This document shows, piece after piece, positions 1-64,000 of a DNA stretch of 64,000 bases. Under the pieces are notes generated by a model. It was not told where the DNA came from, ran no database searches, and saw nothing but the letters and a program-made list of their open reading frames with translations. The translations under genes and the position numbers were made by a program. Source of the stretch: Halomonas sp. KG2 (GTDB taxonomy: Bacteria > Pseudomonadota > Gammaproteobacteria > Pseudomonadales > Halomonadaceae); NCBI GenBank assembly GCA_030440445.1, contig CP098528.1, positions 620,001 through 684,000 on the forward strand. Reading direction: 5' to 3'. How positions within the stretch are numbered: position 1 is the stretch's first letter; each line of letters starts with the position of its first letter.

Positions 1-323
1 GGGGGAAGCGGTTCCAGCAAGCCTTCCTCACAGGCTGCCATGGCCTCGCTACGGGTCATATCAAGCACATCCCAGGGAACGTTGTTCTCTGCCACGGCTT
101 GGCGCAGTGCTGTCAGTCCGCCGTTATAGCGGGCCACTGCCACTGGTACATCGTGAGCCTCGGTGAAGGGCGTGAAGAGCGCGCGGCGCTGGGCTTGCTC
201 ATAGGCGCCGCCCCAGCTCAGTACCGTTAGCGAGGCGGCAGCGTCGGGCTCTTGCGCACTGATGGAGGGGGCCAGGGTGAGTAGCCCAGCCAGTAGTCCG
301 AGGGTCCATCGTCTAGCCAGCAC
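1..323 (-). CDS. ABC transporter substrate-binding protein, spermidine/putrescine type (partial)
   Basis: The 3' part of the gene lies beyond the window edge; about 107 residues are visible. The chosen start is a GTG at 323-321 with a strong GGAGGAG site at 328-334. The N-terminus is a signal peptide (RR, then a hydrophobic run ending near Ala-Gln), followed by a mature start of the type LTVLSWGGAYEQAQ, typical of periplasmic polyamine-type binding proteins (SBP_bac_8, PotD/PotF-like). The later segment PWDVLDMTRSEAMAACEEG also fits this family. The start overlaps the end of the ClC gene by 11 bp, so the two are probably co-transcribed and translationally coupled. The ligand cannot be told from this fragment. 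Confidence 0.75.
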   Translation of the reverse strand, partial: MLARRWTLGLLAGLLTLAPSISAQEPDAAASLTVLSWGGAYEQAQRRALFTPFTEAHDVPVAVARYNGGLTALRQAVAENNVPWDVLDMTRSEAMAACEEGLLEPLP

Positions 324-2070
324 CGTGCTCCTCCCGACGTAAGGCGTCGCTATGGTGTAAGAAAGCCTGAGCAATACTCGACTCATAGGCCACTCCTAAG
401 AAGCGCCGCTGTTCATCCACCACTGCGATGGCCTCGCCGGTGATTTTCTGAAGCTGATGCATTGCCTCCCAAAGTGAGGATTGAGGATCTAGTACTGGGC
501 GAGGAGCTTTGGGGCAGTCGGCCAGAGTTGGGGACTCGCTGTCTTCGCGAAGGGCTTCCAGGCTCGCTAGGGTCACGCAACCGTGGTAAACCCCCTGATC
601 ATCCACTAAGTAAGCTTCGCTACGCCCCGCTAGACTAAGGCGTGAGATAGCCGTGGTCAGTGGGGTCTCGGGGAGTAGGGTTACGGCGTCATGGCTAATC
701 AGCTCGGTCAACCGTTCTTCTTGGAGCACCGCACGACTGCGGCCCGCGGAAAGATCCAAGCCACGGCGGGCTAATTGAATATCGAATAATGAACGGCCGA
801 ACAGCTGGGCGGCCAGAGGGCTGGCTAGCGTGACGCTAGCTAGAGCGGCGGTGGTCAAGGCATAGCTGCCGGTCAGTTCGAAGACAATCAGCAGCGTGGT
901 GAGAGGAGCACCAAGTACCGGTGCGGTTACTGCCACCATGCCGCACACCGCATAAAAGATGAAGGTCTCTTGGCCGCCGCCAAGCTCTGCCACCAGAGTA
1001 CCGGCTAGAGCACCAAACAGAGTGCCGATCACCAGTGCTGGGCTGAAAGCGCCGCCGGCGAAGCCGAGCCCTAAGCACAATGCGGTAGCGGCCAGCTTGA
1101 GTAGCAACACCAACAGAAGCTCGCCGCCGCCGTAGGCCCCAGGCAAGGTGGCGAAGCGCAGGGTTTCCTGGCCCATGCCGAGGATATCAGGTATCCAAAG
1201 GGCGGTCAGACCAAGCAGCGCCCCGGCGAGAGCGGGGCGTAGGCTGGTGGGCAGCGGTAGTCGCTTGGCCAGTTGCCCCATCGCGAGAATGGCATGTATA
1301 TAGGCCCCAGCCACCAAGGCACCCAGGCCACCTAAAGCTAGAAAAAGGGCGAACTCCCAGGGCTTTGGGATGGCCGGTTCAGTAATATGAAACAGTGCTC
1401 CTTGAGCCAGTAACTGAGAGGCCAGCACATAGCCGACGATGGCGGCGGCAGCCACTGGGGCGAAGGCGCGCAGGGCATAGTGGCGTAGTACCACTTCGTG
1501 GGCGAAGACAATGCCTGCCAGTGGTGCATTGAAGGCCGCTGCGATGGCGGCAGCTACCCCGCAAGCGATCGTGATATTGTCCTCTGAGCGTCCCAGGCGT
1601 AGTAAGCGGGTGATGAGAGAGCCAAGTGTCGCGCCGAGGTGAACCAGAGGCCCGTACTGGCCGACTGAGGCGCCTGCACCTAACGACACTAGGCCGCTTA
1701 ACGCTGAGAGAGCACCCGCCTTGGCGGGTAGGCAGCCTCGGCGGGTCTGGACGGCAGCGATGACGTCGGCAGGAGTATGGGGTCGGCCTTCAGGCAGGCC
1801 GCGGTGCAGTTGACCAACGAGTAGTCCCCCAAAGATTGGCACTAGCAGAGTGGCTAGTGTCACTAGGGTGGTGTTCGCAGCCATCATCTGGCCCCGGGGA
1901 GAGATCAACAGTAGGTCGTTAAGCCATACCACCGTATTAACGAAGCCAACGGCGGCCAACGCCGCCACTCCTCCAACGCCGCTTCCCAACACTACCAAAC
2001 CGAGGAAACGCAACACCGCTAAGGGGTGACGAGTCGAAACGCTGTCTGTACTGGGTGAGTCCATAGTCAA
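313..2070 (-). CDS. ClC family chloride channel/antiporter with C-terminal CBS domains
   Basis: A 585-residue membrane protein with the multi-helix ClC core (about residues 20-425) and a C-terminal soluble part (about 455-575) that reads as a CBS pair. ClC proteins move chloride or related anions, as channels or as anion/proton antiporters. The selectivity regions are divergent. The first reads GRPHTPADVI instead of GSGIP. The second is GQYGP at 137-141, with Tyr139 where the gating glutamate normally sits. The third is GGAFSP at 339-344. The central tyrosine position near the end of the core appears to be Phe429 (RSLFD). This fits a divergent bacterial subclass, so anion specificity and proton coupling cannot be assumed. 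The gene overlaps the downstream binding-protein gene by 11 bp. Confidence 0.9.
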   Translation of the reverse strand: MTMDSPSTDSVSTRHPLAVLRFLGLVVLGSGVGGVAALAAVGFVNTVVWLNDLLLISPRGQMMAANTTLVTLATLLVPIFGGLLVGQLHRGLPEGRPHTPADVIAAVQTRRGCLPAKAGALSALSGLVSLGAGASVGQYGPLVHLGATLGSLITRLLRLGRSEDNITIACGVAAAIAAAFNAPLAGIVFAHEVVLRHYALRAFAPVAAAAIVGYVLASQLLAQGALFHITEPAIPKPWEFALFLALGGLGALVAGAYIHAILAMGQLAKRLPLPTSLRPALAGALLGLTALWIPDILGMGQETLRFATLPGAYGGGELLLVLLLKLAATALCLGLGFAGGAFSPALVIGTLFGALAGTLVAELGGGQETFIFYAVCGMVAVTAPVLGAPLTTLLIVFELTGSYALTTAALASVTLASPLAAQLFGRSLFDIQLARRGLDLSAGRSRAVLQEERLTELISHDAVTLLPETPLTTAISRLSLAGRSEAYLVDDQGVYHGCVTLASLEALREDSESPTLADCPKAPRPVLDPQSSLWEAMHQLQKITGEAIAVVDEQRRFLGVAYESSIAQAFLHHSDALRREEHGAG

Positions 2071-2133
2071 GTTATAGGCGCTATTGGGCCAGCGAACAAG
2101 GGAGCGTCACACTAGAACAGTCGATTGGCTGAT

Positions 2134-2163
2134 AAAAAAACACCCGCTTAAGCGGGTGTTTTT
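2134..2163 (-). terminator. Rho-independent terminator of valS
   Basis: A perfect 18-bp palindrome (CACCCGCTTAAGCGGGTG, 2141-2158) is flanked by seven A on the left and five T on the right. On the minus strand it lies just after the valS stop at 2180, so it should end valS transcription. Its symmetry makes it potentially bidirectional. Confidence 0.88.
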
Positions 2164-2179
2164 GTCTGGCCTAGATGGC

Positions 2180-5026
2180 TTATAGCGCAGAGATTTTCGT
2201 GCGCTGCTCTTCCAGCAACTGCTTGGCAGCTTGGAATTCGGCGAGTTTGCCACGCTCTTTTTCCACCACGGCTTCGGGGGCTTTGGCGATAAAGCCTTCG
2301 TTGCCGAGCTTCTTCTCGATGCCGCCGATCAGCTTGTCCTGCTTGTCAATTTCTTTGGCCAAGCGGTTGAGCTCGGCGTCTTTGTCGATTAGATCCGCCA
2401 TCGGTACCAGCACTTCCATATCGCCCACTAGCTGCGTTGCGCAGAGCGGTGCGTCGTCTGGGTTGGCCAACCAAGTGGCACTTTCCAACTTGGCCAGCTT
2501 AGCGAGGAAGTGGCGATTGCTTTCCAGGCGTTCGGCGTCTTCGGGCTTGCCTTTGGTGAGCAGTACATCCAACGGCTTGCCGGGGGCAATATTCATCTCG
2601 GCGCGGATGTTACGCACCGCGATAATCACGCCTTTTAGCCATTCGATATCGCGAGTGGCCTGTTCATCGATTTTGCTTTCGTCAGCTTCCGGCCAGGCTT
2701 GGAGCATGATAGACGCGCCATCACCGACGAAGGTGCCTGCCAGTGGTGCAACGCGCTGCCAGATCTCTTCTGAGATATAGGGCATCATCGGGTGGGCGAG
2801 GCGCAGAATGGTTTCCAGGACGCGGACCAGCGTACGGCGGGTGCCACGTTTGGCTTCCTCACTGGCATTTTCGTCCCACAAGACCGGCTTGGAAAGCTCC
2901 AGATACCAGTCGCAGTACTCGTTCCAGACAAACTCATACAGCGCTTGGGAGGCGTGGTCGAAACGGTACTCGTCCATCGCTTTGGTGACCTGGGTTTCAG
3001 TTTTCTGCAGCTGGGAAATAATCCAGCGGTCGGCCAGTGAAAGCTCAACGTCGCCACCCTCTGTGCCGCAATCTTCACCTTCGGCATTCATTAGCACGTA
3101 GCGTGAAGCGTTCCACAGCTTGTTGCAGAAGTTGCGGTAGCCATCCAGGCGGTTCATATCAAACTTGATATCGCGCCCGGTGGTTGCCTGGGAAAGGAAC
3201 GTAAAGCGCAGGGCATCGGTGCCGTGGGCTTCGATGCCGTCTTTAAACTCGTCCTTGGTCGCTTTGGCAATGGCTTTGGCCTGTTTCGGCTGCATCATAT
3301 TGCCGGTGCGCTTTTCCAATAGCGCATCCAGGCTGATGCCGTCAATCAGGTCGATGGGGTCCAGCACATTGCCCTTGGATTTGGACATTTTCTGACCCTG
3401 ACCGTCGCGTACTAAACCGTGTACATAAACGGTTTTGAACGGTACTTCGCCAGTGAACTTGAGGGTCATCATGATCATCCGGGCAACCCAGAAGAAGATA
3501 ATGTCAAAACCGGTCACCAGCACGCTGGAGGGGTGAAAGGTTTCCAGTTCTGGGGTTTTTTCTGGCCAGCCTAGCGTGCCAAACGTCCACAGGCCCGAGC
3601 TGAACCAGGTGTCGAGCACGTCTTCGTCTTGGGTCAGCGCTACCTCTGCGCCTAGGCCGTGCTTTTCGCGGGCTTCCTCTTCGCTGCGGGCAACGTACAC
3701 ATTACCTTCGGCATCGTACCAAGCGGGAATGCGGTGGCCCCACCACAGCTGGCGGGAGATACACCAGTCCTGCAGGTCGCGCATCCAGGCGAAGTACATG
3801 TTTTCGTAGTTCTTCGGCACGAACTGGATATCGCCGTTTTCCACCGCTTCAATGGCGGGTTTGGCCAGGGTTTCTACCGCAACAAACCATTGATCAGTGA
3901 GCAACGGCTCGATTACATCGCCAGAACGGTCGCCATAGGGCAGGGTGTTGTTGACTGCTTCTACCTGTTCCAAAAGGCCCAGGGCGTCCATATCGGCAAC
4001 AATCTGCTTACGCGCTTCAAAACGGTCCAACCCTGCGTACTTGGCGGGTAGGCTGGCGTCTTCGTCGGGCTGGGGAGTGCCTTTCAGGTCAAAAATTTCA
4101 GCGTGCTCAAGGATGGTGGCATCCTTGGTAAACACATTGATCAGCAAGTGGTTTTGGCGCTTGCCGACTTCGTAGTCATTGAAGTCGTGGGCCGGGGTGA
4201 TCTTCACGCAGCCGGAGCCTTTTTCCATATCGGCGTGTTCATCGGCAACGATAGGAATGCGGCGACCGACCAGCGGCAATTCGATAAATTTGCCGACCAA
4301 CGAGGCATAACGAGCATCGTCGGGGTTAACCGCGACACCCGTATCGCCTAGCAAGGTTTCGGGGCGAGTGGTTGCCACGACCAGATAATCTTTACCATCG
4401 GCGGTTTTGACACCATCGGCCAGCGGGTAGCGGAAGTGCCAGAAACTGCCCTGCTGCTCTTTGTTTTCCACTTCTAGGTCGGAAATGGCGGTGTGCAGGG
4501 TAGGGTCCCAGTTCACCAGGCGTTTGCCACGGTAGATCAACTTTTCTTCGTGCAAGCGTACGAACACTTCTTGCACCGCTTTATAGAAGCCGTCATCCAT
4601 GGTGAAGCGCTCGCGGGACCAATCAACGCTGGCGCCCATGCGGCGCAACTGGCGGGTGATGTGGCCGCCGGACTCCTCTTTCCACTCCCACACCTTGTCG
4701 ATAAACGCATCGCGGCCCAGGTCGTGGCGGGTTTTGCCTTCTTCCGCGGCAATTTTACGCTCAACCAGCATTTGCGTGGCGATACCAGCGTGGTCGGTGC
4801 CTACCTGCCACAGGGTGTTGTTGCCCTGCATCCGCTTCCAGCGCGTCAGGGTATCCATAATGGTGTCCTGGAACGCGTGGCCCATGTGCAGGCTGCCGGT
4901 CACGTTAGGCGGCGGAATCATGATCGAAAATGGCTTACCACGGCCTGTTGGGACGAAGCGGTTGTCGGCTTCCCAGCGTTCGTACCAGCGGGTTTCGATC
5001 TGTTCGGGTTGGTAGGTCTTTTCCAT
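2180..5026 (-). CDS. valS: Valyl-tRNA synthetase
   Basis: A class I aminoacyl-tRNA synthetase that charges tRNA-Val and edits mischarged threonine. The signature HMGH (HIGH motif, about residue 47) follows PPPNVTGSL, and the KMSKS loop ([14 protein letters not shown]) sits in the last part of the catalytic core. A C-terminal coiled-coil arm ([17 protein letters not shown] onwards) closes the protein. The length of 948 residues is close to that of E. coli ValS (951). An in-frame TTG at 5050 would add eight residues, but the ATG at 5026 gives the conserved MEKTY N-terminus and is preferred. In many gammaproteobacteria valS follows pepA and holC; here roughly 17 kb of other genes separates holC from valS. 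Confidence 0.97.
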
Positions 5027-5118
5027 GGGGAGTCGGCTCACGGCTTGCAAAAAAATGGTGGCAAGTATACCGCGAACGACCCCCTGGCGTCAGGGGCGTT
5101 GATGAAACCGCGCGCAGG

Positions 5119-6435
5119 TTAATCGCGTAGGGCGCGGTCGCGTACTTTCACCACGGGCTCCATGAGGTAGTCCAATACGCTGCGTTTACCGCTGAGAATA
5201 TCGATTTCTGCCACCATGCCGGGAATAATGGTCAACGGCTCATTATCGGCGTCATAGAGATAGCCGTCGGTGCGCACCTCAACGGGGTACATCAACTCAC
5301 CGCTTTCGGGCATCTGAACGGCGTCGGCGGCGATAGTGACCAGCTCACCATCCAGGCCGCCGTAACGGGCAAAGTCGTAGGCCGTCAGTTTTACCTTCAC
5401 TGGCTGGCCAGGGTAGAGGAAGGCGATATCCGAGGGGCGAATATGCGCTTCTACGACCAAGGCGTCATCGGCAGGAACGACTTCTACCAGCGGCTCACCG
5501 GAGCCTGCTACGCCACCTACGGTGCTAATATGCACTTGATTCACGACCCCCGCGACTGGCGAGCGGATGGTGGTGCGTGCTACTTGGTCTGCTCGGCCGG
5601 GAAGCGTCTTTTGTAGCTCTGCGACCTGTGAGGTCGCTTCGGCAAGTTGAGCGAGCGCATCGGCTTCAAAGGCATTGCGGGCAGCTGCTTTGCGGTCTTC
5701 AATTTCAGCGATGGAAGATTCTGCGCGGGCAACGGCACTTTGTTGGCGGGCTACCTCGCCGCGCAGATCATTGAGCGATTGCCGAACGCGCAGCAGCGAG
5801 GTTTCTGGTTCAATGCCACGCTGGGCCAGTGGCTGAATGATGGCCAGCTCTCGTTCGGCCAGCTGCACGCCGGAACGGGCAGTGCTTAACGCGGCTTCGA
5901 GCTCAGCTTTTTCCTGACTGCGCTGATAGCCCTGCTGTTCTAATACTTGAAGTTCGGCGCTTAGCTCCAACTGCCGCCCATGAAACAGACGGGTTTCGCT
6001 CGCGGCCACACTAGGTGCGCCTTGGCTGAGTGCATCATCGAGTGCCAGCGGCGTTTGGTTGATTTCGGCTTCCAGGCGTTGCAAGCGTAGTTGTAACGAA
6101 CGCAGGCGCTGTAAACTCTCTTCGTAGTCACCTTCCAGCGTGCCACCACTAAGCACCATCAGCGTGTCGCCCTGTTCGACCGTGTCGCCACGGCGAACGT
6201 TAATCTCGGTCACCACGCCGCCTTCCAGGCTTTCTACTACTTGCAGGCTGCGCGAGGGCACGACTTTGCCTTGCCCTCGGGTCACTTCGTCCACTTCCGT
6301 GAGATAAGCCCACAAGAAGCCAATCAGTAAAAAGCCAATAATGGTTAGCAGGAGTAGGCTGCTGCCAATCGGGCGCTTGGCGCGGCCGTGGCGAACAAAG
6401 TGTTCAAAATCAAGCTGGGAGGTCGGGCGGCTCAC
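5119..6435 (-). CDS. Type I secretion periplasmic adaptor (HlyD/LapC family)
   Basis: A 438-residue membrane fusion protein bridging the inner-membrane ABC exporter and the TolC-like outer-membrane channel. There is a short cytoplasmic N-terminus and one transmembrane helix at about residues 25-46. A biotinyl-lipoyl half (VTEINVRRGDTVEQGD) comes next, then a long alpha-helical hairpin (about 110-275), the second lipoyl half (RSPVAGVVNQVHI) and a C-terminal beta-barrel with the family-typical PGMVAEIDILSGKRSVLDYL end. It overlaps the ABC exporter gene by 4 bp (ATGA), so it is the last gene of the sapC-tolC-ABC-hlyD operon. It is not an RND-pump adaptor: the N-terminal anchor and long hairpin are of HlyD type. 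Confidence 0.92.
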   Translation of the reverse strand: MSRPTSQLDFEHFVRHGRAKRPIGSSLLLLTIIGFLLIGFLWAYLTEVDEVTRGQGKVVPSRSLQVVESLEGGVVTEINVRRGDTVEQGDTLMVLSGGTLEGDYEESLQRLRSLQLRLQRLEAEINQTPLALDDALSQGAPSVAASETRLFHGRQLELSAELQVLEQQGYQRSQEKAELEAALSTARSGVQLAERELAIIQPLAQRGIEPETSLLRVRQSLNDLRGEVARQQSAVARAESSIAEIEDRKAAARNAFEADALAQLAEATSQVAELQKTLPGRADQVARTTIRSPVAGVVNQVHISTVGGVAGSGEPLVEVVPADDALVVEAHIRPSDIAFLYPGQPVKVKLTAYDFARYGGLDGELVTIAADAVQMPESGELMYPVEVRTDGYLYDADNEPLTIIPGMVAEIDILSGKRSVLDYLMEPVVKVRDRALRD

Positions 6436-8570
6436 AATGCTGCTCCTTCACGCGCGCGGTGAGGTGCTGCTTCAACGGGGCGCATCACCTGAGTCTTGGG
6501 GCCATCGGCAATAATCTTCCCTTGATCAACAATAATCACCCGATCCACCAGTGCTAGCAGGCTGGTACGGTGCGTCACGACGACCAGGGTTTGCAACTGG
6601 CTAGCGGCTTTTAGCCGTGAGATCACTTCTTTTTCGGTTTGAATATCCATTGCACTGGTCGGCTCATCCATCAGCAACATCGGCGGGGCTCCCAACAGCG
6701 CGCGGGCAAGACAGATAAGTTGTCGCTGGCCACCGGAAAGACCTTCGCCGCGTTCACCAATAGGCATGTCGTAGCCCTGGGGATGGCGGGCGATAAAGTC
6801 GTGGGCGCCGGCCAGTTTGGCAGCCTGGAGAATTTGTTCATCGGTAGGGTGGTGGGCACCAATCGCAATATTCTGACGAACGGTGCCGGAAAACAGCCAC
6901 GCTTCCTGCAACACGCTACCAATGTTGTGACGTAAATCCGCAGGGTCAATTTGGCGAATATCGGTGTCGTCTACCAGTACTGCGCCTTTTTCGGGCGGGT
7001 AAATACCGAGAAGTAGCCGCGCTAGGGTGCTTTTCCCGGAGCCCACACGGCCCAGCAGCGCAACCTTTTCTCCAGGCTCGATCGTCAGATTGATATTGGC
7101 CAATGCCGCAGTGGTTTGCTCTGGGTAGCGGAAGCTCACATCTTGCAGGCTGATTTTGCCTTCCAGGGTGGGGCGGCTTAAGTAGTGGCGGCCGGCGGGG
7201 CGCTCGGAAGGCATATTCATGAGCTGATCGAGCGCACGGTAAGAGGTGCGGGCTTGGTTAATGCGGGTCATGGTTTGCGCTAACTGCGCCAGCGGCGCGA
7301 GTGCCCGCCCGGTGAGAATCACACAGGCGATCATTGCGCCCATGGAAATTATGCCATCACCGACTAAAAATACCCCATACACCACAATACTCACCTGGGC
7401 AGCTTGCTGGGCGAACGCGGTGGCATTCAGGGCAAACTGTTGAATAGCGCGGCCTTTTCGACCCACGTTCGATTGCTGCTGAACACTCTCTTCCCAGCGC
7501 TGGCGAATCATGGGGGCAGCGCCACTGGCTTTAATGGTTTCCAGCCCTGCTACCGCTTCAATCAGCACGCCCTGCTTGGAACGACTCTCTTCAAAGGCTT
7601 GGCCGGAAAGGCGTTTAAGAAAGGGCTGCACTGCCAAGCCAATTAGCAGTACTAACGGCACGGCGATCAGCGGCACCATAAAGAGCGGGCCCCCAATCAG
7701 ATAAATCACGCCGATAAACAGAAAAATAAACGGCAAATCGACGAGCGCTACCAGCGATGCCGAAGCGAAGAAATCGCGCAACGACTCAAATTCCCGCAGG
7801 GTATTGGCAAACCCACCGGTAGAGCCCCGCTTGGCACTCATTTGTAGGTTGAGTACATGATCAAAAATGCGTCTGCCCATGCGCAGGTCAGCTTCTTGCC
7901 CCGCCCGTTCAATAAACAGTTGGCGCAACGTTTTTACCGCAAAATCAAACAGCAATGCGATGCTCACACCCACGGTTAGCGCGACGAGCGATTCAATGGC
8001 CTCGTTGGGCAATACGCGGTCGTAAACCACCATAATAAACAGTGAGGTGGCTAGCCCAAGGAAGTTGGTTAGCGCAGCGGCAATCACCACTTGGGTGTAC
8101 ACCCAACGATTAGACGAGAGTGCGCTCCAAAACCAGTGGCCGCCTTGTATGGCTGGCTCGCTATTCAGTGTTACCGGCCGGTAGCGGGCACGCACTGCAA
8201 TCAGATGGCCGATGTACTCTGCTTGAAGGGCACTTAACGCGGTGTCGACCGGCTGTTTGCCTAATGCCGGATCGAACAGCGCAAAACGCTCATCATCCAT
8301 GCGCTCAATGATGACCACAGCTCGGCCGTTTTTTAGCAGCGCGACCGCTGGCAGCAGCGAGTTACCCAGTGTTGCCAACGCGTGTTCACCCAGCGCAGCG
8401 ACCATGCCGTGACGCTCGGCAGCATCAATAAAGCCGTCGGGAGTGAGCGGGGTGTTTGCGCCTACCCGTTGGGCGCGTACAGCCGCTTCTGAGACCGGCA
8501 GCTCAAGCCGAGCCGCCACAAAGGTCAGGCATTGCTCAAGGGCATCCGTGTGGGGATTAGCGGCGTTCAA
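6432..8570 (-). CDS. Type I secretion ABC exporter (LapB/SapD-like) with C39-like domain
   Basis: A 712-residue fused permease-ATPase that energises export of a protein substrate. Residues 1-130 resemble the C39 peptidase-like domain of type I exporters; the catalytic Cys-Gly motif of true bacteriocin processors is not evident, so it probably only binds substrate. The membrane domain spans about 150-430. The nucleotide-binding domain has Walker A (GRVGSGKST), the signature LSGGQRQL, Walker B ending LLMDEPTSAMD and an H-loop histidine (VVVTHRTS). The start overlaps the tolC end by 14 bp and the stop overlaps the hlyD start by 4 bp. Closest architecture: exporters of large RTX adhesins or S-layer proteins. 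No such substrate gene is visible in this window. Confidence 0.92.
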   Translation of the reverse strand: MNAANPHTDALEQCLTFVAARLELPVSEAAVRAQRVGANTPLTPDGFIDAAERHGMVAALGEHALATLGNSLLPAVALLKNGRAVVIIERMDDERFALFDPALGKQPVDTALSALQAEYIGHLIAVRARYRPVTLNSEPAIQGGHWFWSALSSNRWVYTQVVIAAALTNFLGLATSLFIMVVYDRVLPNEAIESLVALTVGVSIALLFDFAVKTLRQLFIERAGQEADLRMGRRIFDHVLNLQMSAKRGSTGGFANTLREFESLRDFFASASLVALVDLPFIFLFIGVIYLIGGPLFMVPLIAVPLVLLIGLAVQPFLKRLSGQAFEESRSKQGVLIEAVAGLETIKASGAAPMIRQRWEESVQQQSNVGRKGRAIQQFALNATAFAQQAAQVSIVVYGVFLVGDGIISMGAMIACVILTGRALAPLAQLAQTMTRINQARTSYRALDQLMNMPSERPAGRHYLSRPTLEGKISLQDVSFRYPEQTTAALANINLTIEPGEKVALLGRVGSGKSTLARLLLGIYPPEKGAVLVDDTDIRQIDPADLRHNIGSVLQEAWLFSGTVRQNIAIGAHHPTDEQILQAAKLAGAHDFIARHPQGYDMPIGERGEGLSGGQRQLICLARALLGAPPMLLMDEPTSAMDIQTEKEVISRLKAASQLQTLVVVTHRTSLLALVDRVIIVDQGKIIADGPKTQVMRPVEAAPHRAREGAAL

Positions 8571-10011
8571 GGTAAATCTCCATCACATCGAGTAGCTGCC
8601 CGGTTACCGCGAGCTGTTGAAAGCTAGCTTGCTCCCAGCGCACACGGCGATTAATCAGCTCTAGCGCGGTTTGGAACAGATCCCGCTGGGCGTCCAGCAA
8701 ATCGTTAATGCTGCTTCTTCCTACGGCGAACTGATCGCGGTAGGCCAGTAGCGCTTCTTCTTCAGCGGCAAGCGTGGCGGTTTGGGCTTCCAGCTCCGCT
8801 AGGCGGGTGCGCGTGTCGGTATAGGCAGAGCGCACTTCCCGCTCCAGCTCGCGATACAGCGCTTGGCGTTCAAATTGGCTCTGCTGCTGACGTTCAACCG
8901 CCTGGGCAATACGCGAGGAGGTCGCGCCGCCGCTATAAGGCGTGTAATCAATATTAAACAGCAGCGCTACGTCGTTATCGGATTCGTTGAACTCATTCAC
9001 ATCGAATTGGCGACCTTCCACGGCCACGCTCAGGCTAGGCAAACGGGCGTTACGAGTAGCTTGAGCGTCGGCTTCGCTGGCCTCGCTGGCCAGGGTTTGG
9101 CTACGTAGCGAGGCGTTACGGGCAAGGGCGTTATCCAGCAGTTGGTCGGCGCTGGTCTCGCTTAGTAGCGCCCCGCCTTGGGGCAAGGCCAGCTCGTCGG
9201 GCTGGGTAAAGAACGCTTCTTGGTAGACGTTAATCGCCCTGGCTAACTCGCCTTCTAAGGAGATTAGCCGCGAGTTGGCGTCGCTTAAGCGGCTCTGGGC
9301 ACGCAGTACATCGGCTCGCGAACCTGCGCCTGCCTCGCGGCGAAGTTGAACGTCTTCAAAAATTCGCTGATGCTGCTGCAGATTGTGTTCGGCTAGCTGG
9401 CGCTGAGCGGTAACACGGGCAACATCCAAGTAGGCATTCAAGGCGTAGAGGACTTCTTCTTCGACACTGGCGTGGGACTGCCAATAAGCCGCTTCAGCGC
9501 TAAGATCGGCTGCACGAATACGCTCGCCGCTGGCACCAAAATCCACCAGTAGCTGGCTGAGCGTAATGACCGCGTCGACGCGTGAGCCACGGTCGGGCAG
9601 TGATTCAGTGCGCTGCAAGTCGTTACGGTACTCAAGTCCAGCATTTACCTGAGGGCGGCGTACGGCGCGCACTTCATCAATTTGCAGCACCGACTCACGC
9701 TCACGCGAGCGTTGCGCCAGAATGCGAGGCTGTTGCTCTAGAGCCTGTTGGATTTTTTGGCGTAGCGTATCTAGCGCAGGGGAGGCTTCCATTGGCTGAC
9801 CCGTTTGCCAGCGAAAGCGCGTTAGCAGTTGCGTCAGTTCCGGCGAGAATGCCGGACCTTCCAGCGATGAGGCGGGCAGTGGCGCAGCCTCGGGAAGTGG
9901 TTCATCAAGCGCCGTTTGAGCGGCCAGCAATGGGCTTGCCAGCAAAAACGCAGCGGCCACGCTGCTTAGTAATAGCCGTTTGCGTGGCCGCGTATCAACA
10001 TTAAAAGACAT
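8557..10011 (-). CDS. TolC-family outer-membrane channel for type I secretion
   Basis: A 484-residue protein with a signal peptide (basic start, hydrophobic stretch to about residue 31) followed by two TolC-type repeats rich in long amphipathic helices. Motifs such as SRADVLRAQSRLSDANSRL in the first repeat and GRSSINDLLDAQRDLFQT in the second are typical of LapE/TolC exit ducts. It would form the trimeric outer-membrane and periplasmic tunnel for the adjacent ABC exporter and HlyD adaptor. It begins 36 bp after the stop of the sapC gene and overlaps the exporter gene by 14 bp, so all four are one transcription unit. Confidence 0.9.
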   Translation of the reverse strand: MSFNVDTRPRKRLLLSSVAAAFLLASPLLAAQTALDEPLPEAAPLPASSLEGPAFSPELTQLLTRFRWQTGQPMEASPALDTLRQKIQQALEQQPRILAQRSRERESVLQIDEVRAVRRPQVNAGLEYRNDLQRTESLPDRGSRVDAVITLSQLLVDFGASGERIRAADLSAEAAYWQSHASVEEEVLYALNAYLDVARVTAQRQLAEHNLQQHQRIFEDVQLRREAGAGSRADVLRAQSRLSDANSRLISLEGELARAINVYQEAFFTQPDELALPQGGALLSETSADQLLDNALARNASLRSQTLASEASEADAQATRNARLPSLSVAVEGRQFDVNEFNESDNDVALLFNIDYTPYSGGATSSRIAQAVERQQQSQFERQALYRELEREVRSAYTDTRTRLAELEAQTATLAAEEEALLAYRDQFAVGRSSINDLLDAQRDLFQTALELINRRVRWEQASFQQLAVTGQLLDVMEIYLERR

Positions 10012-10047
10012 TCACGTTCCTGAATAACGTTGGTGCTTGGCACCCAG

Positions 10048-10827
10048 TTAAGAGGGATCCGGCCATTGATAGCGTTCTTCGCTGCTGAACGCTTCTTGCC
10101 ACTCGGAAAGGGGACGGGAAGCGTTTGCTTCTGGCGGCGGTGTTGTTGGCCGCTGGAGAAGACTGCGAAGAACGCCAAGCTGCTGTTGGGATATGAGCTG
10201 AGCGTACACTAAAGGGACCGCACCCAATTGCCAGAAAAGCCCCATTTGTTCAGCGGATAGCGCCTTCCAAGCGGGCTCATCAATTTGATATAGCGGCGCG
10301 CTGCCTTGATAGCCTTCTGGCTGCCAAGGCGTGAGCAGCTTGGCATTGGCCAATGCATCAAGCTGCTGTGCAACTCGCTTACAACCCGCTTCCCGCTGCT
10401 GGAGAAAAGCCAGTACTTGTTGGGGGAAGCTGGCTAGCTCGCCGTGTTGGTTAAAGAAAGGCTCGGCATCCAGGCGCGCCACCACAAAAGGCGAATGCTG
10501 GTCGATGCATAGCTTTTCAGGATATTCAGCATGCAGCCCGAAGGGGTGGCTTCGCAGGGCGGCGGGCACATACGCCGCGCGCCAGCCCCCTTGGCTATCG
10601 ACGATGAGATTTTGTTCATCGCGCAGCCCCAGTAGTGCGACGGCCTGCCAACCTGATGCTGTTTGGGTGAACCCAACTGGAAAACTAGCGGCCGCATGGC
10701 GTAACTCGGCTTCTGCTAGGCTTGCCTGGGTAATGTGCTGAGCAAAATGGTAGGCAGTAAAACGTTGCCACATCAAACCGCCGTGGCGCTTAACGTCAAG
10801 CGGCACCCAGTGGGCAGCGTGGGCCAT
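10048..10827 (-). CDS. SapC family protein
   Basis: A 259-residue soluble protein matching the SapC family (Pfam PF07277) in its N-terminal HWVPLDVKRHGGLMW and in the region LRSHPFGLHAEYPEKLCIDQHSP. The ATG at 10827 is preferred over a start 17 codons upstream because the family begins near this methionine and an AAGG site precedes it. In Campylobacter fetus, sapC precedes sapDEF, the type I secretion genes for S-layer proteins. Here the gene likewise leads a tolC-ABC-hlyD operon. The biochemical role of SapC is not established. The context suggests help in export or surface assembly of a large surface protein, which is inference. Confidence 0.8.
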   Translation of the reverse strand: MAHAAHWVPLDVKRHGGLMWQRFTAYHFAQHITQASLAEAELRHAAASFPVGFTQTASGWQAVALLGLRDEQNLIVDSQGGWRAAYVPAALRSHPFGLHAEYPEKLCIDQHSPFVVARLDAEPFFNQHGELASFPQQVLAFLQQREAGCKRVAQQLDALANAKLLTPWQPEGYQGSAPLYQIDEPAWKALSAEQMGLFWQLGAVPLVYAQLISQQQLGVLRSLLQRPTTPPPEANASRPLSEWQEAFSSEERYQWPDPS

Positions 10828-10885
10828 AGGAAAACCTTTGTGGTGGTGATAACAAGGCGGCCACCATACCAAGAACACGCGCTAA

Positions 10886-12058
10886 TCATTTACTTGAAGA
10901 GAGCCCACGCATGGCGATTAATCCAAGCACTGGGCCAGGCAGCAGCCACCAGATCACCCAGGGACCTTGGCTGGCCCATAGGGCAGTGACTAGGGCAATA
11001 GACGGAATCGTTAGGCCAAAGCCAATGGCATTCATCATGGCTAGCGCAGCGCCGAGACGCTCAGGTGGGGCGGCGGCTGACGCCAGCGCGGAAAACTGCG
11101 CCGAGTCGGCAATCACGCTAATCCCCCAAGTCCCTAACAGGGTGAGCAGTAGCCAGGGTGAAGTGCCACCTAAGAGTGGATAGAGCAAACAAAGCGTGCC
11201 GGAGGTCGCTAGCGCCACAACGGCCACTCGCGCACTGCCCACTCGGCGGCTCCAGCGGCCAGCCCAAACGCAGCCAGGTAAGCCCAACGCAATCACCGTA
11301 AAACTTAGCCATGGCTGAAGGCTAGGCGCTGCGCTTAGGCGTTCCAACTCTCTAGCAACTAAAAAAGGTACCAGCGCCCACAGGGCGTATAGCTCCCAGC
11401 AGTGACCAAAGTAGCCCAGTGCCGCAGCGCGGAAGTGTTTTTGCTTGAAGGCAGCCAGCCCTGCCCAGGGGCGTCCGCCGCTGGCTTTGGCGGGCAGGTG
11501 CGGCCCCACGCCTAGTTTAACAATCATCAGTGCGGCCAGCAGTGCCAGGGCAGAGGCCAGCAACAGCGGCCATTGCCATGGCAAGTGCAGCGTTAGCCCG
11601 CGCAGCAAGTGGGGCGAGGCAATGCCCAGTGTCAGCATACCGACCAACCAGCCCAACGCCGCGCCTGCGTTGTTGGGGGTCCAGCTCACCACCAACTTCA
11701 TACCGAGCGGATAAATACCGGCGAGACACAGCCCGACCAAAAAGCGTGCTACTACCGCTAAGCTGACGCTCTCGGCCACGCCAATAAACGCGGCATTAAT
11801 CAGCGCGCCTGCTACCGCAGAGATAGCGAACAAGTGGCTGGCACGGACGCGGTCGGCAAGGCCGGTGGTAGCAATCAACAGCGTGCCGGTAATAAAGCCT
11901 GCTTGTACCGCAATGGTGAGCAGCCCCAAGTCGCTTTCACTCAAGCCAACGGCCTGTTGAAGCGCCAGCCCAACGCCGTTAACACTGAACCAGAGCGATG
12001 TTCCAAACAGCTGGGCAATGACAATCGTGGCAAGCGGGTGACGGCTAAGCACGTTCAC
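10886..12058 (-). CDS. MFS transporter
   Basis: A 390-residue major facilitator protein with twelve predicted membrane segments. The N-terminal part reads LFGTSLWFSVNGV, and a loop between helices 2 and 3 (GLADRVRASH) stands where the family-A motif is expected. Substrate is not recognisable. The start is GTG; two in-frame GTG codons (12058 and 12052) compete. The GGAG site upstream is better spaced for 12052, which would remove two residues. It lies 58 bp upstream of sapC on the same strand, so it may be read with the secretion operon or simply precede it. It sits at the border between the secretion block and the restriction-modification block. Confidence 0.85.
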   Translation of the reverse strand: MNVLSRHPLATIVIAQLFGTSLWFSVNGVGLALQQAVGLSESDLGLLTIAVQAGFITGTLLIATTGLADRVRASHLFAISAVAGALINAAFIGVAESVSLAVVARFLVGLCLAGIYPLGMKLVVSWTPNNAGAALGWLVGMLTLGIASPHLLRGLTLHLPWQWPLLLASALALLAALMIVKLGVGPHLPAKASGGRPWAGLAAFKQKHFRAAALGYFGHCWELYALWALVPFLVARELERLSAAPSLQPWLSFTVIALGLPGCVWAGRWSRRVGSARVAVVALATSGTLCLLYPLLGGTSPWLLLTLLGTWGISVIADSAQFSALASAAAPPERLGAALAMMNAIGFGLTIPSIALVTALWASQGPWVIWWLLPGPVLGLIAMRGLSSSK

Positions 12059-12135
12059 GTCTCCATGGGAGTGGGTAGCGCGGTAAAGTGTTGCTGATCA
12101 AAGTGAGCGGGGCACAAGGTTTTCGATGAGTAGCA

Positions 12136-12528
12136 TTATTCCAAATCAATGGCGGCCACCATTTTTTGTAGCGCGCGGATGCGGCTGACTACCTTGTTCT
12201 TGTAGTCTTCTGATGTGTGGTAAGTGGAGGTGTCTTTCCAACTTTCAGCGGACAGCAACTCCTGTAAAAGCCAGCCCCTGACCATGACATAGTGTCTTGA
12301 ATCCAGCGCCAGCACTTTGACGGCCTCGACCGAGGCTGGCTGCTCCGGCTGTTCCAGTGCTGCTTGAATGCTGATCACCTTACGCCCGATTTCCAGCGCA
12401 TACTGATCCTGCTCGCTTAGTCCGTTAACCCCCTGAGGATCTTCTTTATTCAGGGTAAACAATGTCAGCAGGGCGGTGGTGGCGAGTATCGCTAGCAACA
12501 ATGCGGTGACTGGCTTCATGTGGCGCAT
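12136..12528 (-). CDS. Small single-pass membrane protein of unknown function in the restriction operon
   Basis: A 130-residue protein not assigned to a family. Residues about 5-22 form one hydrophobic helix after a basic start (MRHMK), and the rest is polar and mostly helical, predicted to face the periplasm or cytoplasm as an anchored domain. The ATG at 12528 was chosen because it follows the metallopeptidase stop by one base and has an AGAGG site about nine bases upstream; an earlier start would overlap that gene in another frame. It is the last gene of the hsd operon. Its position suggests association with the restriction cassette, but no function can be assigned. Confidence 0.65.
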   Translation of the reverse strand: MRHMKPVTALLLAILATTALLTLFTLNKEDPQGVNGLSEQDQYALEIGRKVISIQAALEQPEQPASVEAVKVLALDSRHYVMVRGWLLQELLSAESWKDTSTYHTSEDYKNKVVSRIRALQKMVAAIDLE

Positions 12529-12529
12529 T

Positions 12530-13240
12530 TCACCAGACCTCTGCTGCCAAAGGTAGGGCATTCAGTTCATCTCGAGCCTCGCGCCAAACGGGGTAATGTT
12601 GATCCAGTAGAGAGATAAAGCGCTCATTGTGAGTCGGCTCAATCAGGTGGGCCATTTCGTGGACGATGATATATTCCAGTAGGTCTCTGGGCTTTTTTAC
12701 CAGCTCGGTATTTATTCGGATGTTGCCCGCTCGGTGGTTACAGCTACCCCATTTGGTTTTCATGCGCTGAAGATAGTAGCGGTTGACGGTGACTCCCAAC
12801 TTCGATTCCCATCGCAGGATCAGTGGCGGTACTGCCTCGTGGAGCAGGCGTTTGTGCCACTCATGCATGACTTGAGCGCGTTTTTCGGGGCTGCTATCGG
12901 GCCGAACCCTTAGCGTGATACGTTTGTGGTCGAGCTTGATGTTGGGGCGGGCTTCTTTCTCTTCGACGTTCAACAAATAACGGCGGCCCCAGAGATAGTG
13001 ACTCTCTCGCTTAATAAATTTTCGGGGCGTTTCCCTATCCTGCAGCTGGAGCTTGGACTGCTGACTGCGAATCCAGCCCAGTTTTGAAATCGCATAGGCG
13101 CGGGCCACCTCAAGACGTGTGTTGTCAGGCGCCACTAACGTCACCCGGCCTTCCGGTGGATGAACGGATAGGTGAACATTGCGCACCGCCTTGCGGGTAA
13201 CGGCTATGTGGATATCGCCGAGTTCGATAGTTTCGATCAT
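12530..13240 (-). CDS. YgjP-like (DUF45) zinc metallopeptidase of the hsd operon
   Basis: A 236-residue protein of the YgjP/M48-like metallopeptidase family. The zinc site is visible as HEMAH (residues 194-198) with a third ligand candidate His204 (EPTHNERF). The preceding [18 protein letters not shown] block is the usual family signature. Such genes commonly sit directly after hsdR in type I restriction loci. Here the start overlaps the hsdR stop by 4 bp (ATGA), showing translational coupling. Its substrate is unknown. A plausible role is protease control of the restriction complex, analogous in idea to ClpXP control of HsdR, but that is inference from context. Confidence 0.88.
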
Positions 13241-16200
13241 GCGTAGCCGTTCATATTTTTGATCAGGTCAAACACCGCTTCGGTAGCGTCGCTGTTGCGA
13301 TTAAGCAGCGGGTAGAGCACGTTAAGCACTTGTCGCTCCTTAACCTCATCGCCCTTCCAGTGTGCGGGCACTTGCTCACGCATGGTGGCATCAAGGCGAA
13401 GCGCCAGCTGAGCCCAGGGGTCTATGTATTGCGGCGGCTTTTCGGCCAGTTCCTTATCATCGACCGATTCAGGTGCCAGATGGGGCAAGTTTCTGAACAG
13501 TACCACGGCTTCAGGCTTATCTTTCAGTACGCTTGGCAGCTCATTTGACGCTTGTCCTGCGCTCATTTTTTTGGCGAGTTCTTCGGCACGCTCCAGAAAC
13601 TCCTTGTAAGACGCCGTCTCAGAACGCCACTCTGCGATTAAGTCGTTTAGCAGCGTCGACATTTCTTCGTAAAAGCGTGGGTCGGTCAACTGTTCGCGGA
13701 TAATGGTTTTGCGCACATTGTTGATGATGCCTTCTGCCACCGCATTGTTCGAAAGCTTACCTTTGGCATTGAGCTTCTGGGCAATCGCATCATGAATACC
13801 AGTGTTTACAATCAGCTCCACCAGCGAGTAGGAATCCACCGCGCCCATATTGCTTGCAGGATCAGCCTGAATATAGGTGTTGATGAGGTGGCGCATGTCC
13901 GCTTCAAAGGGCTTGATATCCAGCTCTTCACCGGAATGGCGTTTAATGGCGTCGCGCACTTCGCTGTAGAACGCCACTTCGTCGTTCAGCCGCTGTATGT
14001 CGCTCTCGGAATAGCCCGCTTCGTTCATGTGCTGGCTGATGTTGGCAAAAGCGCGCACACAGCTGGTGACTGCCTTGTAAAATGAAATCCGCAGCGTCTC
14101 CGTGTTGTCTAGCGCCTCGGGGTTGTAGGCCTCTCCACAGAAATAGTGGATATGCTGTTCGATATCTTTGGGGGGCGGTACCGGGTCGCAGAGGTAGTGG
14201 AGTGCCTCGCGGGCAGTGTCCAGTGTCTCACGTCCTTCTTTCAGCCAATCTTTCAGTTCGATATTGTTCTCAGCCGCACCGCCGTCATCAAGATCCAGCT
14301 CGTCCGAGCTATAGACCGCGATGGCGTTCTGCACATCACCGAACAGCTGCTTGAAATCGACAATATGGCCATAGTCCTTGTCGTCGCCATCCAGACGATT
14401 CGTGCGGCAGATAGCTTGGAACAGGTTGTGATCGTGCAGTTCGTTATCCAGGTAAATATAGGTGCAGGTGGGTGCGTCAAAGCCGGTGAGTAGTTTGCTT
14501 ACCACGATCAACAGTTTGCAATTGGCCGGTTCTTCCTTGAAGCGGCGTTTCAATTCATTTTCGTATTGCTGGGTGGACTGGCCATCTTTCAAGACATACT
14601 GCTTGTAGGTATCAAACTTATAGCGCTCACCACTGTGTTCCGATTCGCGAGAGATGGCGTTGTGGTTGGGATCGAAGGACGTGATGATTCCGCAGTATTT
14701 GCCAAAATACGTGTTGTGAAATAGTCGAAAATAATGGCAGGCATCATAGATCGAGGCTGCCACCAGCATGGCAGTGCCTCGGTGGTTGTTTAGGCGCGGC
14801 TTGCGGCTAAAATCCTCAATGATATTGGCAATGATGCGTTCCTTACGCTCCTTAGCACTCATCAGGTGTTCCAACGTCGCCCACTTGTTGCGCAAGATTG
14901 CCTTTTGATAGTTATTCAGGTTCTTGGTGGCGTGCTCAAACCAAGCATCCACGGCTTCTTGTGAAGTTAGTCGCTGGGGCACATCCCGAGCTTCATATTT
15001 CAAATCCAAAACGACTTTATCGGCTACCGCCTCGGGAAACTTATAGGTATGAATGTAAGTGCCGAACACCTCGCGGGTAGTCTGTTTGTCTTTGCGCAGC
15101 AGGGGCGTACCGGTAAAGCCGATAAAAATGGCATCCGCCAGCCAGCGCTTCATCTGTTTGTTCAGGTGGCCACCTTGGGTGCGGTGGCACTCGTCCACGA
15201 ACACATAAAAGCGCCCCTGAACCTGCGGTGGCTCGCCTTTAAAGTCAGATGGGTCAAACTTATGCACCAGGGCGCACAGTAGGCGGGGCGTGCTGGCGCT
15301 CAACTTTTCGACAAACTGGGCGCGGGAGTTTATGCGTGGGGAGGGCGCGTCTTCGCCCACCACGCCAGCGTTGCGCATGACGCCGACAATCTGCTGATCC
15401 AACTCATCCCGGTCGGTCACCACCAGAATGCGCCCCTCTGGATCATGCTCCAGTAGCCATTTGGCCAGTAGCACCATTAGGATGCTCTTACCTCTGCCCT
15501 GGGTGTGCCAGATCACGCCGCCTTCGCGCTTGGCTACCCGGACCTGTGCTGCCTTGATCCCGAAGTACTGGTGCGGGCGCGGTACCTTTTTCTGCCCGGC
15601 ATCGAAGATCACGAAGTTACGCATTACATCCAGCAACCGCTCCTTGCAGCAGAGTTGCGCCAGTGGCAGATCCAGCAGTGTACCTGGGCTAATTTCCTCT
15701 GAGCGCTCCTCGTTCTTCCATTGAACAAAGAACTGCTCCGGGGTGCCGGTAGTGCCATAACGCAGGCCCTGGGAATCGCTGCCCGCCAACAGCAACTGCG
15801 AGGTGCTGAAAAACGCCTCGTTGAACAGCGGCTCTTGGTTGGTTATCAACTGACGAACGCCGTCAGCGGCCTCTACCGAGCTGCGCTTGAGTTCAATGAC
15901 TGCCACCGCCAAACCGTTAAGGTAAAGCACAATATCAGGCCGCCGCTCATGTCCGCCCTTGAGGGTGACTTCCTCGGCCAGCGCGAAATCGTTGTTTTCG
16001 GGGTGCTCCCAGTCGATCAAGTGCACATCTTCATGGGGCTTACCAGGTGAAAGAAGCACTTTTACCGGGTAGCGCAGCAGGCTGTAGGTGCGCATATTGG
16101 CCTGGTAGAGCCCCACCCCAGTAACATCGGCGGCGGCTTCCAGCTTTTGTAGGGCCTGTGCGATATGGGCGTCCGAGTAACCTCGCGCCTGCAGGCTGGC

Positions 16201-16353
16201 GCGCAGCAGCGCGGGCTCTATAGCGCGGTTATTCCCCCGTTTGCTCCAGTCACCCAGGTATTGATAGCCTAGCCCACCGTCTTTCTCAGACTGAGTAAAC
16301 AGCGTTACTACGCGGTGCTGGGTTTCACGTTCTGGGCGAGGGTTTACAGCCAT
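13237..16353 (-). CDS. hsdR: Type I restriction endonuclease subunit R
   Basis: A 1038-residue motor and nuclease subunit that translocates DNA and cuts it at a distance, acting only in complex with HsdM and HsdS. The N-terminal nuclease has the PD-(D/E)xK pattern: Asp140 in RRPDIVLYL, then Glu154 and Lys156 in VIELK. The helicase part has a Walker A-like HTQGRGKSI (about 278-286), a DECH box ([12 protein letters not shown]) and later motifs such as GFTGTPLL and [15 protein letters not shown] helical C-terminal domain follows. The length and motifs are those of an intact subunit. It starts 3 bp after the winged-helix gene and overlaps the metallopeptidase gene, so it is deep in the operon. 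Confidence 0.95.
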
Positions 16354-16356
16354 GAA

Positions 16357-16674
16357 TTATCCCTTGTTGTTTTGTTGTTGAAGCCATGCTTGGCCAGCGG
16401 CCGTTAGGCGGTATTTTTGTAGGCGGCTATTAGGTTTGTCTGGGATCGTATACTCAATTAACCCCTGCTCCAGAGCCGGATCGATATAGTGCTTGCGCAC
16501 ATGAGTACGATCCTTGAGTTTTAGGTGTTCCCTGAGGCTAGCATTCGAGAGTTCACCTTCTTCTGCCAACAGTCCCAGCAACCTCTCCACTGGTGGAGTG
16601 ACTGGTGGAGTGACTGGTGGAGTGACTTGGTCGGTCACTTTCCCGGGCCACTCTGCTTCCGGCCGCAAGATCAC
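16357..16674 (-). CDS. Stand-alone winged-helix protein with VTPP repeats (RecG/AlbA_2-type C-terminal domain)
   Basis: A 105-residue protein. The N-terminal third carries repeated VTPP units. The rest (LLAEEGELSNASLRE, then LKDRTHVRKHYIDPALEQGL and TIPDKPNSRLQKYRLT) matches the winged-helix domain usually found at the C-terminus of AlbA_2/RecG-like or Fic proteins. Here it stands alone. The start is weak: a GTG at 16674 without a clear ribosome site, and the frame stays open upstream to a stop near 16770. So it may be a detached remnant of a larger protein, or a small DNA-binding regulator. It lies 3 bp before hsdR, which favours co-expression and a possible regulatory role. Confidence 0.65.
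   Translation of the reverse strand: MILRPEAEWPGKVTDQVTPPVTPPVTPPVERLLGLLAEEGELSNASLREHLKLKDRTHVRKHYIDPALEQGLIEYTIPDKPNSRLQKYRLTAAGQAWLQQQNNKG
16589..16624. repeat. Three perfect tandem copies of a 12-bp coding repeat
   Basis: The unit ACTGGTGGAGTG occurs three times end to end inside the winged-helix gene and encodes the VTPP units on the minus strand. As the unit is a multiple of three, gain or loss of copies would lengthen or shorten the N-terminal arm by four residues without breaking the frame. Confidence 0.95.
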
Positions 16675-16779
16675 CGCGCTGAACTTTTTCGTTCGCAGGG
16701 TGTAAATAATTCTTTGTTTTATATGCTTTTTTGTTGATTTTGATGCGGTTTGAGCCCCTTGCCACCTTTAAAAGCCGAC

Positions 16780-16808
16780 TTGACAATTTGCCATATCGCT
16801 CTTATTCT
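16780..16808 (+). promoter_or_regulatory. Sigma-70-type promoter of a candidate antisense small RNA
   Basis: A perfect -35 hexamer TTGACA (16780-16785) is followed after 17 bp by TATTCT (16803-16808), a 4-of-6 match to the -10 consensus. It faces the plus strand, against all surrounding genes. The only thing downstream on that strand is a short hairpin-rich stretch ending in a terminator. Confidence 0.6.
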
Positions 16809-16814
16809 CACAGT

Positions 16815-16886
16815 CACTCATCCGCCTGATGCGGAAGGAGCATACGAAGCCCTGCAGCAGAAATGTTGCGGGGCTTCAGTCTTTTT
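16815..16886 (+). ncRNA. Candidate small RNA with intrinsic terminator, antisense within the hsd operon
   Basis: Downstream of the plus-strand promoter lies a small hairpin, TCCGC-CTGAT-GCGGA (16821-16835), then an unpaired AAGGAG. A strong hairpin follows: 14 pairs including two G-T wobbles, arms 16846-16859 and 16864-16877, closed by a GAAA loop, then a T-run at 16882-16886. On the minus strand the hairpin has no T-run, so it is not the terminator of the gene ending at 16876. The transcript would be about 70 nt and overlaps the last bases of that gene in antisense. A 19-codon reading frame starting ATGCGG inside it has no supporting ribosome site. No known RNA family was recognised. Confidence 0.45.
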
Positions 16887-17370
16887 GATTGCGCCAAAAA
16901 GCATCTCGCTCTTTCTCGAAAGCACTGATGCGGCTTGATCTAAGGTTAGAGTAGGCGGTTTTCAGTACATAGTAATCTCGTCGCTTGCCGAGAATCACCG
17001 CGAAATCCCACTCCTCTGCCCAAATGACCACATGGGTGTCCCGTCCACGTTGGTTTTCCCACCAACTGATACCGTCTTGCTCAGCATCAGCGCCCTGAAT
17101 GGCCCAAGTAATCCATCGGATTCTTTCGCAGCGCCGGAGGTCTGGTACTCTCTCTTCCTCGTTTCGATTGCCAGGATGGGGTGCCTCAGAAATTACGTGC
17201 CAGAAGCTGAAGTGCTTGCCTCGGCTCTCGGGTCGATAGGGAGCAGATACATTGCATCCTCGAAAAGTCACATCAGGCCTGACAAAGCTTTCCAGAAAGG
17301 CCTCGTAAATCGCTTCCTCGTACGATTGCCAATCCCCTTCGATCAGCAAGAGTGCGGGTGGCTCGCTCAT
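16876..17370 (-). CDS. Hypothetical protein resembling BECR-fold (PBECR-type) nucleases
   Basis: A 164-residue protein with no firm family call. The pattern HFSFWHVISE, PDLRRCERIRWITWAI, then WWENQRG, WDFAVILGKRRDYYVLKTAYS resembles small phage-linked proteins grouped with Barnase/EndoU/Colicin/RelE-like nucleases, where a His, Arg and a C-terminal Lys-Thr form the likely active site. This is recalled family pattern, not a search result. The ATG at 17370 overlaps the DUF3800 stop by 4 bp (ATGA) and is preferred to one seven codons upstream. It sits between the specificity and restriction genes, so an RNA-cleaving effector or toxin co-transcribed with the system is one possibility. Confidence 0.55.
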   Translation of the reverse strand: MSEPPALLLIEGDWQSYEEAIYEAFLESFVRPDVTFRGCNVSAPYRPESRGKHFSFWHVISEAPHPGNRNEEERVPDLRRCERIRWITWAIQGADAEQDGISWWENQRGRDTHVVIWAEEWDFAVILGKRRDYYVLKTAYSNLRSSRISAFEKERDAFWRNQKD

Positions 17371-18074
17371 GCAGCCTCCTGGGCACGCCAAACAAACAGA
17401 TTGAATTTACGAGCGCCAGGTGGTGTGGATTGTGTCAGTGATAAACCGCTTCGATCTTTAACATGCTGGATTAACGATTGTTTTGCTTGGCTGCACTCAA
17501 TACCACGAGCATGATGGGAAATTACGCCTGCCAAAACATCCGCCATCTGAACCAACAGTACATCGTGAGAGCGTACCGCCTCAATGCTCTCAATTCGCTG
17601 ATTATTAAAGTCATAATGGGCGTTACATAGCACGTCGTGTACTTTTTTTAATTTAACGTTGCTATGTATATCCTTGATGTCCACGAATATCCGGAAGACA
17701 TGCTGGTCGTTGATCATTCTTGTCAGCAGCAACCACCACATTTTGTAATAAAAATCATCGTGATTTTGATCGAACTTAGCATGTTCAAGTTTCTGCTTAT
17801 CTGGAACCACTACTCCTCGAAAGCCTAGCGCTGGCTCATCGAAAAACAGAGAGATCAGGTCTCTATAAAATCCGAGCGTGGACGGAGATACGTGAGTCCA
17901 TTTAATTTCCCGAGTAGGCAGAATGCTGTGATGTTTTTTTAACGCTTTAATGACTCTGCCGATTTGTTTGCGTTTGGCCGCAGGGCAGGAAACTGCTCCT
18001 AGCACCATTGCCGAGTGGTGGTCGTTCTCCAAATGGCAGGATTCGTCGCAATAGATATGGACGCGTTCATTCAT
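17367..18074 (-). CDS. DUF3800 domain protein
   Basis: A 235-residue protein of the DUF3800 family. The N-terminal strand HIYCDESCHLEN holds the conserved Asp-Glu pair, a central FRIFVDIKD gives another acidic strand, and QMADVLAGVI near the C-terminus holds the last conserved Asp. This layout suggests an RNase H-like fold with a metal-binding acidic cluster. DUF3800 genes recur in defence islands, but their activity is not established. It overlaps hsdS and the next gene by 4 bp each, so it is a fixed part of this operon and not a chance neighbour. Confidence 0.8.
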   Translation of the reverse strand: MNERVHIYCDESCHLENDHHSAMVLGAVSCPAAKRKQIGRVIKALKKHHSILPTREIKWTHVSPSTLGFYRDLISLFFDEPALGFRGVVVPDKQKLEHAKFDQNHDDFYYKMWWLLLTRMINDQHVFRIFVDIKDIHSNVKLKKVHDVLCNAHYDFNNQRIESIEAVRSHDVLLVQMADVLAGVISHHARGIECSQAKQSLIQHVKDRSGLSLTQSTPPGARKFNLFVWRAQEAA

Positions 18075-19396
18075 TCCGCACCTTCCTCTCCCTGTGTTGT
18101 TAGTCTTGTTCTTCCTGTTAGAAGCTCCTGCATCATTGCTTGTTTGAGAGCGGCAGTTTTAGCTCGGCGTTGCTCCTGCATTTGCAGTTCGGCATCAATA
18201 TCTGAAAGAGCTCTCGCGATGGCTATCTGTTCTTCTAACTGAGGAAGATGGAACTCCATAGCTGAAAGTGCGGAGCCATTTAGCGAGGGCAATGCTGTTG
18301 TCGAGACCAAATCACCAAGAGCTTTACGGAGTAATGCATAATAGATAAATCGCACATCCACTCTTTCAGTATTTACAATATACCCTGCCATGTTGTTATC
18401 TATGCAGCTAGGCTTGGTTAGTATCTTTTTGCGTTCTAAAAAAACTGCCGCACCAACTTTGGCAAAGACAATCGCTCCAGATGGAAACACGACGGCGCCA
18501 ATCTGCTTGCGCACCGGCTCAGAGATGCAATGATTAGCTGACTCCATAAAAGTACTGTTGCCTTCATTGTTCATATCTGAAACTTTGAAAAAGGGGTATG
18601 CGCCAGAAGAGACTCCTTGGAATCTTGTCGGGAATCCGCTACCTCCTCGAAACCGCCCTATATCACCAGCTCGCACTGTCTCCCACTCCTCCTCAAACCC
18701 CGGTAGGCGGGTTTGGCCGGTGAGGAGTTGTTGCATGATGGCTTGTTTGATATCGCGCTTTTTGGCGATCAGGCGGTCCAGTTCTTCCAGCAGGGCGTCT
18801 ACGTTGCTTAGAGCGGTGGCGATGGCGCGTTGTTCTTCTCTCGGCGGAACCGGAATAGGAATAGTTAGAAACTTGTCACGCGGAAGATGAGCGATACTCG
18901 TTTGGGTTACATAGTTTTTCAATACACCCTTGTCAGCCCAACGACGAAGGATGGCAACCATAAGCTTACTGTTAAATCCTTTAAGTGGCCTAAGCCTGTG
19001 AAGCGCCTTTTGATAGTAGCATTCGCTTAAAGGACTATTCCAAATCGCGGCTCTTCCTACTTCTCCGCCTTCACAAACTAGAATATCGCCCTTTTTGAGA
19101 CGAAATTTTTTAAGATCACCTTGAGACATCGGGACAGTTGCAAGATCGCTAATGTCAATCTGATCCCATTGCACAGCACGGTTGCCAAGATATGGCTTTC
19201 TCACTCCAGTATTTCGCTCCGAGTCAAGCATTTTACCGAGCTGAATGGTGAATTCGTAACCTACTGAGGAGGTCTCCCAATCCTCCGGAATAACCCCAAC
19301 CTCAGTCTGCTTATACCCAACAGGCAACGCAGGCTTGGCTGCCGTGAAGCCATACTTCGGTGATGCTTCTTGCACTTCCATTGCTTCGCTGCTCAT
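18071..19396 (-). CDS. hsdS: Type I restriction-modification specificity subunit S
   Basis: A 441-residue DNA-recognition subunit with the duplicated plan of HsdS: an N-terminal target-recognition domain (about 25-170), a conserved helical spacer (PPREEQRAIATALSNVDALLEELDRLIAKKRDIKQ, about 187-222), a second recognition domain (about 240-375) and a second helical spacer (LPQLEEQIAIARALSDIDAEL). The repeated QAIMQQLLTGQTRL and QAMMQELLTGRTRL ends mark both half-repeats. The ATG at 19396 overlaps the hsdM stop by 4 bp and is preferred over a GTG two codons earlier. Both halves look intact, so a bipartite target is expected. Base composition in the recognition domains looks more AT-rich than in flanking genes. 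Confidence 0.93.
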   Translation of the reverse strand: MSSEAMEVQEASPKYGFTAAKPALPVGYKQTEVGVIPEDWETSSVGYEFTIQLGKMLDSERNTGVRKPYLGNRAVQWDQIDISDLATVPMSQGDLKKFRLKKGDILVCEGGEVGRAAIWNSPLSECYYQKALHRLRPLKGFNSKLMVAILRRWADKGVLKNYVTQTSIAHLPRDKFLTIPIPVPPREEQRAIATALSNVDALLEELDRLIAKKRDIKQAIMQQLLTGQTRLPGFEEEWETVRAGDIGRFRGGSGFPTRFQGVSSGAYPFFKVSDMNNEGNSTFMESANHCISEPVRKQIGAVVFPSGAIVFAKVGAAVFLERKKILTKPSCIDNNMAGYIVNTERVDVRFIYYALLRKALGDLVSTTALPSLNGSALSAMEFHLPQLEEQIAIARALSDIDAELQMQEQRRAKTAALKQAMMQELLTGRTRLTTQGEEGAE

Positions 19397-21860
19397 GCCC
19401 ACTCGACTCCCATCTTTTTCAGATGCTCATCCACCTTGGCTGAAAGCACTTCCACCCGCTGGGTGAGTTGCGGCAGGGGCGTGGCGTAGCGTTCTGATAA
19501 TTGGCGCACGCGGCTGGTGAGAGTTTGGGAGACGCGTTCCAGCTCGCCCTGCACGGTGGCTTCAAGAGCGGTGAGCCATTTGTGGTCGACGACTAGGGTT
19601 TTGATTTCGGCTTCGGTGAGTTCTGGGTATTTGTCATGGGCGAGCTGGTCTAGTTCGGCGTCTTGTTCCTTGATTCGCTTTTTTAGTTCGCTTTGGCGCT
19701 TTTCCAGTTCGCTCCACTGCTTGAGGACAGTGGCCTCATCAGCGTAGTCGGGGTCTTTCTTGATCTCTTTCAGGCGCTTGGTGACTTCGCCCTTGTTGAT
19801 TTTATCCAGCTCGGCAAAAGCGCCGTCTTCGCCGCCGTGCTCTTCTTCCAGCTCGGTAATCTGGCTGGCGAGGGTGTCCAGCTCGGTTTGCAACGCATCG
19901 AGCTCGGCCTGTTGGTCGGCGAAGTAGTGCGCGACGATGTAAGGCTTGGGCAGTAGATCGCACGTCCAGCCTTTATCTTTGAGCTGGCTTTTTTCTTGCC
20001 GCTGGTGATCTCTTCCTTGATGCGTCGTGTTTTGGCCACCCAGCCGTCGGCGGCGATTTCGTAGGCATCGTCTTGCAGTGTCTCGTACCAATAGTCCATC
20101 AGATGCTGGTAAATATCGTAAGGATCCAACAACGGCGCGTGGCGGAAACTGTCGAGCAGATCTTCGCCCACTTCGGTGATAAGCGCCTTGGGTTGGCCGT
20201 CTACGCCGAAAGCTCTCAGGCGCGGCGTATTACGCTCACGCCAGCCGTTGAATAGGCCGATTACCTCTTGGCGAAAGGCGGCGAACTCTTGGTGGTCCAG
20301 AATGGCGGGTTTGATGGCCTTAGCATCTATTGCCGGGTCGGCGTAGCCTGGACGGCGGTTGGGCCGAAATAGGGTTTGGCGCAACTGCGGAAATACCTGC
20401 CAGTAGGCAGCCAAACCTTGCACCGGTGGAATGGCGTGCGGGTCGCCGTCGATATCCCGTAAAGGAATGCCGCCGTTTAGGTGGGAGTGAATGTCATGCT
20501 GATCTTCTGGCTCGCTGGTATCAATGTAGCGCGGAAGATTGAGGTTGAAATCGTTTTTGAGGTCGGCGATTTCATCAAAGGGGACCATGCGGGCATAGCG
20601 CGACACATCTACCTGCTTTTTGAAAGAGTCCACCATGCGGTGGATGTCCTGCTCGCGTAGGCGGTTTTTATTGCCGTCTTTGATAAAGCCTTTTGAGGCA
20701 TCAATCATAAAGATGCCTTTCCTTCCCTGGGCATTGTCCTTGTCCAGCACCAGGATGCAGGCGGGGATGCCGGTGCCGTAGAAGAGGTTGGCGGGCAAGC
20801 CGATGATGCCTTTGAGAATGCCGGAGCGCACCAGTTGCTTGCGGATGACGGCCTCGGCGTTGCCCCGGAAGAGTACACCGTGGGGCAAAATCACCGCGCC
20901 CTTACCGGTGCTGTTCATGGAGCGGATGATGTGCAGCAAGTAGGCGTAGTCGCCTTGCTTGGCAGGCGGTACGCCCCAGTTGAAGCGCTGAAACTCGTCG
21001 TCATCCGGCGTTAAGCCGGTACTCCAAGCCTTGTCGGAAAAGGGCGGATTGGCCACGACATAATCGTAGGTGCGCAGGTCTTGTCCGGTGTCACTCTTGA
21101 ATTTTGGGTTAGCTAACGTATCGCCCTGCAGAATGTTGGCGCTGGGAAAGTTATGCAGGATCATGTTCATGCGGGCGAGACCGGCGGTGGTCACATCCTT
21201 TTCCTGCCCTTCCAGGGTAATGTATTTGCCCGCTTCTGCAGCGACCTTGAGCAATAGCGAGCCCGACCCGCATGTTGGATCATAAGCGGTGGTGGCAGCC
21301 ACGGCGGTTTTCGGGGAAATGCCGATCACCTGGGAGATGACCCGGCTCACTTCCGAGGGGGTGTAGAACTGGCCCTTGCTCTTACCGCTTTCACTGGCAA
21401 AGTGGCGCATCAGGTATTCGTAGGCATCGCCAAGAATATCATCGTGTTCGGCGCGGTTTTTGGCAAAATCCAATTCTGGTTTCTGGAAAATGCCAATCAG
21501 GTTGGTGAGGCGATCGATCATCGCCTGGCCTTCGCCCAGCTTGTTAGGGTCGTTGAAATCCGGGAAGTCGCTGCGCGCCAGCCGGGAGTTGTTCTCGATC
21601 AAAGGCTGAATGATCTGGGTGTTGATCTTGTCGCCAATGTCGCTCTTGCCCTTGAGTTGAATCATATCCTTGAAGCTGGCGCCCTTGGGGATGACTACCG
21701 GCGGGGCAAAGTCGTCCGAATCGGCGTACTTATCCGAAATGTACTTGATAAACAGCATAAACAGGACGTAGTCCTTGTACTGGGACGCGTCCATTCCCCC
21801 GCGCAGCTCATCGCAGGAGGCCCAGAGGGAGGAGTAAAGTTCGGATTTCTTGATGGCCAT
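19393..21860 (-). pseudogene. hsdM: Type I DNA methyltransferase subunit M, split by a frameshift
   Basis: The N-terminal frame encodes a full N6-adenine methyltransferase core: DPTCGSGSLL (SAM binding, about 194-203) and the catalytic NPPF (about 271-274). After EEITSGKKK the frame changes at a run of six A on the minus strand (plus-strand T 19989-19994). The next frame continues the family sequence from KSQLKDKGWTCD through a coiled-coil region to the stop at 19393. Without correction the product runs into unrelated sequence and stops at 19770. One added A, or a -1 shift, would restore an 822-residue protein. Either it is a true mutation, a sequencing error in the homopolymer, or slippage on the A-run. 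The ATG at 21860 (MAIKKSELY) is preferred over a TTG at 21911. Confidence 0.85.
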
Positions 21861-21923
21861 ATGGGTTACTTGCTCAACCTGATTTTGATTTTGATCGTAC
21901 TTTTTTACCAACTATCTCAGCCA

Positions 21924-22355
21924 TTACCGCAACTTGTGCGGCACCACTTCATGGCCCATTTCTTTATAGCGCTGCCAGCAGGCGCGTTTGGCGACCAGTA
22001 CCTGCTGGTGCTGGTTGATAATTTCGGCAATGCGGGCGTAGCGTTCCACGCCGTCGGGAATGTCAGGGTGCAAGTTCAGTAGTGCGGTTTCTTGCGTTGG
22101 CACCGGAAGTTGCTGCCAGCCAAGCGTTATCGGCACGCTGGCGGCCATGTCGCTGTCTTCCAACGCGTGGGGTAGGTAGGCATCTTCACGGAACTGCCAA
22201 AGGGCCTCGTCGGCCTGTTCGGCCAGGGCTTTATCTTCGCAGTGCAGGTGCAACCGATAGCCTTTGCGGTGGATGGTTTCTGCTAGCTTGCAAGCAAACT
22301 GGAGGCGCGCTTCCAGGGTCGTGTCAGGAAGAATATAAAAATCGATACGTGCCAT
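21924..22355 (-). CDS. holC: DNA polymerase III chi subunit
   Basis: A 143-residue clamp-loader accessory protein that links DNA polymerase III to single-strand binding protein. The start MARIDFYIL at 22355 and motifs such as ACKLAETIHRKGYRLHLHCED, LWQFREDAYLPH and RYKEMGHEV are typical. A start eight codons upstream is possible but does not match the family. It follows ilvE after a terminator-like hairpin and is followed by hsdM after about 60 bp. Its usual neighbour valS lies far away here. Confidence 0.93.
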   Translation of the reverse strand: MARIDFYILPDTTLEARLQFACKLAETIHRKGYRLHLHCEDKALAEQADEALWQFREDAYLPHALEDSDMAASVPITLGWQQLPVPTQETALLNLHPDIPDGVERYARIAEIINQHQQVLVAKRACWQRYKEMGHEVVPHKLR

Positions 22356-22383
22356 CAAAGGCTCCAGCGGTGTTAACACGCTT

Positions 22384-22417
22384 AAAAGCTTCGCCTCCGT
22401 TGTGCGGCGACGAAGCT
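22384..22417 (-). terminator. Probable terminator after ilvE
   Basis: On the minus strand the arms AGCTTCG(T)CGCC and GGCGAAGCT form a hairpin with one bulged base, followed by a short TTT tract. It lies between the ilvE stop (22451) and the holC start (22355). The T-tract is short, so termination may be partial. Confidence 0.6.
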
Positions 22418-22450
22418 CTGGGTCATACCAGCCGATTTAATCCGACTGTT

Positions 22451-23572
22451 TTATACCAACCGGGTGAGCCAGCCGTGTTTGTCTTCGCTGTGGCCATACT
22501 GTATGTCGAGCAGTTTTTTGCGCAGGCGCATGGCAATGTCGTTGCTGCCATCGCCCTGTAAGCGAATACGTTCGTTTTCGGTGACCAATTCGCCAATCGG
22601 GGTAATGACCGCGGCTGTGCCGCAGGCGAACACTTCGGTAATCTCGCCAGATGCTGCACCTTCGCGCCATTCGTCAATGCTGATGGCGCGCTCTTCCGGT
22701 GTTAAACCAGCCTCTTTTGCCAGAGTAAGCACAGAGTTGCGGGTAACGCCTTCCAAAATGGTATCGGTTAGTCGAGGAGTTACCAGACGCCCATCCTTAT
22801 AGACGAAGAACAGGTTCATACCGCCCAGCTCTTCGAGCCACTTGTTTTCGGCAGCATCCAAAAACGCGACCTGGCCGCAACCGTTGGCCGTGGCTTCTTG
22901 TTGCGCTGCCAACGATGCCGCGTAGTTACCGCCACACTTGGCAAAGCCGGTACCGCCAGGAGCTGCGCGCTTGTAGTGGGAAGAGAGCCAAATGGAAACT
23001 GGCTTAAGGCCACCTTTGAAGTAGGCCGCGGCAGGGGAGGCAATCACGTAGTAATCTACTTCGTGAGCCGCACGTACGCCTAAGAAAGCTTCCGAAGCAA
23101 TCATAAACGGACGCAGATAGAGGCTGCACTCGTCGGTATCGCTGGAAGGTGTGGGAACCCAGGCATGGTCTTGGGCCAGCAGCGCTTTCAGCGAACCGAT
23201 GAAATCTTCATCGGAAAGCTCCGGAAGTGCCAAACGCCGAGCGCTACGGCGGAAACGCTCGGCGTTTTTCTCTGGGCGGAACGTCCAGATGGAGCCATCA
23301 GCATGACGGTAAGCTTTAACTCCTTCGAAAATTTCCTGACCGTAGTGCAACACCGAGGCCGCTGGGTCGAGGGTTAATGGACCATAAGGGCGTACTTGGT
23401 GGCCGTGCCAGTCGGCGTCGACTGTCCAGCGGACATGGGCCATGTGGTCAGTGAAATACTTACCAAAACCTGGGTTTTGCAGAATGCTGTTACGAATCTC
23501 ATCGGCCATCGGTTGGTTGGACGGCAGTATTTCAAAATGTGATTCAAGTTGGGTGTCTGAAGCTGTGGGCAC
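22451..23572 (-). CDS. ilvE: Branched-chain amino acid aminotransferase
   Basis: A 373-residue fold-type IV PLP enzyme that transfers the amino group between glutamate and the 2-oxo acids of leucine, isoleucine and valine. The PLP lysine is Lys212 in GFAKCGGNYAAS. LHYGQEIFEGVKAYR (about 75-89) and EVFACGTAAVITPIG near the C-terminus are the other signatures. The N-terminal extension and length match the BCAT2-like long class, not the 309-residue E. coli IlvE. It stands between pepA and holC on the same strand. A long perfect hairpin lies about 60 bp before the start. Confidence 0.95.
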   Translation of the reverse strand: MPTASDTQLESHFEILPSNQPMADEIRNSILQNPGFGKYFTDHMAHVRWTVDADWHGHQVRPYGPLTLDPAASVLHYGQEIFEGVKAYRHADGSIWTFRPEKNAERFRRSARRLALPELSDEDFIGSLKALLAQDHAWVPTPSSDTDECSLYLRPFMIASEAFLGVRAAHEVDYYVIASPAAAYFKGGLKPVSIWLSSHYKRAAPGGTGFAKCGGNYAASLAAQQEATANGCGQVAFLDAAENKWLEELGGMNLFFVYKDGRLVTPRLTDTILEGVTRNSVLTLAKEAGLTPEERAISIDEWREGAASGEITEVFACGTAAVITPIGELVTENERIRLQGDGSNDIAMRLRKKLLDIQYGHSEDKHGWLTRLV

Positions 23573-23631
23573 GGCGTATTCTCTCCGCTATAGCCTGGCC
23601 CCGAAGGGCAAGAGTTAGTGTTTATATGGTG

Positions 23632-23663
23632 TAGCGTGCGTCCTGAAAACAGCACGCACGCTA
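23632..23663. repeat. Perfect 10-bp inverted repeat upstream of ilvE
   Basis: TAGCGTGCGT (23632-23641) pairs exactly with ACGCACGCTA (23654-23663) across a 12-nt loop. No T-run follows on either strand, so it is not an ordinary terminator. It lies 60-90 bp before the ilvE start. It could be the hairpin ending pepA transcripts, an RNA stability element, or a repressor operator. Confidence 0.6.
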
Positions 23664-23724
23664 ATGCCCTTAGATGTAACGTTTACGTCAACGAATGGCA
23701 ACCGTTGATCGCCTGATTGTGGTG

Positions 23725-25245
23725 TTAACCGTCGCTATTTTCTACTTGTGCATCGGCCTCACGATCAAGCAAGTACTGGGTTAGTAGCCCAACCGGGCGG
23801 CCGGTAGCGCCTTTTTGCTTGCCGGAGTGCCAGGCGGTGCCAGCGATATCCAGATGTGCCCAGGGGAAGTGATCGGCAAAGCGCGACAGGAAACACGCTG
23901 CCGTAATGGTGCCTGCCGGGCGGCCACCAATATTGGCCAAGTCGGCGAAGTTGGAATCTAGCTGTTCCTGATATTCATCCCATAGCGGCAGATGCCAAGC
24001 ACGATCCCAAGCCGCTTCGCCAGCGTCCAACAGGTCAAGTGCCAGATCGTCATCGTTGGAAAGCAGCCCCGTTGCGTGATGGCCTAGGCCGATAATGACC
24101 GCGCCAGTGAGGGTGGCAATATCAACCACGCTGGCCGGGGTAAAGCGCTCTGCGTAGGTAAGCGCATCGCACAGCACCAAGCGGCCTTCGGCATCGGTGT
24201 TGAGCACTTCAACCGTCAATCCTTTCAGGGTTGTGATAATGTCGCCGGGTTTGGTGGCCGCACCGTCAGGCATGTTTTCAGCAGCGGCAACAATAAACAC
24301 CACATTTAGCTTGGGTTTTATGGCGAGCACTGCTTTTACGGTGCCGAATACGCTCGCCGCACCGCCCATGTCGAACTTCATTTCATCCATGCCTTCGCCG
24401 GGCTTCAACGAAATACCACCGGTATCGAAGGTAATGCCTTTGCCCACGAGCACATGGGGCGCTTCTCCAGGGTTTTCCGCACCCTGGTATTTCATCACGA
24501 TCAGGCGTGTCGGCTCTTGACTACCGCGCCCAACAGACAGCAGTGAACCAGCGCCCAGCGCTTCCAGCGCCTCTTCATCTAAGATGTCAACCTCAAGGGC
24601 GCCTTGGGAATCACGGCCTAACTGCTCGGCTTGCTCGGCAAGATAACGAGGTGTGCAGACATTACCCGGCAAGTTACCTAAGGTGCGGGTGACGTTGATA
24701 CCTTGGCCAATGGCGGTGCCCAGTGAAGCCCCTTGTTTGGCCATCGGTGCTTCGTCGGCATCGCTGACAATCAGGTTCAGCTTGGTCAGGCTGGGAGCTT
24801 TTGCGGGTGATGATTTGAACTGGTCAAAGCGATAAACAGCGCGCTCCGCCGCTTCGAGTGTTTTACGAGCTTTCCAAGCAGTGTCGCGATCCTCTAGAGG
24901 AACGTCTGTAAACGTAGCGCTAGCTTCATCAATTGGCAGTTTGGTTAACGCTGCCATGGCGGCGTCTAAGGCTTTGATAAACGCTGCTTCCTGGCATTTG
25001 GCACGTTCGCCCAGGCCAACAAGCAATAAACGTTCGGCGCCCAGGCCAGGCGCAAAGGGGACAAGCTGCACATTGCCCAGCGAGGCATCAAAGTCGCCAC
25101 GGTCAAGCAACTGGCCAATTAGCCGCTCGCTCGCATCGTCTAATTTGGCAACGGCGGGCAATAGGTTGCTACCTTTAAAGACAGGCAAAACGAGGCAAGC
25201 CGTTTCGGCTTTGGCTGGGTTCGCGGTCTGAACGGAAAATTCCAT
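23725..25245 (-). CDS. pepA: Leucyl aminopeptidase (cytosol aminopeptidase, M17)
   Basis: A 506-residue di-metal exopeptidase that removes N-terminal residues in the cytosol. The M17 signature NTDAEGRL stands at about residues 345-352, and LVGKGITFDTGGISLKP gives the metal and active-site lysine region. It is divergent from lptF, as in most gammaproteobacteria, across a 163-bp promoter region that contains a triple 14-bp repeat. In E. coli PepA also binds DNA, for example at cer sites; the sequence here does not show whether that is kept. Confidence 0.96.
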   Translation of the reverse strand: MEFSVQTANPAKAETACLVLPVFKGSNLLPAVAKLDDASERLIGQLLDRGDFDASLGNVQLVPFAPGLGAERLLLVGLGERAKCQEAAFIKALDAAMAALTKLPIDEASATFTDVPLEDRDTAWKARKTLEAAERAVYRFDQFKSSPAKAPSLTKLNLIVSDADEAPMAKQGASLGTAIGQGINVTRTLGNLPGNVCTPRYLAEQAEQLGRDSQGALEVDILDEEALEALGAGSLLSVGRGSQEPTRLIVMKYQGAENPGEAPHVLVGKGITFDTGGISLKPGEGMDEMKFDMGGAASVFGTVKAVLAIKPKLNVVFIVAAAENMPDGAATKPGDIITTLKGLTVEVLNTDAEGRLVLCDALTYAERFTPASVVDIATLTGAVIIGLGHHATGLLSNDDDLALDLLDAGEAAWDRAWHLPLWDEYQEQLDSNFADLANIGGRPAGTITAACFLSRFADHFPWAHLDIAGTAWHSGKQKGATGRPVGLLTQYLLDREADAQVENSDG

Positions 25246-25299
25246 GACGTCTCCAACAAGACAAGCATCGAGTGTTTCGGGATAATGCCCCGTTACTTG

Positions 25300-25341
25300 G
25301 GTTTTTGATAATCGGTTTTTAATAACAGGTTTTTGATAGCA
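25300..25341. repeat. Three tandem 14-bp repeats in the pepA-lptF promoter region
   Basis: Units begin at 25300, 25314 and 25328, each with the core GGTTTTTRATA. They are spaced exactly 14 bp and lie in the divergent intergenic region, 68-109 bp from the lptF start and about 55-96 bp from the pepA start. They may be protein-binding repeats or a slippage product. Confidence 0.7.
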
Positions 25342-25408
25342 GTTAGATTAGTGTACCCAAGCCATGGGCGCATTGCATTGCAACCTGCGCTACTAGCCGG
25401 AGAGTGCG

Positions 25409-26488
25409 TTGATTTTATTTCGGTACTTAACTCGCGAAGTATTACTGACGATGTCAGCGGTGGCTGGGATTTTGCTACTGGTCATCATGGGTAGCCGTTT
25501 TATTCGCTATTTCTCTGATGCGGCAGAGGGTGACATTCCAGTCACTATCTTAGGCAGCCTGATGGTTTTTCACCTGCCAGGATTCATGGAACTGATTCTA
25601 CCGCTATCTTTTTTCCTGGGAATATTGCTGGCCTATGGTCAGCTTTATATGAACAGTGAAATTACCGTGATGGTGGCTTGTGGTATGAGCCCTATGCGGC
25701 TGTTGCGAGTAACGCTGCTGCCTGCTTCGGTCGTGGCGATGCTGGTGGGGCTGTGTAGTTTGTGGCTAACACCGGCGGGCGCGTTACAAACTGAGGCCAC
25801 GCTTGAAGAGCAGCGCAGTCGATTGGATGTGTCAGTACTGGCACCCGGGCGTTTCCAGGATTTTGGTGGAGGACGTACCGCTTACATCAGCGATTTCAGC
25901 AGCGATGGCACTGAAATGCAGGAAGTGCTGGTTCATGAGCAGCCCGTGGCTGGGGCGGAAAAGACTCATAGCTACGTGACCCGGGCTGGTTCTGGTTATC
26001 AAGAAACCAGTATGGAAACCGGCAGCCGTTTTCTCGTGCTGGAGGATGGCGAGCGCTATGGCGTAACGCCAGGTAAACAGGCTGCCGAGCGGTTAACGTT
26101 TGAGCGCTACACATTGCGCCTGGGCTTGAGTCGAAATCGACAAGAGCTGGATGCCTTAGAGTACGCGACCACGACTGAACTATGGAACGACCCCAGTCCT
26201 CGTGCCCAAGCGCAATTTCAGTGGCGAGCGGGGTTGCCGTTAATGGTGTTTGTTTTGGCATTACTAGCTCAGCCGCTTTCCAGAGTAAACCCACGTCAGG
26301 GACGGTTTGCCAAACTACTGCCTGCCGTTTTTCTTTACGTCGCTTATTTAAGCCTGCTATTGGCCGCGGTGGATGCGGTCGGTAAGGGCGCGCTGGAAGT
26401 TGCGCTGGGGGTTTGGCCGGTACACGGGCTGTTTTTGGCGCTTGGCTGCCTGCTGCTATGGCACTCGCAACGTAAAGGAATGCGCTAA
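25409..26488 (+). CDS. lptF: LPS export ABC transporter permease LptF
   Basis: A 359-residue inner-membrane subunit of LptB2FG, which extracts lipopolysaccharide from the inner membrane. Membrane helices lie at about 12-35, 50-75, 95-120, then a periplasmic beta-jellyroll (about 125-260), then three more helices. The N-terminus MILFRYLTREVLLTM is typical of LptF. The start is TTG at 25409, supported by GGAGAG at 25399-25404; an in-frame ATG would cut off the conserved first helix. It precedes lptG by 15 bp. Confidence 0.94.
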   Translation: MILFRYLTREVLLTMSAVAGILLLVIMGSRFIRYFSDAAEGDIPVTILGSLMVFHLPGFMELILPLSFFLGILLAYGQLYMNSEITVMVACGMSPMRLLRVTLLPASVVAMLVGLCSLWLTPAGALQTEATLEEQRSRLDVSVLAPGRFQDFGGGRTAYISDFSSDGTEMQEVLVHEQPVAGAEKTHSYVTRAGSGYQETSMETGSRFLVLEDGERYGVTPGKQAAERLTFERYTLRLGLSRNRQELDALEYATTTELWNDPSPRAQAQFQWRAGLPLMVFVLALLAQPLSRVNPRQGRFAKLLPAVFLYVAYLSLLLAAVDAVGKGALEVALGVWPVHGLFLALGCLLLWHSQRKGMR

Positions 26489-26503
26489 TGAAGGGGCTAA
26501 TTC

Positions 26504-27568
26504 ATGCTTGCTGATCGTCTTGATCGTTATATTGCCCGCAATGTGTTGGCGGCCATCATTGTCGTCCAGTTTGTCCTGCTTGGCTTGGATATCACCATCG
26601 CCTATATCGGTGATTTAGGCGACACCCAAGGTAACTATACCGCGTTAGACGTGTTGATTTATCTGGGCATGCGTCTGCCTTGGCGATTTTATCAATACGC
26701 TCCGGTGGCGGTGTTGATTGGTGCGCTGATTGGCATGGGGAGCATGGCATCCAGCAACGAGTTCACGGTGATGCGTGCCGCTGGCCGATCGCTTGCGCGG
26801 ATTGTCTGGGGGGTCATGAAGCCGGTGCTATTAGTGGTCGTGGTGGTGCTGCTGGTCGCCGAGTTTGTATCTCCCCGTACGGAGCAGTTTGCCGAGGCAT
26901 GGCGTTTAGAGCAGCGCCAGGGGGAAGGGACGCTGCTAACTAGCCGGAGTGGTTGGCAGTTTGAAGGAGAAAGCGTGTATCGCTTTGGCGCTATTCGTGC
27001 GGATAACGTGGTGCTGGATTTAACACGCTATCGTTTTGATGAGCGTCGGCTAATTGAGGCTACCCATGCGAATCGCGCGCATTGGGAAGAGGGTGCATGG
27101 CAGCTGGAAGGCGTTACCACTACGCGCATTTTTGATGATCATACAGAGTCGGAGTATCAGCAACATACAGGTTGGGATACTGCGTTAACGCCCACCCAAT
27201 TGGAACGTTTGCTGCGTGATGTCGAGAGCCAAGCGCCCAGCGAGCTGTGGGCCTACGCCAACTTTTTGCAAAGCCAAAACCTCCAAGCTGACCAACCACT
27301 GCTCTATTTCTGGCAAAAGGTGCTGATGCCGCTAACGATGGGATCACTGGTATTAATCGCCGCTTCCTTTGTGTTTGGCCCGCTGCGTACGGTGGCCGCA
27401 GGTACGCGAGTGTTTTATGGCGTGGTGACCGGTCTGATTTTTAAATATGTACAAGACCTGCTGGCACCAGCATCAACCATCTTTGGTTTTTCGCCTGTGT
27501 GGGCGGTGTTGGTGCCAACTCTTGCCTGTGCGGCGGTAGGTATTTATTTCTTACACCGCAACGGCTAG
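26504..27568 (+). CDS. lptG: LPS export ABC transporter permease LptG
   Basis: A 354-residue partner of LptF with the same six-helix plan and periplasmic domain. LDRYIARNVLAAI at the start and the coupling-helix region GSMASSNEFTVMRAAGRS are family marks. Together with LptF and the ATPase LptB, encoded elsewhere, it drives LPS up the periplasmic bridge. An RDD-family gene follows after 19 bp on the same strand. Confidence 0.95.
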   Translation: MLADRLDRYIARNVLAAIIVVQFVLLGLDITIAYIGDLGDTQGNYTALDVLIYLGMRLPWRFYQYAPVAVLIGALIGMGSMASSNEFTVMRAAGRSLARIVWGVMKPVLLVVVVVLLVAEFVSPRTEQFAEAWRLEQRQGEGTLLTSRSGWQFEGESVYRFGAIRADNVVLDLTRYRFDERRLIEATHANRAHWEEGAWQLEGVTTTRIFDDHTESEYQQHTGWDTALTPTQLERLLRDVESQAPSELWAYANFLQSQNLQADQPLLYFWQKVLMPLTMGSLVLIAASFVFGPLRTVAAGTRVFYGVVTGLIFKYVQDLLAPASTIFGFSPVWAVLVPTLACAAVGIYFLHRNG

Positions 27569-27587
27569 TTGCGGCGGCGATACGTGA

Positions 27588-28091
27588 ATGAGGATGAGCA
27601 TAGTGACGAGCATGGTGACGAACCCCCGGCGCTTTACCCAATTAGATAGCGTTTGGCCTGCTGGGTTAAGCCGTCGTTTAGGCGCGATGCTGTACGACGG
27701 ATTTTTGGTCACAGCCATTTGGCTCGCTGTGACGGTGGCTCATCTGGCTTTTTTTCGCTTTGTGCTGGGGCAGCAGGCTGACGAGATAGGCACAACTCAA
27801 TTTGATATCTGGAGCCTTAGACTGATGTTGCTGTTCTTTGTCACGCTATTCTTTGTCTATTCGTGGCGGCGTGGCGGCATGACGTTAGGGATGCAGGCAT
27901 GGCGGCTGCGGGTGCAAACCACCGATGGCCATGCGATTACACTTAAGCAAAGTCTAATTCGCTGTGTGACAGCCTGGCTTTCCCTGGCCGCGTTTGGCAT
28001 TGGTTACTGGTGGGTTTTGTTTGATCGGCAACGCAGAAGCTGGCCAGATATCGCCTCTAATACGCAAACCGTGGTGTTACCGAAAAAATAA
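27588..28091 (+). CDS. RDD family membrane protein
   Basis: A 167-residue protein with the RDD domain: an Arg in the first helix region (GLSRRLGAMLYDGFLV, about 26-41), then Asp, and a late WRLRVQTTDG segment after GMTLGMQAW. Three to four membrane helices are predicted. Function is unknown in general; some RDD proteins act as sodium/proton antiporters in halophiles. Several in-frame ATG and GTG codons crowd the first 12 positions, so the exact start is uncertain. It is read behind lptFG. Confidence 0.85.
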   Translation: MRMSIVTSMVTNPRRFTQLDSVWPAGLSRRLGAMLYDGFLVTAIWLAVTVAHLAFFRFVLGQQADEIGTTQFDIWSLRLMLLFFVTLFFVYSWRRGGMTLGMQAWRLRVQTTDGHAITLKQSLIRCVTAWLSLAAFGIGYWWVLFDRQRRSWPDIASNTQTVVLPKK

Positions 28092-28191
28092 TTTTACCGC
28101 CTGTTTTGCTAAAAATATTGCTATGACAAGGCGTTATCATATGGCTCATTTTTATTAAGACGAATAGCTACCAAAAAGCATCTATTTCTAC

Positions 28192-28224
28192 TTGAAAAGA
28201 TGTATGCGAATCATTTACATTCAT
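28192..28224 (+). promoter_or_regulatory. bfd promoter with Fur-like box
   Basis: A -35 TTGAAA (28192-28197) and a -10 TTACAT (28215-28220), 17 bp apart, precede bfd. The -10 lies inside GCGAATCATTTACATTC, whose complement resembles Fur boxes of the AATGATTCGCAT type. Fur binding there would block the promoter when iron is plentiful, as known for bfd in other gammaproteobacteria. Confidence 0.45.
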
Positions 28225-28249
28225 CTCATGATCTTTATGAGGTGTTGCC

Positions 28250-28456
28250 ATGTACGTTTGCGTGTGCAAGGGAGTAACCGACCATCAGATTCGCCAGCAC
28301 GTTAGCGATGGAGCGCGTAGTTGGCGAGAAGTACGTGAGGCCACGGGTTGCGGAACCCAGTGCGGAAAATGCGCTTGTTTTGCTAAATCGCTAACCCGTG
28401 AAGCGGTTCAGGAGGCTCGTTGCGAACCGGATATGAGTCTCGCTTACGCTGTGTGA
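28250..28456 (+). CDS. bfd: Bacterioferritin-associated ferredoxin
   Basis: A 68-residue [2Fe-2S] protein that reduces the core of bacterioferritin to release iron. The cluster cysteines are Cys4, Cys6, Cys38 and Cys41, in the family pattern; Cys34 and Cys43 are extra. It lies upstream of bfr on the same strand, but the 154-bp gap contains a second promoter. That fits opposite regulation: release when iron is short, storage when it is plentiful. Confidence 0.93.
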   Translation: MYVCVCKGVTDHQIRQHVSDGARSWREVREATGCGTQCGKCACFAKSLTREAVQEARCEPDMSLAYAV

Positions 28457-28503
28457 CGCGAATCACTATTGTTAGATTTATCGTTAGCAACTATATGATT
28501 CTT

Positions 28504-28549
28504 TTGAATTTTTAGTCATTTCCTATATACTCCCAGCATCGTTGGGAGT
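28504..28549 (+). promoter_or_regulatory. Probable bfr promoter with overlapping hairpin
   Basis: TTGAAT (28504-28509) and TATACT (28526-28531) are 16 bp apart. A 7-bp inverted repeat, ACTCCCA and TGGGAGT (28529-28549), begins in the -10 element and would lie around the transcription start. It may be an operator or a weak stop for bfd transcripts. No T-run follows. Confidence 0.4.
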
Positions 28550-28610
28550 AAGCCTATTTATGGCCTATACTCTCTAGTTAGCGTAATCGCACACTAAGAA
28601 AGGTGACGTC

Positions 28611-29096
28611 ATGAAAGGTGATCCCAAGGTTATTCAGCATCTCAATATCGCCCTCGGCAATGAACTGGTAGCCATCAACCAGTATTTTCTGCATGCCAAA
28701 ATGTACAAAGACTGGGGCTTTAAAGAGCTTGCTAAGTGGGAATACGATGAGTCCATTGAAGAAATGCAACACGCCGATAAACTAATCGAGCGTATTTTGT
28801 TCCTTGAAGGCATTCCTAATCTTCAGGATCTAGGCAAACTACATATCGGCGAAAATGTAAAAGAAATGCTCGAAAGTGATTTGAAAATCGAGCACGACGG
28901 CCGCAAGGACTACATCGAAGCAATTACCTACTGTGAAAGCGTTAAGGATTATGTAACGCGCGATCTACTGCGTGACCTGCTTGCCGATGAAGAAAGTCAT
29001 ATTGATCATATCGAAACGCAGCTTGGTCTGATCGATAAAGTAGGTATTCAAAATTACCTACAAAAACATATGCAGTTGGCGACTGACGAAGAGTAA
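28611..29096 (+). CDS. bfr: Bacterioferritin
   Basis: A 161-residue heme-containing ferritin that stores iron in a 24-subunit shell. All ferroxidase ligands are present at their standard positions: Glu18, Glu51, His54, Glu94, Glu127 and His130. The heme ligand Met52 is also present, so this subunit can both oxidise iron and bind heme. It is followed by a strong terminator and preceded by bfd. Confidence 0.96.
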
Positions 29097-29146
29097 CGCT
29101 TGTTAATTTAATTAAAGCGGTATTGTTCAATTAAAGCGTCAATCTG

Positions 29147-29180
29147 CAAAACGGGCAGCCATGTGGCTGCCCGTTTTTTT
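29147..29180 (+). terminator. Terminator after bfr
   Basis: An 11-bp perfect stem, ACGGGCAGCCA (29151-29161) and TGGCTGCCCGT (29164-29174), is followed by seven T. A run of A on the left side may make it act also for the convergent ABC transporter operon that ends at 29218. Confidence 0.9.
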
Positions 29181-29217
29181 GGCTGTTTACGTCTTCTACT
29201 TTTGAGCTTGGATACTG

Positions 29218-30981
29218 CTAGCGAGATAGTTTGCTTAAGCCCACTAGGTTTGAAAGTGACACCGCTAGTACCGATAGCAAAATCAGTGCTAATGCGGGAA
29301 TCAGCACCGCCCAAGGCGCTCGCTCAATATAGGGCATACCTTCGGCAAGGATTAACCCCCACTCTGGCGAAGGTGGGCGTGGCCCCAGACCGAGAAAGCC
29401 AAGTGCAGCCAAGGCCAGCGCCACGCCAGGTAAGCGCAGCATGGCGTGGCGAAACACTGGGCCAAGCACTGCCGGTAAGATGTAGCGGCCCATTAAGCGT
29501 AAATGACCCACGCCTAGCATTGGCGTAATGCGAACGTGGGGCTGGGCTTTCACTTCCGCCACCAGTGCCGCTGTGTGCGCTGCAAGCGGAGCCCAAGCGA
29601 CGGCTGTTACCGCAATGATCGCGCCGCTAGCACTTGGCCCTATTAGCCCCGCAACAATCAACCCCGCAATGGTGGGGGGCGTTGCCTTGGTGATTTCAAT
29701 AGGACCCGTGGCTAGCTTGGGGGCTAGTCCAATCAGTAGCCCTATTACTAGCGAAAAGAAGACGACGACTGTTGCCATGCCCATGGTGGACAGCGCTCCG
29801 TGAGCTACTCGCGCCAAAATATCGCGCCCAGTGCCGTCGGCGCCTAATGGTAACGCAAAGCTTGGTGACTCTAAGCGCATAAACGCGGAGCTAAACGGGT
29901 CACGCCCCATCCCCGCTACGATTAGCACAAAGAGCAGCAATATCGCGATGGTGGGTACAACCCATGCCCTACGCTGAATATTCTGTTCGCTATGCGCCAC
30001 GGGCAGAGCCCCAAGCTGAAAAGCACGGCCCAGTAACAGCACGCGACCAATATTGGCCAAGCTGCCTAATATAATGGCGATAATCAGCAGAATCAGAATG
30101 CCAGTTTGTAGTGCGGGAAGGTCCTGGGCCGATGCTGCGCCAAGCGTTGCTCGACCCAGGCCTGGAATAGAGAATACCTGTTCGACGGCAATGGCTCCTC
30201 CCGTCAGACCCACCATTACCATGCCGACCTGAGGCATCAGGCTGGGTAAGGTGCGTCGTAGTGCGGCCATGACAATTCGGCTGCGTGAAAAGCCTGCTAC
30301 GTTCCAGGTAGCGACCCAGCGCTCGCTGAAGGTGGCTGCAAGGCCATCGCTAAACAAGCGCCCCAACAGACCGCCTGCCGGAAGGCCCAGCGCAAAGGCG
30401 GGCAATAGGGCATAACTTAAACCTCGCCAGCCGTAAGGCGGTAGCCAGTTTAGCCATGCCGCAAACACGACTAGCAGTAGTGAGGCGAGTAGAAACTCAG
30501 GCAGAGCCGTCAGAGCTGCACCAATGGCACCGGAAGAGTGGCTGACCTGACCTCGCAAGCCACGCCGCACCACAGGGATGCAGATCAGCGTAGCGGTAAC
30601 CACCGCTACCAGCATGCCAAAGGTCATTAGCGTCAGTGATACCTGGGCGCTCTTTAACATGCCCGGTAGCACCGGTGCGCCGGAGACCCAGGAATTGCCT
30701 GCATCGCCATGCAGCAGACCCAGCAGCCAGCTTTGTAGTTTTTCGAAGGGGCCAAGATCCAGGCCTAACTGAGCACGAATGGCTGCTAAAGCTTCGGGGG
30801 TGGCTTCCTGCTCAGCAGAGCGTGCCCGCAAAATGCTCAGTGCAGGGTCGCGGCCGGATAACCACGGCAGTAGCCCCACCAGCACCACCACGCTGGCTAG
30901 TGTAACCAAACGTGAGAGCAGCGGAATAAAGGGCGTGATACGCAAGCTGCGCCATAGGCGCAGCGGTATTGCGGTTGTCAT
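29218..30981 (-). CDS. Fused DppB-DppC type ABC transporter permease
   Basis: A 587-residue protein carrying two permease halves that are normally separate in peptide/nickel/opine importers. The first half (about 1-310) has a DppB-like plan with the EAA-type loop GFSRSRIVMAALRRTLPS and the end VEQVFSIPGLGRATLGA. The second half (about 330-587) has the DppC-like start LPLGADGTGRDILARV, the loop GVGHLRLMGRYILPAV and the end GFLGLGPRPPSPEWGLILAEG. The ATG at 30981 follows the binding-protein stop by 13 bp with an AAGGG site; an upstream GTG would overlap. It is the last gene of an operon preceded by a Zur-like box, so the cargo may be zinc-related, but peptide transport is not excluded. Confidence 0.88.
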   Translation of the reverse strand: MTTAIPLRLWRSLRITPFIPLLSRLVTLASVVVLVGLLPWLSGRDPALSILRARSAEQEATPEALAAIRAQLGLDLGPFEKLQSWLLGLLHGDAGNSWVSGAPVLPGMLKSAQVSLTLMTFGMLVAVVTATLICIPVVRRGLRGQVSHSSGAIGAALTALPEFLLASLLLVVFAAWLNWLPPYGWRGLSYALLPAFALGLPAGGLLGRLFSDGLAATFSERWVATWNVAGFSRSRIVMAALRRTLPSLMPQVGMVMVGLTGGAIAVEQVFSIPGLGRATLGAASAQDLPALQTGILILLIIAIILGSLANIGRVLLLGRAFQLGALPVAHSEQNIQRRAWVVPTIAILLLFVLIVAGMGRDPFSSAFMRLESPSFALPLGADGTGRDILARVAHGALSTMGMATVVVFFSLVIGLLIGLAPKLATGPIEITKATPPTIAGLIVAGLIGPSASGAIIAVTAVAWAPLAAHTAALVAEVKAQPHVRITPMLGVGHLRLMGRYILPAVLGPVFRHAMLRLPGVALALAALGFLGLGPRPPSPEWGLILAEGMPYIERAPWAVLIPALALILLSVLAVSLSNLVGLSKLSR

Positions 30982-30994
30982 GCGTGGCGTACCC

Positions 30995-32512
30995 TTAGGA
31001 GTCACTGGCGACGTCGATGGTTGTCTGCTCAGTGATCAGCGCACGCTCGCGGGGGTCTCGCTCGGCGTTAGAGATCCGTGCCGACTCGCCCTGAATAACG
31101 CGTTCGTGGAGCATCGGAATAGCCGCATCGGTGCGTAAAATAGCTGCTTCCGCCTCGATAATTGCCTGGCGGCGCTCATCTCCTGTGGGCAGCATGGCGG
31201 CATTGGCTAACGCTTCATCGACGGCGGGGTCACACAGCTGGGCGATGTTGAAAGAGCCCGCACAAGCGAAGTCGCTGAACATATAGGCCACCGGGTCGCC
31301 TGAATCGAGGACGGTGGCACGCGAAAGAATAAAGGCGTCAAACTCACCGGCTAAGGCGTCTGCTTCTATATGCGCGTACTCACGCACTTCTTGGTTAACG
31401 TTAAAACCCGCACGGGTCAGCTGCTGTTCAAGCAGTACAGCCACTTCGGGCAGTTCGGCGCGGTCAGTAAAAGTCGCCAGGGTGATGTCTGTACCGTTTG
31501 GCTCGCTGGGAGCAGTGCGATCTTCAAGCGGGGTGCGATAGTCGCTTGCCCACGCTAGTGCCGGGCCGAGTAACCCTTCGGCAATATCCGCGCGCCCTTC
31601 GTAAACGGTATTCACAATAGCGGAGCGGTCTATTGCTTCACGAACGGCTGCGCGAAGGCCTGGGTCGGTCATTGGGCCTGACTCGGTATTTAGGTAAAGC
31701 GTATTGGTGCGTGGCATGGGCACTTCGTGGACTAACTCTGGGTCAAGCAGCGCCACCTGGGATACCGGGATCGCTTCAACCACATCGGCTGCACTGGTTC
31801 TCAAAGCTGCCGCCCGGGCGGTGCCATCGGGGACATAATCGGCATCAATACCGGCCACTTTGGCGGGTTCGCCCCAGTAGCCATCAAAGCGATCCAGGTG
31901 GGCGCTGCTCGTGCCGTTGATCTCTGTTAATACGAACGGGCCGGTACCTGCTTTGATGGGATTAACCCGGCCATCCTCGCCATAGGCGCTGGCGGCTAAA
32001 ATCGCTAGTTGGGGGCTTGAAAGGCGGTTGGGGATCAGTGGGTCTTCGTTTTTCGTGCGCACAATCACCGCGTTATCACCATCGGCTTCGATGGTCATGT
32101 TCACGCCATCTAAAATGCGTGGCTTGGGAGCGGCCTGGGTGGCTGCAGTGAGAGCGTTCACTACGTCGCTAACGGTCAGTGTCGTACCATCATGAAAGTT
32201 GACCCCATCGCGAATCACAAACCGCCATGTATGGCCGTCGAGCTGCTCCCACTCGGTGGCCAGAAATGGCTGTGGGTCGCTGCTGGCATCCAACCGAATG
32301 AGTGTTTCCGCCGTGCTCCAGCGCGATAGTTTGAAAGCATCATCGGAAAGTGGCGTTAATCCCGAGCGAGGTGGCTGCAGCATCGCTAGGCTGATTCGTT
32401 CACCGGCCTCTGCAGATGTGGTGTCACGCTGTTCATCAAAACAACCGGCCAGCAGTAACGGGGCGGCAAGGGCAATAGGCAGGGAAAGGCGCAGCGGACG
32501 GGGTAACATCAT
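30995..32512 (-). CDS. ABC transporter substrate-binding lipoprotein (SBP family 5)
   Basis: A 505-residue solute-binding lipoprotein with a lipobox LLAGC (Cys24). The family-5 signature region (TAETLIRLDAS, then FHDGTTLTVSDVVNAL) matches dipeptide, nickel and metallophore-binding proteins. The ATG at 32512 with GGAG at short spacing is preferred to a start 19 codons upstream. It lies 67 bp after the second ATPase and 13 bp before the fused permease. The ligand cannot be read from sequence. The Zur-like site at the head of the operon suggests uptake of a zinc complex. Confidence 0.9.
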   Translation of the reverse strand: MMLPRPLRLSLPIALAAPLLLAGCFDEQRDTTSAEAGERISLAMLQPPRSGLTPLSDDAFKLSRWSTAETLIRLDASSDPQPFLATEWEQLDGHTWRFVIRDGVNFHDGTTLTVSDVVNALTAATQAAPKPRILDGVNMTIEADGDNAVIVRTKNEDPLIPNRLSSPQLAILAASAYGEDGRVNPIKAGTGPFVLTEINGTSSAHLDRFDGYWGEPAKVAGIDADYVPDGTARAAALRTSAADVVEAIPVSQVALLDPELVHEVPMPRTNTLYLNTESGPMTDPGLRAAVREAIDRSAIVNTVYEGRADIAEGLLGPALAWASDYRTPLEDRTAPSEPNGTDITLATFTDRAELPEVAVLLEQQLTRAGFNVNQEVREYAHIEADALAGEFDAFILSRATVLDSGDPVAYMFSDFACAGSFNIAQLCDPAVDEALANAAMLPTGDERRQAIIEAEAAILRTDAAIPMLHERVIQGESARISNAERDPRERALITEQTTIDVASDS

Positions 32513-32579
32513 AAAACTCCAGTTGAAGTGACGGGCAGGAAAAACGGGTAGAAAAAATAAAAAAGTCACAGATACGTTA

Positions 32580-33434
32580 TTAAAGTGCTTCTAACTCAGC
32601 TGCATTGCAGTTTGGATGCGCACAAGTAGGTAGCTGCGCAACGGCATTGATTAGCGAACGCGTAGTCGGGTGATGGGGGGCGCGCCAAAGCGCTGCCGTT
32701 GAACGGTCTTCAACTATTTTGCCGTCATCCATGACCAGCGTGCGTTGGCACAATTGGGTGACCACCGATAAATCATGGGACACCATCAGTAGCCCTGTGC
32801 CGCTTTCATCGCATAGTTTTTTCAGTACGCTAATCACCTGCGCGCGAACCGGTAGATCTAGGCCGCTCAGTGGCTCATCGGCGAGCAAAAAGCGTGGGCG
32901 CGTAGCAATCGCACGGGCAATGGCGACCCGTTGAGCCTGGCCGCCGGAAAGCTCATGAGGCAAACGGTCCAAAAAACGTGCATCCAAGCCGACTTGCTCC
33001 AGCGCTTCTCTGGCACGTTCTCCCGGGGCGCAATCAACGTTCAGCCTTATTAATGGCTCGGCCACTAGCGCTCGAACACTCATGCGAGGATCAAGGGAGG
33101 CGCCGGGGTCTTGGGGAATATACTGAACAGCTCGACGGTACCATCTAAGCTTGGCCGTGGAGGCGGGACGTACCGTTTTATGCAGACAAGTAATCGAACC
33201 AGTATCGGGCGCTTCAATCGCTAACAGTGAGCGCAGTAATGTCGTTTTTCCCGACCCTGACAAGCCGACTAGTCCGACACGTTCACCCGGATAAAGCGTC
33301 AGGCTGATGTTATTCATGACTTGTTTGCGTTCACCCGCCCGCCAAAAAACAGTGCGGGGTAAAGAGACGCTTTTATAGAGCCCGTTTGCTGAGAGGAAGG
33401 CTTCCTGGCACTTAAAAAGTGGATGGCTCTGCAT
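32580..33434 (-). CDS. ABC transporter ATPase, DppF/OppF type
   Basis: A 284-residue nucleotide-binding subunit. Walker A is GLSGSGKTT, the signature is LSGGQAQRVAIARA and Walker B reads RFLLADEPLSGLD. The sequence around VQYIPQDPGASLDPRM is the usual Q-loop of the Dpp/Opp/Nik F-type ATPase. It begins immediately after the D-type ATPase, so both are co-translated and would pair as a heterodimer on the fused permease. Confidence 0.9.
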   Translation of the reverse strand: MQSHPLFKCQEAFLSANGLYKSVSLPRTVFWRAGERKQVMNNISLTLYPGERVGLVGLSGSGKTTLLRSLLAIEAPDTGSITCLHKTVRPASTAKLRWYRRAVQYIPQDPGASLDPRMSVRALVAEPLIRLNVDCAPGERAREALEQVGLDARFLDRLPHELSGGQAQRVAIARAIATRPRFLLADEPLSGLDLPVRAQVISVLKKLCDESGTGLLMVSHDLSVVTQLCQRTLVMDDGKIVEDRSTAALWRAPHHPTTRSLINAVAQLPTCAHPNCNAAELEAL

Positions 33435-34256
33435 TTAGGCACTCTTCAAATAGTCAGTTGGGACTATTTCAGGCGGTTGCACATTATGTGCCGCCGCTAC
33501 TAGCGCTTGGGTGAAGGGGGGCTGCGGGGAGGTGATTAGGGTGTCTAACTCGCCGCTTTCGATCATCCTTCCTTGTTTAATAATGACCGCCCGTTGGCAT
33601 AGCTGCGCTGCCGCGTGTAGATCATGGGTGATAAATAGCAGCGCAGATGCTGCGCTGTCAGTATGTTGACGTAAGGCACGTAACACTTGGGATTGAGTGA
33701 CGACATCGAGCGCAGTGGTAGGCTCATCGGCAACCATGAGCGACGTTTGGCACGCCATGGCCAGGGCAATACAGACCCGCTGACGCTGCCCGCCAGAAAG
33801 CTCTGCTGGGGTGCGCTTGATTAACTGTTTAGGGGCTGGAAGGTCCAGTGACGCGAGAAGTGCCACTGCGGCGTCAGTCGCGGCTTGGCGCGATAGACCA
33901 TGATGGCGTAAAAAGGGTTCCCGCAGCTGGGAACTGATAGAAACCAAGGGATTAAGCGCCGAAAGGGAATCCTGAAACACCATTGATACCCGAGAGTTTT
34001 TGGGCCGCTGTGTTGCTGGTGTCGCAATCGCTTCTTGGTCTTGGATCCGTATGCTTCCCTGAGCTTGCGCATTGGGGGGCAGCAAACCGAGCACAGCGTT
34101 AGCCGTGAACGATTTTCCCGAGCCAGATGCACCCAGTAGGCAAACTCGCTCGCCGGGCATAACATCAAACGAGAGCCCATCGACAACCTGTTGCTGGCCG
34201 ATTTTAATGCGCAGATCACGCACGGATAACACGGGGTCGCTGCACACTGAAACCAT
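33435..34256 (-). CDS. ABC transporter ATPase, DppD/OppD type
   Basis: A 273-residue nucleotide-binding subunit and first gene of the importer operon. Walker A is GASGSGKSF, the Q-loop reads MVFQDSLSALNP, the signature is LSGGQRQRVCIALA and Walker B ends MVADEPTTALD. The C-terminal extension typical of peptide-importer D subunits, with its iron-sulfur cysteines, is short here. A Zur-like palindrome lies 32-44 bp upstream of the start, where it would overlap the promoter. Confidence 0.9.
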   Translation of the reverse strand: MVSVCSDPVLSVRDLRIKIGQQQVVDGLSFDVMPGERVCLLGASGSGKSFTANAVLGLLPPNAQAQGSIRIQDQEAIATPATQRPKNSRVSMVFQDSLSALNPLVSISSQLREPFLRHHGLSRQAATDAAVALLASLDLPAPKQLIKRTPAELSGGQRQRVCIALAMACQTSLMVADEPTTALDVVTQSQVLRALRQHTDSAASALLFITHDLHAAAQLCQRAVIIKQGRMIESGELDTLITSPQPPFTQALVAAAHNVQPPEIVPTDYLKSA

Positions 34257-34287
34257 CGCTTGCTGAACCGCTCAATAAGATATTTTA

Positions 34288-34300
34288 GTTATGATATAAC
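34288..34300 (-). promoter_or_regulatory. zur box: Zur-like operator before the ABC importer
   Basis: GTTATGATATAAC differs at one position from GTTATAATATAAC, the core recognised by the zinc uptake regulator Zur in gammaproteobacteria. Its arms GTTAT and ATAAC are perfect inverted repeats. It lies just upstream of the first ATPase gene, so zinc-loaded Zur would repress the importer. A second near-match stands before the COG0523 GTPase gene at 49512. Confidence 0.6.
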
Positions 34301-34423
34301 ATTGGTTGGTTGAGCATCAATCTATGCGTTAATACTGCGTCTAAAAAGCGTGTTTCAGTGGTTAAAACAACGAGTCAAAACAGCGAGTCTAAAAGTGGTC
34401 GAAATGAAGCTAAGCAATACCCA

Positions 34424-34457
34424 TAAAAAAGCGCTGATTAGCTCAGCGCTTTTTTTC
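34424..34457 (-). terminator. Terminator of cstA
   Basis: Arms AGCGCTGA (34430-34437) and TCAGCGCT (34443-34450) form an 8-bp stem with six A before and seven T after, so it can act in both directions. It follows the cstA stop at 34481 on the minus strand. Confidence 0.85.
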
Positions 34458-34480
34458 TTCAGGGGCAGTAAAACAATAGC

Positions 34481-35962
34481 TTACTTGGTGGCAGTCGATA
34501 GTGTTTGGGTCTGTCCCTCTTGGCCTGTACCGAAGGCATCAGCATGTTCATCAACAGCAAAGGTAGCGCGGCTTAAGCGGCGTACACGCTTCATAAACAG
34601 TGCGATACATACCAGCGTTCCCAGCGCCGCGACGATACAGCTTGTTTGCAGTGGCAAACCAAAACCAATCGGTGCGTAGGCTAAATAGGTAAAGGTGGCC
34701 ATGGTCATAAAGACAGCAGGAATCGAGGTGATCAGATAAGGCTTACGTGATAGCACTAGGTACATGGTGCCGACCCACAGTGCAATCACTGCCGTGGTTT
34801 GGTTGGCCCAGGAGAAGTAGCGCCATAGCAGGGTAAAGTCCATGTGGGTAAGCGCGTAAGAAGCAACAAACAGTGGCAGGGCGATCAAAATACGCTTAAT
34901 AATCGGTTTCTGCTCAACCTTGAGATAATCAGCAATAATCATCCGTGCGCTGCGGAAGGCGGTATCGCCCGAGGTAATCGGAAGCACAATAACCCCCAGA
35001 ACAGCCAGCGTGCCACCAACCGCGCCAAGCATGCTAATAGATACTTCGCTGACCACCGCTGCAGGGCCACCAGCCGCTAACACTGCGGACAGCGATTGTT
35101 CGCCCTGGAATAAACTCATGGCGGCGGCGGCCCAGATCATCGCAATCACGCCTTCGGCAATCATCATGCCGTAAAATATTTTACGGCCATTGGTTTCGTT
35201 TTGCGTCGTACGCGAAATGATGGGGGTTTGTGTGGCATGGAAGCCTGAAAGAGCACCGCAGGAGATCGTTAAGAACAGCAGTGGGAAAATGGGAGCTCCT
35301 TCCGGATGCATATTCTGGAAAGAGAGTTCTGGAATCGGTGCGCCGGTAACAACCAAACCAATACCGATGCCTGCGGCGCTGAACAGCAGCAAAGCGCCAA
35401 AGTAGGGGTAGATACGGCCAATGACTTTATCAATCGGTAGCAGCGTAGCAACCAGATAGTAGGCAAAAATTGCTAGAATAATTAGCGTTAAAGAGAGTGA
35501 AGTCATATTAGAAAGCAGCGCTGCGGGCGAGGTTACAAAAACCGTGCCCACCAGTAATAACAGCAAAATAGCAAAGCCGTTGACCACATGCTTCATGGTT
35601 TTACCGAGAAATTTACCCGCCAACTGAGGCAAATGAGCGCCGTGATTGCGAATCGAGATCATACCGGTGAGGTAGTCATGTACGGCACCTGCAAAGATGC
35701 AGCCAACCACAATCCATATAAAAGCCACTGGACCATAAAGCGCCCCTAAAATGGGGCCGAAAATCGGGCCGACACCGGCAATGTTAAGCAGTTGAATAAG
35801 CGAGTTGCGCGTGGTGTTCATCGGCACATAGTCAATATTGTCACGCATACTAAACGCCGGTGTTTGACGCTTGCGGTCAGTAACAAACACGCGCTCAACA
35901 AACTTGCCGTAGGTGAAGTAGCCCACGACTAGAAGCAGTATCGATACAATGAAGGTGATCAT
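34481..35962 (-). CDS. CstA-type carbon starvation protein (short form)
   Basis: A 493-residue membrane protein of the CstA family, which imports pyruvate or peptides on carbon starvation. LLNIAGVGPIFGPILGALYGP and the helical core with GALSGFHATQTPIISRTTQNE are diagnostic. E. coli CstA is about 700 residues; this one belongs to the shorter class. About 13-14 membrane helices are predicted. No regulator or two-component pair lies beside it. It stands alone between two terminators. Confidence 0.88.
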   Translation of the reverse strand: MITFIVSILLLVVGYFTYGKFVERVFVTDRKRQTPAFSMRDNIDYVPMNTTRNSLIQLLNIAGVGPIFGPILGALYGPVAFIWIVVGCIFAGAVHDYLTGMISIRNHGAHLPQLAGKFLGKTMKHVVNGFAILLLLLVGTVFVTSPAALLSNMTSLSLTLIILAIFAYYLVATLLPIDKVIGRIYPYFGALLLFSAAGIGIGLVVTGAPIPELSFQNMHPEGAPIFPLLFLTISCGALSGFHATQTPIISRTTQNETNGRKIFYGMMIAEGVIAMIWAAAAMSLFQGEQSLSAVLAAGGPAAVVSEVSISMLGAVGGTLAVLGVIVLPITSGDTAFRSARMIIADYLKVEQKPIIKRILIALPLFVASYALTHMDFTLLWRYFSWANQTTAVIALWVGTMYLVLSRKPYLITSIPAVFMTMATFTYLAYAPIGFGLPLQTSCIVAALGTLVCIALFMKRVRRLSRATFAVDEHADAFGTGQEGQTQTLSTATK

Positions 35963-36119
35963 TTAGGGCACTCAGTCTCAGGGGAATTCAGATGGTCGTG
36001 CATGCTAGTGAGTTACTTGTTAGCACGCTTATTTGGCCGGGCTGAATGTACCGACTCATCAGGAAAATCGCTTTAAGACTTTAGTGGCCTATGGTGCTAG
36101 CGAGAGCAATCATCAACAC

Positions 36120-36144
36120 AAAAAAGGGCAGCGCTGTGCTGCCC
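36120..36144 (-). terminator. Terminator of sodC
   Basis: Stem GGGCAGC (36126-36132) and GCTGCCC (36138-36144), with six A on the plus strand giving a U-run for minus-strand transcripts. It follows the sodC stop at 36177. Confidence 0.85.
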
Positions 36145-36176
36145 GGTATGTCGTTATAGTGATGGGGTTTTAAACG

Positions 36177-36710
36177 TTACGATTCCACAACGCCGCAGGC
36201 CATGCGCGCACCGCCACCGCCTAAGTGGGGATCATCTGAATACGTATCGCCGCCCGCATGGATCATCAGGCTGCGTCCCGGCATATCTTCCATACTCAAG
36301 CGGGGTGCCAGCACCGGCAGATTGGCTTCGCCATCTTCATTCACCGTGAGAACCGGTAGATCACCTAGATGGCCATCGCCGTAGGGACCTTGGTGGGTAC
36401 CGGCCTCTTCAGGATCGTAATGACCACCTGCAGACAGCGCTGCTGTCATTTCGCCGCTATCGTTTTCAGCAGGCTCGCAGCTGGCATTTTGATGGACATG
36501 AAAACCGTATACGCCGGGCTCCAGGTCAGTTAACGACGGCGTAAGCAACACGCCGTGCTCAGTATGCTCAATAGCGACAGTCCCAATAGACTGTTCAATT
36601 CCTTCGGCGTTGACCTTATGCATTTCAACGTCGAGCGCTTCATTGGCCTGAGCGGTAGTTGCTAGCAATAACCCCGCGGCAATACCTGTTAGCGGTAGTG
36701 AATAACGCAT
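36177..36710 (-). CDS. sodC: Periplasmic Cu,Zn superoxide dismutase
   Basis: A 177-residue enzyme that converts superoxide to hydrogen peroxide and oxygen in the periplasm. The signal peptide (about 1-22, ending AQA) precedes the mature part. Copper and zinc ligands are visible in GFHVHQNASCE, GGHYDPE, GTHQGPYGDGHLGDL and the late MIHAGGD. The two cysteines for the conserved disulfide are in NASCE and MACGV. It is a single-gene unit between cstA and the alpha/beta hydrolase, with its own terminator. Confidence 0.95.
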   Translation of the reverse strand: MRYSLPLTGIAAGLLLATTAQANEALDVEMHKVNAEGIEQSIGTVAIEHTEHGVLLTPSLTDLEPGVYGFHVHQNASCEPAENDSGEMTAALSAGGHYDPEEAGTHQGPYGDGHLGDLPVLTVNEDGEANLPVLAPRLSMEDMPGRSLMIHAGGDTYSDDPHLGGGGARMACGVVES

Positions 36711-36878
36711 AGTGCAATTCTCCTTTCCTTATCCATGGAAGCTCGTATGACGAGTTGCCATTTCAAGGTAGCTGGCTATTGGAGAAGATGCTAAATGCTC
36801 ATTAACAAGTTTTTCATGGTGAGTCGTGTGAAAGCGCTGAGGGCAGAGGTGTTAGACACGCTTGCAAAAAAATCAGCT

Positions 36879-37727
36879 CTAAACGCTTCTTTCATAGGCT
36901 TTAATTAATGCGTCGTAATGGCCTGAATAAGGTAAAGCAGTTAGGACAGACCCAGAAATAAACGATGCGAGTGCTTGTCCATGCTCAAGATGAACTAATG
37001 CATCGTGCTCACCATGAAAAATCTCTACAGGAGCCCCTAAGTCTCCAACGCTGAAAGGCCACTCTCGTGCCATTAGTTGAATATCTCTAACAATGCTATC
37101 AGCCGCTATCAAGGCACCTTGCTGTGTTGCTGCCACTAGATTTTTTTGAAAGGCTTTACGTAGTTGTGAAGCTTGTAGGAATTGACGTTCTTGGTCACTG
37201 AGAGAGTCCATTAACGCGGTGGTCAGTGATGCGCTGTCGCCCGTCAAGTCTACTAACTGGGTGATTAAATCCTGAGGGGCAGTCAAAGCTGCGTGCCACG
37301 TCTCGGCAGTCAGCTTTCCTGCGTGCTTGTAGGGCGAGTTCTGTATCGGAACAGCAGGCGTCCCAACCAGCATTACTTTGTCGACTCTCTCTTTGAGAGC
37401 CATTGCGGTCGCCATGGCGAACACGCCACCTCCCGAAAAACCTAGTAGCGAGAATTTGTTAATTTGAAGCTGCTCTGCCACTGCCTGCACGTCGTCTGTG
37501 TGGTCAGCAAAACGGTAGCTTTTCATCTGAGTGGAGCCACCATACCCTGGGCGATCTATGGCAATGAGCCGAATGCTCTCGGTTTCATTTCTTGCAGTTG
37601 CCATCAATACTTCTTTTTTAGAACCGGGAATGCCGTGACCGTAGAACCAGGCTGGTGCATCTGTTGAGCCTGTATCCATAACACTCAAAAAACGTCCATC
37701 TGGCCTTGGGATACGGTAAGTTTGCAT
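36879..37727 (-). CDS. Alpha/beta hydrolase
   Basis: A 282-residue hydrolase with the oxyanion region GHGIPGS, a nucleophile elbow GFSGGG (Ser near residue 97), an acid in HGEHDALVH and the catalytic His in YSGHYDAL. The substrate is unknown. The ATG at 37727 starts 7 bp after the LuxR-type gene; a TTG at 37742 would overlap it by 8 bp. The tight link suggests that the regulator controls, or responds to the product of, this enzyme. Confidence 0.85.
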   Translation of the reverse strand: MQTYRIPRPDGRFLSVMDTGSTDAPAWFYGHGIPGSKKEVLMATARNETESIRLIAIDRPGYGGSTQMKSYRFADHTDDVQAVAEQLQINKFSLLGFSGGGVFAMATAMALKERVDKVMLVGTPAVPIQNSPYKHAGKLTAETWHAALTAPQDLITQLVDLTGDSASLTTALMDSLSDQERQFLQASQLRKAFQKNLVAATQQGALIAADSIVRDIQLMAREWPFSVGDLGAPVEIFHGEHDALVHLEHGQALASFISGSVLTALPYSGHYDALIKAYERSV

Positions 37728-37734
37728 CTCGTAA

Positions 37735-38868
37735 CTACTCAAATCGATTAACTATTCCAACACTAAGCAGTAATGTGCGTATTAAGTCAGCCTGCCTCGT
37801 GACGTCTGTTTTTCGCATGACTGATTTTAATTGAGAGCGAGTGGTGTGTACCGTTACGTTCAAATAAGCACTAGCCTCATTAATATCTAGGCCGCGCATT
37901 AGTAAATCTACTAGACGCAATTCCGCTACGCTCAATGAGTAAAGGTTTTTTAGACGTCTATGGTCTAGGGGGATGGTCATTTGTGGATCAAGCAAGAAAG
38001 CGATAACGGTGGCAGCAGGGCTAACATTCCAGGAAAGGGAAGAATTTATTTCTTGATTACAAAAAAGTACCAGTGAAGCTCCCGCCCTATTTAGCTGAAT
38101 GCTCTCACAGCGACTTTCTCCTTTGTTCAGCCTACGTGATGCCTGAACAAGGGCTGAACCGAGCTTTTCTTCATTGAAAATTAAGCGGCCGTTACGCTGC
38201 TCTATACCGAAGCAATGGGTGCTAAGCACATCTTCGGCAACTCGGTTTAACCAGTGGCAGCGTAGGTTTTCGTCCAGCATCCACACCCCAAAAGGAAGGT
38301 GATTAAAGGCATTCTGAGCTTGTGTTAATGCTTCCTGTACTTGGCTAGTCAGTTTGGTTAGTTGAGCTACACGGCGTAAATGTCCGCTCAAATCTTCTAG
38401 CTGTTCTTGCTCCTGCCGAGTAAACATGCCCTTTGCACGTGGTCGATGTATGCCAATATGCATCGCAGATGAGCCATCGCGTTCAAACTGGCAGCCCATG
38501 GCATAAAAATTTCCGTTTGGGCGGAAAAATAGCTGGTAGTGCTCAGAATGCTCAAATGCCCGATCAGATATTATGTCGGTGCTTGTATGGACTTTGCCTA
38601 GTGGGCCGCTAGCCAGTGATGTGCGGAAGGGGTCAAAAACCACGGCCTCCTGCTCATAATTAAGCCCCTGCTCTAAGCCAATAGCAAAGGATCGGTAAAC
38701 GATAGGGTTTTCACGATCAGTGATACGCAATGCGGCCGAAGGCGAATTGAAATGGCTGGCAAGCTGTTGCAGGAATTCGCCCCAACCCTCTGGGTAGGTG
38801 ACGTTGTCATATAGCGTATGTAATAGCGTAGATAGGTTTTTTTCTTTGTTATACACGATTGTACTCAC
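37735..38868 (-). CDS. LuxR-type transcriptional regulator
   Basis: A 377-residue regulator. The C-terminal helix-turn-helix (about 312-370) has the LuxR pattern LSVAELRLVDLLMRGLDINEASAYLNVTVHTTRSQLKSV. The N-terminal part (about 1-180) resembles a sensor module, and the segment FNHLPFGVWMLDENLRCHWLN (about 190-210) is PAS-like. It is not a typical acyl-homoserine lactone receptor, since the short autoinducer-binding domain is absent. The start is GTG. It precedes the hydrolase gene and faces away from the Slam cassette across a 340-bp intergenic region that may contain its operators. Confidence 0.85.
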   Translation of the reverse strand: MSTIVYNKEKNLSTLLHTLYDNVTYPEGWGEFLQQLASHFNSPSAALRITDRENPIVYRSFAIGLEQGLNYEQEAVVFDPFRTSLASGPLGKVHTSTDIISDRAFEHSEHYQLFFRPNGNFYAMGCQFERDGSSAMHIGIHRPRAKGMFTRQEQEQLEDLSGHLRRVAQLTKLTSQVQEALTQAQNAFNHLPFGVWMLDENLRCHWLNRVAEDVLSTHCFGIEQRNGRLIFNEEKLGSALVQASRRLNKGESRCESIQLNRAGASLVLFCNQEINSSLSWNVSPAATVIAFLLDPQMTIPLDHRRLKNLYSLSVAELRLVDLLMRGLDINEASAYLNVTVHTTRSQLKSVMRKTDVTRQADLIRTLLLSVGIVNRFE

Positions 38869-39210
38869 TGTTTAATGAGTATCTGTAGTTACAAAACCAA
38901 ACCATACCTTACTTTTCTAGCAGGTCCTAGGCATCAACGCTAATTCTCTGGTGGTGGTTTTTAGCTATTTCAAGATAAGCAATATAGATGAGCGGCATCG
39001 CGATATTTTTAAATGCTTCACCCATTTGAGTGATTCTTGCATGGCTGTCGCGTGCTTAACTTCAATCGAGTTAGGCTCGATATGAAGCAGCTACGTTAAG
39101 CAAACAATTGCTTAGCAAGCGTATTTCAAATCAACAGAATTAAAAAGCCAGAAGCTTCTTAATAAGCAGAGCCTAAAGTAAAAGCCGTATAAATTAAGGG
39201 GGAAATCAAT
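38869..39210. other. 342-bp AT-rich intergenic region with two inverted repeats
   Basis: No gene is supported here. It is the divergent promoter region of the LuxR-type gene and the surface lipoprotein gene. One inverted repeat spans 39060-39087 (CTTCA-A-TCGAG against CTCGA-TA-TGAAG). A second, TAAGCAA-acaa-TTGCTTA, spans 39097-39114. Either could be an operator for the regulator. A ribosome site AAGGGGGAA is seen just before 39211. Confidence 0.5.
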
Positions 39211-40299
39211 ATGGAAACTATTGATAACAAAGGCTCAGTACTGAAACTCTCGCTCCTGGCCGTGGCTATCGTTGCAGTGGCGGGCTGTTCCAGTGGCGGT
39301 AGCTCCAGCCAGCCAATAGATCAAGGTGACCCAGGGCAGACGGATGGCGGTGGTGGCTCAAGTGATAGCGGCGGTAGCTCAGGTGATAGCGGTGGTGGCT
39401 CCGGTGATGGTGGAGGTTCGAGTGATCCCGGCCAGGACTTCACCTACAAGACTATTAACCCTATCGAGGAGATACCTGTTGGGGAAGAGTTTCGTCTCGA
39501 CAGCGTAACAGCCAATGCAACTCCCTCTAGCAGTGGTGTCACCATGAACCAGCAGCCTGTGCTAGATCACGCAGCAATGATCGAAGTCCTACCTAATGGG
39601 CCAAATGGCGAGTCAAGAATCCGTTTGAATGCGCCAATTGCTGGCGTCGAAAATAGGGATTTCACGGAAAGTCGTGCTCCTTACATCTTCGATAATGGAG
39701 ATTACATCTTCGATAATGGAGACGATAATGATATTAGGATACGTTCCGTAGAGCATGAGTCGGAACAATTCCTTAACGGTTCTTTGAACTACGCGGCTTT
39801 TGGCGAATGGGTAATCCGCAACAGCGGTGGCGATTCTGACGGTAGTTACTTTGCCACCGGCTACGACACTCATCTCAATGACATGCCCTCTACAGGATCC
39901 GCAAGTTACAGTGGGGCCGCTAGAGGTACAGTCATTATAGACAATGGGCAGCCTGGTAACTTATTTGGTCAAGCAAATATGAGTGTTAACTTCGCAGATA
40001 GAACGTTAAACGGTAGTTTGACCAATATGACTGCCATGGATACGGAAAATGGTGCCATACAGCAACCCTGGAATAACATCAATCTTGCTGGTGGCCTTGA
40101 TGATAGCGGCAACCGCTTTGCTGGCATAACCGAAGTTATATCGTCACCCGGTAATGCTGCCAGTTTGAGCACTGACGCAGAGGGTGAGTTCCGTGGTCGT
40201 TTCTATGGCCCGGGGGCGGCAGAGGCTGCTGCCGTTTGGTCAGTTAAAGACCCGAATGGAAGCGCAGCTTTTGGTGCTTTCGGTGTCAAAAAAGACTAG
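39211..40299 (+). CDS. Surface lipoprotein with TbpB-like C-terminal domain, likely Slam cargo
   Basis: A 362-residue lipoprotein. The signal peptide ends in VAGC (Cys26), followed by a flexible Gly/Ser/Asp linker (about 28-75) typical of proteins displayed on the cell surface. The C-terminal part (about 180-360) has the beta-barrel ending seen in Slam substrates: GEFRGRFYGPGAAEAAAVWSVKD and AAFGAFGVKKD. A 21-bp tandem repeat duplicates YIFDNGD. No ligand-binding receptor gene, such as a TonB-dependent partner, is adjacent. The next gene is a Slam, so delivery across the outer membrane by that protein is the likely fate. Confidence 0.8.
   Translation: METIDNKGSVLKLSLLAVAIVAVAGCSSGGSSSQPIDQGDPGQTDGGGGSSDSGGSSGDSGGGSGDGGGSSDPGQDFTYKTINPIEEIPVGEEFRLDSVTANATPSSSGVTMNQQPVLDHAAMIEVLPNGPNGESRIRLNAPIAGVENRDFTESRAPYIFDNGDYIFDNGDDNDIRIRSVEHESEQFLNGSLNYAAFGEWVIRNSGGDSDGSYFATGYDTHLNDMPSTGSASYSGAARGTVIIDNGQPGNLFGQANMSVNFADRTLNGSLTNMTAMDTENGAIQQPWNNINLAGGLDDSGNRFAGITEVISSPGNAASLSTDAEGEFRGRFYGPGAAEAAAVWSVKDPNGSAAFGAFGVKKD
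39681..39722. repeat. Two perfect tandem copies of a 21-bp unit in the surface lipoprotein gene
   Basis: TTACATCTTCGATAATGGAGA occurs twice end to end, in frame. The copies are identical, which points to a recent duplication that added seven residues to an exposed part of the protein. Confidence 0.95.
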
Positions 40300-40306
40300 C
40301 CCGTTC

Positions 40307-40336
40307 AGCCTCATCTATTCGGATGGGGCTATTTTA
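40307..40336 (+). terminator. Weak terminator between cargo lipoprotein and Slam genes
   Basis: Stem AGCCTCATC (40307-40315) and GATGGGGCT (40322-40330), nine pairs with one G-T wobble, followed by ATTTT. It lies in the 94-bp gap between the two genes and could cut down transcription into the translocator, giving more cargo than Slam. Confidence 0.55.
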
Positions 40337-40393
40337 GCCAGTAGCGTGCTGACAATGCGTTCAACTGCACGTCATCCATACAAGGATTGATGT

Positions 40394-41716
40394 ATGCCTA
40401 TTTGCCGATTTATCGCCATTGTACTGGCTTGTGGGTACTTTTCCGGTTCAGCCTTTGCCGATTCACCCGCGCCAACTAACGACACTCATCGTGAAATCCC
40501 CTTAGCCGCTGTGGCCGCCACACGCCTGATGGAGCAGGGTGACAGTGAGCAAGCCAAAGCGGTGCTGTTGGAAGCACGTGAGCACTTTGCCGATAACGAC
40601 GATATCGCCTTTCTGCTCGGCATGTTGGCGATGGAGGAGCAGGAGTTCGAGAGTGCTAGCGATTATTTCCGTGAGATTCTAATCCGAGACCCACAGGCGG
40701 TGCGTGTTCGTCTTGAACTTGGGCGGGCGCTGTTCGAGAGCGGTGACTACCGCGACGCAGGGCGTCAGTTCCGCTTCGCGCGTAGTGGTAATCTGCCCAC
40801 CGAGGTCAATGCCAATATTGATCGCTACCTTGCTGCTATCCACCACCTCCAGACATTCAACTGGGATGTTTCGGTAGCGCTTGCCCCGGATACTAATATC
40901 AATGCCGCACCGAGTATCGAGGAAATTAGTATCTTCGGACTACCCTTCCAATTATCAGAGGACGCAAAGCGTCAGACGGGCATAGGGCTGCTGCTTAATA
41001 CAAGTGCGGAATGGACACCGCATATTGCCGAGAACACTCGACTGCGGCTGGGGGGGAGCTTGTACCGTACCGACTATCGTGGGGGAAGCTTTGACGATAC
41101 CTTTGTCAATGTGCATGTCGGTCCTAAATTTCAGTTTGGCGACCTTGAACTCAGCACGTTGTTAACCGGTTTTCATCGCTGGTATGGCAATGAGCCCTAT
41201 AATCATGGCGCTGGTCTTCGGCAGGAAGTGACCTACTATCCATCTTCTCGAACACGCCTGCATACTTCGTTAGAGCATCAGTGGGTTCGCCACGATGACG
41301 TTAGCAGTTTGGATGGCACCCGTACCAGTTGGCTGGGCAGTTGGCAGTATGCTCTGACGCCATCTAGCGGCGTGATGGGAGTACTGGGTCTGTCCAAAGA
41401 GTCTACGGAGCTGGATATGCTCAGCAATACCGTTTATCGCGGTGGTGTCGGATACTACCGGGAGTTATTCGGAGGCTTAACGGCTCTGATCCAACCTGAG
41501 TATCTTCGTGCTCGCTATGATGACGTGACACCGGCGTTTGGTGTGGAGCGGCGCGACAATTTATGGCGTACAAGATTACGCTTGACCAACCGCCGCTGGG
41601 TATTCAAAGGATTTACACCAGAGCTTACCTTGATCCGCTCATCCCGGCGTAGCAACATTGATCTGTATAGCTATGACCGTAATCAGGTGCAGTTAGGTGT
41701 ATCGAAGTTATATTGA
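40394..41716 (+). CDS. Slam family outer-membrane translocator (type XI secretion)
   Basis: A 440-residue protein with a signal peptide (to about residue 22), an N-terminal TPR domain (about 35-140; LLGMLAMEEQEFESASDYF and LELGRALFESGDYRDA), and a C-terminal 14-strand barrel of the DUF560 type ending in YDRNQVQLGVSKLY. Slam proteins move specific lipoproteins to the outer face of the outer membrane. The gene directly follows its probable cargo. An AAGGA site seven bases before the ATG supports the start. Confidence 0.86.
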   Translation: MPICRFIAIVLACGYFSGSAFADSPAPTNDTHREIPLAAVAATRLMEQGDSEQAKAVLLEAREHFADNDDIAFLLGMLAMEEQEFESASDYFREILIRDPQAVRVRLELGRALFESGDYRDAGRQFRFARSGNLPTEVNANIDRYLAAIHHLQTFNWDVSVALAPDTNINAAPSIEEISIFGLPFQLSEDAKRQTGIGLLLNTSAEWTPHIAENTRLRLGGSLYRTDYRGGSFDDTFVNVHVGPKFQFGDLELSTLLTGFHRWYGNEPYNHGAGLRQEVTYYPSSRTRLHTSLEHQWVRHDDVSSLDGTRTSWLGSWQYALTPSSGVMGVLGLSKESTELDMLSNTVYRGGVGYYRELFGGLTALIQPEYLRARYDDVTPAFGVERRDNLWRTRLRLTNRRWVFKGFTPELTLIRSSRRSNIDLYSYDRNQVQLGVSKLY

Positions 41717-41884
41717 TCGTTAACATACGCATTGTTAATGAGGGCTATCGTTAGGGTTTTTAAAACACCCACTTCCCCAGCGTATCTACTCCGCAGATGA
41801 CATTGAACCGTTAAGCCGCGACAATAGCGCGCTGCTTCAAATCACCGCGATTTGTTATCTCAATTGCCGCTATCGGGGAGTGCC

Positions 41885-42655
41885 ATGTTGCCATTGAACA
41901 TCCTTTATCAGGATGAGCACCTTGTTGCCGTGCATAAGCCGTCTGGGTTGCTGGTGCACCGCTCGGCGCTGGCGCGTGGAGAAACAGAATTTTTGCTTCA
42001 ACGCCTGCGTGACCAAATTGGCAAACGAGTGTATCCGGTGCACCGGTTAGATAGACCCACCTCCGGCGTGATGGTGTTTGGTTTATCATCTGAAGCGGCA
42101 GCCGTGTTGAGTGAAGGCTTTAGCGAACGGCAGGTAGAAAAGCGCTATCTGGCGGTAGTGAGGGGCAAGTCGCCGGAGCAAGAGCGCCTTGATTACCCAC
42201 TACGGGAAGAAGATGGCACGCGCCCCAAAGCCGAGATGCCTGCTATGCCCGCGATGACCGATATTCGTCGCCTGGATAGCGTTGAACTGCCTGTGCAGGT
42301 AGACCGCTATCCAGTGGCGCGCTATTCACTAGTGGAAGCGCGGCCTATGACCGGGCGTCGACATCAGATCCGCCGCCATCTTTCTCGGCGTGGTTATCCC
42401 ATTATTGGTGATGCCAAGCACGGCAAAAGTGTCCACAACCGCTTTTTCGCGGATCAGTTGAATGCTCCCCGTTTGCTGTTGGCTGCCACCTATTTAGCGT
42501 TTGATCACCCCTTAACCGATAAGCGCATCCAACTAAGCTGCGCACTCGATGCGACCATGAGAAGCCTGTTTGAGCAATTCGGCTGGGCTGGGCATCTGCC
42601 GCTAGATAGCGTGCGAACCCCAACCATCTCAACGCCTGCTGCGCTTCAGCGGTAG
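41885..42655 (+). CDS. truC: tRNA pseudouridine synthase C (RluA family)
   Basis: A 256-residue pseudouridine synthase predicted to modify U65 of certain tRNAs. The catalytic aspartate is in HRLDRPTSGV. The sequence between AVHKPSGLLVHRS and GRRHQIRRHL agrees with TruC, and there is no N-terminal S4 domain as in RluC/RluD. The ATG at 41885 follows GGGGAG closely; a start 11 codons earlier is less likely. Confidence 0.88.
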   Translation: MLPLNILYQDEHLVAVHKPSGLLVHRSALARGETEFLLQRLRDQIGKRVYPVHRLDRPTSGVMVFGLSSEAAAVLSEGFSERQVEKRYLAVVRGKSPEQERLDYPLREEDGTRPKAEMPAMPAMTDIRRLDSVELPVQVDRYPVARYSLVEARPMTGRRHQIRRHLSRRGYPIIGDAKHGKSVHNRFFADQLNAPRLLLAATYLAFDHPLTDKRIQLSCALDATMRSLFEQFGWAGHLPLDSVRTPTISTPAALQR

Positions 42656-42710
42656 TCGTGACGAATCGAACCGTGCTGTCAAATAGCATGTTGTAAATAG
42701 AGAGCCTGTA

Positions 42711-43535
42711 ATGTCTTCGGATTATGACTTTCGCTTTGGCGGCATTCGCCGCTTGTATGGTCAGCGTGCTGCCACGGCGTTTCGCCATGCCCATGTTGTG
42801 GTAGTGGGTGTGGGTGGCGTGGGCAGTTGGACGGTAGAAGCGCTGGCGCGTTCTGGCATTGGCAAGCTGACACTGATTGATTTGGATGACGTATGCGTGT
42901 CCAACGTCAATCGTCAGCTCCATGCGTTAGACGGCACTATTGGCCAGCCAAAGGTGGACGTGTTGGCCGAGCGTTGTCGCTTGATTGCCCCGGAGATAAA
43001 CGTCGTAGCCGACAGTTCGTTTGTCACACCCACTAACCTTGCCGAGCGTATCCCCGATGATGCCGATCATGTGGTGGACGCGATTGATAGCGTGATCGCC
43101 AAGGCAGCGCTAATCGCTTGGTGCAAACGACGTAAACTGCCGATTACCGTGACGGGAGCTGCAGGCGGTCAGACGGATCCTACCCGCATTCAGGTGGCTG
43201 ATTTAACACGTACTGAACACGATCCACTGCTTTCCAAGGTGCGCTCGCGGCTGCGCCGTGATTATGGTTTTTCGCGTAATCCTAAGCGGCGCTTTTCCGT
43301 TGAGTGTGTCTATTCTGATGAACAGCTGGTGTACCCTGGCGCTGACGGCGAAGTCTGTCTGCAAAAGCCCGGTAACGGTGATGCGACCCGTTTAGACTGT
43401 GCCTCAGGCTTTGGCGCGGCCACCTTTGTCACTGGTACGTTTGGTTTTGTCGCTGCCTCAAAAGTGCTCGAACGGCTGGCTAAAAAAGCCGCTAAGCCCA
43501 TGCCTTCAACGACCCAACAAGAGGAAAGTGAATGA
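42711..43535 (+). CDS. tcdA: tRNA threonylcarbamoyladenosine dehydratase
   Basis: A 274-residue E1-like enzyme that cyclises t6A37 in tRNA to ct6A using ATP. The nucleotide-binding glycine motif is GVGGVGSWTVEAL, followed by DLDDVCVSNVNRQ (Asp and Arg contacts), and the family-specific SKVRSRLRRDYGFSRNPKRRFSVECVYS. It overlaps the following DUF1653 gene by 4 bp (ATGA), so both are in one operon with truC possibly upstream. Confidence 0.93.
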   Translation: MSSDYDFRFGGIRRLYGQRAATAFRHAHVVVVGVGGVGSWTVEALARSGIGKLTLIDLDDVCVSNVNRQLHALDGTIGQPKVDVLAERCRLIAPEINVVADSSFVTPTNLAERIPDDADHVVDAIDSVIAKAALIAWCKRRKLPITVTGAAGGQTDPTRIQVADLTRTEHDPLLSKVRSRLRRDYGFSRNPKRRFSVECVYSDEQLVYPGADGEVCLQKPGNGDATRLDCASGFGAATFVTGTFGFVAASKVLERLAKKAAKPMPSTTQQEESE

Positions 43536-43753
43536 CTGCGCCTGTTCCCGGTATATATCGCCACTATAAAGGCAGCCTTTACGAAGTGCTGGGCACCGCT
43601 CAGCACAGTGAAAATGAAGAGGTGCTGGTAGTTTACCGTGCGCTTTACGGCGACTACGGCCTGTGGGTGCGCCCGCTGACAATGTTCACTGAAAGCGTTA
43701 ACAAAGATGGCCAGCCACAGCCGCGCTTTGCGCTAGAGAAAGCGTTCAATTAA
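43532..43753 (+). CDS. DUF1653 family protein
   Basis: A 73-residue protein consisting of a single DUF1653 domain: GIYRHYKGSLYEVLG, LVVYRALYGDYGLWVRPLTMF. Function unknown. The 4-bp overlap with tcdA indicates translational coupling. A strong terminator follows at 43819. Confidence 0.9.
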   Translation: MTAPVPGIYRHYKGSLYEVLGTAQHSENEEVLVVYRALYGDYGLWVRPLTMFTESVNKDGQPQPRFALEKAFN

Positions 43754-43818
43754 TCCGGCGTTCCCTAACAGCGACACCACTCAATAGCGCTACGTTTCTC
43801 CCTTCGATATTTATGCGC

Positions 43819-43856
43819 CACCCGGGTCTTTTCTCAACAAAGTCCCGGGTGTTTTT
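43819..43856 (+). terminator. Terminator after the tcdA operon
   Basis: Stem CACCCGGG (43819-43826) and CCCGGGTG (43844-43851) with a 17-nt loop and a TTTTT tail. Confidence 0.82.
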
Positions 43857-43970
43857 GTCGTGCGCTATTGCTTATATTCCAAAATGAGATATGTTTATAA
43901 CAATTGTTTTGGCGGGGTTGTGCCATGCGCTGCTGCTGAAAGCGGCAGCGAGAAACTCTAGGAGAGATGC

Positions 43971-44399
43971 ATGCAAACACAATCGTTAGAGAAGGGCGTT
44001 GCTATTACTTCACAGCTCACGGTCGAGGAGCTTGAGCAGGTAAAAGCTCAGGGCTTTAAAACGGTGATCTGTAACTGCAAGCCTGGTGAAAGCGCTGAGT
44101 TTTCTGGAGAGGATGCTTACCGCTTTAAAGCAGCAGAACTTGGCCTTCATTGGGTACACATTCCGGTGACCCCCGGCGAGTATAGCCAAGCGGATGTCGC
44201 TGCTTTTGCTCAGGCGCTGCAGCAGCTACCTCGGCCTATTTTGGCGTTTTGTCGGTCAGGTAAGCGTGCTACCCATCTTTGGGCTTACGCAAAGCGCCAT
44301 ACCGAAAAATGCGATCTGGCGGAACTATTTTCTGCTGCCAAAGCAGCTGGTTTTGATTTGGAAGCGCACCGCCAAGGGCTTGAAAATCAGACGGCGTAG
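43971..44399 (+). CDS. DUF442/TIGR01244 phosphatase-like protein
   Basis: A 142-residue protein with a dual-specificity phosphatase-like fold. The active-site loop is FCRSGKRA, with Cys and Arg in the CxxGxR arrangement seen in TIGR01244 proteins, which are often fused to persulfide dioxygenase or beta-lactamase-like domains in sulfide detoxification operons. Here it is alone and lies 53 bp before a SulP transporter gene on the same strand, suggesting a shared role in sulfur oxyanion handling. An imperfect ATAT-type inverted repeat lies at 43874-43892 upstream. Confidence 0.85.
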   Translation: MQTQSLEKGVAITSQLTVEELEQVKAQGFKTVICNCKPGESAEFSGEDAYRFKAAELGLHWVHIPVTPGEYSQADVAAFAQALQQLPRPILAFCRSGKRATHLWAYAKRHTEKCDLAELFSAAKAAGFDLEAHRQGLENQTA

Positions 44400-44452
44400 G
44401 CGTGCGGTGTGATTTGCCTTAGTCAGTGCTATTACCAGAGCGAGTACTCCCC

Positions 44453-46192
44453 ATGAACATAGAGCGTTGGGTGCCTGTGGTTGGCTGGCTGCGGCGCTAT
44501 AACCGGGCTTTGTTATTTAAAGATTCGCTGGCAGCCGTTATCGTCACGCTAATGCTGGTGCCCCAGGCGTTGGCCTATGCCTTACTGGCTGGGTTGCCGC
44601 CAGAGATGGGCCTGTATGCCAGTATGCTACCACTGGTGCTTTACGCCATCTTTGGTACCAGTGCCAGCTTGGCGGTAGGGCCGGTAGCCGTGGCAGCGTT
44701 AATGACGGCGTCGGCTTTAAGCAGCTTTGCTACTCCAGGCAGCCCTGAATATATTGGCGCTGCACTGGTGTTGGCGGCGCTTTCAGGAGTGATATTGATT
44801 GCCATGGGCGTACTGCGGCTGGGCTTTTTGGTCAACTTCTTAAGCCATCCGGTTATTTCTGGGTTTATCACTGCGTCGGGAATTTTGATCGCCATTAGTC
44901 AGCTCAAGCATATTCTAGGTGTTGAGGCTGCGGGGCATAATGTCATCGAGCTGCTGGGCGCACTGTTCAACCAGTGGCAACAGGTCAATCTCATCACGCT
45001 GATGATTGGCTTAGGGGTGTGGGGCTATCTGCTGGTTTGCCGCAAGCGCTTGAATACCTGGCTGATGGCGATAGGTATCTCGGCCAGTGCTTCTGGTTTG
45101 ATGGTCAAAGCCGCACCGATTTCAGCGGTGATGGTGACTACGCTGCTGGCTTGGCACGTTAACTTGGGGCAGTACGGCGTGGATCTGGTCGGCTTTGTGC
45201 CTAGCGGCTTGCCTGCCATTGCGCTGCCTAGCCTAGATCAGTCGCTATGGCTTGGCCTGTTGCCTGCCGCTTTATTGATCAGTTTGGTGGGCTTTGTAGA
45301 ATCGGTATCCGTGGCGCAAACGCTGGCAGCTAAGCGCCGCCAGCGTATCAATCCTAATCAAGAACTCATCGCTCTTGGAATGGCCAATTTGGGCGCTGGC
45401 ATCAGTGGTGGTTCGCCGGTTTCAGGTGGGTTTTCACGCTCGGTAGTGAACTTTGAAGCGGGGGCGGCAACACCGTTGGCTGGGGCATTTACCGCCTTAG
45501 GTATTGTGCTTTCTACGCTGTTGCTCACGGGTCTGCTGGCATTTCTGCCGACGGCGACATTGGCCGCTACTATTATCGTCGCCGTGGGCACATTGATTGA
45601 TCTGCCCGCAGTAAAGCGCACTTGGCAATACTCCCGCAGCGACGGCGTGGCAATGGTGGCGACCTTGCTTCTGACCTTGTTGCACAGTGTCGAGGTCGGC
45701 ATTATCAGCGGTGTGGTGCTGTCACTAGGGCTGCACCTGTATCGCACCAGCCAGCCCCATAGTGCCGTAGTAGGGCGGGTGCCGGGCACCGAGCATTTTC
45801 GCAACGTGAAGCGCCATGAGGTCGAAACCGATCAACATGTGGCCATGCTGCGCATTGATGAAAGCCTTTACTTTGCTAACGCTCGCTACTTAGAAGATAC
45901 CGTGATGGCGCTGGCTGCTCGGTCCCCTTCGTTAAAACACATTGTATTGACCTGCCAGGCGGTGAATGTGATTGATGCGTCCGCGCTTGAAAGCTTAGAA
46001 GCGATTAACGGACGGTTAAAAGATGCTGGCGCAACGCTGCACTTGGCGGAAGTGAAAGGCCCTGTGATGGATCACTTAACAAACACAGCGCTTTACCGCG
46101 AGTTAACAGGGCAGGTGTTTTTTACCACCTTTGAGGCTTGGCAGGCGCTGGCTCTCCCCGCACAGAATGAAAAGCCGCAACCCTGCGCTTAA
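44453..46192 (+). CDS. SulP family anion transporter with STAS domain
   Basis: A 579-residue inner-membrane transporter of sulfate, bicarbonate or related anions. The membrane part (about 25-430) has the SulP signature ALLAGLPPEMGLYASMLPL and GGSPVSGGFSRSVVNFEAGA. The C-terminal STAS domain (about 450-570) reads HVAMLRIDESLYFANARYLE. The ATG at 44453 is preferred to one nine codons upstream because MNIERWVPVVGWLRRYN is the common family start. The substrate is not recognisable; the upstream phosphatase-like gene hints at sulfur. Confidence 0.92.
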   Translation: MNIERWVPVVGWLRRYNRALLFKDSLAAVIVTLMLVPQALAYALLAGLPPEMGLYASMLPLVLYAIFGTSASLAVGPVAVAALMTASALSSFATPGSPEYIGAALVLAALSGVILIAMGVLRLGFLVNFLSHPVISGFITASGILIAISQLKHILGVEAAGHNVIELLGALFNQWQQVNLITLMIGLGVWGYLLVCRKRLNTWLMAIGISASASGLMVKAAPISAVMVTTLLAWHVNLGQYGVDLVGFVPSGLPAIALPSLDQSLWLGLLPAALLISLVGFVESVSVAQTLAAKRRQRINPNQELIALGMANLGAGISGGSPVSGGFSRSVVNFEAGAATPLAGAFTALGIVLSTLLLTGLLAFLPTATLAATIIVAVGTLIDLPAVKRTWQYSRSDGVAMVATLLLTLLHSVEVGIISGVVLSLGLHLYRTSQPHSAVVGRVPGTEHFRNVKRHEVETDQHVAMLRIDESLYFANARYLEDTVMALAARSPSLKHIVLTCQAVNVIDASALESLEAINGRLKDAGATLHLAEVKGPVMDHLTNTALYRELTGQVFFTTFEAWQALALPAQNEKPQPCA

Positions 46193-46271
46193 TGGGCACC
46201 CTTGATTGGAGAAAATAACGTGAACGCGTTAGCTTAGCCCTAACGTATTGACGACACTCCAGGGAACGGCC

Positions 46272-48281
46272 ATGACCTCGCTATCACCGCAGCAGACGCT
46301 GAAGGCAGTATTCGGATTTGATGATTTTCGCGGCGGCCAGCAGGCGGTGGTGTCCAGAGTGTTGGAGGGGCACTCCACGGCGGCGATTTTTGCTACCGGG
46401 GCGGGGAAGTCACTCTGTTATCAGTTGCCTGCGCTTCATCTTCCACACCTGACGCTGGTGGTATCGCCGCTGCTGGCACTGATGCAGGATCAGCTCGCTT
46501 TCTTGACGCGCCATGGTGTTGCAGCGGCCAGTATTGATTCCACCCAAGACCGCGATACGACCCGTGATGTGATGGAGCGCGCCAAAAACGGTGAGCTGAA
46601 AATCCTCATGGTGTCGGTGGAGCGGCTTAAGAACGAGCGCTTTCGGCACTTTCTACGTCAGGTACAGATATCACTGCTAGTGGTTGATGAAGCACACTGT
46701 CTCTCTGAGTGGGGACATAACTTCCGCCCCGATTACCTTAAACTGCCCGATTATCAGCGTGATTTTGCTATTCCCCAGGTGTTGCTACTGACTGCCACGG
46801 CCACGCCAGCGGTTATCGCTGATATGCGTGAAAAGTTCTCAATCGTACCGGTAAATGTCATTACCACTGGCTTTTATCGCGCTAACTTAGAGCTTCTGGT
46901 GGTGCCCGCGATGGAAAATCGTCAGCAACAGCTGATTGATTGGCTTATGCCACAAATGCCGCCTGGCAACGAAGCGCCTACGATTATTTACGTCACCTTG
47001 CAACAAACTGCCGAGCAGCTGGCAAGTGCGCTGGCCGCCCAGGGGATTGCTGCCCAGGCGTACCATGCGGGACTGGACTCAGCCCGCCGCGACGACATTC
47101 AGCGCCAGTTTATGAGCGGCGAATCGCCCTGCATAGTTGCTACCATTGCCTTTGGCATGGGGATTGATAAAGGCAATATCCGCAACGTTGTGCACTTCGA
47201 TCTGCCTAAATCGATTGAGAATTACAGCCAGGAAATTGGTCGGGCAGGGCGCGATGGACTGCCTTCCACCTGTTTAACCATTGCCGGACGCGATGGTCTG
47301 CGGGTGCTGGAGAACTTCGTTTATGGCGATACGCCTGAGTACGTGGGTATTGTGCGTTTACTGGAGGAAATCTCATCAGCCGGTCAAGCGCCAGATCGCC
47401 AGTGGGAAGTGCTGCTCAATACGCTTTCCCGAGATACCAATATCCGCCTGCTGCCACTTAAAACGCTGCTAGTGCGGCTAGAAATGCACGGCATTATTGC
47501 GCCGCGCTTTGCGTTCTTAGCCGAGTATCGGTTGCGCTACCATATTGAGCCTACTGCCTTGGTGGGGCGTTTTGAAGGAGAGCGGGCGGCCTTTGTACGC
47601 TTGTTGATCGACAATATTGCTATTGCTCGCACCTGGGGGACGGTAGATTTTGAGCGGCTGCATCAGGCTGGGCAGGCACAGCAAATTGATGCTTCCCGTG
47701 CCCGCGTCATTACCGCGCTTGAATACTTTCAGGATAAAGGCTGGCTGACCCTGGAAGGTAAACGCATGACCGATGTGTATGAAATTTGTCAGCCGGAATT
47801 TTCGGTCGCGGCGATGGCAAGCCAGTTGTTTAATGAGTGCCTACAGCGGGAGCGAATCGAAATTGATCGGCTGCATTCAATGCTGGCACTGTTTGAGTCG
47901 CAAAGCTGCCTGACTCGGCGGTTAGCTGAGCATTTTGGGGATACCACCTTCGATGGACCACTTGATACCGAGCAGGGCCGTTGTGGTCACTGTTCGGTAT
48001 GCTACGGCAACCCGGTTCGGCTGCCGGATGCGATGCCATTACCCGTGCTATCTGAAAAGGAGTTCATCCGCTATGCCACACCGCTGATTGAACGCCATAC
48101 CGCACAGTTCGGCCAGCCGCCCAATGCCCAGCGGTTGGCACACTTCTTATGTGGTTTAACCATGCCGATTTTTACGCCACTCAAAGCCCGCGGCCTTAAC
48201 GGCTTCGCGGTCTTTGAGCAGCGTGCTTACCCTGAAGTAAGGCAGTGGGCAGAGCACTGTTTGGCTAGCGCCGGCAGTTAA
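46272..48281 (+). CDS. RecQ-family ATP-dependent DNA helicase
   Basis: A 669-residue superfamily 2 helicase. Walker A is TGAGKSLCYQ, the DEAH box is VVDEAHCLSEWGHNFRPDY and the later motif reads QEIGRAGRDG. The C-terminal part differs from E. coli RecQ: no HRDC domain was recognised, but a cysteine group (CGHCSVCYG, about 575-583) may bind zinc. It is more likely a RecQ-like paralogue than the main RecQ. The stop is only 4 bp from the convergent GTPase gene, without a terminator between them. Confidence 0.88.
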   Translation: MTSLSPQQTLKAVFGFDDFRGGQQAVVSRVLEGHSTAAIFATGAGKSLCYQLPALHLPHLTLVVSPLLALMQDQLAFLTRHGVAAASIDSTQDRDTTRDVMERAKNGELKILMVSVERLKNERFRHFLRQVQISLLVVDEAHCLSEWGHNFRPDYLKLPDYQRDFAIPQVLLLTATATPAVIADMREKFSIVPVNVITTGFYRANLELLVVPAMENRQQQLIDWLMPQMPPGNEAPTIIYVTLQQTAEQLASALAAQGIAAQAYHAGLDSARRDDIQRQFMSGESPCIVATIAFGMGIDKGNIRNVVHFDLPKSIENYSQEIGRAGRDGLPSTCLTIAGRDGLRVLENFVYGDTPEYVGIVRLLEEISSAGQAPDRQWEVLLNTLSRDTNIRLLPLKTLLVRLEMHGIIAPRFAFLAEYRLRYHIEPTALVGRFEGERAAFVRLLIDNIAIARTWGTVDFERLHQAGQAQQIDASRARVITALEYFQDKGWLTLEGKRMTDVYEICQPEFSVAAMASQLFNECLQRERIEIDRLHSMLALFESQSCLTRRLAEHFGDTTFDGPLDTEQGRCGHCSVCYGNPVRLPDAMPLPVLSEKEFIRYATPLIERHTAQFGQPPNAQRLAHFLCGLTMPIFTPLKARGLNGFAVFEQRAYPEVRQWAEHCLASAGS

Positions 48282-48285
48282 AGCA

Positions 48286-49512
48286 TTACTCCCAAGCGGG
48301 AAACGGATCGGGTAGCTGCTTCCAGGCTTCCATGCCTTGTAATAGCTCAGCTTCGCTTAGCAGGCAGGCGTCTAGTGCGTCACGCATCTTGGCTTGGTCC
48401 AAGTTCTGGCCGATAAACACCAGCTCCTGGCGCATATCGCCAAATGGCTCCTGCCACTTTTCCATAATGAACTGGCGAGTTTCAGGATCTTCCGGCCAGT
48501 TAGCTTCGGGGATAGCTTTCCAGAACACGCCCGCTGGGCCGTGATGAGCAACACCACCTGCTTGGCTCCATTGGCCTGCGAAGCGTGGCCGAGTAGCAAG
48601 CCAGAAAAAGCCTTTCGAGCGTAGCAGCCCTTTACCAAACCACTGTTCATTGAGTAAAGCGTGAAATTTCTGCGGGTTGAAAGGGCGGCGAGCATGATAG
48701 GCAAAGCTACCGATACCGTACTCTTCGGTTTCTGGTACATGCTCGCCACGCATCTCTTTTAGCCAACCAGGCGCTTGCTGGGCGCGCTCAAAATTGAACT
48801 TGCCAGTATCAAGCACCTTGTCTAGCGGCACACCACCTTGAGTGATGGGCACCAGCTCTGCATCAGGGTTTAGTGAGCGCAGAATCGCCGTTAGTGCATC
48901 AAGCTCTTTTTTATTGATCAGATCCGTTTTACTGATCAGTAATACATCACAAAACTCGATCTGGTCGACCAGCAGGTCAGCGACGTTACGCTCGTCGTCG
49001 TCACCTAAGCTTTCACCCGCTTCAGCGAGGCTCTGCGCTTCGCGGTACTGCTCAAGAAAGTTGGCACCATCGACGACAGTGACCAGCGTATCAAGGCGTG
49101 CAACGTGGGAAAGGCTCTGGCCGCTTTCATCTTCAAAGGTGAACGTTTCCGCCACCGGTAGCGGTTCGGAAATCCCTGTGGACTCAATCACCAAGTAATC
49201 AAATTTACCTTCTCTGGCCAGTTGGCTAACTTCTTCTAGCAAATCTTCACGCAGCGTGCAGCAAATGCAGCCGTTGCTCATTTCTACTAACCGCTCTTCA
49301 GAACGGTTCAGCGCTACCTCGCCATCTAACGTGGACTCGCCAGGGCCGCCACGCACTAATGCACCGTCGATATTGACCTCGCTCATATCGTTGACAATCA
49401 CCGCAACGCGACGACCTTCGCGGTTAGCCAAAATATGATTGAGTACGGTGGTTTTACCTGCACCTAGAAATCCTGAAAGCACGGTGACGGGCAGGGGAGA
49501 AAACACGGTCAT
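48286..49512 (-). CDS. COG0523 (CobW/ZigA-like) zinc metallochaperone GTPase
   Basis: A 408-residue G3E GTPase. The P-loop is GFLGAGKTT (about 13-21), the metal site is CICC in NGCICCTLR, and [10 protein letters not shown] is the switch region. A CobW C-terminal domain follows ([16 protein letters not shown], about 269-284). A Zur-like box lies 40-63 bp upstream of the start, which is the hallmark of the zinc-limitation subfamily (ZigA, YeiR-like). Such proteins are thought to deliver scarce zinc to client enzymes. The client is not known here. Confidence 0.9.
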
Positions 49513-49551
49513 TGTGAATGTACCTCTAAGCGGGTTTTGATAAGCGGTATC

Positions 49552-49575
49552 ATGTTATGTGATAATATAACATTA
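49552..49575 (-). promoter_or_regulatory. zur box: Zur-like operator before the COG0523 GTPase gene
   Basis: GTGATAATATAAC (49559-49571) differs at one position from GTTATAATATAAC, the Zur core, and lies within a longer AT-rich inverted repeat. It precedes a GTPase of a class often controlled by Zur. A second such box is at 34288-34300. Confidence 0.65.
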
Positions 49576-49638
49576 AATAGGCGGTTAAAAAGACCCTTTA
49601 GAAGATGGCATCCTCTGATTTTTCGTAGCAAATGATGA

Positions 49639-49914
49639 TTAACGCTTATATTGCGTTGGGCAGTAGCCGCGTAAAACATCTGGCGATCGCAAAGCCGTGT
49701 GTTTAGTCGCGCGACCTGTAACGCGTTTACGCCACAGTCGAAACGAGGCTGGCTTAAGCTGGTGGCGCATTACCTCTATGACGTCCGGCTCGCCTAAGCC
49801 AAACAGAGTGTCGATCGCTTCAAACGGAGTGCGATCTTCCCAAGCCATTTCAATCACGCGGGACTGCTCTTGTTCGGGTAAACGACGGAAGCGTTTCACA
49901 GCTGCTTTAGGCAT
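49639..49914 (-). CDS. TIGR03643 family protein (DUF2805)
   Basis: A 91-residue protein with the family pattern DRTPFEAIDTLFGLGEPDVIEVMRHQLKPASFRLWRKRVTGR. Function unknown. It has a helix-turn-helix-like, basic sequence and is cytosolic. Two copies of a 13-bp motif lie 50-92 bp upstream. It is separate from the downstream GTPase gene. Confidence 0.9.
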   Translation of the reverse strand: MPKAAVKRFRRLPEQEQSRVIEMAWEDRTPFEAIDTLFGLGEPDVIEVMRHQLKPASFRLWRKRVTGRATKHTALRSPDVLRGYCPTQYKR

Positions 49915-49963
49915 TGGTCACCTTACATGTTGATGAAGCGTGCAAGTAACGGGTTGCTGTTAA

Positions 49964-50006
49964 TTGTACCAGTATTGGACGTTGTTATTTTAGTTGTACT
50001 GGTATT
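49964..50006. repeat. Two copies of TTGTACYRGTATT spaced 30 bp, possible operator
   Basis: TTGTACCAGTATT (49964-49976) and TTGTACTGGTATT (49994-50006) match at 11 of 13 positions and are 30 bp apart, close to three helical turns. The core TACCAGTA is also the inverted complement of TACTGGTA. Such a doubled site fits a dimeric repressor of the GntR/MocR kind. The adjacent gene start is 49914. Confidence 0.5.
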
Positions 50007-50035
50007 TTGAGGAGATGTGCAGTTGTGAGGGCAGT

Positions 50036-50650
50036 TTACTTTATTGCTAGAAGTGCGCGAAAAAGGCCATTCATCAATACGGGTTCGTCGCGGCGGATGT
50101 TGAAGCCTGCTTGTTGAAGCAGTGGCGTTGCCTGGCGGGTGATGTCGGTCGCGATCAATGAAGTAATGACGTTCAGTGCTCGCCGACTTGGACCGGCAAT
50201 GTGGGTGTCGGGTTGAAATTTATCCATAACACATAGCTGCCCGTCGTTTTTCAGTACTCGGTGCGCTTCGGCTAGTCCTTGTTCAGGGTTGGGCATTACC
50301 GCCAAAATAAGATGCATCACAACGACGTCAAAATGCGCATCTGGATAGTCCAGTGCTTCAGCATCCATCACACGACATACCACGTCACGTTGCGCATGTT
50401 CCGCTCGTTCACGGGCTCGCGTCACCATTGCGGGGGTCAGATCGGTTAAATGGATTTCTAATTCGCGCGGTAAATAAGGCAGGTCTAAACCGGTGCCTGC
50501 ACCCACCAGCAGCACTCGCATGCCGGGTTCCCAGTCAACTTGGTTAAGCGCATTTCTGCGGGGTTTGCGAAACGCTTTAGTCGCCACCAAATCATAGACT
50601 GGTGCATAAATGCTATAGCGCAAGCGATTCCAGGCGGTGGTATTTACCAT
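50036..50650 (-). CDS. Class I SAM-dependent methyltransferase (UbiE/PmtA-like)
   Basis: A 204-residue Rossmann methyltransferase. Motif I is LLVGAGTGLDLPYLP (about 47-61), followed by LTDLTPAMVTRA and a conserved Asp in VVCRVMDAEALDYP. The length and ending resemble phospholipid or UbiE-type methyltransferases, but the substrate is not clear. The ATG at 50650 with a GAGGTAGAG site is preferred over a TTG that overlaps the regulator gene. It lies 53 bp after the AraC-type regulator, on the same strand; the ethanolamine context would fit a phosphatidylethanolamine methyltransferase, which is inference. Confidence 0.8.
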   Translation of the reverse strand: MVNTTAWNRLRYSIYAPVYDLVATKAFRKPRRNALNQVDWEPGMRVLLVGAGTGLDLPYLPRELEIHLTDLTPAMVTRARERAEHAQRDVVCRVMDAEALDYPDAHFDVVVMHLILAVMPNPEQGLAEAHRVLKNDGQLCVMDKFQPDTHIAGPSRRALNVITSLIATDITRQATPLLQQAGFNIRRDEPVLMNGLFRALLAIK

Positions 50651-50703
50651 AGGGTCTCTACCTCGATATAAGATCTTTGCCCCGAAAGGGATGCCGCGCA
50701 CGC

Positions 50704-51648
50704 TCAATGAATCGCGTTTAACGTCTGCGAAGGGCTTTCGCCAAACTGTTGCTTATAGTCATGAGCAAATTGCCCCAAATGCCAAAAGCCCCAGTAAGTG
50801 GCAATTTCCGTCACTGTTTGGTGAGGCTCTGCGCTGCGCAGAGCACGACGTACTCTATTCAGCCGCGTTAAACGTAAAAATTGCAGCGGACTAATACCAA
50901 GGATAGACGTAAAACTGTATTGCAGCGTACGCCTACTGACATGAGTTAGCTCGCATAACGTTTCCATGGTGACTGGACCTTCCAGGTGCTCATCAACATA
51001 GCGCTTCACTCGGTCAACCACTGCTTTTCGATGAGCATAGCTGGGAGGCAATTCATGGCTTGTTTGGTTGGCTTTTAATACTTCCATTAGGCCTGTTAGC
51101 AAAATATCTTGATGAACGTTTTCAGCGATGGAGCCGTGCTGATTTGAGAGTAAGCGTTCAAGTAAAAAAGACACGGCATGCAGAGTTTCAGGCGCTACCC
51201 GGCGGCGGGGTGAATCTTGCCACTCATGATCAAGTATCACCCCCTGTCGCTGGGCGGCAGCCTGTAATAACGGCATACGTATCACTAGTCCATAGATATC
51301 AAACGCCTCGGGGGTTACCAGCTCAAAATCACGACCACCGGGGTGACACATCACCTCATGTTCTTCCAACGCCTGCCCATTAATTCGTGACCCTGGTGCT
51401 TGAGTGGGGATGCCCAGCCAGAGAGAGTCAGCCCACACCCGGCAGTCTTGTCGCAGCGCTTGCCCGGTATGTTCTTTAAACACCTGCATGGCGGGTAACT
51501 CAATTTCATCTAGTCGCCCATAAAAGCGGCCAGGACTTAGTTGGTCGTATTGCTGCTGCCAGCGGGTCAGGTTTTGGGCATGTTCGTCGGCATCAAACGC
51601 CTCTTGAATGCATTTTTTTGGTGCAATGTCTTGGCTTGTCAGCGTCAT
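50704..51648 (-). CDS. AraC-family regulator, EutR-like
   Basis: A 314-residue regulator with a C-terminal double helix-turn-helix (about 215-310; LCELTHVSRRTLQYSFTSILGISPLQFLRLTRLNRVRRAL). It faces away from eutB across 254 bp, which is the arrangement expected for a local activator of ethanolamine use. The N-terminal half does not match a named ligand domain by eye, but EutR-type regulators sense ethanolamine with vitamin B12. No distinct operator was identified in the intergenic region. Confidence 0.88.
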   Translation of the reverse strand: MTLTSQDIAPKKCIQEAFDADEHAQNLTRWQQQYDQLSPGRFYGRLDEIELPAMQVFKEHTGQALRQDCRVWADSLWLGIPTQAPGSRINGQALEEHEVMCHPGGRDFELVTPEAFDIYGLVIRMPLLQAAAQRQGVILDHEWQDSPRRRVAPETLHAVSFLLERLLSNQHGSIAENVHQDILLTGLMEVLKANQTSHELPPSYAHRKAVVDRVKRYVDEHLEGPVTMETLCELTHVSRRTLQYSFTSILGISPLQFLRLTRLNRVRRALRSAEPHQTVTEIATYWGFWHLGQFAHDYKQQFGESPSQTLNAIH

Positions 51649-51902
51649 GAAAAACTCCTGTGAACGTGATTAAAGTGCCGTCACGTTGCATGCTTCGCTC
51701 TAATTTATTGTATTTAATTATGTTTTTATAAGTATGACAGGTTTGCCAAAACTCGATACTCCCCATTAAGTGATAGCGCTATTGTGGAAACAAGCAAATT
51801 CTGTTCCTCAACGCGCATTCGGCGCCATTGTTTTAGAAACCGTAGTTATAGAAATCGTCGCTTTTGAAAAAGCCACTTTTAAATATAAAAAAGGAAGGTC
51901 CC

Positions 51903-53318
51903 ATGGCGCAGACCTATCACACAACTGTTGGAAGCCGCCGCTATCGCTTTAATGGCTTGGCGGAATTAATGGCCAAGGCTACGCCGCCACGCTCCGGTGA
52001 CCGCTTGGCAGGTGTTATTGCCGAATCAGCAGAAGAGCGGGTAGTGGCGCAAATGGTGCTGGCAGAGCTCCCGCTAACCACGTTTTTGAATGATGTGCTG
52101 GTTCCCTATGAGCAAGACGAAATTACCCGTTTAATCATCGATGAGCATGATGCTGCTGCGTTTGCGCCGCTGAAGCATTTAACCGTGGGTGACTTTCGTA
52201 ACTGGCTGTTGTCTGACTATGCCACCAGCGATGTGTTAGCCGCGGCTCGCCCTGGCATTACCCCTGAAATGGCCGCCGCTGTTAGCAAGTTGATGCGCAA
52301 TCAAGATTTGATGCTAGTCGCCAAGAAGTGCCATGTGACGACTGCATTTCGCAATACGATTGGTTTGCCGGGGCGGTTATCGACGCGTTTGCAGCCCAAC
52401 CATCCTACCGATGACGTGACCGGGATTGCCGCCAGTATTCTGGATGGCTTGCTGTATGGCAGTGGCGACGCGGTCATTGGGATCAATCCTGCTACTGATA
52501 ATGTCGCCCAAAGCATCAAGCTAATGCGCCTGATGGATGATGTCATTCAGAAATACGAAATACCCACCCAATCCTGCGTGCTCACGCATGTGACCAACAC
52601 GCTCGAAGCGATTGAGCAGGGCGCACCGGTAGATCTTGTTTTTCAATCCATTGGTGGTACCGAAGCCACCAACCGCAGCTTTGGCTTTGATTTGAGTACG
52701 CTGGCAGAAGCCGAGGCGGCCGCTCAGACGCTGAATCGCGGTACGGTTGGTCGCAACGTGATGTATTTCGAAACCGGGCAAGGCAGCTCGCTTTCCGCTG
52801 ATGCTCATCATGGTTTGGACCAGCAAACCTGTGAAGCCCGTGCCTATGCGGTGGCGCGCAAGTTTAACCCGCTGCTGGTGAATACGGTGGTGGGATTTAT
52901 CGGCCCTGAGTATTTGTACGATGGCAAAGAAATCACCCGAGCGGGGCTGGAAGACCACTTCTGCGGCAAGTTGCTAGGCGTGCCCATGGGCTGTGATGTT
53001 TGCTACACCAATCACGCTGAAGCCGATCAAAATGATATGGACAACCTGCTAACGCTGTTAGGCGTGGCGGGCTGTAGCTTTGTGATGGGCATCCCCGGCT
53101 CTGACGACATCATGCTCAACTATCAAACCACGTCCTTTCACGATGCCCTTTACGCACGGCGCGTGCTTGGGTTGAAGGCCGCCCCGGAGTTCGAGCAGTG
53201 GCTGGCGAAGATGCAAATCTTCCAAGATGTTTCTTCCTATCGGTTAAATGATCAACTCCCGGCCGCTTTCGCTAATAGCCTGCGCCACTTACCAAAGGAG
53301 GCTGCTCGCGATGTCTGA
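51903..53318 (+). CDS. eutB: Ethanolamine ammonia-lyase large subunit
   Basis: A 471-residue catalytic subunit of the adenosylcobalamin enzyme that splits ethanolamine to acetaldehyde and ammonia. The sequence contains the family blocks NDVLVPYEQDEITRLI and GLPGRLSTRLQPNHPTDD, and the active-site region with GQGSSLSADAHHG. The ATG at 51903 is preceded by AAGGAAGG and fits the family; a start 13 codons earlier is unlikely. It overlaps eutC by 8 bp. Genes for the reactivase (eutA), aldehyde dehydrogenase and shell proteins are not in the window, so this is a soluble, shell-free version. Confidence 0.96.
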   Translation: MAQTYHTTVGSRRYRFNGLAELMAKATPPRSGDRLAGVIAESAEERVVAQMVLAELPLTTFLNDVLVPYEQDEITRLIIDEHDAAAFAPLKHLTVGDFRNWLLSDYATSDVLAAARPGITPEMAAAVSKLMRNQDLMLVAKKCHVTTAFRNTIGLPGRLSTRLQPNHPTDDVTGIAASILDGLLYGSGDAVIGINPATDNVAQSIKLMRLMDDVIQKYEIPTQSCVLTHVTNTLEAIEQGAPVDLVFQSIGGTEATNRSFGFDLSTLAEAEAAAQTLNRGTVGRNVMYFETGQGSSLSADAHHGLDQQTCEARAYAVARKFNPLLVNTVVGFIGPEYLYDGKEITRAGLEDHFCGKLLGVPMGCDVCYTNHAEADQNDMDNLLTLLGVAGCSFVMGIPGSDDIMLNYQTTSFHDALYARRVLGLKAAPEFEQWLAKMQIFQDVSSYRLNDQLPAAFANSLRHLPKEAARDV

Positions 53319-54153
53319 TAATGAATCGAAAAAAGCCCCACCGATGGTGATCGCTAACCCATGGGAGCGGCTGAGGGCATTTACCGATGCTCGCATTGGG
53401 CTTGGACGAGCGGGCATTAGTCTGCCCACGCATCAGCTATTGGCGTTTCAACTGGCTCATGCCCAAGCCCAGGATGCCGTTCACTGCCCCCTTGAGTGTC
53501 ACGCGCTGGCCGATGAGCTAACGACAGCGCTGAGCCTGAACCAGACACCGATTCATGTGCATAGCCACGCAGTGGACCGGGCCATGTATCTGCAGCGTCC
53601 GGATTATGGCCGTCGTCTTGACGACGCTTCGCGAGAGCAACTGCAACAAGCGGCGCAACGTGGCCAGCGCTTCGATTTAGCGGTGGTGATTGTCGATGGA
53701 CTTTCCGCACTGGCGGTACAGCAGAACAGTGCGCCGTTTCTTACTGCGCTGTATCGCGCCTTTGAGAGTGATCAGCGAGAGTGGCAGCTCGCGCCATTAA
53801 CCATCGTAGAGCAGGGCCGCGTGGCGATTGGTGATGAGGTTGGCGCGCTGCTTAATGCCGATGCCGTGCTGGTGATGATTGGTGAGCGCCCAGGCTTAAG
53901 CTCCCCTGATAGCCTCGGGCTGTATATGACCTGGGAGCCTGAAGTGGGCTTAAAAGATGATCGCCGCAACTGCATTTCAAACGTGCGTCCAGCTGGGCTT
54001 AAACCGGAAGAAGCCGCGCGGCGGTTGTTGTTGCTATTAACCGAAGCTCGTCAGCGGAAACTGTCTGGCGTGCAACTGAAAGATCGTAGCGAGGACAACG
54101 TATTAGACGGTGCAACAGGGGGGACAACTCAAAACTTTCTGGTGGCCGATTAG
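53311..54153 (+). CDS. eutC: Ethanolamine ammonia-lyase small subunit
   Basis: A 280-residue subunit that completes the cobalamin-binding site of ethanolamine ammonia-lyase. DARIGLGRAGISLPTHQLLAFQLAHAQAQDAVH is the family block near the start, and VMIGERPGLSSPDSLGLYMTW and RRNCISNVRP are later marks. The ATG at 53311 overlaps the eutB stop by 8 bp, giving stoichiometric translation. A start 21 codons upstream would lie inside eutB and is rejected. Confidence 0.95.
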   Translation: MSDNESKKAPPMVIANPWERLRAFTDARIGLGRAGISLPTHQLLAFQLAHAQAQDAVHCPLECHALADELTTALSLNQTPIHVHSHAVDRAMYLQRPDYGRRLDDASREQLQQAAQRGQRFDLAVVIVDGLSALAVQQNSAPFLTALYRAFESDQREWQLAPLTIVEQGRVAIGDEVGALLNADAVLVMIGERPGLSSPDSLGLYMTWEPEVGLKDDRRNCISNVRPAGLKPEEAARRLLLLLTEARQRKLSGVQLKDRSEDNVLDGATGGTTQNFLVAD

Positions 54154-54228
54154 TGAGCGCTTGCGCGCTAAGCGCAACCCATTAACGACATCAATAAAGA
54201 CATATCAATAACAACACTTATAAAAACG

Positions 54229-54252
54229 CTCCTAACAACACTCCTAACAACA
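54229..54252. repeat. Two tandem copies of a 12-bp unit before the permease gene
   Basis: CTCCTAACAACA occurs twice in direct order in the eutC-permease gap. It has no reading frame of its own. It may only reflect slippage. Confidence 0.85.
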
Positions 54253-54317
54253 ATATGGAACCAACACCCCGACTCAGCACGCCGCTGACAACGATTGCGT
54301 TCCACACTGAAAAGGGC

Positions 54318-55757
54318 ATGACAATGACACAACCTTCTGTCGATCAAGCGTATTTGGCCAAGCGCCAGCTGCGCAAAGGTACCGCGGGCTGGCTATTACT
54401 AGCAGGGCTTGGGGTTTCTTATGTTATTTCCGGTGACTTTGCCGGCTGGAACTTCGGTATTGCTGAAGCGGGTTGGGGTGGTTTTGCCATTGCCGCCTGC
54501 TTAATGGCGCTGATGTACCTTGCTCTCGTATTAGCATTGGCGGAAATGTCCGCAGCGATTCCAGCCGCAGGTGGAGGTTATAGCTTTGCCCGCCAAGCGA
54601 TGGGGCCAGCCGGTGGCTATTTAACCGGGCTTGCGGTGTTGATTGAGTACGCGCTTGCGCCTGCTGCGATCGTGATTTTTATCGGCTCGGCGGTCGAAGC
54701 GCTGCTGGGCATTAATGGGCCGTTGGTTTACCTGCTGTTCTACGCAGTGTTTATCGGCATTCACTTAGCAGGCGTAGGTGAAGCGCTAAAAGTGATGATG
54801 GTGATTAGCGGGCTGGCGGTGTTTGCGATTTTGGCAACGGCAGTGGCGCTGATTGGCAATTTTGATTCAGCGAATCTGTTTGATATTGCGCCCACCGATG
54901 CAGCCGGTGCGAGCACCTTTATGCCCTATGGTTGGTACGGTATTTGGGCAGCGCTGCCGTTTGGGATGTGGCTATTTTTGGCGGTTGAAGGCGTGCCGCT
55001 AGCGGCAGAGGAAGCCAAAGACCCCGCGCGGGATATGCCTAAAGGGATTATTGCTGCGATGCTGTTCCTGCTATTTACCGCCTTATTGGTCGTGGTGTTA
55101 CTGGCAGGCGCGGCAGGGGCTGAAATGATTGGTCAAAGTGGGGTGCCGCTGGTCGATGCGCTTAACGTTGCGGGCAACCCAACACTTGCCACGCTGGTTA
55201 ATGTGTTGGGTCTTGCGGGGCTAGTGGCGTCATTTTTCTCGATTATCTATGGCTACAGCCGTTTGGTGTTTGCACTTTCTCGGGCGGGCTACTTACCAAA
55301 ACCGCTGTCACTGACCAGCGAACGTAAAGTGCCTTATCTGGCGCTGATTGTGCCTGGTGTATTTGGCTTTTTGGTCTCACTTAGCGGCGAGGGTGATCTG
55401 ATTCTAGGGATGGCCGTTGTCGGCGCGACGCTCTCTTATGCATTGATGGCGCTCAGCCACATTCTATTACGAGTGAAACAGCCTGACTTGCCGCGCCCTT
55501 ATAAAACACCCGGTGGCGTGGTGACCTCTGGCGTTGCATTAGTTCTTTCCCTCGTCGCGCTGACCGGTGTCTATGCTTTCGACCCCCGCGCGTTTAATTA
55601 CACCATTGTTCTATTCATTGCTGGTGCAGCGTACTACTTCCTTTACAGCAAGAATAAGCTGGTGGCGAAAACCGCTGAAGAGGAGTTTGCGCTGGTGACT
55701 GCTGCCCCAGAAGAGCTAGACATTGACGAGTCGGCGCCAGCTGCTGCCAAGCTGTAA
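54318..55757 (+). CDS. eat: Ethanolamine permease (APC superfamily)
   Basis: A 479-residue transporter with 12 predicted helices and the APC pattern: GVSYVISGDFAGWNFGIAEAGWGGF (helix 1, with the ethanolamine permease style VISGDFAGWN), then LALAEMSAAIPAAGGGYSFARQAMGP. It matches the ethanolamine permease class (TIGR00908) more than general amino acid permeases. The ATG at 54318 follows AAAAGGG; a start 21 codons earlier lacks a good site. It is downstream of eutBC, so uptake and cleavage are co-expressed. Confidence 0.88.
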   Translation: MTMTQPSVDQAYLAKRQLRKGTAGWLLLAGLGVSYVISGDFAGWNFGIAEAGWGGFAIAACLMALMYLALVLALAEMSAAIPAAGGGYSFARQAMGPAGGYLTGLAVLIEYALAPAAIVIFIGSAVEALLGINGPLVYLLFYAVFIGIHLAGVGEALKVMMVISGLAVFAILATAVALIGNFDSANLFDIAPTDAAGASTFMPYGWYGIWAALPFGMWLFLAVEGVPLAAEEAKDPARDMPKGIIAAMLFLLFTALLVVVLLAGAAGAEMIGQSGVPLVDALNVAGNPTLATLVNVLGLAGLVASFFSIIYGYSRLVFALSRAGYLPKPLSLTSERKVPYLALIVPGVFGFLVSLSGEGDLILGMAVVGATLSYALMALSHILLRVKQPDLPRPYKTPGGVVTSGVALVLSLVALTGVYAFDPRAFNYTIVLFIAGAAYYFLYSKNKLVAKTAEEEFALVTAAPEELDIDESAPAAAKL

Positions 55758-55795
55758 TGTTTGATCCTAATCGCCTAGGCTGACTAGGTAGTTTA

Positions 55796-55827
55796 AGCCT
55801 CTGTGCCCAATGGCCCAGAGGCTTTTT
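55796..55827 (+). terminator. Terminator after the ethanolamine operon
   Basis: Stem AGCCTCTG (55796-55803) and CAGAGGCT (55816-55823), followed by TTTTT. Confidence 0.85.
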
Positions 55828-55943
55828 ATGATGAGTGCTAAAACATCCAGCTGCTTTCTTAAACATGCGGATTACCCACCAAGGTCTTCTCGCATGTAGT
55901 GCTCCGTTACGCGAAGCTGGGGGAAATAGTCAGGAGCACCGCC

Positions 55944-57710
55944 ATGAAGCACTCTCCCGCGTATCGTTTAGCGGCCACTATTCTGCATGGATTTGATGGC
56001 TACCGAGCACGCTTCAAGCAGATCACCTTTGACGCCAGTCGGCGTTTTCGTGATGCGGCGTGGCGTGATGCCCAGCAAGCCTCAGCGGCGCGGATTAACC
56101 TTTATGAAGAGAAAGTGGGCGATACGCTGACACGTTTGCAGCGTACGTTTGATCATGAGGCGCTTACGTACTGTGAGACCTGGCGGGAGGCGCGTGAGCA
56201 CTATGCGCAGCTGATTAGTCAGCGGTTGGATTACGAGTTGGCAGAGACGTTTTTTAACTCGCTATTCTGCTCGATCTTCCACCACCGGCATATTCGCAAT
56301 GACTGGATGTTTGTATACAGCTCCCGAGAAGATGCTGCGCATCATTCTGGAATTGAGCTTTGTCGACAGCATTCAGTCAACGGTAATTGGTCTCAGGCGC
56401 TTGCTTGGGCGCTTGAAGAGGCACCGTTTGAAAATGCCTTTGCTGATCTGGAGCGCGATATTGAACTAGCTGCAGGCCTATTAGAAACCCTGCTTCCCGC
56501 CACTATTTTGCAGTCAGAAGACGCGCAATTAGAGCTATTGAAAAGCGTCTTTTACCGCAATAAAGGGGCCTACTTAGTCGGCCGCATTTTGGGTGGCGGT
56601 GAGCAGGTGCCACTGGTATTACCTATTCTACATGGTGAAGGGTTTGGAGAGCAGCAGGGCGGCGATCCCTGCCTGCACCTGGATACCGTGCTAACCGAGA
56701 CCGATGAAGTCTCGATTATTTTCTCGTTTACTCGTGCCTACTTCCAAGTCGATGTGCCGGTGCCTGGGGAGTTTGTCCACTACTTAAAACAGCTCATGCC
56801 CCATAAGCCTGAAGGCGAACTGTATGCCGCGATTGGCTTTTTTAAGCATGGCAAAACCGAATTTTTCCGTGCGTTAAACTTGCAAGTGGCCAAGCGTGAG
56901 GACCAGTTTGTCATTGCACCTGGCGTGCGTGGCATGGTGATGGCGGTGTTTGTGCTACCTAGCTTTCGCACCGTGTTTAAGATCATTAAAGATAAATTCG
57001 ATCCGGCCAAAGAGGTCACACACGCGATAGTGCGCGAGAAATACCGCCTGGTGAAACGCCATGACCGTGTTGGGCGTATGGCTGATACCCAGGAGTTCTC
57101 GAATTTTATCGTGCGTCAGGATCACTTTGCGCCAGAGTGTCTAGAGCACTTGCTAGAAGTAGCACCGTCTACTGTGTCATTGAAAGATGACAAGGTAATA
57201 ATCAAGCACTGCTATACCGAGCGCATGATGACACCGCTGAATATCTATCTGGAGCAGTGCAGCGCGGACGAGCGCGTAATGGTGCTCAAAGACTATGGTA
57301 ACGCCATTAAACAGATGGCTGCAGCGAACATCTTCCCGGGCGATATGCTGTTAAAAAACTTTGGTGTTACCCGCCATGGCCGAGTGATTTTTTACGATTA
57401 TGACGAGGTGTGCTATCTCACGGAGTGTCGCTTTCGGCACATGCCTAAATCGTATGGCAATGACTTTCAGGGAGGTGGTGGAGAGAGTTTTTACGTTGGC
57501 CCCAATGATATCTTCCCCGAGGAGTTCGGCCCGTTTATGTTTGCCAACCCGCAGCTGCGCGCGATTTTTATGCAACAGCATCCGGAGTTATTTGATCCCG
57601 ATTACTGGTTGGAGCTACAGCAGGCCATTGTCGATGGTCGAGTGATTGATGTTTACCCATATCGTAATAAGCAGCGCTTCGCGGGGACTATAGGGCAACT
57701 GGTATATTAG
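55944..57710 (+). CDS. aceK: Isocitrate dehydrogenase kinase/phosphatase
   Basis: A 588-residue bifunctional enzyme that phosphorylates isocitrate dehydrogenase and removes the phosphate, steering carbon between the TCA cycle and the glyoxylate bypass. Family blocks are IFHHRHIRNDWMFVYSSRE, GQGDP-like QQGGDPCLHLD, VFVLPSFRTVFKIIKDKFDPAKEVT and the ATP site region MLLKNFGVTRHGRVIFYDYDEVCYLTECRFR. The ATG at 55944 with CAGGAG before it is preferred over a start 15 codons upstream. It is not linked to aceBA here. A sirtuin gene follows after 33 bp. Confidence 0.96.
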   Translation: MKHSPAYRLAATILHGFDGYRARFKQITFDASRRFRDAAWRDAQQASAARINLYEEKVGDTLTRLQRTFDHEALTYCETWREAREHYAQLISQRLDYELAETFFNSLFCSIFHHRHIRNDWMFVYSSREDAAHHSGIELCRQHSVNGNWSQALAWALEEAPFENAFADLERDIELAAGLLETLLPATILQSEDAQLELLKSVFYRNKGAYLVGRILGGGEQVPLVLPILHGEGFGEQQGGDPCLHLDTVLTETDEVSIIFSFTRAYFQVDVPVPGEFVHYLKQLMPHKPEGELYAAIGFFKHGKTEFFRALNLQVAKREDQFVIAPGVRGMVMAVFVLPSFRTVFKIIKDKFDPAKEVTHAIVREKYRLVKRHDRVGRMADTQEFSNFIVRQDHFAPECLEHLLEVAPSTVSLKDDKVIIKHCYTERMMTPLNIYLEQCSADERVMVLKDYGNAIKQMAAANIFPGDMLLKNFGVTRHGRVIFYDYDEVCYLTECRFRHMPKSYGNDFQGGGGESFYVGPNDIFPEEFGPFMFANPQLRAIFMQQHPELFDPDYWLELQQAIVDGRVIDVYPYRNKQRFAGTIGQLVY

Positions 57711-57743
57711 GAAACAGTAAGCAGTGATTTAGTCGAGGAAAAC

Positions 57744-58457
57744 ATGACAGCACCACCGCACCTAGTGGTTTTTACCGGTTCAGGGATTAGCGCCGAGAGT
57801 GGTATTAAAACGTTCCGTACCAGCGATGGCTTGTGGGAAGACCACCCTGTTGAAGAGGTTGCTACGCCTGCGGGCTGGCAGCGAGATCCTCAGCGGGTGC
57901 TGGAGTTTTATAACCTGCGCCGGGAGCAAATTCGTAAGGCCAAGCCCAACGCTGCCCATAAAGCCTTGGCGGCGCTTGAAAAAGATGGCTTTAGAGTCAG
58001 CGTGGTTACGCAGAATATTGATGATCTGCATGAGCGTGCGGGGTCGCGTGATGTGTTGCATCTGCATGGTGAGATTTTGAAGGCGCGCTCTTCAGTGGAT
58101 GTGCGGTTACGCTATCCACTGCCGAAAGGCGGTATTGCGCTGGGCGATATTTGTGACAAAGGCAGCCAACTGCGCCCGGACGTGGTGTGGTTCGGTGAAT
58201 CGGTGCCGCTGTTTGAAGACGCTTGCGAACTTGTTAGCCAGGCGGATTTTTTGCTGGTGGTGGGCACGTCTTTGGCGGTTATGCCCGCAGCATCGCTGCT
58301 ATCGTATATTGACTTGGATACCCCGTGTGCGCTGGTCGACCCCGACGCGGATGCCTTAACACCGCCGGGCGTTCTAGCGATTAACACCACTGCAGGTGAA
58401 GGCGTTCCTGCCTTGGTCAACCAGTGGCGCAAACAGGGCAATTTGATGCTGCCTTGA
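57744..58457 (+). CDS. cobB: NAD-dependent protein deacylase (Sir2 family)
   Basis: A 237-residue sirtuin. NAD-binding signatures are GSGISAESGI (residues 11-20) and TQNIDDLHERAG, with the catalytic His in LHLHGEI. The Tyr-Arg pair in FYNLRRE is the mark of the class with desuccinylase activity. The zinc-ribbon cysteines are absent: the segment after LHGEILKARSS has only one Cys before LRPDVVWFGE. This is a known zinc-less class, not a truncation. It follows aceK, and sirtuins deacylate metabolic enzymes such as acetyl-CoA synthetase, so the pair may tune acetate use. Confidence 0.88.
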   Translation: MTAPPHLVVFTGSGISAESGIKTFRTSDGLWEDHPVEEVATPAGWQRDPQRVLEFYNLRREQIRKAKPNAAHKALAALEKDGFRVSVVTQNIDDLHERAGSRDVLHLHGEILKARSSVDVRLRYPLPKGGIALGDICDKGSQLRPDVVWFGESVPLFEDACELVSQADFLLVVGTSLAVMPAASLLSYIDLDTPCALVDPDADALTPPGVLAINTTAGEGVPALVNQWRKQGNLMLP

Positions 58458-58486
58458 ATGTTCTCTAATAACTATTGCTTTAAGAG

Positions 58487-59758
58487 CTATCGCTTCAAAA
58501 ACCATGCCTTCATTACGTCGGTAATCTGAGTGATGTCGGCGTCGGTAGCGATATAAGCGGGCATGGTGTAAAGCCAGCGGCCGATTGGGCGCAGCCACAC
58601 CCCACGCTCGCGGGCGAACTGCCCGACACCTTTCAGCGTCTCGGCGGAGTGCGCTTCAATCACTGCGGTGGCACCCAGCACTCGCACATCGGCCACGGCT
58701 GGGTGGGCGTTCAGCGCGGAGTCGTCAATTAACGCTCGGCTAAGCTGTTGGCTGAGTGCCGCAATCTTGTCTAGGTAGTGCTCCTCTTCAAACACGCGCA
58801 GGCTTTCCAGCGCGACGCGGCAGGCCAGCGGGTTGCCCATAAATGTCGGGCCGTGCATAAAGGCATGGTGGGCGCTGTCGCCAACAAACGCATCGTGAAC
58901 GCGGTCGTTGGCTAGGGTTGCTGCATGGCCTAGATAGCCGCCGGTTAGTCCTTTAGAGAGCACCATAATATCCGGTGTCACGTCAGCGTGATTGGCGGCA
59001 AACAGCTTGCCAGTGCGGCCAAAACCGGTAGCCACTTCATCAAAAATCAGCAACACGCCAAACTCATCGCATAACTCTCGTGCACCGCGCAGGTAGTCAG
59101 GCGAGGTCATATTCAGCCCGCCTGCCGCCTGTAACAACGGCTCCATCAGCAGGGCAGCAATCTCATGGTGATGGCTCGCCAATACGTCGCGCAGCGCCGC
59201 TAAGTCATCGGCTACCTGTTCCGGTGTGGCGTTAAACGGTGCGGTGGGCGCGGGGGCGAAGTAGTGTTGGGGCAGCAGGCTGGCGAACAGGCTATGCATG
59301 CCTTCTTCAGGGTCGCATACCGCCATACAGCCGGTGGTGTCGCCATGGTAGGCCTTCATTAACGAAAGCATCTTGCACTTTTCGGGGTGGCCGATGAGCA
59401 CCTGATACTGCAGGGCCATTTTCATCGCCACTTCCATCCCGACTGAACCACTGTCGGAGTAGAACACGTGATTAAGTCCGTCAGGGGTGATGCGCACTAG
59501 CTCCCGAGCAAGCTGGTCGGCGGGATCATGGGTGAGGCCACCGAGCATGACATGGCATAGCTCGCCTGCCTGTTCACGAATGGCCGCGACTAAACGCGGG
59601 TGTCCATAGCCATGAATCATGCACCACCAAGAGCAGGTAGCGTCGAGCAGTTGCTCGCCGCTTTCCAGGGTGAAATGGCTACCGCTGCCGCCGACCACTT
59701 TGGGTGCTGGCGCTTGGGTTTTGAGATGGGCGTAAGGGTGCCAAACGGGAGAACTCAT
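58487..59758 (-). CDS. bioA: Adenosylmethionine-8-amino-7-oxononanoate aminotransferase
   Basis: A 423-residue PLP enzyme that makes 7,8-diaminopelargonic acid using S-adenosylmethionine as amino donor. WHPYAHLK-type start, the segment TCSWWCMIHGYGHPRL, LLIFDEVATGFGRTG and the PLP lysine in VLSKGLTGGYLGHA are characteristic. It is the last gene of the biotin operon, overlapping bioD by 4 bp, and ends 29 bp from the convergent cobB without a visible terminator. Confidence 0.95.
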   Translation of the reverse strand: MSSPVWHPYAHLKTQAPAPKVVGGSGSHFTLESGEQLLDATCSWWCMIHGYGHPRLVAAIREQAGELCHVMLGGLTHDPADQLARELVRITPDGLNHVFYSDSGSVGMEVAMKMALQYQVLIGHPEKCKMLSLMKAYHGDTTGCMAVCDPEEGMHSLFASLLPQHYFAPAPTAPFNATPEQVADDLAALRDVLASHHHEIAALLMEPLLQAAGGLNMTSPDYLRGARELCDEFGVLLIFDEVATGFGRTGKLFAANHADVTPDIMVLSKGLTGGYLGHAATLANDRVHDAFVGDSAHHAFMHGPTFMGNPLACRVALESLRVFEEEHYLDKIAALSQQLSRALIDDSALNAHPAVADVRVLGATAVIEAHSAETLKGVGQFARERGVWLRPIGRWLYTMPAYIATDADITQITDVMKAWFLKR

Positions 59759-60480
59759 AGAGCGGCTTCCTGATTCAAAACTGAGGTGTTGAGCAGTGCA
59801 GATAGTGAAAGCGCGTGGCGCGCATGGACGGCATCAGCGGTGGCTAAATGAGGAATAACGCCCAGACATGGCGCGTTAAGGGTGTTTTTAAGCAGAGCGA
59901 TATTGGCCTCAAAGCGCACTGTGTCAGAGGCGAACTCAGGGTCCACTACACTGCCGACCCAACCCGCAAGGGTTAGGCCATCGGCAGCGATCACCTCCGC
60001 GCTAAGCCGCGCATGATTAAGACAGCCAAGTTTTAGTCCCACGACCAGAATGACTGGCAGCTGCATCATCCGCGGTATATCGGAAAAGTCGTTGTGCTCA
60101 TTGAGTGGCACACGCCAGCCGCCAGCGCCTTCAATGAGTGTTAAATCGCGCGGCATGTCGTTTAGGGTGGCGGTAAGTGAGGCCACTACGCTGTTGACGT
60201 TAAGAGCGCGCCCCGCCTCGCTGGCGGCCAGATGTGGCGCAATAGCGGGCGCAAACGCCCACGGGTTAACGGTGGTGTAATCGACGGGGGGAGCGCTCTG
60301 TTCTTGTAGCGCCAACGCGTCACTATTGCGCAGCCCATCCGCCGTGATATGGCTGCCAGAGGCAATCGGCTTAAGCCCCAGCGTGCTGAGCTGCTGCTGT
60401 TTGGCAGCGCACAGCAGTGCGCTGGTAGCCAAAGTCTTACCTGCATCGGTATCGGTGCCGGTTACGAAATAGACGGTCAT
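59755..60480 (-). CDS. bioD: Dethiobiotin synthetase
   Basis: A 241-residue ATP-dependent carboxylase that closes the ureido ring of dethiobiotin. The P-loop is GTDTDAGKTL near the start, and LIEGAGGWRVPL is the diagnostic switch segment. It overlaps bioC and bioA by 4 bp each. Confidence 0.94.
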   Translation of the reverse strand: MTVYFVTGTDTDAGKTLATSALLCAAKQQQLSTLGLKPIASGSHITADGLRNSDALALQEQSAPPVDYTTVNPWAFAPAIAPHLAASEAGRALNVNSVVASLTATLNDMPRDLTLIEGAGGWRVPLNEHNDFSDIPRMMQLPVILVVGLKLGCLNHARLSAEVIAADGLTLAGWVGSVVDPEFASDTVRFEANIALLKNTLNAPCLGVIPHLATADAVHARHALSLSALLNTSVLNQEAAL

Positions 60481-61256
60481 GGTGATTTTTCCAGGTGCAG
60501 GGTGATGCAGTGGTAGCTAACGGGGAGCCCTTGGGGTTCACGTAGCGTTTCAAAACGCTGGCGGGCGGTGACCAGGTCTCGGCGGGTAAGACGTGCCTTG
60601 GGCCGCGCCACCTGGGCGCCTACCCCCTTGATTGAAGCCATGACGGCAGTGAGGTCGGGGTAGTAAAACCGCCGCCATTCGGTAATGCGATCAACCAGCG
60701 TTAAGCCGCTTAGGGCAACGGCGCGTTCAAGTGCTTGGGCATTCGGCGTCTGCAGTAATGCCTCCGGGCGCTGCCAAGCAGAAGCGACTTCTGCCAGCGT
60801 GCCGGGTAAGAGCGTCGTGAGGCGCACTTGGCCGCCAGGGGACAGCACTCGTTGAAGCTCGCGCATAACCGCATCGATATCGCGGCACCACTGGATGGCA
60901 AGGTTGGAAAATATCAGATCAAAGGTGCCTCGCTCAAAAGGCAGTGCAGCAGCATCGCCTTGCTGCCAACGAATATGATGGCCATAGCGCGCTTGGGCGT
61001 GAGCGAGCATGCCAGGGGCAATATCCAGCCCAGTGACATTGGCATGGGGAAATTGAGTGGCTAGTCGTTGTGTCCAAACGCCAGTACCACAGCCAAGGTC
61101 GAGTATGTTGTCGGCACTAGGCGGAAGCGATGACCAGAGCGTTTCCCCTATCTGGCGCTGAGCGCTGGCCAGCGCATCGTAGCGGGGGGCCGCGCGAGAA
61201 AAAGCGTGGGCGACTTTTGCCTGCCAGTTTGGCGCTGGCGTTGCCGTTAAGTACAT
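60477..61256 (-). CDS. bioC: Malonyl-ACP O-methyltransferase
   Basis: A 259-residue methyltransferase that masks the malonyl-ACP carboxyl group so that fatty acid synthesis can build the pimeloyl chain. Motif I is ILDLGCGTGVWTQRL, with ANVTGLDIAPGML and DLIFSNLAIQWC as further marks. It lies between bioH and bioD, overlapping both (10 and 4 bp). Confidence 0.93.
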   Translation of the reverse strand: MYLTATPAPNWQAKVAHAFSRAAPRYDALASAQRQIGETLWSSLPPSADNILDLGCGTGVWTQRLATQFPHANVTGLDIAPGMLAHAQARYGHHIRWQQGDAAALPFERGTFDLIFSNLAIQWCRDIDAVMRELQRVLSPGGQVRLTTLLPGTLAEVASAWQRPEALLQTPNAQALERAVALSGLTLVDRITEWRRFYYPDLTAVMASIKGVGAQVARPKARLTRRDLVTARQRFETLREPQGLPVSYHCITLHLEKSP

Positions 61257-61984
61257 ACGTGCTCCTTGGCGACCAGTGCGGCCTGGGAAGCGATGGTCGC
61301 GACTAGTTGAGCAGGTTGGGAAAGCATCGGGCAGTGCCCCGCGTGGGCAAGGTTGATTGCCTGAGCGCGGGTGCTGGAAGCTACTAACGGATCGTGCTCG
61401 CCCACTAGCTGAATGACCGGACAGGGCGCCTCTTGCAAACGCTGGGTGTTATCCAGGGTGGCAAGCCAGTGAAGCCCTTGGGATAGGGTGCTGTTAGTAG
61501 CGCTGGGGGTGTCACCCAACATGGCACGTAGCTGCTGGTGGGCGTGGCGAGCGTTAGGTTCGCCTTGGGTTTGCCAGCGTAAGAAATGCCGCCAGGTGGC
61601 GTCGGGGTCGCGGCTAAAGGCGCGCTGAAAGCTGGCAAGCTCGGCTTTGCTCACGCCGTCATCGCTACAAAATTGCTCGCCCGTGCCAATCAACACAAGG
61701 CCGCGTGGCGCAGGCAGCTTATCGAGCAGTGCGCTGGCTAGTAGTCCGCCCAGTGACCAGCCAACCCACACAGCGTTACTGGGGAGTTTGTCGGCCATGG
61801 CGCTGGCAAGGGTATCAAGGGTGGCCGGTTCAGCCAGGGCAGAGGTGTCGCCATAGCCCGGCCAATCCACCGTGTGCACCTCAGTATGGGCGGGCCAGTG
61901 GTGCTCCAACGGCTGCCAGATGCGCTGATCGATCCCCCAGCCCGATAGCAGCACAAGACGTTGAGGGGCGTCTAGGCGAGACAT
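61247..61984 (-). CDS. bioH: Pimeloyl-ACP methyl ester carboxylesterase
   Basis: A 245-residue alpha/beta hydrolase that removes the methyl group added by BioC once the chain is complete. The nucleophile elbow is VGWSLGGLLAS, the acid is in GEHDPLV and the His in AGHCPMLSQP. The start LVLLSGWGIDQRIWQPL is BioH-like. Unlike in E. coli, where bioH is separate, it is here inside the biotin operon beside bioC, which makes the gene pair's roles complementary. It overlaps bioF by 13 bp and bioC by 10 bp. Confidence 0.93.
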   Translation of the reverse strand: MSRLDAPQRLVLLSGWGIDQRIWQPLEHHWPAHTEVHTVDWPGYGDTSALAEPATLDTLASAMADKLPSNAVWVGWSLGGLLASALLDKLPAPRGLVLIGTGEQFCSDDGVSKAELASFQRAFSRDPDATWRHFLRWQTQGEPNARHAHQQLRAMLGDTPSATNSTLSQGLHWLATLDNTQRLQEAPCPVIQLVGEHDPLVASSTRAQAINLAHAGHCPMLSQPAQLVATIASQAALVAKEHVCT

Positions 61985-63126
61985 ACTGCTTCCTCACGCT
62001 GACAGGCGCTCAGCCCTTCAATAAGCCGATCAATATCGCCTGGAGTGTGGCGGGCACTCAGCGTAATGCGCAGCCGTGCGGCACCATTAGGTACCGTGGG
62101 CGGGCGAATCGCCCCGACGTGAATACCCCGTTGGGCGAGTTTAGCCGCCCAGGCCATAGTGCGAGGCTCGTTACCGAGTAACAGCGGTTGAATCGGCGTA
62201 TGGGAGTCGGCAAGGGGTAGCCCTAGCGCTTGGACCTGCTGGCGGAAATAGTCAATATGGCGCTGAAGCCGCTGGCGGTGTTCAGGCTCGCGCTGCACGA
62301 TAGTCAGCGCTTCCAGGGTCGCTGCGGCAATGCTGGGGGGCTGGGCAGTGGTATAGATATAGCTGCGAGCGAACTGGGTGAGGTGGTCGATCAGCGCAGC
62401 GTCACCGGCCACAAACGCGCCAGCGGTGCCCAGTGCTTTACCCAGGGTGCCGACCAAAATAGGCACCGCTTGGCTGTCGAAACCTGCTACACAGCCGCTG
62501 CCATTAGTGCCTAACACGCCCAGGCCGTGCGCGTCGTCAACCATTAGCCAGGCGTTGTGTTGCTGGCTGACCTGGGCAAGGGTGGCAATATCAGCAACGT
62601 CGCCATCCATGCTGAACACGCCGTCGCTGACCACCAGCTTATGGGCGGCGGAGCTGCGCGCTAACAGGCGTTCAAGATCAGCGCTATTACGGTGATGAAA
62701 GCGTCGCGAGCGGGCACCGCTTAGCGTTGCCCCATCGAGCAGCGAGGCATGATTTAAACGGTCTTGAAAAATGGCAGTATTTGAGTCGGCGAGCGCTTGC
62801 AACACGCCAAGGTTAGCCATATAGCCGGTGGAAAACAGTAGCGCGCGTTGTCGTCCTGTCCACTCGGCTAGGGCGTCTTCCAGTGCATCGTGGTCTTCCA
62901 AGTGGCCGCTGACCAAGTGCGACGCGCCCGCGCCTGCGCCAAAGCGGCGCGCGCCCTCTGCCTGGGCAGTTTGCACACGTGGATCACTCGCCAGCCCGAG
63001 ATAGTCATTGCCAGCAAAGTCCAGCGTGCCAAGGGTATTCACCCGCCGGTGCCGCCAGCGCTGTTGATCAACACGCTGCTGGCGGGCGCTGGCTAGCCGC
63101 TGCTGCCACGCGTCAGACACTGGCAT
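61972..63126 (-). CDS. bioF: 8-amino-7-oxononanoate synthase
   Basis: A 384-residue PLP enzyme that condenses pimeloyl-ACP with alanine. The region [16 protein letters not shown] holds the PLP lysine, and [18 protein letters not shown] and [19 protein letters not shown] are signatures. The ATG at 63126 overlaps the bioB end by 14 bp. Confidence 0.95.
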
Positions 63127-64000
63127 CTACCGCCAGTGCGGCTGCCCGCTCTGCCTGGGCGCGCTGCTGAGCTTGTTGAGTGAGTCGCTCGGTATGAGTG
63201 ACTTCATCTTCGCAGGTATCACGGCGTTCTGGGTGCAGGCCTAATTTGGCAAATAGCGCGCGGTCGCGGTCTGCCTGTGGATTGCCAGTGGTGAGTAGTT
63301 TGTCGCCGTAGAAGATCGAGTTGGCCCCCGCCAAAAAGGCCAGTGCTTGCGTCGACTCGCTCATCTGCTCGCGGCCAGCGGAAAGCCGCACATGGCTTTG
63401 CGGCATCATAATCCGCGCCACCGCGATGGCGCGGATAAACTCAAGCGGGTCTAGATCTTCGATGTTCTCGAGCGGTGTGCCCGGTACCTTAACCAGCATA
63501 TTGATGGGCACGGACTCTGGGTGCGGTGATAACTTGGCCAACTGCTGTAACAGCGCGCTGCGGTCTTGCGCGCCTTCGCCCATGCCTAGAATGCCGCCGG
63601 AGCATACTTTCATGCCCGCTTCACGCACGGTGGCCAGGGTGTCTAGGCGGTCGCTGAAGGTCCGGGTGGTGATGATTTCAGGGTAAAAGTCGGGGGAGGT
63701 ATCCAGGTTATGGTTGTAGTAATCCAACCCGGCAGCCGCCAAACGGCTGGCTTGATCACCGTCGACCATGCCTAGCGTCATACAGGTTTCCAGCCCCAGC
63801 GCTTTTACTTGGCGAACCATCTCTTCGACCAGCAGTAAATCTTTGTCTCGCGGGCTGCGCCATGCCGCGCCCATACAGAAACGGCTAGCGCCGGCTTCTT
63901 TGGCAGCCTTGGCCTGAGCAACGACTTTTTCGATTTCCAGCAGCTTCTCTTTTTCGAGCTGGGTATTGTAGTGACCGGACTGCGGGCAATATTTGCAGTC
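63113..64000 (-). CDS. bioB: Biotin synthase (5' end beyond the window)
   Basis: The visible 295 codons encode most of a radical-SAM enzyme that inserts sulfur into dethiobiotin. The window edge cuts the radical-SAM cluster: [12 protein letters not shown] is visible with two of the cysteines, so the first one lies just outside. Later blocks are [39 protein letters not shown] and [10 protein letters not shown]. It is the first visible gene of the bioBFHCDA operon; any operator or promoter lies outside the window. Confidence 0.95.

Follow-up and report, generated by a model that had tools for sequence, protein, structure and literature searches.

A type I restriction island of Halomonas carries rlfA-rlfB and a conserved hairpin RNA element as a candidate nuclease module in its exchangeable cargo slot

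The closest catalogued relative of the gene pair described here is PDC-M04, a defence candidate for which PADLOC has just two models, A and B, both of proteins. The PDC series is attributed to a preprint (Payne et al., 2024), and most PDCs have been described as lacking experimental validation (PMC12988326). Literature listings gave no paper on PDC-M04 and no published test of it. A second relative is rlfA-rlfB in phage P1, whose annotation says no more than "possibly associated with lytic replication"; homologues in phage P7 are named rapA-rapB. Structured RNAs associated with DUF3800 proteins have also been described (PMC10910872), and the DUF3800 motif families of Rfam have been named (PMC11701678).

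We analyzed a 64,000-nucleotide stretch of the Halomonas sp. KG2 genome (contig CP098528.1), referred to as the window. An initial annotation had described a type I restriction operon with five integral extra genes, and its set of eight genes was found again in the same order, on the same strand, and at about the same positions (Table 1). On the minus strand, the order is hsdM, hsdS, the DUF3800 gene, the gene of a 164-aa protein, a winged-helix ORF, hsdR, the YgjP gene, and a 141-aa ORF. Domain and defence-model matches identified hsdM, hsdS, and hsdR together, the gene set of type I restriction-modification, and the operon has the layout of an ordinary island, hsdM-hsdS-cargo-hsdR-ygjP, adjoining holC. 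Overlaps of 4 bp, initially ascribed to most neighbouring gene pairs, occur at three of the seven junctions: ATG-start/TGA-stop overlaps were read in the sequence for hsdS/DUF3800 (18071-18074) and DUF3800/164-aa gene (17367-17370), and a 4-bp overlap of hsdR/ygjP (13237-13240) follows from the coordinates. As listed, hsdM and hsdS share 10 bp; the 141-aa ORF and ygjP overlap by 32 bp only with the upstream start (the second start would give 127 aa), the 164-aa gene is separated from the winged-helix ORF by 201 bp, and the latter lies 3 bp from hsdR.

Table 1. Features of the island and its flank; positions are those of the window.
Feature	Position	Strand	Evidence
hsdM, frameshifted near 19990	19393..21860	-	domain searches, comparison with same-genus loci
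hsdS, specificity subunit	18071..19402	-	domain search
rlfA, DUF3800, PADLOC PDC-M04A	17367..18074	-	Pfam, PADLOC, P1 homology, predicted fold
rlfB, 164 aa, PADLOC PDC-M04B	16876..17370	-	PADLOC, P1 homology, predicted fold
Conserved RNA element "rlf RNA"	16811..16882	-	covariation model
SLFN/AlbA_2-type gene stub, C-terminal winged helix, Fic-like_C	16357..16674	-	domain search, relatives
hsdR, type I restriction subunit	13237..16353	-	domain search
YgjP-like metallopeptidase	12530..13240	-	domain search, loci comparison
141-aa ORF, resident gene of the insertion site, outside the island	12136..12561	-	flank comparison

The common strand and the three 4-bp overlaps had suggested a composite system in which a nuclease pair, a DNA-binding switch, a protease, and a membrane anchor act jointly. 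Comparison with sister species and other relatives contradicts this, and we regard such a composite as highly improbable. The supposedly lone winged-helix protein corresponds to the 3' end of an SLFN/AlbA_2-type gene, which is full-length (486-499 aa) in three same-genus relatives; homology to these genes starts at about position 16685. In L033, the locus chosen for a complete domain scan, AlbA_2, HATPase_c_4, and Fic-like_C are all present in the full-length gene, whereas a Pfam scan of the window stub detected neither AlbA_2 nor HATPase_c_4 and left Fic-like_C as the sole domain. The stub is a leftover of cargo exchange, and a role as a DNA-binding switch was rejected on the basis of the same-genus comparison.

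In each of the 18 related loci that were measured, YgjP comes after HsdR (4 of the 22 non-own HsdR matches were not included as long loci, and L015 did not extend far enough for the measurement), and it is missing from the more distant hsd loci L051 and L068, which contain the DUF3800/164-aa pair. It regularly accompanies this hsdR family irrespective of the cargo, and was rejected as a partner specific to this cargo. A published RptR-RMS-DarTG-M48 island likewise ends with a predicted M48 metallopeptidase (PMC12255303); literature listings on YgjP and restriction were off-topic. The 141-aa gene, seen initially as a small membrane protein integral to the system, adjoins an MFS gene also in genomes whose retrieved stretch did not reveal an hsdR. 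It is evidently a resident flank gene of the insertion site and not an island member, and a membrane anchor role was therefore rejected.

What remains is the pair of the DUF3800 and 164-aa proteins, which we call RlfA and RlfB. This pair is not undescribed, as RlfA matches PDC-M04A (1.1e-86) and RlfB matches PDC-M04B (8.3e-52) in PADLOC, the two overlapping genes being located between hsdS and hsdR and thus inside a known defence operon. Structure prediction and fold comparison gave RlfA an RNase HII fold. D132 and D179 are invariant in 23 sequences, and D10 and E11 in the 22 sequences with an uncut start; these four residues may correspond to the D-E-D-D catalytic residues of RNase HII. The likeness to RNase HII consists of the predicted fold and the conserved acidic residues, whereas the Pfam family is DUF3800, the only family found at E up to 1, with no RNase HII family among the matches. 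For RlfB, the predicted structure weakly matched the BECR-type fold in searches in which a missing match excludes no family, and the conserved residues H58, R80, R83, W86, and T138 include an invariant histidine, arginines, and a threonine. RlfB may thus have the BECR-type RNase fold that had been suspected initially. A PDB sequence search with the RlfA and RlfB profiles revealed no convincing relative. Both proteins are predicted to be RNA-cutting enzymes. Given the repeated occurrence of the pair next to hsd genes and the nuclease-like folds predicted for it, the suggestion of an extra RNA-cleaving effector in the type I locus was a fair guess, although not as part of a composite of five extras.

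A first locus scan had yielded only two relatives. In the extended comparison, 12 loci from proteobacteria or viruses contained both rlfA and rlfB, and in 10 of them the genes were directly linked to hsd genes, a count that leaves aside P1-like contigs, a Rhizobium plasmid (L106), and Bacteroidota loci. L107, the one Bacteroidota locus inspected with annotation, shows no hsd gene. The pair next to hsd genes is no isolated case; a five-gene composite finds no support. Literature listings on DUF3800 and restriction were off-topic. The rlfAB genes often occupy a slot that holds defence modules in relatives. Between hsdS and hsdR, the window has the rlfA-rlfB block, whereas sister species have another cargo at the same site. 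The hsdS gene differs along with the cargo: the window HsdS is 38-40% identical to that of the sister species (L143/L144), whose HsdM is 96-98% identical. The sister-species comparison shows how complete defence modules can be exchanged through the hsdS-hsdR slot of type I islands, and how the stubs left behind may be taken for genes.

The apparently new part of this locus, overlooked in the initial annotation, is an RNA element that starts at the rlfB stop codon and lies mostly within the 201-bp gap. It consists of a hairpin P1 of variable sequence and a hairpin P2 with an outer CUC/GAG stem, a 2x1 internal loop, and a covarying inner stem. In the aligned loci, the element begins at the rlfB stop or a few bases beyond, except for L091, where it is within an extended ORF (alignment A6 omits the P1-like near-duplicates L093-L101, the truncated L102 and L103, and L109, which equals L107). 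Every strong match of the RNA model was downstream of rlfB or an rlfB remnant; of the weak matches, 24 were retrieved and checked. Behind a second RlfA clade, model R1 did not detect the element. The conserved hairpin element is missing from the Rfam catalogue: no DUF3800 model matched at E up to 10 in the window, at E up to 1 in three loci, or at the gathering threshold in ten loci, and matches to "sar", "mir", and "sR2" were rejected as below that threshold.

The position of the element at or just past the rlfB stop, and of all strong matches behind rlfB or its remnant, could also mean that the rlfAB mRNA has here a cis-acting signal for its 3' end or its processing, acting in stability, as an RNase site, or in RlfA autoregulation, with no free RNA partner. 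The rlfAB genes would then encode a two-protein nuclease system, and the transcript itself could be bound and cut by these RNase-like proteins. In all 20 sequences, however, no run of at least four T was found within 12 bases after P2, so the hairpins are not a canonical intrinsic terminator, and the P2 loop flanked by covarying stems, retained from Bacteroidota to Halomonas, seems to exceed the needs of a generic 3' end. We consider a cis-acting signal possible, though doubtful. A mere control element of hsdR was rejected, as the RNA also occurs without an hsdR behind it, in P1, L106, L107, and L146.

In the window, hsdM contains a frame break near 19990, which puts the methyltransferase domain and the coiled C-terminal part (ORF 19393-20091) in different frames, whereas the gene is uninterrupted in three same-genus relatives. 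Together with the AlbA_2 stub and with island remnants in G227, L145, and possibly L067, which show that such islands decay, this could indicate a decaying island in which rlfAB is passive cargo without function. However, rlfA and rlfB are full-length with conserved residues, the RNA element scores 69.4 bits in a model for which it was itself a training sequence, and the hsdM frameshift may be a sequencing error, which makes decay an improbable explanation.

The P1 genes have the same order, their products are about 44% (RlfA) and 41% (RlfB) identical to those of the window, and P1 rlfB, too, is followed by an RNA element of this kind. In P1, however, rlfAB is beside repL with an annotated C1 operator and not in an hsd operon. 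With rapA/rapB in P7 and rlfAB-RNA on Bacteroidota plasmids and viral contigs, the module could primarily belong to mobile elements, serving P1-like lytic replication or anti-defence and hitchhiking in restriction islands. The hsd coupling of the counted loci and the frequent use of the defence-module slot argue against this, as does one screen in which P1 did not need rlfAB, and we find a primarily mobile-element role rather unlikely.

We favor the view, with a probability of roughly 0.4, that the cargo slot holds a mobile module of rlfA-rlfB and hairpin RNA, predicted to act as an RNA-associated nuclease pair that would likely kill or arrest the cell once restriction fails because a phage evades or inhibits it. 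In this back-up antiviral switch, the RNA element would be co-transcribed with rlfAB, RlfA would bind or trim it, and the RNA would hold RlfB inactive in an antitoxin-like manner. Infection would release RlfB, leading to cleavage of translation-related RNA and abortive infection. More tentatively, the module may be a tripartite RNA-protein conflict system in which the RNA from the rlfB 3' end keeps both the RNase-HII-fold protein and the BECR-fold RNase silent in a complex, phage infection frees both to destroy RNA, and the module serves as interchangeable cargo in bacterial type I islands, with P1 keeping its own copy in the lytic replication block. A two-protein defence candidate thereby becomes a testable RNA-protein module, and P1 rlfA and rlfB gain a bacterial counterpart.

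In comparison with known systems, the locus shares both proteins and the defence-operon context with PDC-M04, to which our analysis adds the hairpin RNA, the relation to P1, the predicted folds, and the comparison with sister species. In type III toxin-antitoxin systems, the toxin gene adjoins RNA repeats in tandem, whereas the rlf element is a single copy 3' of rlfB, with no matching direct repeat of at least 25 nt. The Rfam DUF3800 motifs (RF02968, RF02969, and others) are likewise structured RNAs with DUF3800, but their models do not match here; an association of DUF3800 with RNA was known before, and the present case offers the RNA together with its partner proteins and a locus that has been exchanged in nature. 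PrrC in EcoprrI and DarTG2, which lies between hsdS and hsdR of the RRDM island, are extra toxin-like effectors embedded in type I operons; both differ from RlfAB in protein family, and the accessible parts of their descriptions mention no RNA component. The PrrC ATPase and anticodon nuclease domains were not found in RlfA or RlfB (Pfam, E up to 1), and the module would resemble PrrC inside EcoprrI by its position and its logic but would belong to other protein families.

The island lies in a 4.57 Mb genome. Among relatives of the 141-aa flank protein, those with a name come from Halomonas and Vreelandella, so we treat the source as a Halomonas/Vreelandella-like bacterium. hsdM, hsdS, the DUF3800 gene (rlfA), the gene of the 164-aa protein (rlfB), a 105-aa winged-helix ORF, hsdR, a YgjP-like gene, and a 141-aa ORF are all on the minus strand. 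Of 390 genomes in the order, 23 contain a relative of HsdR, counting the genome of the window itself; 18 of the 22 other matches were fetched, 17 of them being long enough for measuring. ygjP started -11 to +21 bp from the hsdR end in all 17 measured loci, and also in L050, whereas YgjP was looked for and not found in L051 and L068, two more distant hsd loci with the rlfAB pair. In L086-L089, the 141-aa gene adjoins an MFS gene, and the stretch of up to 1.5 kb fetched per side contains no hsdR; the order in L145 is holC, a 3' remnant of ygjP, the 141-aa gene, and MFS. It occurs in 7 of 82 genus genomes and is absent from G641 (the source of L033) despite the island there; judged by this distribution, it is a flank gene. 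This holC-to-MFS order is noted for L145 and L086, and the island appears to have been lost in G1147, the genome of L145. The initial annotation had suggested a possible composite defence system, and its locus is real, but a gene stub, this flank gene, and a regular companion of hsdR (YgjP) do not belong bundled into a single system.

Positions of features in the window and in comparison loci
Feature	Locus	Position	Strand
rlfA (DUF3800 protein)	window	17367..18074	-
rlfB (164-aa protein)	window	16876..17370	-
RNA element (two hairpins)	window	16811..16882	-
105-aa winged-helix ORF	window	16357..16674	-
hsdM frameshift region	window	19980-20000	
12-bp tandem repeat	window	~16590-16640	
12-bp tandem repeat	L033	8679-8774	
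80-nt direct repeat	L033	1664-1743, 12865-12944	
Kiwa-like pair	L033	6039-7332	
Kiwa-like pair	L036	7428-8838	
Type I locus with two cargos	L069	1892-6097	
Second-clade RNA element	L071	10841-10920	
Second-clade RNA element	L077	downstream of 9200	

Three same-genus genomes (L033, L143, L144) carry an island of the same family at the same site, with hsdM as a single open frame (924, 839, and 839 aa) and, directly before hsdR, a gene of 494, 499, and 486 aa whose end matches the 105-aa ORF. The full-length gene contains SLFN_AlbA_2 and HATPase_c_4 domains, as scanned in L033. Because homology with these relatives restarts at ~16685, inside the full-length gene, the 105-aa ORF is, on sequence comparison, the 3' stub of a 486-499-aa SLFN/AlbA_2-type gene. 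HsdM and HsdR of the window are 96-98% and 98% identical to those of L143/L144, and hsdS is 38-40% identical. rlfAB is present in none of the three relatives, where a search with R1, the covariance model of the RNA element, gave no match above 9.4 bits. The tail of the AlbA_2-type gene contains a 12-bp tandem repeat, TCACTCCACCAG, of which L033 has more copies than the window. In L033, the island is flanked by an 80-nt direct repeat with 98% identical copies that matches the holC 3' end; no such holC-type repeat is among the direct repeats listed for the window. The window hsdM shifts frame near 19990, at a spot that is open in the relative's frame. This frameshift, which adjoins an A-run and is not seen in the intact sister species, may be real or a sequencing error.

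Among the 17 measured HsdR-related loci, three have an hsdS-hsdR gap of only -4 to 139 bp and 14 a gap of 1.5 to 5.9 kb, and rlfAB was found in none of them. The gap is a cargo site, since nine of ten proteins scanned out of six such slots match PADLOC defence models, namely KwaA, KwaB, DarT, DarG, NsnB, Ppl-like, HEC-06/Orf5/SspE-like, and, for two AlbA_2 proteins, parts of Argonaute-associated models. Kiwa-like pairs occupy the slot in L033, as recognized by PADLOC matches to KwaA/KwaB, and in L036, as judged by eye only. L069 is a type I locus with two cargos, rlfAB and its RNA between hsdM and hsdS, and DarT/DarG look-alikes (by eye) after hsdS.

The DUF3800 protein matches PADLOC PDC-M04A and the 164-aa protein PDC-M04B. 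The PDC series, credited to a 2024 preprint about defences that lie inside other systems, consists mostly of candidates without experimental validation, according to PMC12988326. The literature searched contained no mention of PDC-M04 and no published test of the pair. hsd genes directly adjoin rlfAB in 10 of 12 proteobacterial or viral loci (the window, L002, L003, L050, L051, L067, L068, L069, L081, L090, L091, and L146), a count that omits P1-like contigs, a Rhizobium plasmid, and Bacteroidota loci and includes weakly recognized hsd genes (hsdS in L003, hsdR in L067 and L069). The other two loci are L081, without hsd in 9.1 kb, and L091, which ends at a contig edge. Gene order varies among the linked loci: hsdS-rlfA-rlfB-hsdR in the window, L003, L050, and L068; additional genes ahead of rlfA in L051 and L002; hsdM-rlfA-rlfB-hsdS in L069; and the pair at the operon end in L146. 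As the pair is 73-74% identical between the window and L050, versus 57% for HsdM, 47% for HsdS, and 43% each for HsdR and YgjP, rlfAB by this comparison moves independently of the hsd genes. It is rare, with RlfB in 5 of 369 class genomes and 2 of 289 of another class, and RlfA, including its second clade, at E 1e-20 or better in 15 of 398 genomes of the phylum. L002, whose rlfB shares 61% identity with the window's gene, is on a contig labelled as a Thermoplasmatales MAG, possibly a binning error.

The pair also occurs without nearby hsd genes in phage P1, a Rhizobium plasmid, and a Bacteroides plasmid. Phage P1 RlfB is 40.6% identical to the 164-aa protein, and the DUF3800 protein preceding it, RlfA, is ~44% identical to that of the window. 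The phage annotation reads 'possibly associated with lytic replication', and both genes scored as non-essential in a CRISPRi screen (PMC10695390). One main rival to the defence role proposed below is a function for mobile elements, as in phage P1.

An RNA element lies at the rlfB stop codon or a few bases later in clade-1 loci, and inside an extended ORF in L091. It comprises a hairpin of variable sequence followed by a second hairpin (P2), in which a 2x1 internal loop separates the outer CUC/GAG stem from the inner one. In alignment A6 (20 sequences, 15 pairs scored, 500 shuffles as control), 13 of 15 pairs changed on both sides. Pairing cells reached 91.8% (shuffled 77.0 +/- 1.2; 31.7-46.2% when slid by 1-3 columns), a percentage favoured by drawing the structure from the same sequences. 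Two-sided cells numbered 49 (shuffled 14.6 +/- 2.7; reached by 0 of 500 shuffles) and the covariation score was 0.461 (shuffled 0.195 +/- 0.019), in shuffles that ignore relatedness. Further pair types did not stand out (19 versus 18.5; 244/500). All 12 pairs predicted by RNAalifold from this alignment fell within the drawn structure. Covariation is exemplified by L108, with a CCC/GGG outer stem, and by L112, whose P2 is almost wholly different. The P2 5' strand often reads CUCCUUC, which resembles the anti-Shine-Dalgarno end of 16S rRNA; such mimicry is only a lead, since phage P1 and some others deviate. The other main rival is a cis-acting 3'-end element. In all 20 sequences, TTTT is absent from the 12 bases past P2, so the element is not a typical intrinsic terminator. 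It trails rlfB even where hsdR does not come next.

R1 found 20 elements of at least 41 bits in 48 loci (next score, 12.3 bits), 19 of them training sequences and one, L082, not. Among 369 class genomes, six matches reached at least 46.5 bits (next, 30.4 bits): the five rlfB genomes, of which G000, G092, G247, and G358 had supplied training sequences and G046 none, and G227, likewise not a source, in which ten RlfB-C-terminus-like codons (...FWANQKG, stop) precede the RNA in an hsdS-hsdR slot. With the threshold relaxed to E 1, some match appeared in 82 of 369 genomes, which we take as mostly chance; the 24 weaker loci examined had no rlfA or rlfB within ~1.5 kb. The second RlfA clade (L070-L080) has its own two-hairpin element after an RlfB-like partner, of other sequence and similar layout, which R1 does not detect; in L071 and L077, a comparison with Rfam (E up to 1) gave no match there either.

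The comparisons show the anatomy, linkage, and covariation of the module, and the folds are predicted. We propose that the whole module may be an RNA-associated, toxin-antitoxin-like abortive-infection system, in which RlfB would cleave RNA as the effector, RlfA would bind or process RNA as its partner, and the element, if transcribed, would serve as inhibitor or scaffold, with release upon infection or once restriction is inhibited.

The core of the locus is a catalogued embedded pair, to which we add the conserved RNA element and the phage P1 counterpart. No published description of the element was found in the literature searched, and no Rfam 15 family matched it in the window (E up to 10), in ten loci at gathering, or in three at E up to 1. 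DUF3800-associated RNA is nonetheless a known kind, because Rfam already includes the DUF3800 motifs RF02968 and RF02969 (PMC11701678), although the window element matches none of their models. The cargo-site reading agrees with the embedding of PrrC within EcoprrI (PMC3874165). It also agrees with a published DarTG2-containing island, downstream of which a gene for a predicted M48 metallopeptidase likewise lies, and whose site its authors consider a potential recombination hotspot (PMC12255303).
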